Positions 1 to 44,412 of a stretch of 44,412 nucleotides of DNA are shown here, piece by piece. The notes beneath the pieces were generated by a model. It saw only the letters and a program-made list of their open reading frames with translations, was not told the DNA's origin and did not search any database. Each line of letters begins with the position of its first letter. Position 1 is the stretch's first letter. Source of the stretch: Prevotella sp. (GTDB lineage Bacteria > Bacteroidota > Bacteroidia > Bacteroidales > Bacteroidaceae); contig JAFZUS010000172.1 of assembly GCA_017618275.1 (NCBI GenBank), positions 1 to 44,412 of the forward strand. Direction: 5' to 3'. The translations under genes were made by a program, and so were the position numbers.

Positions 1-39
1 AAATATATATAGAATAATAGATTTTGGGGTTGGCCTTTT

Positions 40-95
40 TCGAAATCGATTTGGGCTAACTGCCATCTGCCATCTGTCAGAACTGCCATCCTACC
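40..95 (+). repeat. CTGCCATCTGYCAG-family repeat, copy 1
   Basis: This block holds AAATCGATTTGGGCTAACTG followed by three partial units of CTGCCATCTG. It closely matches the minus-strand copy at about 25525-25575, including the AAATCGATTT-GGCTAACTGCC part. It overlaps the 3' end of the DUF4248 gene. Related blocks occur at 25525-25613, 43739-43775 and 44217-44243, always near a copy of the 76-nt leader element. Confidence 0.75.
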
Positions 96-294
96 CATCT
101 GGCTCTCCCAAGACCTCGAAAATAAGACTGACCTCGGCGGGAGTAAATGAGCGGCGGCCCGTCTGGTCGAGGCGGTGAAGTTGGGGGTTGTTACAAATCC
201 ATTCACGTAGTTTTTGCCAGGCACTGCGGGGCTGGATTTCTGGAAAATAAAGCATAGCGAGTTCGGTTCGCTTAAAAGTACGATTTGTTTTCAT
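91..294 (-). CDS. DUF4248 family small protein
   Basis: A 67-residue protein with the pattern of the Bacteroidales DUF4248 family: an N-terminal basic stretch, the core ELAMLYFPEI, a W-L-x-x-W helix region, and the ending FTPAEVSLIFEVLGEP. The family is known as a small protein found beside HU-like DNA-binding genes; its function is unknown and the fold is probably a small helix-turn-helix. It is divergent from the HU-like gene at 596, and its -7 box lies at 345-352. Length matches the usual size of the family. Function is inferred from context only; the family call is from the sequence pattern. Confidence 0.8.
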   Translation of the reverse strand: MKTNRTFKRTELAMLYFPEIQPRSAWQKLREWICNNPQLHRLDQTGRRSFTPAEVSLIFEVLGEPDG

Positions 295-344
295 TGCTTG
301 TGTGTTTTAAGAGATAAAATGGTGCATTTTTCTGTTTTCAGGTG

Positions 345-352
345 CAAAGATA
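345..352 (-). promoter_or_regulatory. -7 promoter box for the DUF4248 gene
   Basis: On the minus strand this reads TATCTTTG, a match to the Bacteroidota -7 consensus TAnnTTTG. It lies about 50 nt upstream of the DUF4248 start. A clear TTTG -33 box is not seen. Confidence 0.6.
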
Positions 353-380
353 ATAAAAAAAACGGCCGTTTGCAAGAAAA

Positions 381-420
381 ACGCATGATAACGCATAAAA
401 ACGCATAAAAACGCAGAAAT
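381..420 (+). repeat. Four 10-bp tandem repeats (ACGCATAAAA)
   Basis: Units begin at exactly 381, 391, 401 and 411: ACGCATGATA, ACGCATAAAA twice, then ACGCAGAAAT. The period equals one helical turn. The array lies between the divergent promoters of the DUF4248 and HU-like genes, so a protein could bind the same face of the DNA at each unit. No such array precedes the other two leader copies. Confidence 0.75.
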
Positions 421-436
421 TTTTACAAACAGGTAG

Positions 437-444
437 TACCTTTG
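437..444 (+). promoter_or_regulatory. -7 promoter box for the leader and HU-like gene
   Basis: TACCTTTG matches TAnnTTTG. The flanking block (TTTACAAA, then about 12 nt, then CTTTTGCAC or similar) is shared with the other two leader copies at 25393 and 43818, which supports it as a real promoter. The predicted start of transcription is near 451, leaving an unusually long leader of about 145 nt before the HU-like ATG. Confidence 0.65.
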
Positions 445-462
445 CACTGTCAACGATGAGAC

Positions 463-538
463 GAAATTTGCGGCCTAACCAGGGAACAAAAATTTCCTAG
501 CGCGCGGGCACTTGTTTCCTAGGCAGGGCGCAAAACGG
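463..538 (+). ncRNA. Candidate structured leader RNA, copy A
   Basis: A 76-nt element that aligns without gaps to copies at 25393-25468 (minus) and 43818-43893 (plus). TTTGCG at element positions 5-10 pairs with CGCAAA at 67-72 in every copy. Inside, positions 12-14 and 19-21 form CCT/AGG around AACC, while the other copies have CAT/ATG around AACT, a compensatory change at 13-20. CCTAG (34-38) can pair with CTAGG (57-61). The element sits in the 5' leader of the HU-like gene, which begins 57 nt downstream. It may be a regulatory leader; no match to a named RNA family is claimed. Confidence 0.6.
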
Positions 539-595
539 AGTCGATTCGGCGACAGGTAAAAAAATTAAACGTTAACCATTAAAACATTAAAAACT

Positions 596-1216
596 ATGGC
601 ATTGAAAGTAAAAGCAGTTGAGAAGAAAATCAAGTTTGACAAGCAGGCTGAGGGCGTGTGGCGCTACGTGATGCAGCCAGAGTTGTACATCGCCCTGACG
701 CAGGCGAAGGTGATCAAGGAGGCTGCCCTCCGCAGCGGTGTGAGCAAGGGCGTGATGAAGGCCTGCTGGGACGCAGCCGGTGAGGTCATCAAGGCATGGG
801 CTACCGAGGGTCACAGTGTGGCTCTGCCGGGATTGGGAACCATGCGATTCGGCCTGCGCGCCAAGAGCGTCGAGAACGTCAACGACGTGAAGAGTTCGCT
901 CATTACAGCCCGTCGCATCATCTTCACCCCGAGCGTCGACCTGAAGGAGGAGTTGGCTGACACCGCCGTACAGATCACCTGTTACGACCGTAACGGTGAC
1001 ATTGTGAAGCGCGTTACCTCTACCTCCGGCGACGTGGAGGATCCCGAGGACACCGAGAACGGTGGCGGTGAGAACCAGGGCGGCACCAACCAGGGGGGCG
1101 GTGAGAACCAAGGCGGTGGTACGGGAACCATTACGCCTGGAGGAGGCGACAATGGTGGCGACAACGGCGGTGGCGGTGATGACAACGGTGGTGGCACTGG
1201 CTTCGACGAAGGGTAA
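596..1216 (+). CDS. HU-like DNA-binding protein with Gly/Asn-rich tail
   Basis: A 206-residue protein. Residues 1 to about 130 resemble the Bacteroidales long HU-like family: a KVIKEAALRSGVSKGVMKA helix region, then GHSVALPGLGTMRFG, the strand pair typical of HU, then RRIIFTPS. Residues about 150-206 are low complexity, with repeated GGGENQGG and GGDNGG units and the final motif GFDEG. Related proteins are nucleoid or structural DNA-binding proteins; the tail is probably unstructured. It is preceded by a structured leader, and followed after 55 nt by a tiny membrane-protein gene. ATG at 596 is supported by the AT-rich stretch before it, normal in this phylum. A remnant of a similar tail is found at 27986-28084. 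Confidence 0.85.
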   Translation: MALKVKAVEKKIKFDKQAEGVWRYVMQPELYIALTQAKVIKEAALRSGVSKGVMKACWDAAGEVIKAWATEGHSVALPGLGTMRFGLRAKSVENVNDVKSSLITARRIIFTPSVDLKEELADTAVQITCYDRNGDIVKRVTSTSGDVEDPEDTENGGGENQGGTNQGGGENQGGGTGTITPGGGDNGGDNGGGGDDNGGGTGFDEG

Positions 1217-1271
1217 AAAGAATTAGAAATTAGAAATTAGGAATTAGAAATTATGAAATGAGGAGTGAGAG

Positions 1272-1388
1272 ATGATGAAGAAGAAGAGTTTCATTGAGAT
1301 TGCGGTGAAGGTGATAGTAGCCGCGCTCACAGCCTTCCTGACGGCCATCACGACCACGAGTTGCGCGGGCTACGGCCCTATCTACTAA
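1272..1388 (+). CDS. Smalltalk-type small membrane or lipoprotein, 38 aa
   Basis: ATG at 1272 opens a 38-residue reading frame: a basic start (MMKKKSF), a hydrophobic segment rich in Ala, Val and Thr (about residues 8-30), then TTTSCAGYGPIY and a stop. This is the layout of the family NCBI calls 'smalltalk' proteins, short Bacteroidales proteins usually coded just downstream of HU-like genes. The TTSCA site resembles a weak lipobox with Cys31, so a lipopeptide is possible. It lies 55 nt after the HU-like gene and is followed at once by a hairpin terminator, so the two are likely one transcript. Function unknown. Too short for many gene finders. Confidence 0.7.
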   Translation: MMKKKSFIEIAVKVIVAALTAFLTAITTTSCAGYGPIY

Positions 1389-1395
1389 GGGACAA

Positions 1396-1442
1396 TAAAA
1401 AAGACCGGCACGCTGAGTGTCGGTCTCTTTATTATTGTCTGT
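1396..1442 (+). terminator. Intrinsic terminator, 47-nt repeat copy 1
   Basis: AGACCGGCAC and GTGTCGGTCT (1402-1426) form a 10-bp stem with one G-U pair and a GCTGA loop, followed by CTTTATTATT. It ends the HU/smalltalk unit. The same 47 nt recur without change at 3788-3834. Confidence 0.8.
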
Positions 1443-1509
1443 GTCCTCAAAAAAAGTTAAAATCATCGTTGTTATGAGGGAACGGAACGGAGCCAACCGT
1501 TTTTTTTCG

Positions 1510-1517
1510 TATATTTG
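1510..1517 (+). promoter_or_regulatory. -7 promoter box for the GLUG/dockerin gene
   Basis: TATATTTG matches TAnnTTTG and lies 23 nt before the ATG at 1541, giving a short leader. No clear -33 TTTG is seen at the usual distance. Confidence 0.55.
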
Positions 1518-1540
1518 TGCCGTCATAAATACATTCTGAT

Positions 1541-3790
1541 ATGAAAAAAGACGTGTTATTGCTTATGTTTATATGGCTCTCAATCGTTGTGAGTGCCGGA
1601 ACGCTCCAGAATTTTCCGACTTCAAGTGGCGGGGCTGGTACAAAAAAATCCCCCTATCTGATCAAGACCCCTGACGACCTGAAAGCACTGTCAATAGATG
1701 TGAATTGCGGCATCACGTATGAAGGCGTGTATTTCAAGGTGGTAAATGATATCGACTTTGAAGGTGAGGAAAACGGCAAATTTGGTAACTTCCTCAGCAT
1801 TGGCGGTTATTATAACAACTGCTGCTTCAAGGGTATATTCAACGGGAATGGCAAACGGCTGAAGAACATCTCCAATTCCTACGGCTATAGTGACAGCGAC
1901 AGGAAAATCCACTTTGCGGGCATTTTCAACTCTATCGAGAATGCTGAGGTGAAGAACATCATCATCGACGAGAGTTGCTCTTTCAATTGGGGAGCCCTGA
2001 TAGCATCCGCCATCAACAGCACCGTCACAGGCTGTGTAAACTACGCAACCCACACAGGCTCAGGCATTGTGGGCTATAGTGAGAAATCCCAGATATCCGA
2101 TTGTATTAATTATGGTGGAATATCACATGTGAGTAACATGTCTTCCGATATAGGTGTAGGATATGGCAACTATGCTAATCCCTGTTCAGGAGACGGAGGT
2201 ATCGTCGGAGCATTGTTCTTCGGTGTTGTTTCCAATTGCAAGAACTTTGGTAAGATTTCTAATGATGCATGGTACGTTGGTGGTATCGTAGGCCGAAATC
2301 GGGGCGGAACGGTCTCCGGCTGCGAGAACAGAGGCGATATGGAAGGTTATTTTTCTGTTGCTGGAGGCATTGTTGGAGAGTGTTATTCGTTTGGGGATTC
2401 TGAACTTAATGAATTTGCCAATTCAACGATTACAGGATGTAAGAACTACGGTAATATCCTCTCACACAGTAAAGGAGTTGGCGGTATTGCAGGCATTTGT
2501 TATGGTAATTACGACATTGACGGAGATGAGAACATCATCTCTTATCCCGCTCCAGTTTCCGACTGCCATAACTATGGAACCATAGAATCCGAATCCTATG
2601 CCGCTGGTATTGTCAGTCAAATCTATAGTTTCGTCGATATCACCGGCTGCACGAATGAAGGAACCATTATCGGTCATGCTAATGCTGTCGGCGGCATTGT
2701 GGCATATAGTAGTGGGGGGAATAGCAGTATAGACGAATGGAGGACCATCAAGGAGTGCCAGAATAGCGGCAGTGTTACAGGAACTGAACTTTATGCCTCA
2801 TCAAATGAATTCTATGCCGGCGGTATCGTGGGAAAAACCTCGTCGCCACACCTCATCCAAGACTGTTCAAACTGTGGAGCCGTTACCGGAGAAACGTATG
2901 CAGGTGGTATCACCGGTAGTAATTCGACGGAGATGATCGGCTGCTTTAACAGTGGAAACGTTTCCGCCTCGTCTTATGCCGGTGCATTGGTGAGTGATAG
3001 TTATAGTTATGGTGTGTGGAAAGACAACTATTACGACAGCCAAGTCGTCGTGAAAGTCGGAGAAGCAGAATATGGCGGAGCCATCAGCCGTGGTGCAGGA
3101 CGCACAGATTATGCTGAAAACAATGGGGCCATCATGAAGAGCGTGACCATAGAGGCAGAACCGCAAGGCAAGGACTATTGGACGACTTTCTACAGAAAAT
3201 ACGGCAACTATCAGGCCGACGAGAATACGACTGTCTATACGGCAGAACTTGTCTTGAGATATTTGGAGGACAACACCTCTGTCTATAGATATGCGCTGAC
3301 AGAAGTGCCCAACCGCGTCATCATGGAAGGCAAGGGGGTGATTCTCAAGTCCAAGGAAAGCCAGATGACCCTGACCCAGACTTCTGAAGCCCCCACAGAG
3401 GAATGCTACAAGAACGACAAACTCAGGGGCTGCGATTATCCAGAAAAACCTTCCTCGTCGAATTATTGCGTGCTTGGCACAGGTACCGAATTCGGCTTCA
3501 AGAAATTCAGTGGCGACGAACTGCCTGCCAACAAGGTTTACGTTACCTCCTCCATCAGTTCGTCTTGGCCAGAGACCGTAGAATTAGAACTGAACGGGCA
3601 CATCCTCTATCAGCCTGTCGACGGTGATGTAACGGGCGATGGTGTCATTGAGGCTGATGATGTCGTGGAGGTGGCAAATGCCATTATCCTCAACCTGGAA
3701 GGAAACGCTGCTACAGACATCAACAACGACGGTAAGACGGATATCGCAGACATCATCCTGATTCTGAACCTGATTTGGGGCAATAAATAA
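1541..3790 (+). CDS. Secreted GLUG-like repeat protein with C-terminal dockerin-like domain
   Basis: A 749-residue protein. Residues 1-20 are a signal peptide without lipobox. Residues about 40-500 hold many repeats of the form G-G-I-V-G followed by an x-C-x-N-x-G turn (for example GCENRGDMEG, ECQNSGSVTG), as in GLUG-type right-handed beta-solenoid surface proteins and adhesins. Residues about 540-690 are a non-repeat region with a beta-rich look. The last 55 residues hold two EF-hand-like segments, DVTGDGVIEADD and DINNDGKTDIAD, i.e. a dockerin type I-like module. There is no Por-type tail. Probably a cell-surface or secreted protein; ligand unknown. It is flanked by two identical terminators, which suggests that the gene was inserted or duplicated as a unit. 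Confidence 0.75.
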   Translation: MKKDVLLLMFIWLSIVVSAGTLQNFPTSSGGAGTKKSPYLIKTPDDLKALSIDVNCGITYEGVYFKVVNDIDFEGEENGKFGNFLSIGGYYNNCCFKGIFNGNGKRLKNISNSYGYSDSDRKIHFAGIFNSIENAEVKNIIIDESCSFNWGALIASAINSTVTGCVNYATHTGSGIVGYSEKSQISDCINYGGISHVSNMSSDIGVGYGNYANPCSGDGGIVGALFFGVVSNCKNFGKISNDAWYVGGIVGRNRGGTVSGCENRGDMEGYFSVAGGIVGECYSFGDSELNEFANSTITGCKNYGNILSHSKGVGGIAGICYGNYDIDGDENIISYPAPVSDCHNYGTIESESYAAGIVSQIYSFVDITGCTNEGTIIGHANAVGGIVAYSSGGNSSIDEWRTIKECQNSGSVTGTELYASSNEFYAGGIVGKTSSPHLIQDCSNCGAVTGETYAGGITGSNSTEMIGCFNSGNVSASSYAGALVSDSYSYGVWKDNYYDSQVVVKVGEAEYGGAISRGAGRTDYAENNGAIMKSVTIEAEPQGKDYWTTFYRKYGNYQADENTTVYTAELVLRYLEDNTSVYRYALTEVPNRVIMEGKGVILKSKESQMTLTQTSEAPTEECYKNDKLRGCDYPEKPSSSNYCVLGTGTEFGFKKFSGDELPANKVYVTSSISSSWPETVELELNGHILYQPVDGDVTGDGVIEADDVVEVANAIILNLEGNAATDINNDGKTDIADIILILNLIWGNK

Positions 3791-3834
3791 AAAAGACCGG
3801 CACGCTGAGTGTCGGTCTCTTTATTATTGTCTGT
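3788..3834. terminator. Intrinsic terminator, 47-nt repeat copy 2
   Basis: Identical over 47 nt to 1396-1442, with the stem at 3794-3818. It lies between two convergent genes (plus gene ending at 3790, minus gene ending at 3843). The run of T follows on the plus strand, and A-rich sequence precedes, so it can serve both. Confidence 0.8.
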
Positions 3835-3842
3835 ATCGGAAC

Positions 3843-4739
3843 TTACTTCACCAAAACTTTCTTGCCATTGATGATGTACAGACCCTTCTGGGCTTTTTGT
3901 ACACGCTGGCCGTTCAGGTTGTAGATGTTGTCCATCTGCTCAGCAGTGATACCGTTGATACCTGTAGGAACTTCTGGATTTGCTGCTTCGTATGCGTCAA
4001 CGGCTTTAATGAGGTTTAAGAGTGCCTCACCCAGATCTATCACAGTAGCAGAGCCCAACTGATAATAAAGGGCGGCATTTACAGCATCACCTTTTGCTTC
4101 TTCCACACCGGAAACGTCATTACCAGCGGCTTCACCCTCTTCAATCAGTGCTTGCACTTGGGTCAAATATGACATTCCAGCATCTTTGACGTGACTCTTC
4201 AGATCCCTTAAGGCTGCCATGGCATCATTGAGGTTATTAGCAGCAATTGCGGCTTGGAACTTGTCGAGATCGGTATTGATGGTCTCGTTTTCCATCTTCC
4301 TGATATAGGTGTCTACCTTACCCATGGCAGTCTTTCCTTTATCGAGAACCTGGGCGGCCAGTGCTTGTATGGCGGTAGTGATTTCGTCAATATCAGAACT
4401 ATTATTAACAATATTCTTTGTGGTGGAGAAGGAAGGCTCGAGTATAGCGTAGGTTTCTGGGTCGAACCTTTCGAAGAAAGACTCTGCCAAACCTAGTACC
4501 TCATTTGCTTTGGTTGTAGTTTTACCACTAAGAGATAATATTTCATTTTGGAGATCCTCTTGTGTAGCAGCGGAATTTGCTATCAGGGCCTTAGCATTTT
4601 GGGTGTTTTCTCCCAAAAGATCGGCAATTGCCACAATCTTACCTAGGTTGGTTTTAAGAGCATCAGTGACGGCATCTGCCCATGCGCAGGTTACTGTCAG
4701 GCTGAGCAACACGATAATTGAAAGTAATTTTTTTCTCAT
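3843..4739 (-). CDS. Secreted helical protein with Por-type C-terminal tail
   Basis: A 298-residue protein with a signal peptide (MRKKLLSIIVLLSLTVTCAW, cleaved after about residue 21). Residues 22-245 are predicted mostly helical, rich in Ala, Leu, Asp and Glu, with no recognised domain. The last 30 residues read YNLNGQRV then KGLYIINGKKVLVK, the tail found on many Prevotella exported proteins and similar to type IX secretion C-terminal signals. It is likely exported and perhaps surface-attached. It stands alone, with a -7 box at 4807-4814. A frameshifted copy of the same kind of tail survives at 25237-25308. Function not recognised. Confidence 0.7.
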   Translation of the reverse strand: MRKKLLSIIVLLSLTVTCAWADAVTDALKTNLGKIVAIADLLGENTQNAKALIANSAATQEDLQNEILSLSGKTTTKANEVLGLAESFFERFDPETYAILEPSFSTTKNIVNNSSDIDEITTAIQALAAQVLDKGKTAMGKVDTYIRKMENETINTDLDKFQAAIAANNLNDAMAALRDLKSHVKDAGMSYLTQVQALIEEGEAAGNDVSGVEEAKGDAVNAALYYQLGSATVIDLGEALLNLIKAVDAYEAANPEVPTGINGITAEQMDNIYNLNGQRVQKAQKGLYIINGKKVLVK

Positions 4740-4806
4740 AAGCGTAAATTTTAAAATTAATAATGTTGATTAAACTATAAGTTGATTAGATAAATATTAT
4801 TTGATG

Positions 4807-4814
4807 CAAAGGTA
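4807..4814 (-). promoter_or_regulatory. -7 promoter box
   Basis: The minus strand reads TACCTTTG, about 68 nt upstream of the start at 4739. No clear -33 box. Confidence 0.55.
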
Positions 4815-4868
4815 GTAAAAGTAGCGGAATGGCGTACTATTTTTTAGCCTTATTTAACAATTAATTGA

Positions 4869-6038
4869 CTACTCGTATTCGTAGTAGTACCAGTAAGTGC
4901 CACGGTAGTGCTCCTCTACCCTGCCCTTGCGCTCGGTAAGGTCGGGGTACTGGGCCTCGAGTTCCTGCAGGTTCTTCCAGTCCTCATCCATCACACTGTT
5001 GTGATAGACCACAACGGGTTTGGAACGCAGATGGTTGTAGAGGGTCATGGCCTCACGGTAGTGCTTGGGCAGACGGTCAACGTCGAGCGTGTCGCCTTCG
5101 GAATAATAACGGCGCAGCAAGCAGACGAAATCGTCGATACGCTTGTCGATCAACAGGCCACACAACTGATAGTCGGCAACGGGACGGTTGACGGTGCTGT
5201 CGCGTCGTTGCATCAGTTCCAGATAACGGGCAGTGGTCATCTCCCCCTTCGGGCGTGCGCCCAGGAACTTATACAGGCTGTCGTTGGGATACATCACGAA
5301 TTCCGACTTCCCCTCGACGGGCAGCATCGCCTCGCTATGGCCGGAAACGGGATAGGCAAACAGACGCTCGCCCAACTCACCCGTGCGCGACAAGGCATAC
5401 ATACGGATCATCTGCAAGTCGGCATCACTCTCAAGCGACTTGGCTCCCGTCTGAAGGGCACCATTGAAATCACCGGAGAGAAGCCGCGACTCTGCCCGCA
5501 TGCGGTAATGGAACACGGCATTGGAGTTGCTGAAGGCCACGACAATGATGATCAGCAGGGCCATCGTCAGCATATTGATCCACATGGCACGGGAGAAAAG
5601 GCCCTTGGGCTCTGCGTCGGGTTCGATGCTTTGCAACGCGCGCGCCAGAAAGACCAGCAACAGCCACAGACCGATGAACAAGGGGAGAATCCACCACCAG
5701 GAGCCCAGCGTGAAGTGACCATCGAAATTGCTATTGATGTCGGTGATCACAGCCAGACCCAGCATGGAGGGCAGATAGTTCAGTGCGTGACTGCGCTTCC
5801 GGAGGCGGGTCAGCGCATAGACGATCAACTCAAGCGCCTGCAGTACCAACGTGATGAGTACAGCACCCACGAAGGGCTTGTAAGTCGTCAGACCCTTGCT
5901 CAGCACATGCTGGGCAGCCGCAAGCACATCGGCCTGGAAACAATAGAGCCAGACAAATGAGAAAGAGAGAAAAACAATAGCACACATCAGCCGGATGGCG
6001 ACGGTGCTACTGTTCTTATTGGGGTGATTGTAGTTCAT
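4869..6038 (-). CDS. DUF6057-like membrane protein
   Basis: A 389-residue protein. Four hydrophobic segments are visible: about residues 15-33, 58-78, 112-132 and 150-170. After these comes a soluble region of about 215 residues with helical, TPR-like spacing (for example a GDFNGALQTGAKSL segment) and an aromatic end, YRGTYWYYYEYE. The pattern and the Tyr-rich end resemble the Bacteroidales DUF6057 family; function is unknown. It starts 6 nt after the glgB stop, so it is co-transcribed with it, but no link to glycogen can be shown from sequence. The soluble part is probably periplasmic. Confidence 0.6.
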   Translation of the reverse strand: MNYNHPNKNSSTVAIRLMCAIVFLSFSFVWLYCFQADVLAAAQHVLSKGLTTYKPFVGAVLITLVLQALELIVYALTRLRKRSHALNYLPSMLGLAVITDINSNFDGHFTLGSWWWILPLFIGLWLLLVFLARALQSIEPDAEPKGLFSRAMWINMLTMALLIIIVVAFSNSNAVFHYRMRAESRLLSGDFNGALQTGAKSLESDADLQMIRMYALSRTGELGERLFAYPVSGHSEAMLPVEGKSEFVMYPNDSLYKFLGARPKGEMTTARYLELMQRRDSTVNRPVADYQLCGLLIDKRIDDFVCLLRRYYSEGDTLDVDRLPKHYREAMTLYNHLRSKPVVVYHNSVMDEDWKNLQELEAQYPDLTERKGRVEEHYRGTYWYYYEYE

Positions 6039-6044
6039 TGAACA

Positions 6045-8129
6045 TCAGTTCTTCTTCAGGACGACGGCGGAACGCGCAGGGATGTAAAGTTTCAGCCACT
6101 CTTTCTTATCCTGCACATAGAGCGGGTCGTAGTTGGTGAAATGGGTGATGCTGTCGTCGGCAAAGCCGTTGCCGCCAAAGTCCTTCGAGTCGGTGTTAAG
6201 CACCACATCGTAGGAGCCTGTCGGCACGAGGAAACCGTAGTCGGTATAACTGCGCGTCGGTGAGAAGTTGAACACGAACACAAGGTCGCCACGCATGAAG
6301 CAGAGCACCTGGTCGCCATCATCGTGCCAGATTTCCACCACAGGTTTGTCCTGGAAGTTGCGCTCACTCTTGATGGTCTTCAACATGGCACGGTCAAAGT
6401 CGCCGAGCCAGTGATAACAGAGATCCTTGTTGTCCACGAGGTTCCACTGACGACGGGCATACTTGTACGACCAGCCGTTGCCCTCACGCGGGAAGTCAAT
6501 CCACTCAGGATGTCCGAACTCATTACCCATGAAGTTCAGGTAGCCGCCGTTGATGGCAGCAGCAGTGACCAGACGGATCATCTTGTGCAGGGCTATACCG
6601 CGCTGCGCCATATCGTTGACATCCTTCTTGGCGAAGTGCCAGTACATATCAGCGTCGATCAGGCGGAAGATGATGGTCTTGTCGCCCACCAAAGCCTGGT
6701 CGTGCGACTCGCAGTAGGAGATGGTCTTCTCGTCAGGACGACGGTTCTTGACCTCCCAGAAGATGCTGCAGACGTTGATATCCTCGTCGCGTACCTCTTT
6801 TATAGTCTTGATCCAGTAGTCGGGAATATTCATCGCCATACGGTAGTCGAAGCCGTAGCCGCCATCCTCAAACTTAGCAGCGAGTCCCGGCATACCTGAC
6901 ACCTCCTCGGCAATGGTGATGGCGTTGGGGTTCACCTCGTGGATGAGTTTATTGGCGAGGGTGAGATAGCAGATGGCATTATCGTCCTCATGTCCGTTGA
7001 AATAGTCGCCATAGCCTCCGAAGGCCTCACCCAGCCCGTGAGAGTAATAGAGCATAGAGGTGACACCGTCGAAGCGGAAACCGTCAAACCGGAACTCCTC
7101 CAGCCAGTATCTACAGTTAGAGAGCAGGAAATGGAGCACGTCGTCCTTGCCATAGTCGAAGCAGAGCGAATCCCAGGCGGGGTGCTCATGACGGTCACCA
7201 GGATAGAAGAACTGGTTCGGGTCGCCTGCAAGATTTCCAAGACCCTCCACCTCATTCTTCACGGCGTGGGAGTGGACGATATCCATGATGACGGCTATAC
7301 CGTGCTTGTGAGCGGCATCAATGAGTGCCTTCAGTTCCTCAGGGGTGCCGAAGCGAGAACTCGGAGCGAAGAAGGAACTGACGTGATAGCCGAAAGAGCC
7401 ATAGTAGGGATGCTCCTGGATAGCCATCACCTGAATGCAGTTGTAGCCATCCTTGATGACACGTGGCAACACGTTGTCCTTGAACTCGGTGTAGGTGCCT
7501 ACCTTCTCTGCATCCTGACCCATACCCACGTGGCACTCGTAGATGAGCAACGGGTTCTTCTTGGGCTTGAAGTTCTTCTTCTGGAACTCGTACGGCTTCT
7601 CAGGGTTCCACACCTGAGCGGAGAATATCTTCGTATTGTCGTCCTGTACCACACGACGGCACCAGGCGGGGATGCGCTCACCTTCTCCCCCATTCCACTT
7701 CACCTTCATCTTGTAAAGGTCGCCGTGCTTCAGGGCTTTTTCAGAGAGTTTCAACTCCCAGTTGCCCGTACCGGCAATGCGCTTGCAACGGTACTTCTCT
7801 GACTCCTGCCAGTTGTTGAAGTCGCCAATCAGATAGATGTCCGTAGCATTGGGAGCCCACTCACGGAACACCCAGCCCTTGGCGAGTTTGTGCAGGCCGA
7901 AATACAGATGGCCCGAGGCAAAGTCGGAGAGGGATTTCTTACCGTTTCTCGTCAACTGGTTGAGTTTCCAAACGGCGTGATCATGCCGTCCGCGGATGGC
8001 TGCCTCGAAGGGTTCCAGCCAACTGTCGTTACGCACCAGCCCAATATGCTGAGGCTCTGCCTGGTTCACGATTTTCGCTGCCTTCTTCTTGGCAGCAGGT
8101 TTCTTAGTAGTAACTTTCTTTGTTGCCAT
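6045..8129 (-). CDS. glgB: 1,4-alpha-glucan branching enzyme
   Basis: A 694-residue GH13 enzyme that makes alpha-1,6 branches in glycogen. Residues 1-22 are a Lys/Ala-rich extension (AAKKKAAK type) not usual in the family. A CBM48-like domain spans about 75-165 (WVFREWAPNATDIYLIGDFN). The catalytic barrel shows the four conserved GH13 regions: DIVHSHA (283-289), GFRFDGVTS with nucleophile Asp354, TIAEEV with acid/base Glu408, and ESHDQ with Asp477. The C-terminal beta domain ends near 694. All catalytic residues are present, so it should be active. It lies between a MORN protein gene and a membrane protein gene with gaps of 28 and 6 nt, i.e. one operon. Confidence 0.95.
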   Translation of the reverse strand: MATKKVTTKKPAAKKKAAKIVNQAEPQHIGLVRNDSWLEPFEAAIRGRHDHAVWKLNQLTRNGKKSLSDFASGHLYFGLHKLAKGWVFREWAPNATDIYLIGDFNNWQESEKYRCKRIAGTGNWELKLSEKALKHGDLYKMKVKWNGGEGERIPAWCRRVVQDDNTKIFSAQVWNPEKPYEFQKKNFKPKKNPLLIYECHVGMGQDAEKVGTYTEFKDNVLPRVIKDGYNCIQVMAIQEHPYYGSFGYHVSSFFAPSSRFGTPEELKALIDAAHKHGIAVIMDIVHSHAVKNEVEGLGNLAGDPNQFFYPGDRHEHPAWDSLCFDYGKDDVLHFLLSNCRYWLEEFRFDGFRFDGVTSMLYYSHGLGEAFGGYGDYFNGHEDDNAICYLTLANKLIHEVNPNAITIAEEVSGMPGLAAKFEDGGYGFDYRMAMNIPDYWIKTIKEVRDEDINVCSIFWEVKNRRPDEKTISYCESHDQALVGDKTIIFRLIDADMYWHFAKKDVNDMAQRGIALHKMIRLVTAAAINGGYLNFMGNEFGHPEWIDFPREGNGWSYKYARRQWNLVDNKDLCYHWLGDFDRAMLKTIKSERNFQDKPVVEIWHDDGDQVLCFMRGDLVFVFNFSPTRSYTDYGFLVPTGSYDVVLNTDSKDFGGNGFADDSITHFTNYDPLYVQDKKEWLKLYIPARSAVVLKKN

Positions 8130-8157
8130 AATTATATGCTTCTTTTACGTTATTTTT

Positions 8158-9285
8158 CTAATCGAGTTGTCTGTGGCCACGGGTGTAGGTACCAGAGGCA
8201 ACGACCTTGCCATTGCGGTCTTTCTCCACAAACTTACCGTCGCGCACATCGTCCACATAGGTACCTTCGAAACGCTTGCCGTCCTTATCTTCCTCAATGG
8301 CAGCACCATTGCGCTTGCCGTTCTTGAAGGTGCCCTTGAACTTCGAGCCGTCGGCATAGCGGGCTATTCCCTCACCCTCTATCTTGCCGTTCTTGAACTG
8401 ACCTTCGAACACGTCGCCAGCCTTGGTGGTGAGTTTACCCTTGCCGTTCATCTTGTCGGCTTTCCACATACCAACGTACTGATCGCCGTTGCTCCAAACC
8501 ATCGTACCCTGACCCTGTTTGTCGCCCTCGAAGAACTGACCCGTGTACTTGTCACCATTGGCATATTTCGAGATACCCGTTCCCGTACGCTCACCGTCCA
8601 CATAGTCGCCTTCGTAGACGTCGCCGTTCTGGAACTTATAGATACCACGTCCGTTCTGCACGTCGTTGGCCCATTGTCCGATATACTGGTCACCGTCGGC
8701 ATAGCGGAAGGTACCCTTTCCGGAACGCATATTGTCAGCCCACTGGCCATCATAACTGGAACCGTCGCCCCAGTCGTAGAAGCCGTTGCCGCTTTTCTGG
8801 TCGTCCTTCCATTCACCTTTGTAATAGGCGCCGTTGGAAAAGGTATAGGTTCCCTTGCCAGAGCGTTTGTCCATCTTCCACTCGCCATCATAGGTGTCGC
8901 CGTTGAAATAGTACATGATACCGTGTCCGTGCTGATAGTCGCGGAACCAGAGCCCGTCATAGCGGTTGTTGTTGGAGAAATAATAGACACCCTTGCCATG
9001 CTGCTGGTCCTGGAACCACTCTCCTTCGTACTTCTCTCCGTCGAAGAAGGTATAGATTCCGAAACCCTGGCGCTTACCCTTCACGTATTCGCCCTCGTAC
9101 CAGTTGCCGTTCTTATAGGTGGCCTTGCCTTTTCCATGAGGCTTTCCTTGCATCATTTCCCCCTGATACTGGCCACCGTCCTTGGTGGTGGTAGAACCGA
9201 GGGTTATCTTCTGTGCACCTGCTGAAAAAGGATGCAGGAAAAGGATGGATGTGAATATTGTAATGATATATTTCTTACTGTTCAT
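8158..9285 (-). CDS. MORN-repeat exported protein
   Basis: A 375-residue protein: a signal peptide (about residues 1-24) and then about 14 consecutive 23-residue MORN repeats, each with a Y-x-G-x-W/F/Y core followed by G-x-G. MORN arrays form beta-hairpin rods that bind lipids or proteins; in Bacteroidales the partners are unknown. The frame extends upstream to a TTG at 9315, but a promoter -7 box lies at 9313-9320 on top of that TTG, so the ATG at 9285 is the start. First gene of the MORN-glgB-DUF6057 unit. Confidence 0.85.
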   Translation of the reverse strand: MNSKKYIITIFTSILFLHPFSAGAQKITLGSTTTKDGGQYQGEMMQGKPHGKGKATYKNGNWYEGEYVKGKRQGFGIYTFFDGEKYEGEWFQDQQHGKGVYYFSNNNRYDGLWFRDYQHGHGIMYYFNGDTYDGEWKMDKRSGKGTYTFSNGAYYKGEWKDDQKSGNGFYDWGDGSSYDGQWADNMRSGKGTFRYADGDQYIGQWANDVQNGRGIYKFQNGDVYEGDYVDGERTGTGISKYANGDKYTGQFFEGDKQGQGTMVWSNGDQYVGMWKADKMNGKGKLTTKAGDVFEGQFKNGKIEGEGIARYADGSKFKGTFKNGKRNGAAIEEDKDGKRFEGTYVDDVRDGKFVEKDRNGKVVASGTYTRGHRQLD

Positions 9286-9312
9286 TGCTTTCAATTTTAC
9301 ATAAAATCTTTG

Positions 9313-9344
9313 CAAAAGTACGAAAATATAGCGAGATGAACAAA
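9313..9344 (-). promoter_or_regulatory. Promoter for MORN-glgB unit
   Basis: On the minus strand, TTTG (9344-9341), then 20 nt, then TACTTTTG (9320-9313). This is a full Bacteroidota -33/-7 pair and fixes the MORN gene start at 9285. Confidence 0.7.
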
Positions 9345-9394
9345 TCTTTTAAAACTATTTTGAACCTATTGTTATGTTTTACATATTTTTTGTT

Positions 9395-9402
9395 TAACTT
9401 TG
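9395..9402 (+). promoter_or_regulatory. -7 promoter box for kdsB
   Basis: TAACTTTG matches TAnnTTTG and ends 8 nt before the ATG at 9411. Transcription would start almost at the ATG, suggesting a leaderless or near-leaderless mRNA. Confidence 0.55.
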
Positions 9403-9410
9403 CAACCGTT

Positions 9411-10145
9411 ATGAAATATATCGCCATCATCCCCGCCCGTTACGCTTCTACGCGTTTTCCGGGCAAGCCGCTGGCCATTTTAGGCGGCAAGACTGTCATT
9501 CAGAGAGTGTATGAGCAGGTGAGCACCTTGCTCGACGAAGTATATGTGGCAACCGACGACGAACGTATCTTCCAGTGTGTCGAAGCCTTCGGGGGTCGTG
9601 CGGTGATGACCCGTTCCGACCACAAGAGCGGCACTGACCGTATTCAGGAAGCCGCCACGAAGATCGGCACTGACGCTGACGTCATCATCAATGTGCAGGG
9701 CGACGAACCATTCATCCAGCCCTCACAGGTAGAGACGCTGATGCACCTCTTCGACAACCCGCAGACACAGATCGGCACCCTCGGCAAACCCTTTGAGAGT
9801 ATCGAGGCCATAGAGAATCCCAATTCGCCTAAGATCGTGGTGGACAATCGTGGCTTTGCCCTTTACTTCAGCCGCAGCGTGATACCTTATATTAGAGGTA
9901 AGGAACGTCATGAGTGGTATGGCGAGTATCCCTTCCTGAAACACTTAGGTATCTATGCCTACCGCCGTGAGGTCTTGGCAGAGGTGACGCAGTTGCCACA
10001 AAGCAGTTTGGAAAAAGCCGAAAGTCTGGAACAACTGCGCTGGCTCCAAAATGGCTATCGCATCCGTGTGGGACTTACCGACGTGGAAACCGTAGGCATA
10101 GACACCCCCGAGGATCTCCAGCGTGCCGAGACATTCCTCCGTTGA
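9411..10145 (+). CDS. kdsB: 3-deoxy-manno-octulosonate cytidylyltransferase
   Basis: A 244-residue cytoplasmic enzyme that activates Kdo as CMP-Kdo for lipid A/LPS core synthesis. The N-terminal nucleotide-binding signature IPARYASTRFPGKPL, the ATDDERI motif, and NVQGDEPFI are all present, and the length fits the family (E. coli KdsB is close to 248). The frame is open for 42 more codons upstream, but those overlap the divergent promoter region, and homology begins at MKYIAIIPARYAS. It is followed after 43 nt by a RelA/SpoT-like gene on the same strand. Confidence 0.95.
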   Translation: MKYIAIIPARYASTRFPGKPLAILGGKTVIQRVYEQVSTLLDEVYVATDDERIFQCVEAFGGRAVMTRSDHKSGTDRIQEAATKIGTDADVIINVQGDEPFIQPSQVETLMHLFDNPQTQIGTLGKPFESIEAIENPNSPKIVVDNRGFALYFSRSVIPYIRGKERHEWYGEYPFLKHLGIYAYRREVLAEVTQLPQSSLEKAESLEQLRWLQNGYRIRVGLTDVETVGIDTPEDLQRAETFLR

Positions 10146-10188
10146 TAAAACAAGAATCTATAAGTTGCTACAAATAAAACAGATACGT

Positions 10189-11268
10189 ATGGAAAAAGAA
10201 GTAAAACTCGACCCGCACGGTGAGGCGCTGATGGGACAGTTCCGAGAGAGGCTACCCGAACTGGAGCAGTTGGCTAAGAACGCCTACGACCAACTATCTG
10301 ACGCACTCCACGCACAGGGCATCTATGTGACGGCTATGGAACAGAGGGTGAAGTCAGAAAAGTCACTGGCCAAAAAACTGGAACTGAAAGGAGCGAAATA
10401 TAAGACCATTGAGGACGTGACCGATCTGGTGGGAATACGCGTGATCACCTTCTACACCGACGAGGTGGACAAGGTGGCTGCCATTGCCAAGGGTGTCTTC
10501 GACATTGACTGGAAAGAGAGCGTCGACAAGCGCAAGCACCAACTGAACACCTTCGGCTACAACTCGCTGCACTACATCTGCCGACTGCGACAGGGAAGCC
10601 CGCGCTTCGAACTGCAGATGCGCACCGCCCTACAGCACGTGTGGTCTACCATTGAACATGATATCGGCTACAAGGGTGAGGTGAAACTGCCCAACGAGTA
10701 CAGACGCCAGTTCAGCCGACTGGCAGGTATGTTGGAACTGGCTGACGACGAGTTCAGCCGCCTGCGCACCACCGTCACCGACTACCGGAGACAGATACAG
10801 TCGTTGGTGAAGAGCGGACAACTTGATGATGTGCAACTGTCCAGTGACTCGTTCCGTAGTTTCGTCGACCTGAACCCCTTTGACCGACTGAACAAACGTA
10901 TCGCCGCCGTGAACCAGGCAGAGATCTACCCTGTGTCAATGATGCCCTATCTGCCACTGCTCGAATCGTTCGGAATGGAAACACTTGGCGACATACAGCG
11001 CTTCATTGAAGACAATAGCGAAGATGCCTATCAGTTGGCCCTCTCGCAACTGGCCATCACCGACCTCGACATCCTCTCTTCAAACACCGCCCTGCAATAC
11101 CTCTGTGTGGTGCATGTGCTGAAGAACGACGGCGGGCGGAAGGATCTGAAGTTCATCTACGACACCATCAACGGCAAGAGTGATGCCAATGAGATGCTGG
11201 CCGACATGATACTGGAGCAGGCAAAGACACTGGCGTTCATGCAGCAAAAGAAAGAAAAGACTACATGA
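10189..11268 (+). CDS. RelA/SpoT-domain nucleotide pyrophosphokinase-like protein
   Basis: A 359-residue protein with a (p)ppGpp synthetase-type domain at about residues 30-180: DLVGIRVITFYTDEV, FGYNSLHYIC and ELQMRTALQHVWSTIEHDIGYK, matching the conserved RelA/SpoT synthetase blocks. No HD hydrolase, TGS or ACT domain is present, so it belongs with small alarmone synthetase-like proteins, but it carries about 150 extra C-terminal residues of mostly helical sequence. The likely role is pyrophosphate transfer to GDP/GTP; activity cannot be proved from sequence. The ATG at 10189 is chosen because upstream residues overlap the kdsB end. Its 3' end overlaps a convergent gene by 8 nt. Confidence 0.8.
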   Translation: MEKEVKLDPHGEALMGQFRERLPELEQLAKNAYDQLSDALHAQGIYVTAMEQRVKSEKSLAKKLELKGAKYKTIEDVTDLVGIRVITFYTDEVDKVAAIAKGVFDIDWKESVDKRKHQLNTFGYNSLHYICRLRQGSPRFELQMRTALQHVWSTIEHDIGYKGEVKLPNEYRRQFSRLAGMLELADDEFSRLRTTVTDYRRQIQSLVKSGQLDDVQLSSDSFRSFVDLNPFDRLNKRIAAVNQAEIYPVSMMPYLPLLESFGMETLGDIQRFIEDNSEDAYQLALSQLAITDLDILSSNTALQYLCVVHVLKNDGGRKDLKFIYDTINGKSDANEMLADMILEQAKTLAFMQQKKEKTT

Positions 11269-11869
11269 ACACGAAGCGGAGGCTCTGATATAGTTGGATG
11301 CAGAATATATAGAGTATCAGCAGAGAGGCGTATTTCTGAATACCGTAGGAAAGGGCTTCGAGGACATCGGAGAGAGACTGCATACGGCCTGATACAAAAC
11401 CGAAGGCAATGCTTACCAGCGTAATGCCGAAAGTGACAAAGGGAATGATGCTACGACTGAAAGGCGACGGGAAGAGAGAACCTGATGCCGACAACAGGAC
11501 GGCATGAGGCACAACGGTGAGCAGGAGGATGGCAGCAATATAGGCTACCAGCAGGACAAGGGCCACACGGAAGGCGGTACGGTCGCGATAGGACACCCTG
11601 CGCGAATCCCCTTCATGCAACAACGAGGTCAGCCCGGAACGCAGGAAAGCACCAACGGCAATCATCAGCAGAATGAGCCACACCAACAAGGGCGAGGCCA
11701 TTGTCCGCGCAAAATCACCCACGAACCAGCGCACCCCCTCGCCGGAAAGCAGAGAGCGCACCCCCTCCACACCTGCCGCAGAGAGAATCCACGACAGGAG
11801 AATCAGGGCGACCTCCGCCATGAGGAGAACGAAAAGCACCACCCCCAAATGTGACGACTTAGTCTTCAT
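11261..11869 (-). CDS. Short AbgT-like integral membrane protein
   Basis: A 202-residue protein with about five hydrophobic segments (residues about 8-30, 55-78, 100-123, 135-158, 172-195). The stretch SLLSGEGVRWFVGDF then LLVWLILLMIAVGAFLRSGL resembles the N-terminal part of AbgT-type p-aminobenzoyl-glutamate transporters, but the protein is less than half their length and cannot be a full transporter. It overlaps the response regulator gene by 11 nt, so it is translated as the last gene of the kdgK operon. A role in membrane sensing or export is only a guess. Confidence 0.6.
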   Translation of the reverse strand: MKTKSSHLGVVLFVLLMAEVALILLSWILSAAGVEGVRSLLSGEGVRWFVGDFARTMASPLLVWLILLMIAVGAFLRSGLTSLLHEGDSRRVSYRDRTAFRVALVLLVAYIAAILLLTVVPHAVLLSASGSLFPSPFSRSIIPFVTFGITLVSIAFGFVSGRMQSLSDVLEALSYGIQKYASLLILYIFCIQLYQSLRFVFM

Positions 11870-12578
11870 CTGCCACGAGATTGTCTATGTCGATGATGTG
11901 TAGTTCCAACGCACGCACCACGAGACGGGTGGCGTTGACATTACCCACGGAGTCGGGGAACAGTTTCCGGATGAGTTCATTCTGACGTTTCTCCAAACTC
12001 TTCACGCCGAAGGGCATACCCCGCAAGCCCGTAATCTGCTCCTTGGTATAGCCGAGAGCCAGATGACGGAGGAAACGCTCGTCGTACTCGTCAATCTCGT
12101 AATTGACAAGGGCCTCCTGCTTAGCCAGTTGTCCGCTGACAGCATACTTGAAACGCTCCACGATCTTCTCCAGGATAGGCTCATTGAACACAAGGGTTTT
12201 GCCTTCCATCACCGCATTCACATCGCCACGGGTCAGCAATTCACCCGTCTTGAGGATAATGCCGTCGGCACCAGCATCGAGCACATCTACCCACAATTTC
12301 TCATTAAGGATCTCACCCGTGAAGATAAGTACCTTGATGTCGGGATGCATCTCTTTCGTAGAGCGGCAGATCTCAACACCCACCGTAGTGGAACCGCCAA
12401 GACCAAGGTCGAGCAACAGGAGATCGGGTTTCTGCTGCTTCAGCAGTTTCCAGTAGGCCGCCTCATTGTCAGCCGTTCCAATCACTTCCGCCTCGGGGAT
12501 GTCATTGCGGATGATTCCTAATGTGCCTTTGAGTTCGAGGGGCACATCCTCGACAATAATCACTTTGAAGTTCTGCAT
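11859..12578 (-). CDS. Response regulator, partner of the adjacent kinase
   Basis: A 239-residue protein. The receiver domain (1-125) has the acidic pair E10/D11, phospho-acceptor Asp57 in LLLLDLGLGG, Thr87 and Lys110 (IILKTGE). Residues 170-239 include a helical stretch with LALGYTKEQITGLRGM and SLEKRQNELIRKLF, which resembles a LuxR/NarL-like helix-turn-helix, so DNA binding is likely. The gene overlaps the end of the sensor kinase by 19 nt and the next gene by 11 nt; this tight coupling makes it the cognate regulator. Targets are unknown; the kdgK/uxaA region is the natural guess. Confidence 0.8.
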   Translation of the reverse strand: MQNFKVIIVEDVPLELKGTLGIIRNDIPEAEVIGTADNEAAYWKLLKQQKPDLLLLDLGLGGSTTVGVEICRSTKEMHPDIKVLIFTGEILNEKLWVDVLDAGADGIILKTGELLTRGDVNAVMEGKTLVFNEPILEKIVERFKYAVSGQLAKQEALVNYEIDEYDERFLRHLALGYTKEQITGLRGMPFGVKSLEKRQNELIRKLFPDSVGNVNATRLVVRALELHIIDIDNLVADED

Positions 12579-15500
12579 ACGTTAGGTAATATAATTCTGA
12601 TGTTCGTTGTTCCGTTGTTGTTCTCTGCCCAGATACCACACATGCGGCGATTGGTAGCCTCCCCATGGTCGCGCACAATCTGGCGACAAAGGAGATAGGG
12701 GATGTGTGAGGAGGAAACAGGATTGAAGAGGTTCTGAGCCTCCTCGTCGGTAAGATGCAACTGCGGCATGGGCACAATGACCTCCACATACTTGTCGTCC
12801 TTGGGTGTAATCTGCCACTCCGCCCCACCCTGTTTACGCAGGATCTCGTAGAGATAGGCAATCAGGTTCTTGTCGCCGAGAATGCCATTGTCGAGTGGTT
12901 TGACATGGAGGTGTACTCCCTCAATCTGGTGCATGGCCTGCTGCGAGAGAATACCATAGAGGTCGCGGTAATAGTCAACCACCTCGGAGAGCGACTGCAT
13001 GTCGCCTTGATCCAACAACTGCTCAATGCGCGAAGGATAATACATCGTCTCGTGCTTCAGCGTCGACAGGCAGTTGTCGAGCACGGCATTCGCCACATGG
13101 AGGTTGTTGTTCTCCAGTTCTGCCCGCCTCAACTCATCGTCGGCCAACTCAAGGCTCGACTGCTGTTCACGCTCCACGAAGAACCGTTCATAAAGACGGT
13201 GACGGTAATAGAGCAGGTAATAAGCCGGCGGGATGGAGAAGAGCACCAGTATGAGCAGGATAATGGCGATGCGCTTGTTGCTCTGCGACTGCTGCATGGT
13301 ACGGCAATAGCCAGCCAACGTATTGTCAGCCGACATCTCCTTGTAGAGTTGGGTATAGATCTTGTTGTTATATGAGTACACCTGCCACTCATGCAGGGCC
13401 AGGGCCGCCACAGCACTCTCGTTACGCATGTCGAGGATGACCTCATAGTTGATGTCCAAAGAGTCGTGGAACCACTGTATCTCAGGTGCCACCAAGGAGG
13501 GATTACCTAACTGGAGCAGCAGGAGATCTCCCTTGGGATACAGTTTCCTGTAGTGACTGTTGAGGTAATAGCGGCAGGAGTCGGCAAACTGGAGCGTACG
13601 CTCAAAGGTGCCGTTGATATTCGAGAAATAGGCAGAGTCAGCAAAGACGCTGGCCCGACTCAGATCATCGACTGACTGGGCGGAAACCGTGAGAAGTGAA
13701 GCATGAAACGTGAAGAGTAATACCAACACACGGAGGACGCCCTTGGGCAGGCGGAAGAAGAGACGCGAGCCTTTGCCCTTCTCGCTCTCAGCCGCAATGC
13801 TGCAGACGGAGAAAATCTGGGATATCTTACGGTATTTCTCGATGATGCCCTTGCAGTTCAAAAGACCAAAGCCATGCCCGCCTGTACCGCTGTCGCGGAT
13901 GGGCTTGGGGTCGAAGAGATGCTGCAACTGTTCGTCGGACATACCTGCGCCCGTATCCTTGACGGAAATCTCCACATAGTCGGCAGTCTCCTGAGCCGAC
14001 AAAGACACCTCGCCGCCTTCCGACGTGAACTTACGGGCATTGTCGGCCAGCGTGTTCAACATGAAAAGTGTCAGCACACGGTCAGCCTTGACCAGCGCCT
14101 CGGTAGGATTCACATCAAGACTGATGCCCTTCATGCCAAAACTCTTACGCCCTTTGGCCACGATGTCAAACAAGGGTTGTAGGGGGAAGGTCTCTATCTT
14201 CAGGTTCAGTTCGCCTTGACGTAACTTAATCCAATGGGTCAGGATATCGTTATAGTCGTTGATCTGATCTGTCAGTTCACGGATATAACCCTCATCACGT
14301 CCTTTGTTCACGCAGTAGATGATTCGGTCGATGAAAGGCGTCACGCTGTTGACAAGGGATATCTTGGCCCGCTGTTCCAGGTTGAGCCGTTCGTTGTTCT
14401 CCACACGGAGACGTTCCATAGCCACCTCATCCTGCCGCTGCTCCAGGATCTCGTCGAGTTGGTTGTATTTCTTCTGTTTCTTGTTCAGATGGTTGAAGAG
14501 CCACAGCGAGAAGAGCAGGAGCACGATGGCCACGCCTACGGCAATCAACATCCAGTTCAATTGCGTGGCAGAGGCCTCCAACTGACTGGCACGGGCCTCC
14601 AACTGACGATCTTGACGGGTATCCGTCATCAGGTCGATATAGATGTTTCTGTTAGCATCGCTCTGATGCTTATCGTCCATCGCAGAATAAGCCACGCTGA
14701 GTTGTTCGCGGATACTCGCCACCAGGTCTGGAGCCTGGTTGATGATAGTATCAGAGAGTGCCTGTTCCAGATTGAACAGTGTCGACTGGTAGTCACCAAT
14801 CTGACGGAAGCAGGAAGCCAGCGTACGATAGGCACCTGCAATCTGATAGACATCACCATACTCCATGAAGAGGGAGAGGGCACTTTCTGCCAACCAGCCG
14901 GAGAGCATCTCCTCCTCCACCCCGTCAGGGTTAATGAACTTCATGGCAGGAAGATTATCGTCGATCAACTGACGACGGTAGTCTTCGTCCATCAGGTGCT
15001 CTGAGAGCGCCTCCAAGGCCTGGGCAGCGAAATAGGACATATCAGCCCTGCGTGCCGTCAGGAAACAACGCATCAGCGCATCAAACTCCTGTTGGTTGAT
15101 GTCCTGCTGGGTGCCCTCTGTAATGATACCGCCTGCACCGATATTGTAAAGGTAGTTCAGATACTGAGCCGTATCACGCTGCACCTCATTGGGGTCAATC
15201 TGTTCCAGAGCCTGTATAGACTGACGTTCCAAACCCACATAATAATAATAGGTTGAATTGACAATGGCGTATTCCGACTCAGCATAGCGCAAAGTATTCA
15301 GGTCGCGTTCGGAAAGCAGTTCTCGTTCTTCGTTGATCCGGCGGAGTGCACCATCAGCCAACTCACGGTATTCATAGAACTCACGGTTGTTGGAACGACG
15401 CTGGCAGAGACGCATCTGCTGAACATAAGACACAAGGCATTGTACTTGATTATCAGTAATTTCCGGAACGTTGTTCAAGCGTTTCTCTGCCTCCTTGTAC

Positions 15501-15727
15501 TGCATCCTGACGATGTCGACGAAGGCCAGATTATTCAAGGCCTCCGCCCTACCCTTGCTGTAATGTTCCGAGAGGTCGTATGCCTGTTGGGCATAATGCT
15601 CCGTAGAGTCTATGTTACGATAATGATAGGCATACGACTGACTATTCAGCCTGTCCACCATCTGCTTATCAGACTGTGAACAGGCTGAGAAAAAAAGCGT
15701 AATCAGTATGATGTATGCGAACCTCAT
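12560..15727 (-). CDS. Two-headed sensor histidine kinase-like lipoprotein (DUF5112/DUF5113 type)
   Basis: A 1055-residue protein. Residues 1-16 form a lipoprotein signal (lipobox SAC, Cys16). Residues 25-385 are periplasmic TPR-like helices, with a membrane segment at 391-411 and a coiled coil at 415-460. The kinase ATPase domain has its N box at 558-566, DTGAGM at 591-596 and GTGGHGFGL at 614-622. A second half follows: membrane segment 663-683, extracytoplasmic region, membrane segment 819-841, coiled coil, and LKHETMYYP with His892. The first half lacks a clear acceptor His in its dimer helix ([12 protein letters not shown]), while the second has a His box but a degenerate ATPase. The layout matches the Bacteroidales DUF5112/DUF5113 kinases. 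The start is fixed by a 4-nt ATGA overlap with eda. Confidence 0.8.
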
Positions 15728-16392
15728 GCACGTGCCTTGGCAATATAGCCGAGCGCTTCGCGGCACTTGTCTGTGACATACTGCCAATCACCGGCCTTCA
15801 CCTTGTCGGAGGGGAAGAGTTTAGAACCCATGCCCACACAGAAGACACCGGCCTTGAACCATCGGGTCAGATTCTCCTCATCGGGAGAGACACCGCCTGT
15901 CACCATGATCTTCGACCAAGGCATCGGAGCCTTCAGACCCTTCACCATGTTCGGACCGACCACATCGCCTGGGAACACCTTCGTCAGGTCGCAACCCAAC
16001 TCCTGTGCCTTGCCGATCTCGCTGACGGTCATACAACCTGGACAATAGGGAATCAGACGACGGTTACATACCGGAGCGATGTCAGGATTCAGCAGCGGGC
16101 CAACAACGAAGCATGCGCCCAACTGAATATACATTGCTGCAGTGGGAGCATCTACGACAGAGCCGATACCTAAGGCCAATTCCGGACACTCTTTGTCGGC
16201 CCACTTCATCAACTCGCCGAATATCTCCTGAGCGAAGTCTCCACGATTCGTAAACTCGAAAGCACGAACACCGCCCTCATAGCAGGCCTTCACTACATGC
16301 TTACAGGTTTCGAGGTCTTTATGATAGAAGACGGGCACCATACCGGTATCCCCGATCTTTTTCATGACAGCGATCTTATCAAACTTTGCCAT
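15724..16392 (-). CDS. eda: KDPG/KHG aldolase
   Basis: A 222-residue cytoplasmic class I aldolase that splits 2-keto-3-deoxy-6-phosphogluconate into pyruvate and glyceraldehyde 3-phosphate, the last step of uronate breakdown. RAFEFTNRG carries the conserved Glu46; the Schiff-base lysine is Lys138 in LTKVFPGD; the phosphate-binding loop is [13 protein letters not shown]. The length fits the family. It follows a DUF4177 gene by 2 nt, and its stop overlaps the start of the sensor kinase (ATGA), so the kinase depends on translation from this operon. Confidence 0.93.
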
Positions 16393-16394
16393 AA

Positions 16395-16532
16395 CTATTC
16401 TTTGTATTCACGTTTGAAAAAGTAAGTACCACATTCGACGGCAACAAGTTCCCAGCCTTCGAAACCTAATTCATTCAATTTCTTCTCGACACCAACAAGG
16501 CGCGTTACAACTTTATATTCAAACTGTTTCAT
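16395..16532 (-). CDS. DUF4177-like small protein, 45 aa
   Basis: ATG at 16532 opens a 45-residue frame starting [11 protein letters not shown] and containing [14 protein letters not shown], then a strand with YFFKREYKE at the end. This is the pattern of the DUF4177 family (FEYKVV, then L-N-x-L-G-x-E-G-W-E-L-V), small predicted beta-alpha-beta proteins of unknown function. It lies 36 nt after kdgK and 2 nt before eda, so it is part of the operon. It is too short for a default gene finder but the codon pattern and family match support it. Confidence 0.8.
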
Positions 16533-16568
16533 CTTAAGATTCACGAATTACGTATTAACAATTACGAA

Positions 16569-17591
16569 TTATCTCTGAACGCGTCCGCTCGCATTACCGC
16601 CAGCCAAAGCCTCTACTTCTTCAATGCTGACCTGGTTGAAGTCACCGTTGATGGTATGCTTCAGGGCCGATGCGGCCACAGCGAACTCCAGCGCCTCGCC
16701 CTGAGTCTGTTTCGTCAGCAGACCATGAATCAGACCGCCAGAGAATGAGTCACCACCACCCACACGGTCAATGATCGGGTTGATCTCGTAGCGTTTCGAC
16801 TGATAGAATTCCTTACCGTCGTAGATCAAGGCCTTCCAACCGTTGAACGTGGCGCTATAACTCTCACGGAGCGTGGAGACAACATACTTGAATCCAAACT
16901 CAGCCATCATCTGCTTGAAGATGCCCTCGTACCCAGCAGCGTCGGTTTTGCCGCCCTCTACGTCGGCATCAGGCTTGAAGCCTAAGCAGAGTTCTGCGTC
17001 TTCCTCATTGCCGATACATACATCGACATATTTCATCAGCGGACGCATGATGCTGATGGCCTTCTCACTGGTCCAAAGTTTCTTACGGAAATTCAGGTCA
17101 ACTGATACCGTCACACCATGACGCTTTGCTGCCTCGCAGGCCAACTTCGTCAGTTCTGCTGCATTGTCAGAGATGGCAGGCGTAATACCACTCCAATGAA
17201 ACCAGGCTGCCCCCTCCATGATCTTGTCGAAGTCGAAGTCGGCTGGCGTAGCCTCAGCGATAGCAGAATTGGCACGGTCGTAGATGACCTTAGAAGGACG
17301 CATCGAGGCACCCGTCTCAGCATAGTAGAGTCCGATGCGGTTTCCACCACGCGTCACATAGTCCGTCCTGACACCATAACGACGGAGGGCATTGACTGCA
17401 ATCTGGCCGATTTCGTGCTTCGGCAACTTGGTTACATAATATGCCTCATGTCCATAGTTGGCCAATGAGACAGCCACGTTAGCCTCACCACCACCAGGGA
17501 TGATACGGAAAGATTCACTCTGAATGAAACGGTCGTTTCCTTGCGGAGACAGGCGGAGCATAATCTCGCCCAATGTTACAATCTTAGACAT
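16569..17591 (-). CDS. kdgK: 2-keto-3-deoxygluconate kinase
   Basis: A 340-residue PfkB/ribokinase-family sugar kinase that phosphorylates KDG to KDPG. The first PfkB signature appears as PGGGEANVAVSLANYG (32-47) and the second as DRVGGGDSFSGG, with catalytic base Asp281. The N-terminal IVTLGEIMLRLSPQ and the substrate-side residues match KDG kinases better than fructokinases. First gene of the minus arm; its promoter (TTTG, 20 nt, TACCTTTG) shares an inverted repeat with the divergent lacI-type gene, so it is probably controlled by that regulator. Confidence 0.92.
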   Translation of the reverse strand: MSKIVTLGEIMLRLSPQGNDRFIQSESFRIIPGGGEANVAVSLANYGHEAYYVTKLPKHEIGQIAVNALRRYGVRTDYVTRGGNRIGLYYAETGASMRPSKVIYDRANSAIAEATPADFDFDKIMEGAAWFHWSGITPAISDNAAELTKLACEAAKRHGVTVSVDLNFRKKLWTSEKAISIMRPLMKYVDVCIGNEEDAELCLGFKPDADVEGGKTDAAGYEGIFKQMMAEFGFKYVVSTLRESYSATFNGWKALIYDGKEFYQSKRYEINPIIDRVGGGDSFSGGLIHGLLTKQTQGEALEFAVAASALKHTINGDFNQVSIEEVEALAGGNASGRVQR

Positions 17592-17634
17592 TGTTTCTTG
17601 TTTTATGGATTAATCATTCTTATTTTTTGCGCTA

Positions 17635-17666
17635 CAAAGGTACGGTTTTTGTTTGAAACCACCAAA
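17635..17666 (-). promoter_or_regulatory. kdgK operon promoter
   Basis: On the minus strand TTTG (17666-17663), 20 nt, TACCTTTG (17642-17635). The -33 box lies inside the left half of the inverted repeat at 17658-17690. Confidence 0.8.
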
Positions 17667-17690
17667 TAATACATAATGAAATTTGGTGGT
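17658..17690. promoter_or_regulatory. Operator-like inverted repeat between kdgK and lacI-type gene
   Basis: ACCACCAAAT (17658-17667) and ATTTGGTGGT (17681-17690) are perfect inverted 10-mers with a 13-nt spacer. Each half holds the -33 TTTG of one of the two divergent promoters. A dimer bound here would cover both -33 boxes, so the regulator coded at 17739 could control both arms and itself. Confidence 0.75.
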
Positions 17691-17713
17691 ATGAAAAAAA
17701 AGACGTACCTTTG
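17682..17713 (+). promoter_or_regulatory. lacI-uxaA operon promoter
   Basis: TTTG (17682-17685), 20 nt, TACCTTTG (17706-17713). Transcription should start near 17720, which rules out the upstream frame extension to 17676 and supports the ATG at 17739. Confidence 0.8.
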
Positions 17714-17738
17714 CACACAACATCAAAATTCATCAATC

Positions 17739-18806
17739 ATGGCAAAGGAGAACATCAGAATAAAGGATATAGCCGAACGGGCAGGCGTGTCGGTTGGAAC
17801 GGTGGATCGTGTACTGCACAATCGTCCCAACGTTTCAAAAGTCGCCCTCGAGAAAGTGAACAAAGCCCTGGAGGAAATGGACTACAAGCCCAACGTATAT
17901 GCCTCTGCCCTCGCCTACAACAAGAAATACACTTTCTATATTGTGTTGCCCAAGCACGAGCAGGAGGCTTACTGGGACGAGATAGAGGAAGGTGCTCAGG
18001 CCTGTACCGACTTCCGCCGCGACTTCGGCATTACCCTAAAGTACATGTACTACGAGCGTTTCAACAATGCCGCCTTCACCCGTATGGTACGTGAGTTCCT
18101 CACGGAGAAGTTCGACGGTGTCATCATCGTACCGACCACTCTGGAACAAACGGCTCGCTTCACCGAGAAACTGACTGATCGGCAGATTCCATACGTCCTG
18201 CTCGACTCCTATATGCCAGACCTAAAGCCTCTGGCCTTTTTCGGACAGGACTCCTTTGCCAGCGGCTATTTCGCCGCCAGAATGCTGATGCTTATTGCCA
18301 ATAAGGAAAAGGAGATAGCACTGGTGAAACAGACACGCGACGGTAAGGTGGGCTCCAAACAGCAGGCCAACCGCGAGACGGGATTCCGCCATTATATGGT
18401 TGATCACTTCCCTGATGTGAAGATTACTGAAGTGGATCTCCCGCTCGACGAGGAACGAAAGGAATACAACTCCATCTTGGAGAAGTTCTTTAATACCCAT
18501 CCGCAGGTACACCATTGCATCACCTTCAATTCCAAGGCCCACATCGTGGGTGAGTTCCTGCAAAAGAGCAACCGGCGCAACATCCAGATTATGGGCTACG
18601 ACATGGTGCCAAAGAACGAAGAGTGTATCCGACAGGGAAGTATCTCTTTCCTCATTGCCCAGCATGCCTATCAGCAGGGCTATGCCAGCGTGGACGCTCT
18701 CTTCAATGCCATCGTTCTGAAACGGGAAGTGAACCCCGTGAACTATATGCCTATTGAAATCCTGACAAAGGAAAACGTAGACTTCTATAGACGAACAGCC
18801 ATTTAA
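17739..18806 (+). CDS. LacI-family transcriptional regulator of uronate genes
   Basis: A 355-residue regulator. Residues 4-50 are a LacI helix-turn-helix: IRIKDIAERAGVSVGTVDRVL, then the hinge region near DYKPNVYASAL. Residues 60-340 are a periplasmic-binding-protein-like effector domain. The VDRVLHNRPNVS variant is common in Bacteroidales LacI proteins. It leads an operon with uxaA (gap 3 nt) and is divergent from kdgK, so the effector is probably a uronate pathway intermediate such as KDG or tagaturonate/altronate. The operator is likely the inverted repeat at 17658-17690. Effector and sign of control are inferred. Confidence 0.88.
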   Translation: MAKENIRIKDIAERAGVSVGTVDRVLHNRPNVSKVALEKVNKALEEMDYKPNVYASALAYNKKYTFYIVLPKHEQEAYWDEIEEGAQACTDFRRDFGITLKYMYYERFNNAAFTRMVREFLTEKFDGVIIVPTTLEQTARFTEKLTDRQIPYVLLDSYMPDLKPLAFFGQDSFASGYFAARMLMLIANKEKEIALVKQTRDGKVGSKQQANRETGFRHYMVDHFPDVKITEVDLPLDEERKEYNSILEKFFNTHPQVHHCITFNSKAHIVGEFLQKSNRRNIQIMGYDMVPKNEECIRQGSISFLIAQHAYQQGYASVDALFNAIVLKREVNPVNYMPIEILTKENVDFYRRTAI

Positions 18807-18809
18807 ACC

Positions 18810-20306
18810 ATGGAATCGACAACCTATCTGAAGATCAATCCTGCCGATTCGGTGGTGGTTTGCCTCTGTGCGAAGCAAAAAGGAGAAATCATTGAGGTTG
18901 ACGGACAACGCATCACCATCAACCAGGACACCCCTGCCGGACACAAGATCCTGATCAAGGATGTGGAAAAAGACGAGGACATCATTAAATACGGCTACCC
19001 CATCGGTCATGCCCAACAAGCCCTGAAAGCAGGCGACTGGGTGAATGAGCACAATCTGAAGACCAATCTCTCCGGCACACTTGAATACACTTATCAGCCC
19101 GTCAACAAGGAACTGGACATTCCCCGCGAAGACAGAACCTTCAGGGGCTATAGGCGCAAGAATGGCGAGGTAGGCATCCGTAATGAGATATGGATTGTGC
19201 CGACAGTAGGCTGCGTGAACGGCATAGCAGAGAGACTGGCAACACAACTGCGACAGGAGACAGGCAGCCAAGGGATTGACGCCATCTATGCCTGGCACCA
19301 CAACTATGGCTGTTCGCAACTCTCCGAAGACCACGAGAATACCCGCAAGATACTCCGCGACATCTGTCTGCATCCCAATACTGGAGCCGTGCTGGTGCTG
19401 AGTCTCGGCTGTGAGAACAACCAGCCAGAGGACTTCATGGCCATGCTGGGCAACTACGACCAGAGCCGGATCCGTCTGTTGGTGACCCAAAAGGTGGAAG
19501 GCGACGAGATGGATGAAGGCATGTGCATCCTGCGCGAACTCTATGGCATTGCCAGGGAAGACAAGCGCGAAGAGGTGCCTGTATCGGAACTGCGGGTAGG
19601 TCTGAAATGTGGCGGTTCCGACGGATTCTCAGGCATCACGGCCAACCCACTCGTAGGCGAATTCTCCGACTGGCTCGTGGCCCAGGGCGGCACATCGGTA
19701 CTGACAGAAGTTCCTGAGATGTTTGGGGCCGAGACCATCCTGATGAACCGTTGCAGGACCCGCGAACTCTTCGACCAGACCGTAGCGATGGTCAACAACT
19801 TCAAGGATTATTTCCTGTCGCATGGCGAACCTGTGGGCGAGAACCCCAGTCCTGGGAACAAGGCTGGCGGCATCTCCACACTCGAAGACAAGGCACTCGG
19901 CTGTACCCAGAAATGTGGCAAGGCCCCTGTCAGCGGTGTGATGGAATATGGCGACCGCCTACAGAACAAGGGACTGAACCTCTTGTCTGCACCAGGCAAC
20001 GACCTCGTTGCTGCGACGGCCCTTGCCTCGTGCGGCTGTCATCTGGTACTCTTTACCACAGGACGCGGTACCCCATTCGGCACCTTTGTCCCCACCATGA
20101 AGATTGCCACGAACCCCACGCTGGCGAAGAACAAGCCCAACTGGGTGGACTTCTCCGCAGGTCAACTGGTTGAGGGGCGTACCATGCAAGAACTCCTGCC
20201 AGAGTTTATAGACAAGGTCATCGCCATCGCCAACGGAGAACCCACCAAGAACGAGGCAAACGGTTACCGTGAAATATCCATCTTCAAAAACGGCGTCACA
20301 TTATAA
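18810..20306 (+). CDS. uxaA: Altronate dehydratase
   Basis: A 498-residue enzyme that dehydrates D-altronate to 2-keto-3-deoxygluconate. It has the full-length two-part form: an N-terminal SAF domain (about residues 1-95, ending in GYPIGHAQQALKAGDWVNEHN) and a large UxaA catalytic domain (about 105-498) with NYGCSQL, CGGSDGFSGITANP, and CTQKCGKAPVSGVMEYGD, conserved Cys-containing blocks that likely hold the metal. It follows the regulator by 3 nt, and its stop overlaps the next start by 1 nt (TAATG). Confidence 0.93.
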   Translation: MESTTYLKINPADSVVVCLCAKQKGEIIEVDGQRITINQDTPAGHKILIKDVEKDEDIIKYGYPIGHAQQALKAGDWVNEHNLKTNLSGTLEYTYQPVNKELDIPREDRTFRGYRRKNGEVGIRNEIWIVPTVGCVNGIAERLATQLRQETGSQGIDAIYAWHHNYGCSQLSEDHENTRKILRDICLHPNTGAVLVLSLGCENNQPEDFMAMLGNYDQSRIRLLVTQKVEGDEMDEGMCILRELYGIAREDKREEVPVSELRVGLKCGGSDGFSGITANPLVGEFSDWLVAQGGTSVLTEVPEMFGAETILMNRCRTRELFDQTVAMVNNFKDYFLSHGEPVGENPSPGNKAGGISTLEDKALGCTQKCGKAPVSGVMEYGDRLQNKGLNLLSAPGNDLVAATALASCGCHLVLFTTGRGTPFGTFVPTMKIATNPTLAKNKPNWVDFSAGQLVEGRTMQELLPEFIDKVIAIANGEPTKNEANGYREISIFKNGVTL

Positions 20307-21580
20307 TGAAGAAAGGTCTTATAGCATTGTCACCGTTGGGGGTGTTCATCGTACTCTATTTGGTTACGAGCATCATTGCCGGCGACTTCTATAAGGTACC
20401 CATCACCGTAGCCTTTATGGTATCGAGCATCTATGCAGTCATCATCCATCAGGGTCGTCCCTTGAAGGAACGTATCGACACCTTCAGCCGCGGGGCTGCC
20501 TCAGGACAGATGATGCTGATGGTCTGGATCTTTGTTTTGGCAGGCGCCTTTGCGAACTCAGCCAAAATCATGGGCTGCATTGATGCCACCGTCAACCTGA
20601 CCCTGCTCTGTCTGCCGCCACAGATGCTGTTGGCAGGTCTATTTGTCGCCACCTGTTTCATATCCATATCCATCGGCACATCGGTGGGAACCATTGTGGC
20701 GCTGACGCCCATTGCGGCAGGGGTGGCTCAACAGACAGGAACAGACGTGGCCTTGATGACTGCCGTGGTCGTGGGAGGCTCCTTCTTCGGCGACAACCTC
20801 TCCTTTATCTCAGACACAACGATTGTAGCCACTTCCACCCAAGGATGCCGGCTCAGCGACAAGTTCAGGGTCAACTCCTTTATCGTTGCCCCCGCAGCCC
20901 TCATTGTCTGCATCATCTATTTCCTGATGGGCTCAGACATCCAAGCCCCCCAACAGATCGGGAGCGTGGAATGGGTGAAGGTCATCCCCTACCTCACCGT
21001 CCTCATCACCGCCATCTTCGGTATGAACGTGATGGCTGTCCTGACCCTCGGTATCCTACTGACTGGGGGTATCGGCCTACTGACAGGCGCCTTCGATGTC
21101 TTCGGATGGATGCATGCGATGGGCGACGGTATCGTGGGCATGGGTGAACTCATCATCATCACTATGATGGCCGGCGGCATGCTGGAACTCATCAAGCAGC
21201 AAGGCGGCATCGACTTCATCATCGAGCGGATGACCCGTCATATCCACGGCAAGCGCGGTGCAGAACTCAGTATCGGCACACTGGTGGCGCTGGTGGATGT
21301 CTGCACAGCCAACAATACCGTTGCCATCATCACCGTAGGCGGCATTGCCAAACAGATTGGCGACAGATATGGCGTAGACAACAAGAAGGCTGCCTCCATC
21401 CTCGACACCTTCTCGTGCTTCGTGCAGGGACTCATCCCATACGGTGCGCAACTGCTGATGGCCGCAGGACTGGCCGCACTCACGCCCACAGCCATCATCC
21501 CCTATCTCTACTACCCGTTTGCCATCGGCATCGCAGCCCTATTATCCATCCTATTCAGATATCCCAGAAGATACTCATGA
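20306..21580 (+). CDS. NhaC-family membrane transporter
   Basis: A 424-residue protein with about 10 hydrophobic segments. The stretch SIGTSVGTIVALTPIAAGVA and GGSFFGDNLSFISDTTIVAT matches the NhaC Na+/H+ antiporter family; the acidic residues in FFGDNLS and ISDTT are the conserved charged sites. It lies within an operon for altronate use, overlapping uxaA by 1 nt and the next gene by 4 nt. It may keep Na+ or pH balance during uronate uptake, or it may itself move an organic acid; the family includes both antiporters and organic-ion exchangers. Substrate unknown. Confidence 0.8.
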   Translation: MKKGLIALSPLGVFIVLYLVTSIIAGDFYKVPITVAFMVSSIYAVIIHQGRPLKERIDTFSRGAASGQMMLMVWIFVLAGAFANSAKIMGCIDATVNLTLLCLPPQMLLAGLFVATCFISISIGTSVGTIVALTPIAAGVAQQTGTDVALMTAVVVGGSFFGDNLSFISDTTIVATSTQGCRLSDKFRVNSFIVAPAALIVCIIYFLMGSDIQAPQQIGSVEWVKVIPYLTVLITAIFGMNVMAVLTLGILLTGGIGLLTGAFDVFGWMHAMGDGIVGMGELIIITMMAGGMLELIKQQGGIDFIIERMTRHIHGKRGAELSIGTLVALVDVCTANNTVAIITVGGIAKQIGDRYGVDNKKAASILDTFSCFVQGLIPYGAQLLMAAGLAALTPTAIIPYLYYPFAIGIAALLSILFRYPRRYS

Positions 21581-22407
21581 ACATCATCCAGCGTAATTTC
21601 TTCCGTATGATCCGCATCGGTGCCTTCGAGCAGAAAGAACAGATCGAGCCCATGTCCGTCTACAAGTGGGGACAACTCTATCAGTTGGCCGTCATGCACG
21701 ACGTGGCAGGATACGTCTATGAAGGTCTGCAGCGCAGCAAAGACCAGTTCTTCCTCCATCTGACAGACAAGCAATGGCAACTGTGGGACAAAACCATCAA
21801 TGAGATACGCAAGAAAGCCTACAACGCAGAAGAAGAGCCCGACGAGTTTCTGCGGGCAGACCATCTGACGAACCCGCTGCTGAACAAGAAACTGCAGGCC
21901 ATCCTCGACGACGAGCAGTCGGACATCCGCACCCGCCAGATACTGCTCACCATTATCCGCGTGTCGCGACACATCCTGAACGAAGGAGTGCCCATCCGAC
22001 AACTTGTAGAACTGGGCATCAGCCTCCGCACGGATGGATGCCACGCCGACTTCACGACCTTGGGCAAGTGGCTCAAGACGCTCCAACTGGAACAAGTGGC
22101 CAAACTGGAGGCCTCGCTGCTGGTGGAACTGCTGGGATTCGAGAAAGAAGAGATAGCCTTTGCGGGCGGGAAGCACGACAAAAACGTGGAACAGGTGGCG
22201 CAGGAACTCATCGAGTTTACCAACGCCCGCGCCCGGGATTTCTATTTCCTGCAAGATGCGGGCGACGTGTTTGTGCATACAAGTAACGGAAGTGCCATGC
22301 TCGGTCATATACACCGTTCCGCACGATACTTCCGTTATTTTCCTTCAGAAACGCTGACAAACTTCTTCGCGTCGTTTGCCCATTCCCTCTCCCATATCGA
22401 GGAATAA
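21577..22407 (+). CDS. Unknown helical protein, last gene of uxaA operon
   Basis: A 276-residue, mainly helical protein without signal peptide or membrane segment. The start at 21577 overlaps the transporter stop as ATGA. The N-terminal WGQLYQLAVMHDVAGYVYEGL recalls the helical start of the uncharacterised nucleotidyltransferases (NTP_transf_5 type), and the end SARYFRYFPSETLTNFF is also like that group, but I see no G-S plus D-x-D catalytic motif, so it would be inactive if related. It ends 16 nt before a convergent gene. Function not recognised. Confidence 0.6.
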   Translation: MNIIQRNFFRMIRIGAFEQKEQIEPMSVYKWGQLYQLAVMHDVAGYVYEGLQRSKDQFFLHLTDKQWQLWDKTINEIRKKAYNAEEEPDEFLRADHLTNPLLNKKLQAILDDEQSDIRTRQILLTIIRVSRHILNEGVPIRQLVELGISLRTDGCHADFTTLGKWLKTLQLEQVAKLEASLLVELLGFEKEEIAFAGGKHDKNVEQVAQELIEFTNARARDFYFLQDAGDVFVHTSNGSAMLGHIHRSARYFRYFPSETLTNFFASFAHSLSHIEE

Positions 22408-22423
22408 GGAGTTTTTTACTTGT

Positions 22424-23266
22424 TTAGGGATTTGCGGGGGCCACAGCAGCGGCTTCCGCAGCAGCCTGCTGGGCCTTCATGATAGAGTCCTGCTGCTCCT
22501 GGCGGCGCTTGGCCTCGGCCTCCTCCCTGATGCGGTCGTAGGCATTGGCGGCCTCGTCGTAGTAGGAGCCCTGCTGATGGTTGTCCATATATTTCTGATA
22601 GGCATCCATCGTATCCTCCAGTTTGGCCGCCTCGAAGTCGAGCGAGTCGATGATCAGGCGAGCCTCCTGCACATGGATATTGTCAGGGTTACGGTCGATG
22701 AACAGTTGCAGGGCCGACTTCGACAGACTGGCGTAAGCGTTCTGCCAGTCGCGGTCCACCTTCTTCAGAATCTCCAGATGCGCCTTGATGGAGTCGCGAT
22801 GGGCCACGCTGGCGTCGATATACATGTCGAGGAAATTCTGCAGCACGGCAGGCTCCGCGCTCATCATGGCATTCTCGTAGGCGCGCATCTCGTTCTCCTG
22901 CTGCGACTTCTGGTAGAAGTAGATACCGAGGAACACGATGATCAGGGCGATGACAAAGCCCACGACGATCGACGACCACAGGATCTTATGCCCCGTCTTC
23001 CGCTTGGGTTCCTCCGGCTCCGGAATCTCCGGGATCTCCGGTATCAGAGCATACGACTGGGTCGCCGCGTCCTGCACAGCGACGGGCTCGCTGGCCGAGG
23101 CGTTGATACTGCAATGGCAGTTCGGGCACTCACGGTCGTCCTTGAAGATATACTCCCCGCAGTCAGGGCAGCGGGTGATCTTTCCTGCTATCTCAATCCC
23201 ACATGAGGGACATGTTTTGGCGCGGTCGCTTACCTGATGACCACATTCCGGACACTTGATAATCAT
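22424..23266 (-). CDS. Double zinc-ribbon membrane protein
   Basis: A 280-residue protein. The N-terminus holds two zinc ribbons with four CxxC pairs: Cys5/8 with Cys19/22, and Cys33/36 with Cys47/50. A linker rich in Pro and Glu (75-90) leads to one membrane segment (about 96-117), then a mainly helical domain of about 160 residues with an Ala/Gln/Glu-rich end. The zinc ribbons would be cytoplasmic and the helical part outside. It follows the GH25 gene by 15 nt. Domain family is common in Bacteroidales but has no known role; envelope regulation is a guess. Confidence 0.75.
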   Translation of the reverse strand: MIIKCPECGHQVSDRAKTCPSCGIEIAGKITRCPDCGEYIFKDDRECPNCHCSINASASEPVAVQDAATQSYALIPEIPEIPEPEEPKRKTGHKILWSSIVVGFVIALIIVFLGIYFYQKSQQENEMRAYENAMMSAEPAVLQNFLDMYIDASVAHRDSIKAHLEILKKVDRDWQNAYASLSKSALQLFIDRNPDNIHVQEARLIIDSLDFEAAKLEDTMDAYQKYMDNHQQGSYYDEAANAYDRIREEAEAKRRQEQQDSIMKAQQAAAEAAAVAPANP

Positions 23267-23281
23267 ATTCTTTTCTATTTA

Positions 23282-24139
23282 TTAATGTCGATAACGAATC
23301 TCGCGGAGGGCGTGACTACCCATGAAGCGCGACTTGTCGACGTAGCCGTTGACGCCGATGATGCGCCCCTTGCCCGTGTACTGCCACATGGTGATGTCGC
23401 GGCCGTCGGCCAGCACGGGCTCCTCGTCCTGATACATCGCCACCATCAACTGGTAGTCGTCGAGTTTGCCCACGAGGTGCCAGTTGTAGAAATTGCGGAA
23501 GGTGTATACCAGCGGCTTCTGGTGGTAGGCCCGCTCAATCATCCCGAGGAATGTGAGGAGCGAGTCGCAGAACTGCTCGTCGGGCATGCTGCCAGTGGTC
23601 TCCACGTCTATCATCGGTATGAGGTCCTGCTCGCCGGGCAGGCACTGGGCGGTGAAGTTGCGCAGTTGCAGCAGCAGCGGTGTCTTCGGACGGAAGAAGT
23701 GATACGATCCCACCTTCAGGCCGTAGCGGTGGGCCAGTTCGATGTTGCGCTCATACTTGGCGTCGATGCGGTCGCCGCCCTCGGTGGCCTTCAGATAGAC
23801 GTAGGCCATCTTCGTGTTGCGGCCCACGGTCTCCCAGAACACCTCGCCCTGATAGTGGCTCAGGTCGATGCCGTGCACATGCTCGCAGGTGTCCTCGCAC
23901 ATGATATACGGATTATAGTCGCCGTCCTCTATGTTGACCATCGGCTTTGGCCTGACGGCAGCCGTCTTCTTCTGCGCCGTCTTCTTGGCGGGGCGCTTGG
24001 CCGTTTTCTTCTTGCTTTTCACCACCTTGGTGGTCTTGGGGCGCTTGCGCGATGTATTCTTCTTCGAGCGCTGGGCGTAGGCGTCGCCGACGGCCATCAT
24101 GGCGATGCAAGCAACCAGCAGTATGATGAGTCTCTTCAT
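23282..24139 (-). CDS. GH25-family lysozyme-like muramidase
   Basis: A 285-residue exported enzyme predicted to cut peptidoglycan between MurNAc and GlcNAc. Residues 1-22 are a signal peptide; 24-65 are a Lys/Arg-rich linker; the GH25 barrel starts at about 89 with HGIDLSHYQG (Asp92) and has YVYLKATEG, GSYHFFRP and IPMIDVETTG (Glu180), the usual acidic catalytic pair. The alternative upstream Met at 24163 is ruled out because the -7 box lies at 24161-24168. The basic linker may bind the wall or LPS. First gene of a pair with the zinc-ribbon protein. Confidence 0.88.
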   Translation of the reverse strand: MKRLIILLVACIAMMAVGDAYAQRSKKNTSRKRPKTTKVVKSKKKTAKRPAKKTAQKKTAAVRPKPMVNIEDGDYNPYIMCEDTCEHVHGIDLSHYQGEVFWETVGRNTKMAYVYLKATEGGDRIDAKYERNIELAHRYGLKVGSYHFFRPKTPLLLQLRNFTAQCLPGEQDLIPMIDVETTGSMPDEQFCDSLLTFLGMIERAYHQKPLVYTFRNFYNWHLVGKLDDYQLMVAMYQDEEPVLADGRDITMWQYTGKGRIIGVNGYVDKSRFMGSHALREIRYRH

Positions 24140-24160
24140 TATTATCCAGATTTTGACGTG

Positions 24161-24168
24161 CAAAGTTA
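24161..24168 (-). promoter_or_regulatory. -7 promoter box for the GH25 gene
   Basis: The minus strand reads TAACTTTG, 22 nt before the ATG at 24139. It decides the start site of the GH25 gene. Confidence 0.6.
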
Positions 24169-24236
24169 CACATTATTTTATATATCGCGCGAAGAATCCC
24201 GAGAAATTTACGCGGCTGCACAGAAATTCTTGAGAT

Positions 24237-24320
24237 ATGACAAATTTCCCCCACGGCGTGGTGAATGCCGCCGACGTGGTGGAACTGGTGAACTACATCA
24301 TGGGCATGAAAAAAGAATAG
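24237..24320 (+). pseudogene. Orphan dockerin-end fragment
   Basis: A 27-codon open frame ends GVVNAADVVELVNYIMG-MKKE and stop. This is the C-terminal half of a dockerin-like module, as in the genes at 1541 and 25712, without any protein before it. The natural reading is the 3' stub of a deleted secreted-protein gene. Upstream sequence gives no matching frame. Confidence 0.65.
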
Positions 24321-24418
24321 CAGATCTTACAGGTGTCAGTTAGGGGCAATGTGTAGTTGGTATCGATATAGCGATAGAGGCGCTGGCGCCCACGCTTTTT
24401 AGATGTTAACATAAAAAT

Positions 24419-24805
24419 TCATAGTGTCATAGCCACAGCAGACATCTTCTTGCTCAGATCTTCCAGAGCCTCACGGAATTGTTGACGCTCATCGTCTGTG
24501 AAAGAGACCGTCTTTCCACGAATTTTATTGCCGTTCACCTTCTGCATGAGCCAGCCACGTGACTTACCAAAATACTTCTGCGCAATATAACTGAATGACA
24601 AGGCATCTGGAAGATCGCCAAGTTTGGCTCGAAAGATCATTTCATCAGCCTCTTCGATTATCTTTCGCATTCCGTCATCAAACTGGTTTACGCCCTGCTC
24701 ATATTCGTCTGCAGTCAACTTGACGGCAGGTTCCTTACCCTCAGTGACATCATCGAAGTATGCCCTGACTTTGGGGTCTTTGATATTGTTTGTTGCCTTT
24801 TCCAT
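24419..24805 (-). CDS. DUF5053-like protein
   Basis: A 128-residue acidic protein. The C-terminal part LSFSYIAQKYFGKSRGWLMQKVNGN followed by FTDDERQQFREALEDLSKK fits the Bacteroidales DUF5053 family, where SYIAxxYFGKxRxWLxQR looks like a helix-turn-helix of the kind that binds DNA. No function is known. It starts one base into the stop of the upstream 60-residue gene (TAATG), so the two are a translational pair. Such small paired genes with one HTH-like member can be toxin-antitoxin-like, but nothing else supports this here. Confidence 0.7.
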   Translation of the reverse strand: MEKATNNIKDPKVRAYFDDVTEGKEPAVKLTADEYEQGVNQFDDGMRKIIEEADEMIFRAKLGDLPDALSFSYIAQKYFGKSRGWLMQKVNGNKIRGKTVSFTDDERQQFREALEDLSKKMSAVAMTL

Positions 24806-24987
24806 TATCTTAATAATTCTTCGATTATTTCAATTCTCTTTTTCAACATATTTCTTGTATCGAGTTGACGATCAATCAGAACCCGTTTCCGTTCCTCTGG
24901 TAAGTCGCTTTCATACAAACTTGCAATCACCTTGTCGCAATGTTCGAGACATCTGCGATAGAACTCTAATCCTTCTTTCAGTTCCAT
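24805..24987 (-). CDS. Small charged helical protein, partner of DUF5053 gene
   Basis: A 60-residue protein, almost wholly helical and highly charged, with Leu and Ile spaced as in a coiled coil (VLIDRQLDTRNMLKKRIEII). It is preceded by AGGAG about 10 nt before the ATG, a rare Shine-Dalgarno-like site in this phylum, and by a -7 box at 25034-25041. It overlaps the DUF5053 gene by one base. No family recognised. Confidence 0.6.
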   Translation of the reverse strand: MELKEGLEFYRRCLEHCDKVIASLYESDLPEERKRVLIDRQLDTRNMLKKRIEIIEELLR

Positions 24988-25033
24988 ATGCTCAATCTCC
25001 TATTATATTGCAACAATGAACGCTTTGACGCCG

Positions 25034-25041
25034 CAAAGATA
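25034..25041 (-). promoter_or_regulatory. -7 promoter box for the DUF5053 pair
   Basis: The minus strand reads TATCTTTG, 47 nt before the ATG at 24987. A second TATCTTTG lies upstream at 25178-25185 (minus), so two tandem starts are possible. Confidence 0.55.
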
Positions 25042-25236
25042 ATAAACATTTGTTTAAACAATGTGATTGATACCATAAATAATCAGAATTAAACAAAAGT
25101 TTAACCGATTTTAACTGTTTAGACGATTTTTTGATGTTGTCCATACTCTTAAATTTAATTGTTACACAAAGATGGTGCAAAGATAGCAAATAATCTCGAA
25201 ACTAAAAAGAAAAATGGAAGAAAAGTATGTTATTAA

Positions 25237-25308
25237 CTACAGGGTCGCCGCGTGGCTCAGCCCGCGAAGGGCCTATTCATCGTAAATGGCAAAAAGGTCG
25301 TGATTAAG
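25237..25308 (+). pseudogene. Frameshifted Por-type C-terminal tail remnant
   Basis: The frame LQGRRV-AQPAKGLFIVNGKKVVIK is the exported-protein tail also seen at the end of the gene at 3843-4739. The codon just before is a stop, while the shifted frame reads an Asn there; one lost base would restore the usual N-L-Q-G-R-R-V. No gene body precedes it and no stop follows at once, so this is a decayed 3' end. It lies directly beyond leader copy B, on the opposite strand. Confidence 0.65.
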
Positions 25309-25392
25309 GCAGGGTTATTGAATCTCAGCATCCGTGAAAGAATGAACTTCTGGCTTCCCTGTATCATTTTTTTACTCGTTACTTATTTGACC

Positions 25393-25468
25393 CCGTTTTG
25401 CGTTATGCCTATGAAAAAAGTGCTATTAGGGCATAAAAAATTTGCTGCATAGTTATGCCGCAAATTTC
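25393..25468 (-). ncRNA. Candidate structured RNA, copy B (free-standing)
   Basis: The minus strand carries a 76-nt element that differs from copy C (43818-43893) at only 6 positions and keeps the TTTGCG/CGCAAA closing helix. Inside, GCAT-AACT-ATGC forms a hairpin, and TATGCC (34-39) pairs with GGCATA (60-65). The upstream block TTTTACAAA and CTTTTGCACTG is also shared with copy A. Downstream come the conserved GGGGTC and GTAAAAAAAT, but then only the antisense of a dead gene tail, not an HU gene. It could be an expressed small RNA or a relic. Confidence 0.6.
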
Positions 25469-25537
25469 CCCTCGTTATAGCCAGTGCAAAAGAATAGGCA
25501 ATTTGTAAAACTTTCTGACAGACGGCAATTCTGACGG

Positions 25538-25613
25538 ATGGCAGATGGCAGTTAGCCTAAATCGATTTGGAAATAAAGCCAAACCTAATTGCCATCTGCC
25601 ATCTGCCATCCAA
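25538..25613. repeat. Long inverted repeat of the CTGCCATC family
   Basis: GGATGGCAGATGGCAGTTAG (25538-25557) faces TAATTGCCATCTGCCATC on the other side, and the loop contains a smaller TTTGG/CCAAA hairpin. Together they can form a long cruciform or RNA hairpin. It lies 3' of the BspA-like gene (minus, ends 25712) and may end its transcript. On the minus strand its left part continues into TCTGTCAGAAAG and then directly into the promoter block of leader copy B. Confidence 0.75.
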
Positions 25614-25711
25614 TAACCTTTCATTAAGTGTATAATCCCCACAAAGTCTGACACATTGCAGCAGATGTGAGTGTTGAGTGAGTCCCCCCCCAGTGAGTTT
25701 ACTAACTGAGA

Positions 25712-27382
25712 TCAGTCTGTCATCTGGTTCACAAGAATTATAATATCTGCGATGTTCACCACCTTATCACCATTCAAGTCTGCGGCAACTTTAAACTCTT
25801 CATTAGTTTCTTTGCCTGTTATGACGTTCATTATGGTAATTATATCGTTAATTGTGGCAACGCCGTCACCATCAACATCTACCATCTCAACGATTCTCTT
25901 GAAATCCTTCCAATAATATGTTGTTGAATAAGACTCTTTACTACCTTTAGGAACATAGAGTACTGTATTTTGTCGAAGGGGGAAGGGATTAGTATATGAA
26001 TCAAAAACAATCGGAGCGTTATTCAGTACTGAGACAGATTTCAATTCATCACATTCACTGAAAGCAGAGTTGCCAATCGATGTAACCGAGCATGGTAGGA
26101 TAATGGAAGACAAACTCTTGCATCCATAGAAAGCGTAACTTCCTATTTCAGTAAGATTAAAAGGAAGCGAGATTTCTTCTAATGACGAACAACCACTAAA
26201 TGCATCTGATGGTAGTTGGGTTATATTAATGAAATAACTTAACTCGTTAAAATTCTTAATCAGGGTGTTTTTCGCAAATACTTTTGACGAAAAAGGCGTA
26301 TATCCCAAAGTCAATGCCCCCTCTGCTTCTTTCTTGTCTATCTCTCCACTATAGTTAGCATCATACTTTGCTACGCAAATGCTTTTTACTTCATCATCAG
26401 CAAAGTTAATTATTTCTTCATCATCTCCAGACTCTATTATTCCCTTTTCTTTCCCACTCCACCAAGGAATAGCCTGAACATATAATTCTCTTGTACCCTT
26501 TGGTACGAACCATGTAAATTTGTAAATATCGAAATCATCAGGTACCCCCCAAAAGAAATTGTGAAATTTGTCAACCGGAGGAACTGTAGCCTTTATTATC
26601 AATTGTTTCATTGAAGAAACCCCGCTGATTGTATATTCACCGTATTCTTTCATTGTTGTTGGAAAAGATATCGACTCCAGATTCAAACAACTGCTAAATA
26701 CATATTTACCCAAAGATTCCAACCCTTCCGGCAACTCAACACTAGTAAAATTACAACCATAAAACGTATCATCTGCTATTTTCTTTATGCCTGAGGGGAA
26801 AGATGAGGCATTGCATCCTCCAATAAGTTCACCAGTTTCCGATTTTATAATAGTGTTACTGTTTTCTCTTGAATCATATTTCTCATTGCTCCCATCTACT
26901 ATCACAGATTTAAGACTTTTACACCCCATTATAACACCATCTCCAATACTATTAACACTTGCAGGAATAAAAAAATTCTCCAAACTAATACAATTACAGA
27001 ATGCCTTAGACCCCAAGGATTTTATAACATCAGGTAAATCTATAGATTTGAGGGCTGTACAATTTAGAAAAGCCAGAGACTGTATTCTTTGTATAGATGA
27101 AGGGATTATTACTTTATCTATTGTCTCACAATCTCTAAACGCTTCGGACTGAATTTCAACAACTGAATATCCATTTACTTCAGATGGAATCGTGATAGTA
27201 CCCGTTACATCAGATTTTATAGCATGTGCATAAACGCCACATGTTCTATTCTCTTCACTTATTACAGAGAATTTCATTTCAACTCCTTCAGAGGTGTTTG
27301 ATGTAAAGGTGTCTCCATAATAACTCCATATATCCAATGGCGTAAATAATAGTAACAACAAAGCAATAAATGAATGTCTCAT
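25712..27382 (-). CDS. BspA-type leucine-rich repeat surface protein with dockerin-like end
   Basis: A 556-residue exported protein. Residues 1-20 are a signal peptide. Residues about 60-470 carry LRR_5/BspA repeats such as AFRDCETIDKVIIPSSIQRI and AFYGCKSLSSIILPCSVTSI, each about 23 residues, interrupted near 310-400 by a stretch containing an EF-hand-like DANYSGEIDKKEA. The last 60 residues hold DVDGDGVATINDI and DLNGDKVVNIADI, a dockerin-like pair. BspA proteins bind host matrix proteins or other bacteria. No Por tail is seen. It is unusually AT-rich relative to its neighbours, and it lies just downstream of a truncated DUF2442 gene, in a stretch full of remnants, which suggests recent arrival. 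Confidence 0.85.
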   Translation of the reverse strand: MRHSFIALLLLLFTPLDIWSYYGDTFTSNTSEGVEMKFSVISEENRTCGVYAHAIKSDVTGTITIPSEVNGYSVVEIQSEAFRDCETIDKVIIPSSIQRIQSLAFLNCTALKSIDLPDVIKSLGSKAFCNCISLENFFIPASVNSIGDGVIMGCKSLKSVIVDGSNEKYDSRENSNTIIKSETGELIGGCNASSFPSGIKKIADDTFYGCNFTSVELPEGLESLGKYVFSSCLNLESISFPTTMKEYGEYTISGVSSMKQLIIKATVPPVDKFHNFFWGVPDDFDIYKFTWFVPKGTRELYVQAIPWWSGKEKGIIESGDDEEIINFADDEVKSICVAKYDANYSGEIDKKEAEGALTLGYTPFSSKVFAKNTLIKNFNELSYFINITQLPSDAFSGCSSLEEISLPFNLTEIGSYAFYGCKSLSSIILPCSVTSIGNSAFSECDELKSVSVLNNAPIVFDSYTNPFPLRQNTVLYVPKGSKESYSTTYYWKDFKRIVEMVDVDGDGVATINDIITIMNVITGKETNEEFKVAADLNGDKVVNIADIIILVNQMTD

Positions 27383-27396
27383 ATTTGTCTGTTTTT

Positions 27397-27507
27397 CTAA
27401 ATTAAAAACGTACTCGCTATATTATCCACATATTTAATCTCTCCGTTGTTAAACCAACACACCAGAGAGTAATCACCCATATATTCCACATCCGTTACTT
27501 TCAGCAT
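27397..27507 (-). pseudogene. Truncated DUF2442-like gene
   Basis: ATG at 27507 gives 36 residues starting MLKVTDVEYMGDYSL and reaching FNNGEIKYVD, the N-terminal hairpin of DUF2442 proteins (usually about 80 residues). The frame then stops after an unrelated NIASTFLI. A promoter -7 box lies 22 nt upstream at 27529-27536, and the BspA-like gene begins 14 nt downstream, so the broken gene may now only supply the promoter for BspA. DUF2442 proteins often pair with DUF4160 in toxin-antitoxin-like couples; no partner is left here. Confidence 0.6.
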
Positions 27508-27528
27508 AGTTGTTTCTTTTCTATGGGA

Positions 27529-27536
27529 CAAAGATA
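27529..27536 (-). promoter_or_regulatory. -7 promoter box for DUF2442 remnant and BspA-like gene
   Basis: The minus strand reads TATCTTTG, 22 nt before the ATG at 27507. It is the only good promoter match upstream of the BspA-like gene. Confidence 0.5.
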
Positions 27537-27673
27537 AGGATTATTTTTGAAACAAACAAGAAAAAGGCAAGAAATCTAATGAATCGCAGAATTAAACGCA
27601 AGCGACTCACTTCGTGCGCTATCCCGTGGCATCGCGTGACTACACCTTGGATACTGAGGCCGGCTAGAGCGCG

Positions 27674-27758
27674 CTATGAGAGACCTATGAGAGCGGTATG
27701 AGCAACCTATGAGAAGTCCATGAGAAGTCCATGAGAAGTCCATGAGCAAAACATGAGG
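27674..27758 (+). repeat. Degenerate 11-bp tandem repeat (CATGAGAAGTC)
   Basis: About seven units of the form CTATGAGAxxx/CATGAGAAGTC follow one another, with the last three full copies almost exact. No protein frame of quality runs through them. It lies in the 480-nt gap between the DUF2442 remnant and the HU-tail remnant. Confidence 0.65.
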
Positions 27759-27871
27759 AATTATAGAAAGTATAACCTTTACGCTTGTTAAGACGTAGGG
27801 GACAGGGGAAAGAGACGTTCGATACAGGGGTAAAGTGCCTTTGCAGCAGGGATAAAACCCCTTTCCCTCGG

Positions 27872-27950
27872 ATCGGCAGCGGGCGGGGACTTAATCAGCA
27901 GCGCCCGCTGCTGATATCGGCAGCGGGCGGGGATTATATCGGCAGCGGCC
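27872..27950 (+). repeat. GC-rich direct repeats around a palindrome
   Basis: ATCGGCAGCGGGCGGGGA occurs at 27872-27889 and again at 27916-27933, with a partial third at 27938-27950. Between the first two is CAGCAGCGCCCGCTGCTG (27896-27913), a perfect 8-bp inverted repeat with 2-nt loop. The G+C content is far above the surroundings. Confidence 0.7.
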
Positions 27951-27985
27951 GCTGCGTACCTTGGATTATTGCTGAACTGAGGAAA

Positions 27986-28084
27986 GACGGCAGCGGCTCT
28001 AATGGCGGAGGCTCCGAGGGCTCTGGCTCCGGCGAAGGCGGCGGCGACAACGGCGGCGGAGGCATGACCTTCGACGAGGGCTAA
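27986..28084 (+). pseudogene. Remnant of HU-like Gly-rich tail
   Basis: The frame reads DGSGSNGGGSEG, then GEGGGDNGGGGMTFDEG and stop. It mirrors the tail of the HU-like protein at 596 (GGDNGGGG, final FDEG), but the upstream frame back to 27785 has no HU domain. This suggests that a second HU-like locus stood here and lost its body. The terminator at 28130 may belong to it. Confidence 0.6.
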
Positions 28085-28129
28085 CCCCCGAGGGCTAAGC
28101 ACCCACACCACGTCAAACCGACAAAAAAT

Positions 28130-28160
28130 CGGCCGAAAGTCTTGGTACTTTCGGCCGTTT
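28130..28160 (+). terminator. Intrinsic terminator
   Basis: CGGCCGAAAGT (28130-28140) and ACTTTCGGCCG (28147-28157) form a perfect 11-bp stem with loop CTTGGT, followed by TTTT. It is 46 nt after the HU-tail remnant and directly before the promoter of the clostripain-type gene. Confidence 0.8.
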
Positions 28161-28164
28161 TGTG

Positions 28165-28172
28165 TACCTTTG
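28165..28172 (+). promoter_or_regulatory. -7 promoter box for the clostripain-type gene
   Basis: TACCTTTG, 20 nt before the ATG at 28193. A TTG 20 nt upstream falls in the loop of the preceding terminator. Confidence 0.6.
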
Positions 28173-28192
28173 TCCCCCGAAATAAGAGACAT

Positions 28193-29449
28193 ATGAAGAA
28201 AATACTTTTTGCAATCATCGCACTGGCGGCCATGACGGCCTGCCATAAGGACAAAGAGCCGGAGCCCCAGCCCGCAGTGCTGGCCGACCGCACCGTGCTC
28301 GTATATATGTCGGGGGAATGCAGCCTCTATGACTTCGTGGAATCCGACCTGAACGAGATGAAGAGCGGCTCGATGAGCATCGGCAACAACAACCTGCTGG
28401 TATACGTGGACCGCGGCAAAACGAAGGAGATACCCTGGCTGGCCAGAATCAAGGACGGGCAGTACGTGGACTCCGTATCCATCAAGGACATCGCGAAGGA
28501 GATGAACCTGACACCGGCCAAGACATCCGTCGACGACGACCCCTACGCCAGCGAGGGCCAGGTGATGGAGGGCGTGATCAGATACGCCTTCAAGAAATAT
28601 CCGTCGCAGAACGACGACTACGCCCTGGCATTCTTCGGCCACGGCTCCGGCTGGCTCATGAGAGACTCCGTGGCCTACACGGCCCTGGGGCGCAAAAAGG
28701 CCTGGGGCGTGGACAACGGCACCAACGGCAACAGCGACACCGGCAAGTGGATGAACATACCCACCATGGCGAAAGTGCTCTCGAAACTGCCCCACCTGAA
28801 GTATATGTTCTTCGACTGCTGCAACATGATGTGCCTGGAGGTGGCCTACGAACTGCGCAACGCCACCGACTACCTGATAGGCTCGCCCGCGGAGATACCT
28901 GGCGTAGGTGCGCCCTACACCACGGTGGTACCCGCCATGTTTGAGCGAACCACCTACTGGCAGTCGATCACCGACAGATACTTCGAGCAGCGCGCCGGCG
29001 GCTACGATGTGCCGCTATCCGTGGTCAAGACCAGCGAGATGGAAAACCTGGCCAGCGCCACGCGCACCGTGCTGAAAGCCATTGCCCCGAAATTCGGCGG
29101 AGAATTCCCCGACATGAGCGACCTGATACACTATTACTATGACTACGATCATGACAAGGAGTTCTACGATGCCAACGACTTCATCCTGAAATATGCCGAG
29201 CCAGACGACTACAACAACTGGAAACAGGCACTAGACAAGGCGGTCGTCTACAAGAAGATGGCCACATCGTGGATGATCAACAAGAGTTCATGGCCCAGGT
29301 ATTACGGCAACTACTTCACCGTGACAGAGGAGAAATACGGCGGTGTAAGTATGTTCGTGCCGACATACATCCAGCAGTCTTCCGACAACAAATATATCCA
29401 GCGCATGGGCTGGTACTACGCCGCCGGCTATGCCGATATCGGCTGGTGA
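28193..29449 (+). CDS. Clostripain-family (C11) cysteine peptidase lipoprotein
   Basis: A 418-residue protein. Residues 1-17 are a lipoprotein signal with Cys17 (AMTAC). The caspase-like C11 core starts near 34 (RTVLVYMSGE), with the catalytic His150 in LAFFGHGSGW and the catalytic Cys at 209 or 210 in MFFDCCNMMCLEV. The family cuts after basic residues, usually Arg; Prevotella and Bacteroides homologues act at the cell surface or in periplasm. The start is fixed by the promoter at 28165. Its 3' end overlaps the convergent gldE by 22 nt. Confidence 0.88.
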   Translation: MKKILFAIIALAAMTACHKDKEPEPQPAVLADRTVLVYMSGECSLYDFVESDLNEMKSGSMSIGNNNLLVYVDRGKTKEIPWLARIKDGQYVDSVSIKDIAKEMNLTPAKTSVDDDPYASEGQVMEGVIRYAFKKYPSQNDDYALAFFGHGSGWLMRDSVAYTALGRKKAWGVDNGTNGNSDTGKWMNIPTMAKVLSKLPHLKYMFFDCCNMMCLEVAYELRNATDYLIGSPAEIPGVGAPYTTVVPAMFERTTYWQSITDRYFEQRAGGYDVPLSVVKTSEMENLASATRTVLKAIAPKFGGEFPDMSDLIHYYYDYDHDKEFYDANDFILKYAEPDDYNNWKQALDKAVVYKKMATSWMINKSSWPRYYGNYFTVTEEKYGGVSMFVPTYIQQSSDNKYIQRMGWYYAAGYADIGW

Positions 29450-30750
29450 ACTATCACCTTAATCTTTGAGATGCGATGCTCATCGAGTTCCGTCACTTCA
29501 AACGTGAAGTTCTCGAAATCGATGCGCTCATGCAGTACGGGGAAGTCGCCCTTGATCTCCAGTAGCAGGCCTGCCAGCGAGTCGGCATCGCCCTCCACCT
29601 CCTCAAAGGTATCGTCGTCGAGGTCCATGATCTTGAAGAAATCGGAGAGCAGCGTCTTGCCCTCAAACACGTAGGTGTTGGCATTGACGCGCACATAGTT
29701 CTTTTCCTCCTCATCATACTCATCATTGATCTCGCCCACGATCTCCTCCAGGATATCCTCCAGGGTGATGATGCCGCTGGTGCCGCCGAACTCATCGACC
29801 ACGATGGCAATGTGCACCTTGTTCTCCTGGAACTCGCGCAGCAGGTCGTCGATCTTCTTCGTCTCGGGCACGAAATACGGCGGACGGATCAGCGACTGCC
29901 AACGGAAACTGGCGGGCTTCGAGAGGTGCGGCAGCAGGTCCTTGATGTAAAGGATGCCGCGCACATTGTCGATAGAGTCCTGGTAGACGGGGATGCGCGA
30001 GTAGTTGTTCTCGACGATGCACTTGATGACATCGGGGAACTTGCTGCGGAAGTCGAGGTCGACCACATCCTGGCGGCTCGTCATCACCTCCTTGGCCGTC
30101 TCGTCGCCGAAGCGGACGATGCCCTCCAGCATGTTCTTCTCTTCTTTCAGTTCGTCCTCGTCGGTCAGTTCGAGGGCCTGCTCCAGATCGTCGACGCTGA
30201 GCACGTGGCTCTCCTTCTGCACCACCTTCGATGCCCAGATGCCCGAGCGGATGAGGACGGAAGCCACCGGATAGAACACCTTCCGCAGGACAATGATGCC
30301 ACCCGCGTTACGACGACACATGGCCAGCGCATGCTGCCCGCAATAGACCTTTGGGATGATCTCGCCGAAAAGCAGGAGCAGGAAGGTCAGGAGGACGGTG
30401 ATCACCAGGAAATCCAGCCACCAGGCCGACTGACCAAAGTCGATGAAGTGCTCGAAGAAATAGGTGCTGAGCATGATGATGGCCACATTCACCAGATTAT
30501 TGGTAATGAGGATGGTGGCCAGCGTGCGCTCGGAGTCTTCGATCAACTCCAGAATGCGCTTGTCGCGCTCGCTGTTGCTTTCCTCCAGTTCGTTCAAGTC
30601 GTTGGGCGACAAGGAGAAGAAAGCAATCTCTGAGCCTGAGGCAAACCCGGAAAAGATAAGGAGTATGACGGCAAGAATGCCTGCAAAGATGGCTCCCATG
30701 GAGGGAGCCATGATAGTTACTTCACTAAATATTTGTTGAAGATAGTCCAT
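29428..30750 (-). CDS. gldE: GldE-type CBS/transporter-associated membrane protein
   Basis: A 440-residue protein. About residues 15-200 form a DUF21 (CNNM-like) membrane domain with four hydrophobic segments and the LLLFGEIIPKVY motif; two CBS domains follow at about 215-345 (VMTSRQDVVDLD, then VDEFGGTSGIITLEDILEEIVGE); a CorC_HlyC domain ends the protein at about 355-435. This order matches HlyC/CorC proteins; the position directly after ssb is the conserved Bacteroidota arrangement where the gene is called gldE. In non-gliding Prevotella it is probably a cation or Mg transport regulator rather than a motility part. The next gene in many genomes, gldD, is not here. Confidence 0.85.
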   Translation of the reverse strand: MDYLQQIFSEVTIMAPSMGAIFAGILAVILLIFSGFASGSEIAFFSLSPNDLNELEESNSERDKRILELIEDSERTLATILITNNLVNVAIIMLSTYFFEHFIDFGQSAWWLDFLVITVLLTFLLLLFGEIIPKVYCGQHALAMCRRNAGGIIVLRKVFYPVASVLIRSGIWASKVVQKESHVLSVDDLEQALELTDEDELKEEKNMLEGIVRFGDETAKEVMTSRQDVVDLDFRSKFPDVIKCIVENNYSRIPVYQDSIDNVRGILYIKDLLPHLSKPASFRWQSLIRPPYFVPETKKIDDLLREFQENKVHIAIVVDEFGGTSGIITLEDILEEIVGEINDEYDEEEKNYVRVNANTYVFEGKTLLSDFFKIMDLDDDTFEEVEGDADSLAGLLLEIKGDFPVLHERIDFENFTFEVTELDEHRISKIKVIVHQPISA

Positions 30751-30759
30751 TTTACAAGT

Positions 30760-31188
30760 TTAGAATGGCAGGGCCTCGCCAGCAGGGGTTTCCTCGGGAG
30801 CCACCTGCGACGCAGGAGCGGGCTCACTGGCCATCTCCGACTGACCGGCCGGTGTGTTGGCCTTAGGCGACAACATCTCCATATTGTCGGCCCAGATCTC
30901 CGTGGCATAACGTTTCTGACCCTGCTTGTCATCGTAGGTGGTGTAGCGGATACGGCCCTCGATGTAGAGTTTGTCGCCCTTGTGGACATATTTCTCGACG
31001 ACCTCTGCCAGCCGCCTCCACAGGATGACGTTGTGCCAGTCGGTGTGTTCCGGCACCTGGGTTCCATTCTGCAGCGTATAGCCGCGCTCTGTCGTAGCGA
31101 GTCGCACACGGGCCACAGCCACACCCTGATCCACATAACGAACTTCGGGCTCCTGCCCTACGTTTCCAATAAGCATTACTTTGTTCAT
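30760..31188 (-). CDS. ssb: Single-stranded DNA-binding protein
   Basis: A 142-residue protein. The OB fold at residues 1-105 begins MNKVMLIGNVGQEPEVRY and contains HNVILWRRLAEVVEKYVHKGDKLYIEGRI. The tail is acidic/Pro-rich and ends GEALPF, the partner-binding tip of bacterial SSB. It binds ssDNA during replication and repair. It lies 9 nt before gldE and 30 nt after an unknown gene. Confidence 0.95.
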   Translation of the reverse strand: MNKVMLIGNVGQEPEVRYVDQGVAVARVRLATTERGYTLQNGTQVPEHTDWHNVILWRRLAEVVEKYVHKGDKLYIEGRIRYTTYDDKQGQKRYATEIWADNMEMLSPKANTPAGQSEMASEPAPASQVAPEETPAGEALPF

Positions 31189-31218
31189 AGATTAAAAATT
31201 TAAAAGGTTTATAATATA

Positions 31219-31758
31219 CTACTTGGCCATACCCAAGTAGCGGAACTTAAAGTTCTTTCCCTTAGCCGACGGGAACTGGCTACGGGCATCCACCCGCTCA
31301 CGCAGATAGTCGACGATGCGGTTGTAGCAGTCCATCCCTGACTCTGCCTTCACATCAGCCACGAACTGGGTGTCGCGATATTGGAACTTACCGGTGCCCG
31401 GCACCAAGAGCACGCGCTTGAAATCGATAGCGCCTTCATACCATCCTGGTCTAATCTCGTTCAGGCGCACCAATGCCGGTACGGCAGCCTTCGCTGCTGG
31501 CTGTGGAATGATATGCACAGCCTTCTTATCTTTAAAATCTTGCATGGTCTCTGCTTCAGTCTTAATTACAATGAAATATACTCGGGGACGCACTTTGTAA
31601 CGCTTGGGATAGAACACATCGCTCTCCGCGTACTCACGGATATCAGCCTCGAGCACCGGATTCATACCCACTTCATCTATATCCCTCAAGAATTCTATTG
31701 CTTCGTCAACACTGCTGACAAGTGTTTCACGGTCGAAATACCTTAAATATAAATTCAT
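31219..31758 (-). CDS. Conserved unknown protein next to ssb
   Basis: A 179-residue cytoplasmic-looking protein starting MNLYLRYFDRETLVSS. It has an alpha/beta look, with PRVYFIVIKTEAE and WYEGAIDFKRVLLVPGTGKF strands and an RYLGMAK end. No domain recognised. The frame is open for 26 more codons, but those run into a tRNA-Gly, so the ATG at 31758 is right. It lies 36 nt downstream of the tRNA cluster and may be read from the same promoter at 32312. Confidence 0.7.
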   Translation of the reverse strand: MNLYLRYFDRETLVSSVDEAIEFLRDIDEVGMNPVLEADIREYAESDVFYPKRYKVRPRVYFIVIKTEAETMQDFKDKKAVHIIPQPAAKAAVPALVRLNEIRPGWYEGAIDFKRVLLVPGTGKFQYRDTQFVADVKAESGMDCYNRIVDYLRERVDARSQFPSAKGKNFKFRYLGMAK

Positions 31759-31794
31759 TTGAATGAGAAATAAGTTGTTTTCCTTAATAAAAAG

Positions 31795-31867
31795 AGCGGA
31801 AAACGGGACTCGGACCCGCGACCCCAACCTTGGCAAGGTTGTGCTCTACCAACTGAGCTATTTCCGC
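31795..31867 (-). tRNA. tRNA-Gly (GCC), copy 2
   Basis: On the minus strand a 73-nt cloverleaf: acceptor GCGGAAA/TTTCCGC, D arm GCTC...GAGC, anticodon loop TTGCCAA (anticodon GCC), T arm GCGGG-TCCGAGT-CCCGT with one mismatch/wobble and discriminator U. Identical to the copy at 32123-32195. No encoded CCA. Confidence 0.95.
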
Positions 31868-31878
31868 ATTAAAAACCG

Positions 31879-31962
31879 TGAAGAGGAGGAGACTCGAACT
31901 CCCACGTCGCAATTGACACTACCCCCTCAAAGTAGCGCGTCTACCAATTCCGCCACCTCTCC
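31879..31962 (-). tRNA. tRNA-Leu (GAG)
   Basis: An 84-nt class II tRNA on the minus strand. Acceptor GGAGAGG pairs with CCTCTTC; the anticodon loop TTGAGGG gives GAG; a long variable arm (TGTCAATTGCGACG region) follows; the T loop is TTCGAGT. Discriminator A, as needed for Leu. Confidence 0.95.
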
Positions 31963-31989
31963 AACAAAATCAATACTGAAAAAAAAGAG

Positions 31990-32071
31990 TGCCCAGAACA
32001 GGACTCGAACCTGCACGCCTCGCGGCACACGCACCTGAAACGTGCGCGTCTACCAATTCCGCCACCTGGGC
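31990..32071 (-). tRNA. tRNA-Leu (CAG)
   Basis: An 82-nt class II tRNA on the minus strand. Acceptor GCCCAGG/TCTGGGC; anticodon stem CACGT/GCGTG; loop TTCAGGT gives anticodon CAG; a long variable arm and TTCGAGT T loop follow; discriminator A. Confidence 0.93.
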
Positions 32072-32122
32072 ATTTTAACATCCGGCCCATTACCGGGATG
32101 TCTCTTTTTGTTCAATAAATGG

Positions 32123-32195
32123 AGCGGAAAACGGGACTCGGACCCGCGACCCCAACCTTGGCAAGGTTGTGCTCTACCAACTGAGCTATTTCCGC
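32123..32195 (-). tRNA. tRNA-Gly (GCC), copy 1
   Basis: A 73-nt tRNA, same sequence as 31795-31867. It is the first of four tRNAs in the transcript Gly-Leu-Leu-Gly read from the promoter at 32312-32342. Confidence 0.95.
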
Positions 32196-32311
32196 CTTTT
32201 CTTCGAAAAGTCGGTTTTTCCGGCTGCACCTCGGCATAAAAACAAGTTTTTCTGCTCTCGGTTTGCGCGGAAATTCCGCTTGTCTTAGGCAATCTCTCTC
32301 GATTGCGGATG

Positions 32312-32342
32312 CAAAGGTAATGCTTTTTTCGGAACTGGCAAA
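32312..32342 (-). promoter_or_regulatory. Promoter of the tRNA cluster
   Basis: On the minus strand TTTG (32342-32339), 19 nt, TACCTTTG (32319-32312). The full -33/-7 pair lies about 117 nt upstream of the first tRNA-Gly and after the end of nspC. Confidence 0.75.
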
Positions 32343-32405
32343 CTTTTTGGGTGTTTTTTTTCTAAAAAAGTGCCATTTTATCGAAAAACGGGCTCTATCG
32401 ACGGG

Positions 32406-33527
32406 CTAATCCATCCGATTTCGGTAATCTTCGTACCCAAATTCGCGCAGAATCTCTAAGCGACCATCCTCATGCAGCATGCCGATGGAGGGATGGGTAA
32501 TGCCGTTGAAAGTGTTCGTCTTGACCGTCGTATAATGGATCATATCCTCGAAGATCACCTCCTCGCCCACAGCCAGAGGATGGTCGAAGCGCCAACTGCC
32601 CATGAAATCACCGCTCAGGCAACTGTTTCCCCCCAGCCGATAGGTCAGCGGCTGGTCGGCCTCCTCGAGGGCAACGGTCTCCGCCCCTCTGACGTCAGGA
32701 TGATAGGGCATCTCCAGACAGTCGGGCATGTGGCAGGTGAAACTCACATCAAGGATGGCGGTCTTGATACCTTTGTCATCGACGATATCCACCACATGCG
32801 ACACCAGCGGTCCCGTCTGCCAGGCAAAGGCACTGCCTGGTTCCAGAATCACCTTCAGCCAAGGGTAGCGCTTGTGGAAATCCTGCATCATCCGGATGAG
32901 CAGACTGACATCATAATCCTTGCGCGTCATCAGATGTCCCCCACCGAAGTTGATCCACTTCAACTGAGGGAACCACTTGGAGAATTTCTCCTCGATATGC
33001 ACCAGCGTGCGCTGGAACACGTCGGCCCCACTCTCACAATGGCAATGACAGTGAAAGCCCTCGATATCCGACGGCAACCGTTCTGGGAGTTTGTCGGCTG
33101 TGATGCCGAAACGTGTACCTGGGGCACAGGGATTATATAAGAGCGTCCCCACCTCGGAGTACTCCGGATTCACCCGAAGGCCTAAGGATGCGCCATTGGC
33201 ACGGGTATGATAGCGCTCATACTGCGAAAGGGAGTTGAAGGTCAGGTGCGACGAACAACGGATAATCTCATCTATCTCATCGTCGGTATAGGCTGGCGAG
33301 TAGGTATGGGCAGGTGCGCCGAACGCCTCAAAAGCCAGCCGAGCCTCAGAAAGTGAACTGGCCGTCGTAGCGTGAATATACTCACGGAACACAGGAAAGG
33401 TCTTCCAAAGGGCAAAGGCCTTAAAGGCCAGTATGATCTCTATATCGGCTTTCGCCGCAACATCAGCAATGAGCGTGAGGTTGCGGCGAAGTTTCTTTTC
33501 TTCTATAATATATATAGGTGTAGCCAT
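32406..33527 (-). CDS. nspC: Carboxynorspermidine decarboxylase
   Basis: A 373-residue PLP enzyme of the alanine racemase-fold decarboxylases. Lys36 in ILAFKAFAL is the PLP site; HCHCHCESGADVF, INFGGGHLM and EPGSAFAWQTG are cofactor-binding parts, and GGNSCLSGDFMG carries the catalytic Cys region. It decarboxylates carboxy(nor)spermidine in the alternative spermidine pathway used by Bacteroidota and Vibrio. The usual partner, carboxyspermidine dehydrogenase, is not in the window. The start overlaps the upstream kinase stop by one base (TGATG). Confidence 0.93.
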   Translation of the reverse strand: MATPIYIIEEKKLRRNLTLIADVAAKADIEIILAFKAFALWKTFPVFREYIHATTASSLSEARLAFEAFGAPAHTYSPAYTDDEIDEIIRCSSHLTFNSLSQYERYHTRANGASLGLRVNPEYSEVGTLLYNPCAPGTRFGITADKLPERLPSDIEGFHCHCHCESGADVFQRTLVHIEEKFSKWFPQLKWINFGGGHLMTRKDYDVSLLIRMMQDFHKRYPWLKVILEPGSAFAWQTGPLVSHVVDIVDDKGIKTAILDVSFTCHMPDCLEMPYHPDVRGAETVALEEADQPLTYRLGGNSCLSGDFMGSWRFDHPLAVGEEVIFEDMIHYTTVKTNTFNGITHPSIGMLHEDGRLEILREFGYEDYRNRMD

Positions 33528-34672
33528 CAGTCTTTCTTGAGTGGGATAAGGACACTGAACGTAGAGCCCTCACCTTCGACAGATTCCACCGTACAGTCGC
33601 CACCAATCTTCTGGGCGAAGTCCTGACAGAGTTGCAGGCCAAGACCAGAACCTTCCTCACCACCAGTACCAAAGGTGGTCTCTCCTTTGTGGAAGATGGT
33701 ATCAAGACGGTCGGCTGCAATACCCACACCATGGTCCCTGACGCTGATCTTGGCATAGTCGCCTTCTTTCAACATCGATATCTCGATGGTAGAGTCTTCT
33801 GGCGAGAACTTGATGGCATTCGACAGGAAGTTACGCACCACCGTCTTCAGCATATCGTTATCCGCATGAACTACCAGCGACTCAGAAGAATGCTGCAAAT
33901 CAAGTTTGATACGCTTTGTCTGGGCAATGATCTCAAAGATCTCAACCACACCAGGCACGATGTCTTTCAAGTCCAGATCCTGCAGCACCACATTCAGCCT
34001 ACCTGTCTGACTCTTGGTCCACTTCAGCAAGTTGTCCAACAGGTCGTGCACCTCCTCAGACTCCCTGTTAGCCTGGTCAAGCAAGGCATACAATTCTGGC
34101 CCGACAGTCTCTGGCGATGATGACTGTACCACAAGGTTGAGCACCATACGGATGCTGGCCATCGGCGAACGGAGGTCGTGTGCAATCACGGAATACATCT
34201 TGTCGCGGTTACTCAGAGTCGCTTTCAACTCCTTGTTCTGTCGTTCGATAATACGCTTGGCTGCCACGAGGGATATCTGCTGCATCACACGCATTACAAG
34301 TTCTTCCTTGTTGAAGGGCTTCGTCAGGAAGTCGTTGGCACCTACCTGGAAACCATGCACCAAATCCTGCGGCGTGTTCAGTGCTGTCAGGAAAATAATG
34401 GGAATATCAGCCAACTCTGGATCCTTCTTCATGATGACAGCCGTATCAAAGCCATTGATGTCAGGCATCATGACATCTAGAAGTATCAGGTCCGGATGCT
34501 CTGTCTTGGCCTGCTCGATACAAGCCTTACCACAATTCGCCGTGCAAACCTGGAACTTCTCGTTTGTCAACAGAATCTTCAGCAACAAGACATTGCTCAT
34601 CACATCGTCAACAATCAATATCTTATAATCGCTGCGGTTGATTTTTGACTCTAATGTTGTTCCTGCGTCCAT
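33527..34672 (-). CDS. Receiver-histidine kinase hybrid, soluble
   Basis: A 381-residue soluble signalling protein. The N-terminal receiver domain (15-135) has phospho-acceptor Asp66 in LILLDVMMPD. After a coiled-coil link, a HisKA domain has His165 in SVIAHDLRSP, followed by a HATPase domain with N box NFLSNAIKFS, DHGVGIA and GSGLGLQL. It lacks sensor and membrane regions, so the input is probably phosphotransfer to its own receiver from another kinase. It overlaps nspC by one base, which ties a polyamine enzyme to a phosphorelay. Its promoter is at 34704-34735. Confidence 0.88.
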   Translation of the reverse strand: MDAGTTLESKINRSDYKILIVDDVMSNVLLLKILLTNEKFQVCTANCGKACIEQAKTEHPDLILLDVMMPDINGFDTAVIMKKDPELADIPIIFLTALNTPQDLVHGFQVGANDFLTKPFNKEELVMRVMQQISLVAAKRIIERQNKELKATLSNRDKMYSVIAHDLRSPMASIRMVLNLVVQSSSPETVGPELYALLDQANRESEEVHDLLDNLLKWTKSQTGRLNVVLQDLDLKDIVPGVVEIFEIIAQTKRIKLDLQHSSESLVVHADNDMLKTVVRNFLSNAIKFSPEDSTIEISMLKEGDYAKISVRDHGVGIAADRLDTIFHKGETTFGTGGEEGSGLGLQLCQDFAQKIGGDCTVESVEGEGSTFSVLIPLKKD

Positions 34673-34703
34673 TATGTATATTTAGTACTAATATTCTTGA
34701 CTG

Positions 34704-34735
34704 CAAAAATAATGGAATAATTTGAAATCACCAAA
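34704..34735 (-). promoter_or_regulatory. Promoter for the hybrid kinase-nspC unit
   Basis: On the minus strand TTTG (34735-34732), 20 nt, TATTTTTG (34711-34704), 32 nt before the ATG at 34672. Confidence 0.7.
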
Positions 34736-34819
34736 TTATTCCACCACTTTTTTTTATTTTATGCCTATTCTAAGTCTATTCTGCCCCTAATTTGAGGGCA
34801 AAACGGCCTATTTCACCGA

Positions 34820-36664
34820 TTATTCCACAGTCACAGACTTAGCCAGATTCCTCGGCTGGTCCACATTCTTGCCCTTGCAGACGGCTACGTGATAGGCCAG
34901 CAACTGTAAAGGAATCGTTGCCACCAACGGCTCCAGACACTCCTGCACATCAGGCAGTTCTATCACCTCGTCTGCAATCTTCGAGATAGTGTCGTCGCCC
35001 TTCGAGACAAGAGCAATCACCCTACCCTGACGGGCCTTGATTTCCTGAATATTCGACAACACCTTCTCATACATGGCATTGTGAGTGGCAATCACCACCA
35101 CAGGCATATCCGAGTCGATCAGGGCAATAGGTCCGTGCTTCATCTCAGCAGCGGGATAGCCCTCCGCATGGATGTACGAGATCTCCTTCAGTTTCAGGGC
35201 ACCCTCAAGAGCCACCGGGTAACTGTAGCCACGTCCCAGATAGAGGAAGTTATGCGCATAGGTAAAGGTACGTGCGAGGTCGGCCACCTTCTCGTTGGTC
35301 TGAAGTACCTCGGTGATCTTCACAGGAATCTCACTCAGTCCCTTCACCACCTTCAGATATTCATCGCGGTCGATGGTGCCCTTGGCCTCACCCATTGCCA
35401 GCGCAATCATCGTCAGCACTGTCACCTGACCTGTAAAGGCTTTCGTCGAAGCCACACCGATCTCAGGACCTACATGGATATAGGTACCTGTGTCCGTCGC
35501 TCTTGGGATGCTACTGCCAATGGCGTTGCAGACACCGTAGATGAAGGCACCATGCTCCTTGGCCAGTTGGACGGCAGCCAATGTGTCGGCCGTTTCACCA
35601 CTCTGGGAGATGGCGATGACCACATCGCCCTTACCCACCACGGGATTCCTGTATCTGAACTCCGAAGCATACTCCACCTCGACGGGTATGCGACAGAACG
35701 TCTCTATCAGTTGCTTTCCGATCAATCCGGCATGCCACGATGTACCACAGGCCACAATGATGACACGCTTGGCCTCCAGCATCTGCCGTCTGTAATCAAT
35801 CAAGGCAGAGAGCGTAACATGGTCGGCCTCAATATTTACGCGACCTCTCATGCAGTTCTTCAGACACTCAGGCTGCTCGAAGATCTCCTTCAACATAAAG
35901 TGCGGATAGCCGCCCTTCTCAATCTGTCCCAGGTCGATATCCACAGTCTTCACCTTCAACTCCTGTTCCTCTCCAAGGATACTCATCACATGCATACCCT
36001 CATCACGGCGGATGACGGCAATATTGCCATCCTCAAGATACACGACCTTATCGGTATACTCCACTATCGGACTGGCATCCGAGCCTAAGAAGAACTCATC
36101 CTTGCCGATACCGACCACCAGCGGACTCTGCTTTCTGGCAGCAATGATCTGGTTCGGATCGCGCTTGTCGAGCACGGCTATGGCATAGGCACCAATCACT
36201 TGGTACAAGGCCACCTGCACGGCTTCCAACAGCGAGATGTTCTTCTTCACCATAATATATTCTATCAACTGCACCAGCACCTCGGTATCAGTATCGCTGA
36301 CGAACTGCACACCTTTCTCTCTTAGTTTCTCCTTGATGTCGGCATAGTTCTCAATAATACCGTTATGGATGATGGCCAGATTATGGCTCTGCGAATAGTG
36401 CGGGTGAGCATTACGCGACGAGGGTTCACCATGGGTCGCCCAACGGGTATGGGCAATACCAATGGTACCACTCACATTCTTGTCGCTACAAAACTCGCAC
36501 AGATTGTCAACCTTGCCTTTCGACTTGTAGACGTTCAAGTCGCCATTGTCGTTGATCATGGCCACGCCAGCCGAGTCATATCCCCTGTATTCCAGTCTCC
36601 GAAGTCCCTTAATCAATATGGGATAGGCCTCTTTCGTACCTATATATCCTACTATTCCACACAT
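34820..36664 (-). CDS. glmS: Glutamine-fructose-6-phosphate aminotransferase (isomerising)
   Basis: A 614-residue enzyme that makes glucosamine 6-phosphate for peptidoglycan and LPS. Cys2 is the glutaminase nucleophile; RRLEYRGYDSAGVA and HTRWATHGEPSSRNAHPH are the glutaminase domain (1 to about 225). Two SIS domains follow, with VACGTSWHAGLIGK, ISQSGETADT and the final LAKSVTVE typical for the family. No riboswitch-like element or glmS ribozyme is seen upstream. Promoter box at 36708-36715. Confidence 0.96.
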   Translation of the reverse strand: MCGIVGYIGTKEAYPILIKGLRRLEYRGYDSAGVAMINDNGDLNVYKSKGKVDNLCEFCSDKNVSGTIGIAHTRWATHGEPSSRNAHPHYSQSHNLAIIHNGIIENYADIKEKLREKGVQFVSDTDTEVLVQLIEYIMVKKNISLLEAVQVALYQVIGAYAIAVLDKRDPNQIIAARKQSPLVVGIGKDEFFLGSDASPIVEYTDKVVYLEDGNIAVIRRDEGMHVMSILGEEQELKVKTVDIDLGQIEKGGYPHFMLKEIFEQPECLKNCMRGRVNIEADHVTLSALIDYRRQMLEAKRVIIVACGTSWHAGLIGKQLIETFCRIPVEVEYASEFRYRNPVVGKGDVVIAISQSGETADTLAAVQLAKEHGAFIYGVCNAIGSSIPRATDTGTYIHVGPEIGVASTKAFTGQVTVLTMIALAMGEAKGTIDRDEYLKVVKGLSEIPVKITEVLQTNEKVADLARTFTYAHNFLYLGRGYSYPVALEGALKLKEISYIHAEGYPAAEMKHGPIALIDSDMPVVVIATHNAMYEKVLSNIQEIKARQGRVIALVSKGDDTISKIADEVIELPDVQECLEPLVATIPLQLLAYHVAVCKGKNVDQPRNLAKSVTVE

Positions 36665-36707
36665 ATCGTTATGTATCTGTTTGTGTTAAGTTGTCTAATT
36701 TCGGCTG

Positions 36708-36715
36708 CAAAAATA
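36708..36715 (-). promoter_or_regulatory. -7 promoter box for glmS
   Basis: The minus strand reads TATTTTTG, 43 nt before the ATG at 36664. Several TTTG copies lie upstream at 12-16 nt, closer than the usual spacing. Confidence 0.5.
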
Positions 36716-36827
36716 CAAAAAAACATGCAAACAAACAAGAAAATCCAACAGAATCTTCATATCATGTCGATAACGGATTTAAACTATTCTGTTTTTTCCC
36801 GTCTAATAATATATAATAGGAAAAGAC

Positions 36828-38396
36828 ATGAAGAAAATATTATTATGGGTACTGCCTTTCCTTATGGGCAGCATTTGTCATGCCGAGGACATCACCATCC
36901 GCTATAAAGGGGCGACGGCGAAAGTGTCACAGCAAATAAAAGACAGCGTAAAAGTGACCGTTAACGGTGCAAGTGTAAACATCGAGAGTTTGTACGAAGA
37001 CCACAAACTCACCATCCTTCTGACTGGAAAGAGTGATAATGGCCAACTCATCCTAAAAACTGCTGGCAAGGCCAAGGTGAAACTCGATGGTCTGACGCTG
37101 ACCAGCCAGGAGGGAGCACCCCTCGACCTGAGGAACAAGAAAAAGGTCGAAGTGGTGGCTGTCAAAGGAACGGATAACACACTCACCATCACCGCCTGCA
37201 ACGACACTGCCAACCATAAGGCTGCCACCATCTGGGCCAAGGGGAAACTGGAATTCAGCGGCAAAGGTAAACTCAATGTCATTGCCACTGGTGACGGTTG
37301 CCGAGGCATTAAAACCAAGAAGGATATCACCATCGAAGACCTGACGCTCAACATCACTACCTCTGGCAACAACCTCGGCGAGAAGCCTTTCGGCTTTGGC
37401 GGAGGCTTCCCTGGAGGCGGTTTCCCCGGCTTCGGAGACGGTGAAATGCCAGACTTTGGAGGCGGATTCCCAGGAGGCGGATTTCCTAACTTTGGCGGGG
37501 GGATGCCTCCTTTTGGCAACGACAGCATCCGGGCAGGTGGGTTCCCCAATTTCGGTGGTGACATGCCCAACTTCGGAGGCGGATTCCCCGGGGGCGGTTT
37601 TCCAGGCGGAGGCTTCCCTGACTTCTGTGGGATGCGTCCTGAGGACAATGACAGCACAAGCGAAGGTGGCTTTGGCGGTTTCGGAGGCAAACATAAATAC
37701 GTTGCCTCTACCAAGGGGATTGCGTCGAAAGGCAAAATCACCATCAACAGCGGCAACATAACCGTCAAGACCTCTACCCCTGGAGCCGAAGGCATCGAAG
37801 GCAAGGAAGGCATCGTCTTCAATGGCGGGAATATCGATGTGCTGGCTACTGATGATGCTATCAACGCCAACGCCACCATCGAGTTCAACGGTGGTCGCAT
37901 CACTGCCCGCAGTACCACCAACGACGCTGTCGACTCCAATCCCAAGGGTGGCTTCTTCATGCCCTTTGGCGGCAATAACAACAATCAAGACATCGATCCT
38001 GCCATCATCATCCGTGGCGGAACCGTCTATGCCTGGAGTCAAGTGGGGTCGCCTGAAGAGGGCCTCGACTGTGACTTTGCTCCATTTGTCATCGAGGGTG
38101 GCACCATCTTCTCCGTCGGAGGCGGCATGGGCGAGATGCCTTCAGTCCCCTCCAATGAAGATGCCAAGCAGCCCACCGTCCTACTCATCGGCATCAACAT
38201 CGTGAAAGATGAACCCGTATCTATCTACGATGCCGACGGTAAACTCATCGACACCGTCACCATTCCCTTCTCGATGCGGCGCAGTGCCAGTCTTGTAGGC
38301 AGTCCTGCCTTCAAACTTGGCAACACTTACACCGTGAAGACAAAGGGATATGAAAAGACCTTCACCCTCAGTGAACCATTCACTGCTGTGAGGTAA
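36828..38396 (+). CDS. Cthe_2159-like carbohydrate-binding beta-helix protein
   Basis: A 522-residue exported protein with a signal peptide (about residues 1-19). Residues 20-185 and 285-440 are beta-solenoid sequence: GAPLDLRNKKKVEVVAVKGTDNTL, GKGKLNVIATGDGCRGIKTKKDI, KGIASKGKITINSGNITVKT and GVVFNGG-type turns, like the Cthe_2159 family (DUF4353), which is known to bind cellulose and polygalacturonate. Residues about 188-285 are a flexible insert of repeated GGGFPGGGFPxFGG units. The C-terminal 80 residues form a beta domain. It lies beside and convergent with uxaC, 2 nt apart, which fits a pectin-related role; this is inference. Confidence 0.75.
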   Translation: MKKILLWVLPFLMGSICHAEDITIRYKGATAKVSQQIKDSVKVTVNGASVNIESLYEDHKLTILLTGKSDNGQLILKTAGKAKVKLDGLTLTSQEGAPLDLRNKKKVEVVAVKGTDNTLTITACNDTANHKAATIWAKGKLEFSGKGKLNVIATGDGCRGIKTKKDITIEDLTLNITTSGNNLGEKPFGFGGGFPGGGFPGFGDGEMPDFGGGFPGGGFPNFGGGMPPFGNDSIRAGGFPNFGGDMPNFGGGFPGGGFPGGGFPDFCGMRPEDNDSTSEGGFGGFGGKHKYVASTKGIASKGKITINSGNITVKTSTPGAEGIEGKEGIVFNGGNIDVLATDDAINANATIEFNGGRITARSTTNDAVDSNPKGGFFMPFGGNNNNQDIDPAIIIRGGTVYAWSQVGSPEEGLDCDFAPFVIEGGTIFSVGGGMGEMPSVPSNEDAKQPTVLLIGINIVKDEPVSIYDADGKLIDTVTIPFSMRRSASLVGSPAFKLGNTYTVKTKGYEKTFTLSEPFTAVR

Positions 38397-38398
38397 TT

Positions 38399-39802
38399 TC
38401 AGAACTTGAAATACCTCTTTGCATTATTGTAACTGATATCCTCCACCATGCGACTCAGGATCTCCATGTCGCAAGGCAGCAGGCCCTTCTCCACATCGTT
38501 GCCAAGCAGGTTGCAGAGGATGCGACGGAAATACTCGTGGCGCGGATAACTCAGGAACGAGCGCGAGTCGGTGAGCATACCCACGAAACGACTCAGCAGA
38601 CCTAATACAGAGAGGGCATTCATCTGCTTGATCATACCATCCATCTGGTCGTTGAACCACCAGCCACTACCAAACTGTATTTTTCCCGGCTCGCCACCCT
38701 GGAAGTTGCCGAGCATCGTGGCAATCATCTCGTTGGCACAGGGATTCAACGTATAGATAATGGTACGCGTGAGTTTATCCTTCGAATTGAGTTTATCGAA
38801 GAACTTCGACATGGCCTTGGCGGTATTGAACTCACCGATGGAGTCGAAGCCCGTATCAGGACCAATCTGGTTGAACATCTTCGAATTATTGTCGCGGATG
38901 GCGCCATAGTGGTACTGCTGTGTCCAATCGCTGTCTGCATCCATCTCGCCCATCACCGTCAGGAAGCAGTTCTTATACTGACGCACTTCCACACCAGAGA
39001 GTTGCTGTCCACGCATGGCCTTCTCGAAGATGGTCTCGATCTGCGAGTCGGTATAATCCTCGTCGTAGAATTCCTCCAGACCGTGGTCAGAGAGTTTACA
39101 GCCGTTGGCGGCGAAGAAGTCGTGACGCTTCTGCAGCGCATCCACCATATCAGCGAACTTCACAATATTCACACCCGATACCTGTGCGAGTTTCTCTACA
39201 TACTTGGCAAAGTCGGCCTTCTCGATGTTCATGGCCTTGTCAGGACGCCAGGCAGGAAACATCATCGGGTCGTCGTCGGCCTTGTGCTTGGCATACTCGA
39301 TGTGGTTGTGCAGATCATCCACGGGGTCGTCGGTGGTGCAGACGCACTCCACGTTGTAATGCTTCATCAGTCCACGAGCAGAGAACTCTGGCTTCTTCAG
39401 TTTCTCGTTGCACTCGTCGAAGATCTCGCGGGCCGTCTTGGGCGAGAGTTGTTTCGTGATGCCGAAGGCTGTCTTCAACTCTAAATGCGTCCAGTGATAC
39501 AGCGGATTGCGGAAGCAATAGGTGATCGTCTCCGCCCACTTCTCGAACTTCTCCCAGTCGCTGGTGTCCTTGCCTGTGCAATATTTCTCCTCCACCCCGT
39601 TGGTACGCATGGCGCGCCATTTGTAGTGGTCACCACCCAACCAGAGTTCGGTGATACTCTTGAAACGATGGTCGTTGGCCACCATCTCCGGATCGAGGTG
39701 ACAATGGTAATCGATAATCGGCAACTTGGCCGCATGATTGTGATACAAGTCCTGGGCTAATTGGGTCTCCAGAACAAAGTTGTCGTCGTTGAACTGCTTC
39801 AT
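38399..39802 (-). CDS. uxaC: Uronate (glucuronate/galacturonate) isomerase
   Basis: A 467-residue metal-dependent isomerase of the amidohydrolase superfamily. It converts D-glucuronate to D-fructuronate and D-galacturonate to D-tagaturonate, the entry step to the pathway served by uxaA, kdgK and eda at 16-20 kb. DYHCHLDPE (His33, His35) is the metal site; ELWLGGDHYKWRAMR, TTDDPVDDLHNH and FVGMLTDSRSFLSYPRHEYFRR are family hallmarks. The length matches. It has its own promoter at 39852-39882 and is about 22 kb from the uxaA operon. Confidence 0.95.
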   Translation of the reverse strand: MKQFNDDNFVLETQLAQDLYHNHAAKLPIIDYHCHLDPEMVANDHRFKSITELWLGGDHYKWRAMRTNGVEEKYCTGKDTSDWEKFEKWAETITYCFRNPLYHWTHLELKTAFGITKQLSPKTAREIFDECNEKLKKPEFSARGLMKHYNVECVCTTDDPVDDLHNHIEYAKHKADDDPMMFPAWRPDKAMNIEKADFAKYVEKLAQVSGVNIVKFADMVDALQKRHDFFAANGCKLSDHGLEEFYDEDYTDSQIETIFEKAMRGQQLSGVEVRQYKNCFLTVMGEMDADSDWTQQYHYGAIRDNNSKMFNQIGPDTGFDSIGEFNTAKAMSKFFDKLNSKDKLTRTIIYTLNPCANEMIATMLGNFQGGEPGKIQFGSGWWFNDQMDGMIKQMNALSVLGLLSRFVGMLTDSRSFLSYPRHEYFRRILCNLLGNDVEKGLLPCDMEILSRMVEDISYNNAKRYFKF

Positions 39803-39851
39803 AATGATACAATATAATAATGTTTCTAATATCCGTTTTGTTATTTCACTG

Positions 39852-39882
39852 CAAAGGTACGAATAAGTGAGCGAAATGCAAA
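39852..39882 (-). promoter_or_regulatory. uxaC promoter
   Basis: On the minus strand TTTG (39882-39879), 19 nt, TACCTTTG (39859-39852), 50 nt before the ATG. A second CAAAGGTACGAAT copy at 39936-39948 repeats the -7 box region but has no -33 partner. The kdgK/lacI inverted repeat is not found here. The rest of the 39803-40174 gap holds no gene. Confidence 0.7.
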
Positions 39883-39958
39883 AGAATATACCGTTTTTCT
39901 TTTCATTTCCGAACGAAAGTGCCTTCGAGTATGCTCAAAGGTACGAATTATTATTGAA

Positions 39959-39977
39959 TTATGCCTGAGATTGAGTT
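39959..39977 (+). repeat. 19-nt direct repeat, left copy
   Basis: TTATGCCTGAGATTGAGTT. The same sequence with one change (G to C) is at 43963-43981, on the far side of the AT-rich island, and a weaker copy is at 44133-44151. Confidence 0.6.
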
Positions 39978-40100
39978 TGGACGTTACATAATTGACACCA
40001 ACTAATTTATATTAATATTTTGAGAACATTGAAAAACTAGTCAGTTATCAATTCTAATAATAACTCCTTCGAAAACCTTAACCAGTTTTAACGGAAAAAC

Positions 40101-40132
40101 TTTGGCGAAACGAAATCCTTTTAATACCTTTG
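40101..40132 (+). promoter_or_regulatory. Promoter of the deiminase-like gene pair
   Basis: TTTG (40101-40104), 20 nt, TACCTTTG (40125-40132), 42 nt before the ATG at 40175. A full-consensus promoter, suggesting good expression. Confidence 0.75.
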
Positions 40133-40174
40133 CCAATATACATAAACAACTAATTATCAATAATTTATATTATT

Positions 40175-41044
40175 ATGATTACAAATTTTGAAACAAACAA
40201 AGTATTAATTGCTAAAGGATTAATATCCAAGCATTACCTAGATGCAACACATTGGCTTCTTGGTTTCATGCACCACCATGGGATAGAATGGGGTTCCTTA
40301 CCAAACACCTCTTCACCACTACACATCTGGGCACGTGACTATATGCCAGTACAGGTTAGCAAAGAGAGGTTCGTCAGATTCTGCTATACTCCTGACTACC
40401 TCCAAAATAGTCCTGAATACAAGCCTGACACATCAGCCATTCTTTCAGAACTTGGCATCCATGCCATTGACTCTGACATTATTATTGATGGCGGCAACGT
40501 CATTAGTTGTGGCGACAAGGTGATTATGACTGATAAAATCATCAGGGAAAATCCCCACTATCAACGAAATAAACTCATCGATACATTAAGTCAACTTTTG
40601 GAAGCGGAGATTATTCTGATTCCAGAAGACAAATACGACGACTATGGTCATGCCGACGGAATGGTACGTTATATGGGCAACGGCAACGTACTGCTCAACA
40701 ACTATTGCGATTTTGACAAGACGCTACGCAAGAAACTGCTGACAGCACTCAGCCCACACTTTAACATTGTTGAACTGCATTACGATGCATATACAGACAA
40801 AAGTTGGGCTTATATTAATTTCCTGCACGTGGGGCATCACCTCTTTGTTCCTAAGCCGGAAGACAGGTTGGCTGCAATTGCATTCAAGCAGATTTCTGAT
40901 GCTTATCCAGATTGTGAATGCCACCCAATATGGGAATGTGACAATCTCATTCGAGAAGGAGGAGCGCTGAATTGTTGTACGTGGAATATAATGACAGCAG
41001 TAGATACTTACGTTGAAAACAAAGAAGATGGTCTAAAAATATGA
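40175..41044 (+). CDS. Agmatine deiminase / PAD-family protein, short form
   Basis: A 289-residue protein of the guanidine-modifying fold. Conserved parts are WARDYMPV (52-59), DGGN (105-108), YGHADGMVRY (157-166, the catalytic His and Asp), and GGALNCCT (262-269) with the likely nucleophile Cys267. Agmatine and peptidyl-arginine deiminases of this group are usually 340-370 residues, so it is shorter, and its N-terminus lacks the usual first segment. No signal peptide, so it is cytoplasmic. It is coupled by ATGA overlap to an unknown gene, unlike agmatine deiminases of polyamine operons (aguA-aguB). Substrate may be a protein arginine rather than agmatine; this is inference. Confidence 0.75.
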   Translation: MITNFETNKVLIAKGLISKHYLDATHWLLGFMHHHGIEWGSLPNTSSPLHIWARDYMPVQVSKERFVRFCYTPDYLQNSPEYKPDTSAILSELGIHAIDSDIIIDGGNVISCGDKVIMTDKIIRENPHYQRNKLIDTLSQLLEAEIILIPEDKYDDYGHADGMVRYMGNGNVLLNNYCDFDKTLRKKLLTALSPHFNIVELHYDAYTDKSWAYINFLHVGHHLFVPKPEDRLAAIAFKQISDAYPDCECHPIWECDNLIREGGALNCCTWNIMTAVDTYVENKEDGLKI

Positions 41045-41799
41045 AATCAATTCATTTAATCGAGAACATACACCTGAATAGTGCAGGAGTTTACGCTCAA
41101 ATAGGAAAATCTGATAGATCTTCAGTATTATTTCGTAATGGTGAACTAGATAATAGTTCTCAAGTTTATAGTTTTATTATGTTGCTTATTTTAAATCAGA
41201 AGATGACTTATAGAGATATTATGGATAAAGATTGCAACAAACCGTTTGTCTTACGTGTTAAGAAACAACTTCTTGAAAACTTGGTAGGCTTTTCAAAGAA
41301 AGCGTACACAGATTGGACCTTTGCCAAACTTGTTCGTTCTATTTGTCAGGAAGAATTCTCAATTGTTGATTATACTACGGTTTTTACTCCTAAAACTTTA
41401 AGAATTAGCAAGTCAGAATTTCGTGATGTGATATGCAAACAAGTTGACCTTGACAATCCTGTTCAGATAACCTATTTTAATGTCAGAAGACAAAATAACA
41501 TGAACGCTGTTGTCGTCGGAAATTCTATTCATAATGAAAGTCTTAGACTCTATTGTCTAGACCCGTGCAGACCAGAGCCATATGATACCTATTGGAATAA
41601 TATAATTGACATTTTTGTTGATAAGAAGGACCTCCCTGACTATTGTCCAGTTCGAGAACACGGAGTTATATTAACCCAGGCATTATTCATTGATAAAAAT
41701 ATAAGGTATACTGCAGAAAGCAAGATTATTGAATTATTTCCCAAAACAAAGACTTCTGAAATGGATATTTTCAATGAAGAAGACCGTTGCCCGTTTTAA
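41041..41799 (+). CDS. Unknown partner of the deiminase-like protein
   Basis: A 252-residue soluble protein with no recognised domain. The start overlaps the deiminase stop by 4 nt. The middle part, ITYFNVRRQNNMNAVVVGN followed by LYCLDPCRPEPYDTYWNNIIDIF, has the rhythm of a papain/C39-like end (a strand, a turn and an Asp-Pro), but the expected His is an Asn, so a peptidase role is doubtful. There are no Cys pairs or signal. Codon use is AT-rich compared with the core genes. It is convergent with, and overlaps by 4 nt, the next gene. Confidence 0.6.
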   Translation: MKSIHLIENIHLNSAGVYAQIGKSDRSSVLFRNGELDNSSQVYSFIMLLILNQKMTYRDIMDKDCNKPFVLRVKKQLLENLVGFSKKAYTDWTFAKLVRSICQEEFSIVDYTTVFTPKTLRISKSEFRDVICKQVDLDNPVQITYFNVRRQNNMNAVVVGNSIHNESLRLYCLDPCRPEPYDTYWNNIIDIFVDKKDLPDYCPVREHGVILTQALFIDKNIRYTAESKIIELFPKTKTSEMDIFNEEDRCPF

Positions 41800-42473
41800 G
41801 GTTTTGAAACCCAGCAATATCGATACTTGCATTCAGCAAACCTTGCAAGTTCTGTTTCCAATTCCTGTCTTTTTGAATCAGAAACATTTGTGAAACACTC
41901 TTGAAGATTATAGTCGGCTTTTGTCTTGGGGTTCTCTTTGTGGCTGCCTAAAAGATTGTATCGTGGCTGTGGTTCTTTGAATTCTATCGGATCCAATTGC
42001 TTTAACAGCAAAATAGGATTTTTCTGACTTTGGGAGGTCGCATCGATAATACGAAACAAATCGGCGACCTTCCAAGGGCCATCAAAAACCATTTTGTCTG
42101 ATAGCCTTTGTATTTGGCGAATAAGGATTCCGCCAAAGTAGGAATCGTTAGTCAACTCATATTTGAAGGACCACGTTTTCCCCTTTTCCAAAACCTTCTT
42201 GGTGATTTTACTCTCAAAGTTCAGGTCAATCCCGCCAAAATCATTGATATACCAACACAATGTTTCAGAGTTTCTAGGATGAACAGAAATATCCTGGTGA
42301 TTCTTGTTGTAGAAATAGAATTCAAAATCAAGAATGCGGTATTCCTCGTACCCGTATTTGATGACACATCCACTCTTTAGAATCTCTGCTATCTCTGCGA
42401 AAGTCTTTTCTATATAATCTCGACTTGCATCAGCAGGGATGCACATTTTGTTTCTTAATTCGTCTATTGTCAT
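41796..42473 (-). CDS. Unknown protein upstream-coupled to HNH nuclease
   Basis: A 225-residue protein. The sequence has YRILDFEFYFYNKNHQD, NDFGGIDLNFES and YFGGILIRQIQRL, spaced much like 3-methyladenine-glycosylase-type folds seen in mobile regions, but no catalytic residue can be assigned, so I leave the function open. It begins 26 nt after the HNH gene on the same strand, so the two may act together. Confidence 0.5.
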   Translation of the reverse strand: MTIDELRNKMCIPADASRDYIEKTFAEIAEILKSGCVIKYGYEEYRILDFEFYFYNKNHQDISVHPRNSETLCWYINDFGGIDLNFESKITKKVLEKGKTWSFKYELTNDSYFGGILIRQIQRLSDKMVFDGPWKVADLFRIIDATSQSQKNPILLLKQLDPIEFKEPQPRYNLLGSHKENPKTKADYNLQECFTNVSDSKRQELETELARFAECKYRYCWVSKP

Positions 42474-42499
42474 AATAATGTAAGAAGTATAATACAGAA

Positions 42500-43216
42500 T
42501 TATTTCAAATGATTTTTTAGTTTTGAGATTGAAATATCACCTCTATGCAACATAGAATGGCAGTTGGAGCAAACCATAGCAAAATCTGACGGCTTTATTT
42601 CGTGCTCACCATTTGTTTTAGAGAACTCAACTTTGTGATGCGCTTCAATGAAACCTTCACCAATCTTGCCGTATCTTTCGCTAAAGTCAAATCCGCAGAC
42701 TTCACAATAAAGTCTGCCGTTATGTGATAATTTGAATAAGCGTTTGGCTTCTTTCACCACTTTACTATTACGCTCACGAATAAGGTGGGTTCTCATCTTA
42801 TAGCCGCCTTCTTGAAATGGCTCTGAAGTTAACTCACCAAGTATATCTTGATTTAAAAGCCAATATGTCCTTTTATGATTGACTGCTTTCACTCCTAACC
42901 ACTCACAATATATGCGGTAAGCTTCTTCAAGTTTAGCGTCAAATGCTCTGGGGCCCAGAATCTTAGTGATAGCTGGGGTGGTTATTCGCCCATCTTTTTC
43001 TTCGTTATTCTGATGCTTTACAAGTGTATTGTCCTTATATCCCACAAATCTACTTGGAGCAAAATGGTATTTTCCATCAACTATATATGTAACGAAAACC
43101 CATCCCCTTGCAATATACTGCGCCATTGTATAATACAATTCATCATTAGCGCTTGAGAGATAGCCCTCAACTCGATCAAGATTCTTAATAAGTTGTGATT
43201 TCGTATTTATTACCAT
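42500..43216 (-). CDS. HNH endonuclease-domain protein
   Basis: A 238-residue protein with a C-terminal HNH nuclease domain at about 165-230: Cys171-x2-Cys174, then FIEAHHKV (His193/His194), then CSNCH (Cys216/Cys219) and SMLHRG (His224). This is the McrA-like, zinc-stabilised form used by restriction enzymes. The N-terminal 160 residues have no recognised domain but could be the target-reading part. It may be a restriction-type defence nuclease of this island or a stand-alone nuclease; no methylase is in the window. Confidence 0.8.
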   Translation of the reverse strand: MVINTKSQLIKNLDRVEGYLSSANDELYYTMAQYIARGWVFVTYIVDGKYHFAPSRFVGYKDNTLVKHQNNEEKDGRITTPAITKILGPRAFDAKLEEAYRIYCEWLGVKAVNHKRTYWLLNQDILGELTSEPFQEGGYKMRTHLIRERNSKVVKEAKRLFKLSHNGRLYCEVCGFDFSERYGKIGEGFIEAHHKVEFSKTNGEHEIKPSDFAMVCSNCHSMLHRGDISISKLKNHLK

Positions 43217-43274
43217 AGTTATTTTCTTTATCGCTTATTATTGTGCAAAAACTACATTTACTGTCTTTTCGCCT

Positions 43275-43643
43275 TCATCGTTCTTTTATACTCACGGAGT
43301 GTCTGACACTTTGAGTTTGTTCCGTCCATAGTCCAACAGCCTTAGCCCATTGTTCGATTACAGTTTCTTGCTGCGCTCCAAGTTGGCACTCTCTTTGGTA
43401 GTCGCTGAGTGCTCCTTGATTCTGCGAATCTGTGCCAGTTTCTGATCCCGAGAGCAAGGATGCAATGACATTTGTTGTACCTCCCGCTGAGCAGCCATGC
43501 TGTTCTTGCGGTGAAAATCGTTGATAAACCAACTTCCCACTAATGAATTGTTCTGCATAACTATCCAGTTTAAGCAGACCTTCAGGCGAGAAGCCATCGA
43601 CTATGATACTATGCACGGATGCCCAAAAATCTGCGTTATTCAT
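43275..43643 (-). CDS. Unknown 122-aa protein
   Basis: A 122-residue protein beginning MNNADFWASVHSIIVDGFSPEGLL. The first 50 residues are helical; the rest is Gln/Ser/Gly-rich and looks disordered. No domain recognised. A good promoter lies at 43677-43707. It is the first gene of the minus-strand set with the HNH gene 58 nt further on. Confidence 0.55.
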   Translation of the reverse strand: MNNADFWASVHSIIVDGFSPEGLLKLDSYAEQFISGKLVYQRFSPQEQHGCSAGGTTNVIASLLSGSETGTDSQNQGALSDYQRECQLGAQQETVIEQWAKAVGLWTEQTQSVRHSVSIKER

Positions 43644-43676
43644 TATTTAATTGTTTTTATTGATTCATTTTCGCTG

Positions 43677-43707
43677 CAAATATACAAAATACTTTTCAAA
43701 TAACAAA
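43677..43707 (-). promoter_or_regulatory. Promoter for the 122-aa protein and HNH set
   Basis: On the minus strand TTTG (43707-43704), 19 nt, TATATTTG (43684-43677), 33 nt before the ATG at 43643. Confidence 0.7.
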
Positions 43708-43738
43708 ATAATCGCTTGAAATTCCAACTCACAAAAAA

Positions 43739-43775
43739 CAACTGCCATCTGTCAGAACTGCCATCTGTCAGAAAG
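43739..43775 (+). repeat. CTGCCATCTGTCAG tandem repeat, copy 3
   Basis: AACTGCCATCTGTCAG occurs twice in a row, then AAAG and TTTACAAA, the start of the leader promoter block. The same order (repeat, AAAG, TTTACAAA, promoter, leader) holds for copy B on the minus strand at about 25540-25500. Confidence 0.75.
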
Positions 43776-43817
43776 ATTTACAAAATGGCAGTACTTTTAC
43801 AACGTTAATAACGATAG

Positions 43818-43893
43818 GAAATTTGCGGCATAACTATGCAACAATTTTTTTATGCCTTAATAGCATTTTTTTCTTAGGCATAGCGCAAAACGG
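43818..43893 (+). ncRNA. Candidate structured RNA, copy C (free-standing)
   Basis: A 76-nt element, 70 of 76 positions identical to copy B, with the same closing helix TTTGCG/CGCAAA, GCAT-AACT-ATGC hairpin and TATGCC/GGCATA helix. The conserved downstream GGGGTC and GTAAAAAAAT are present, but the first ATG is followed at once by TGA, so no protein is read from it. No HU gene lies downstream. Confidence 0.6.
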
Positions 43894-43962
43894 GGTCTAA
43901 GAGGCAACAAGTAAAAAAATGTGACCGTTTTGTCCTTCTAAAACCATCCCAAAGTCGGAATT

Positions 43963-44161
43963 TTATGCCTGAGATTCAGTTCATACTTTTGCTGGGGCTG
44001 CAAAATCGTCCCAGCGTTCAGAGGAAGAAAATGCAGGGTATGCCAAACCTTGTCCGCGATTCGGTTCATAATTCTGCAAGGAATGCAAAATCGTCCCCGT
44101 GATTTGGTTTGCTTTTTTGCCAGGTGGGAATTTTATGCCCTGAAACCAGTTTGGACTTTTG
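43963..44161 (+). repeat. Degenerate repeats of leader-flank sequence
   Basis: Two repeat types overlap here. ATGCCTGAGATTCAGTT (43965) and ATGCCCTGAAACCAGTTTGG (44135) are copies of the block at 39961. A 40-nt block starting GATTC(A/G)GTTCATA and ending GCAAAATCGTCCC occurs at 43973-44012 and 44058-44097 with 33 of 40 matches. No believable gene runs through it; the segment looks like decayed promoter or mobile-element debris. The whole 43644-44328 gap holds no intact gene. Confidence 0.55.
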
Positions 44162-44216
44162 TATACACGTTGTTCCTGAACCCCTGTGCGTAGAAGAGTG
44201 TTTTCCATTGCCAAAA

Positions 44217-44243
44217 TCTGACGGATGGCAGATGGCAGTTAGT
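44217..44243 (-). repeat. CTGCCATCYGTCAG repeat, inverted copy
   Basis: On the minus strand it reads TAACTGCCATCTGCCATCCG then TCAGA. It faces the direct repeat at 43739-43775, so leader copy C lies in a segment of about 500 nt bounded by inverted repeats. Confidence 0.7.
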
Positions 44244-44294
44244 TTCGGAATGTCTTACCTTCTGCGGACAGGTGTCTTATACTGATATAGGTTG

Positions 44295-44321
44295 ACACAT
44301 TTAGGAACTTAATAAATGTGT
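44295..44321. repeat. Inverted repeat at insertion-sequence end
   Basis: ACACATTT (44295-44302) and AAATGTGT (44314-44321) are exact inverted 8-mers just before the transposase-like start. They may belong to the left end of the element or a hairpin that limits read-through into it. Confidence 0.5.
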
Positions 44322-44328
44322 TAAACTT

Positions 44329-44412
44329 ATGAAAAGAATGTATCAAAGGACTCCGAAGGAGAAAAGAGACGAGATTGTCGCAGTATTTTTAAGTGGCGAC
44401 AACAGCGTAGAA
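44329..44412 (+). mobile_element. Start of IS transposase gene (partial, OrfA-like)
   Basis: ATG at 44329 opens a frame that runs off the window after 28 codons: MKRMYQRTPKEKRDEIVAVF then LSGDNSVE. The charged start and the pattern K-R-x-E-I-V-x-x-x-L-S-G matches the N-terminal helix-turn-helix of OrfA proteins of IS3-like elements. The rest, and the right end, lie outside the window, so the family cannot be fixed. Confidence 0.6.

Follow-up and report, generated by a model that had tools for sequence, protein, structure and literature searches.

The window analysed here is a whole contig of 44,412 nucleotides (C49 of genome G000), taken from a 3.6 Mb genome in 213 contigs. Near its start, on the plus strand, lies a gene (596-1216) encoding a 206 aa HU-HIG protein. 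In brief, the protein matches PF18291 with an E value of 2e-14 and 54.1 bits, against a cut-off of 26.2, and is a member of HU-HIG by this score; its match to TIGR01201 (56.3 bits) is under the cut-off of 68.6. The gene is headed by a 76-nt element, copy A (463-538, plus strand), which ends 57 nt before the HU-HIG start. A small hairpin, GTCG...CGAC, is predicted between the leader core and the start codon (540-553, plus strand). The putative promoter of copy A (422-444, plus strand) consists of TTTACAAA at 422-429 and the -7 motif TAnnTTTG at 437-444, and we assume that transcription starts near 452. Downstream of the HU gene, an ORF at 1275-1388 (plus strand) encodes a 37 aa smalltalk-like peptide. 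It scores 18.5 bits with NF033879, under the cut-off of 24.7, which is exceeded by the smalltalk peptides of the related loci L083 and L073; at both of these the hydrophobic peptide of this family is kept although the HU gene is broken. The ORF is followed by a terminator-like hairpin (1402-1426, plus strand); one such site was found against a shuffle mean of 1.5, which by itself is no more than chance. The window also holds a cluster of four tRNA genes on the minus strand (31795-32195).

Two further copies of the element are found in the window, copy B (25393-25468, minus strand) and copy C (43818-43893, plus strand). We did not find an HU gene downstream of either. The gap-free alignment of the three copies over 76 nt, described in the initial annotation, was reproduced, and with it the invariant ends GAAATTTGCGG and CGCAAAACGG, the 6 of 76 positions at which B and C differ when realigned, and the change at positions 13/20, which read C/G in A but A/T in the other two. 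Copy A differs from B, and likewise from C, at 22 of the 76 positions. The proposed 6-bp closing helix, TTTGCG/CGCAAA (467-472 with 529-534 in copy A), is present in the predicted folds of A and C and missing from the minimum-energy fold of B. The z-scores of the fold energies against shuffles are -2.96, -2.52 and -1.84 for A, B and C, respectively. An upstream promoter block had been thought common to all three copies; its -7 motif is intact in A only, B and C having an imperfect one.

Just upstream of copy B, at 25537-25610, there is an inverted repeat of GATGGCAG / CTGCCATC units. Such units are also found close to copies A and C and other gene-less copies, and are seen in the window at 61-90, 43743-43765 and 44218-44240 as well. 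One 17-mer of this dispersed repeat occurs, with at most one mismatch, at 15 places in the genome, and its reversed control at none.

A DNA search of the source genome gave eight places, and further searches added C119, C210 and C108. The element is not a chance occurrence, because this genome carries at least 11 strong copies. Two of the 11 precede whole HU genes (A and L006), two precede remnants of HU starts (L002 and L119) and seven are gene-less. Comparison of the window with Rfam (release 15) gave nothing on the element at the gathering score, and at E<=0.1 no match was found on it in nine element-bearing loci, in agreement with the earlier remark that no named RNA family fits. The only matches in these loci, to MIR7533, are upstream of two leaders (L053, 1179-1404; L031, 1192-1419), are far under the gathering score and probably represent repetitive DNA. 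A search of the open-licence literature gave no description of this leader.

A sequence-only model built from 17 copies was used for genome scans. It should be noted that at most the 13 best candidates of each genome were scored (10 in the protein scan), and that copy numbers are therefore lower bounds. Leader matches at E<=0.01 are present in 63 of 299 genomes of the genus. At E<=0.001 they are present in 30 of 301 genomes of the family, in 10 of 30 genera, where weak matches may be due to chance, and in 8 of 295 genomes of the order. The latter include the source genome and G700, which belongs to another family and has at least 13 copies; the other six have single weak matches (E 4e-4 to 8e-4) that may be chance. 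The HU subfamily, defined by a profile of four of these proteins at E<=1e-25, was found in 70 of the 299 genomes of the genus. It occurs in 49 of the 63 genomes with a leader at E<=0.01, and in 43 of the 44 with a leader at E<=1e-5 (hypergeometric 4e-32).

Among the fetched loci, 41 of 113 strong elements stand directly before an ORF with an HU-HIG match. The -7 motif is located at most 70 nt upstream in 39 of the 40 strong HU-linked leaders with enough sequence, against 0/34 and 1/34 in control windows farther upstream. For strong elements without HU the motif was found in 41 of 72, with 5/69 and 2/66 in the control windows. A second sample was taken from the protein side: the best 80 of 343 protein relatives were fetched as loci, and 69 were scored after 11 with less than 250 nt upstream had been left out. 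Most of these HU-first loci come from gut metagenome assemblies, many of them from ruminants, under the labels Prevotella, Prevotellaceae, Bacteroidaceae or Bacteroidales; Prevotella sp. tc2-28 and P. communis E15-14 (NZ_CP091794.1, with an HU leader at 1758801-1758898) are also among them. With a profile derived from the first set, the leader was detected at 57 of the 69 loci and not at the other 12. The prediction that many copies would be found upstream of HU loci agrees with this count. As is typical of a cis-regulatory leader, a promoter lies upstream, a gene on the same strand lies downstream, and the arrangement is conserved across loci and species. Judged from sequence, copy A is the 5' leader of the HU-HIG gene and one of a Prevotella leader family. 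The initial annotation had seen in it a promoter-driven structured leader controlling the HU-like gene; a promoter-linked, structured leader is supported, and leaders of the same type, with a promoter of the Bacteroidota kind, head HU-HIG genes in many Prevotella genomes.

For a closer comparison, 153 elements were reduced to 130 aligned ones by omitting partial matches and, for palindromic elements, antisense duplicates. The rows left out include two of 45 HU-linked elements (L211 and L213), so that 43 HU-linked leaders remain. These include truncated HU ORFs (L064, 46 aa; L110, 49 aa) and L027, which is cut by the contig end. L034 and L057, where only about 30 HU residues remain, were counted as not HU-linked. 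The alignment of the leader core is almost gap-free. At one site, with four adjacent centres allowed, a perfect palindrome of at least 6 nt is present in 42 of the 43 HU-linked leaders, the sole exception being L117. Eight hexamers occur here, namely GTGCAC, GCGCGC/CGCGCG, CCATGG, GTCGAC, CCTAGG, GCTAGC and ACTGGCCAGT, where GCGCGC and CGCGCG are overlapping registers; in copy A the site reads GCGCGCG (500-506, plus strand) and has both. The palindrome is flanked by a 5' A in 40 of 42 leaders and by a 3' purine in 40 of 42. It is present in 28 of 41 elements with a promoter motif and no HU ORF, and in 8 of 46 with neither. The difference between HU-linked leaders and promoter-linked elements without HU gives a Fisher value of 0.0003, not corrected for relatedness.

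The symmetry of the site was compared with a phylogeny-aware null, in which each column evolved alone along a tree built without the site (2000 runs). Palindromes in 42 of 43 HU-linked leaders were reached in none of the runs (mean 5.0, maximum 24), nor in 2000 column shuffles (mean 8.5). For promoter- or HU-linked elements pooled, 70 of 84 have a palindrome, against a null mean of 10.9 and a maximum of 44 (0/2000); the number of distinct palindromes alone was reached in 9 of 2000 runs for this pool. For the elements with neither promoter nor HU, the count of eight with a palindrome was reached in 30 of 2000. The idea of a palindrome arose on the first set and was retested on HU-first leaders absent from that set, 28 of 35 of which have it at the four adjacent centres (null mean 4.6, maximum 19, 0/2000). 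Eight of 59 leaders were scored as having none; in five of these (L233, L235, L257, L280 and L288) a palindrome lies just beyond the scored columns, judged by eye for L257, and they were not added to the 28.

Positions relative to the start give a similar picture. Among 64 HU-first transcripts with an assigned promoter, 59 show a palindrome containing four or more G/C at +46 to +55 or +60 to +67, a few of these being at another site or due to chance. The starts were assigned mechanically by promoter pattern, and a few are probably wrong (e.g. L277, L289, L299 and L303). The 59 include six of the 12 loci missed by the profile (L243, L262, L266, L292, L294 and L301), which have a CAGGCCTG or TCAGGCCTGA palindrome about 50 nt from the assigned start. 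When 13-nt windows were moved along 88 transcripts, the two central windows contained a palindrome in 41 and 53 of them and the others in 1-12. A 26-nt central window contained one in 83 of 88, against a mean of 19.6 in shuffled transcripts.

Leaders also precede a few non-HU genes. Two of these, at L035 and L069, start MNTPYYMIEEQKLRRN, and we take their protein starts to resemble carboxynorspermidine decarboxylase (nspC-like); both leaders have a palindrome only if G.U is allowed (GTGTAT and GTATAT). There is also a second leader type, with a GTGCAC site and a match limited to the first 56 positions. In L206, L207 and L212 of genome G525 it has a promoter and no HU ORF was seen downstream, and in L211 and L213 it occurs with an HU ORF.

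HU protein is a two-fold symmetric dimer. The perfect two-fold symmetry of the site, and its nearly fixed distance from the promoter, would suit a DNA operator just inside the transcribed region, where the HU-HIG dimer or another dimeric regulator binds and represses the gene. If the palindrome were the site of the encoded protein, similar proteins should share a hexamer. Yet in genome G265 the leaders L052 (GTGCAC) and L093 (CCATGG), which are 71% identical, precede HU proteins that are identical over 120 residues. Comparable pairs are also seen between genomes, and HU proteins that are only about 75% identical have GTGCAC in common. Among the sequences compared, the hexamer is independent of the HU protein sequence. 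An operator would in addition require as many specificities as there are hexamers, nine or ten, and most HU-linked palindromes end at the hexamer, yet the flanking purines are kept. We consider an operator quite unlikely, and a protein-specific one was rejected as the leading view since identical HU proteins follow different hexamers. A single regulator or a restriction site was rejected because the hexamers vary within one genome. Of six HU genes examined in G265, out of at least ten, two follow GTGCAC, one CCATGG and three GCTAGC.

A self-pairing nucleic acid accounts for a site that is symmetric yet not fixed in sequence. In several GTGCAC leaders the hexamer is predicted to lie in an 8- or 9-nt loop atop a long hairpin. 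The hexamer has an unpaired probability of 0.84-0.95 in the GUGCAC leaders inspected and of 0.47 in one GCGCGC leader. Averaged across 83 transcripts, openness is 0.70 for the palindrome and 0.50 for the leader, and the palindrome has the higher value in 60. It lies wholly in a loop of the minimum-energy fold in 36 of 59; the palindrome of copy A is partly paired in the predicted fold of A alone. Departures from pairing of the G.U and A.C kinds number 60 and 49, as in shuffles, and RNA is not favoured over DNA by this comparison. We nevertheless favour pairing of RNA over pairing of DNA because of the position of the palindrome inside the transcript, in a predicted loop and between flanking purines.

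The structure of the leader was studied in one class, represented by 26 members. When the fold predicted for one of them is imposed on all, 83% of its pairs are standard, against 40-59% when slid, a comparison biased towards the fold since it comes from a member of the class. Two-sided changes occur in 29 cells, against 4 to 16 slid; the pairs that show one number 7, within the slid range of 3-8. Paired changes include a pair of the 5' hairpin (A-U in 13, U-A in 8) and an apical pair (C-G in 10, G-C in 5), and the latter change accompanies the palindrome's shift by one base in leaders with CCATGG or CCTAGG. In the 26 leaders examined a further hairpin, of some 13 bp, is predicted immediately ahead of the start codon. 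A four-sequence consensus fold gave a hairpin in which both partners had changed in 3 of 24 pairs, and RNAalifold on the 26 leaders gave essentially no structure, with near-zero energy. Covariation beyond phylogeny had been set beforehand as a check on the structured RNA. The symmetric site passes it, whereas among ordinary helices no pair passed a phylogeny-aware, R-scape-like test (best E 0.2). By eye, the first hairpin arm might instead pair with one or the other of two direct repeats.

The other leader hairpins are also kept, with some paired changes, as could be the case in an ordinary leader that senses a ligand or a protein, where the palindrome would serve hairpin geometry or a trans partner and no homodimer would form. 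A palindrome brings no evident gain for a non-self partner, however, and the symmetry persists across eight or more hexamers. We give such a leader only a small probability.

The gene-less copies bear on a further claim of the initial annotation, that B and C make stand-alone small RNAs. These could, for example, serve as decoys for the leaders or the HU-HIG protein. The motif TAnnTT[TC]G is kept in three of the seven gene-less copies of the source genome, and the most conserved part of the gene-less copies is the first 25 nt of the core, both of which speak for transcription of small RNAs. Against this, the motif is imperfect in the other four, B and C among them, and the palindrome is retained in none of the seven. 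With this imperfect motif, and with no terminator-like site near B (25200-25560) or C (43740-44120) in consensus pattern scans, a weak test, neither was seen to have a promoter and terminator of its own, as a stand-alone small RNA would. The seven copies have GATGGCAG/CTGCCATC units upstream, in several as an inverted repeat, and part ways shortly past GTAAAAAAA, though B and L005 have about 60 nt more in common. Elsewhere, truncated HU starts follow leaders. At L002, L083, L084, L116, L119, L120 and L124 the HU start has only about 6-10 codons (MALKVKAV...) and is followed by unrelated sequence; at L034, L057 and L073 it has about 28-39 codons. Because several gene-less copies elsewhere keep a truncated HU start, B and C are likelier to be gene-less relics than small RNAs. 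They would be amplified copies of promoter and leader, without gene and without palindrome. The small-RNA reading was dropped as the default in view of the imperfect -7 motifs and the lack of terminator-like sites by pattern scan, and we regard it as very improbable for the gene-less copies at large.

In other genera and in G700 many of the matches are intergenic and made up of three hairpins, each a unit of about 24 nt with the core CATAACTATG or CCTAACTGGG. Arrays of such units (TTTTTCxTAACTxGxxAGCAAAA) were observed at L160, L174, L182, L187 (G700), L147 (G445), L161 (G694) and L220 (G504), the last of which, by eye, forms a single long inverted repeat whose arms measure 17 nt. With relatives of this kind at many intergenic sites, in other genera and one other family, and with a unit core, CATAACTATG, that is itself nearly palindromic, the whole element could be a dispersed DNA repeat, REP- or MITE-like, that stands before HU genes by chance and owes its symmetry to palindromic DNA. 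The promoter motif at 39 of 40 HU-linked copies argues against this, as does the perfect symmetric centre in 42 of 43 HU-linked copies against 8 of 46 without promoter and HU. Hexamers that change while staying symmetric are left unexplained by a repeat alone, and we find this account unlikely. The dispersed repeat may well be the origin of the leader and not its present role. The HU leader looks like a three-unit element that was fixed behind a promoter and whose middle unit was turned into a palindromic loop.

Two dispersed intergenic repeats of related bacteria can be compared by description. The BrickBuilt MITE of Porphyromonas gingivalis is built of 23-nt tandem units, 1 to 22.8 bricks in number, with long segments as leader and tail and with terminal repeats GAGACCTTTGCA.., and 1 of 19 copies adjoins a PF00216 gene (PMC4596501). 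Like it, the present element has units of about 24 nt and is dispersed between genes in Bacteroidales; unlike it, the Prevotella leader packs three units into 76 nt and has different ends. PINSR of Prevotella intermedia and P. nigrescens is, like the present element, dispersed in Prevotella and lacks terminal inverted repeats; it measures 188 bp and is present in 177 and 184 copies in two strains (PMC4755523). The Prevotella leader is linked to HU genes, whereas the excerpted account of PINSR describes no such link (PMC4755523).

We suggest, at about even chances, that the mRNA leader homodimerizes by a kissing loop to control HU-HIG synthesis. In brief, copy A would be the 5' untranslated leader of the HU-HIG gene, with transcription starting just upstream. 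The leader RNA would fold into a long hairpin that ends in a short stem-loop, as a rule A-(6-nt palindrome)-purine. A pair of identical leader molecules would then join via the palindrome as a kissing loop, possibly maturing to an extended duplex. The pairing would be RNA-RNA and homotypic, and would regulate translation or stability, so that output of HU-HIG, and of any smalltalk-like peptide encoded with it, would depend on the amount of its own mRNA. The hairpin of about 13 bp before the start codon, where present, would be the natural output. In autogenous leaders of the ribosomal-protein type a structured leader precedes the gene of a nucleic-acid-binding protein. The HU-HIG leader is arranged likewise, before such a gene. 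We know of no experiment on the role of multi-copy HU-HIG proteins.

The nearest likeness in the palindrome itself is to the HIV-1 DIS, described as a 5'-leader hairpin with a GC-rich 6-nt palindrome in its apical loop and conserved flanking purines (PMC7357161). GUGCAC, a palindrome of the DIS (PMC7357161), is also found in Prevotella leaders, again between purines. As in the DIS, self-complementarity over 6 nt is kept by covariation in the Prevotella site, and so are the flanking purines. The Prevotella element differs in being a bacterial mRNA leader, known from sequence, with several different palindromes in one genome, and we claim no kinship between the two.

Three tags (GTGCAC, CCATGG and GCTAGC) coexist in G265. 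Based on this, we speculate, with somewhat less confidence than an even chance, that the palindromes form a self-recognition code, in which paralogous genes for the same protein have different palindromic kissing loops, and each mRNA recognizes only its like and is counted on its own. Both leaders and kissing loops are of known kinds; a bacterial leader family with interchangeable self-complementary tags would, as far as the open-licence literature searched shows, be new. If true, these leaders would constitute a set of orthogonal RNA dimerizers that is natural and evolvable and occurs in a cultured strain, and would give a first handle on the regulation of multi-copy HU-HIG proteins.
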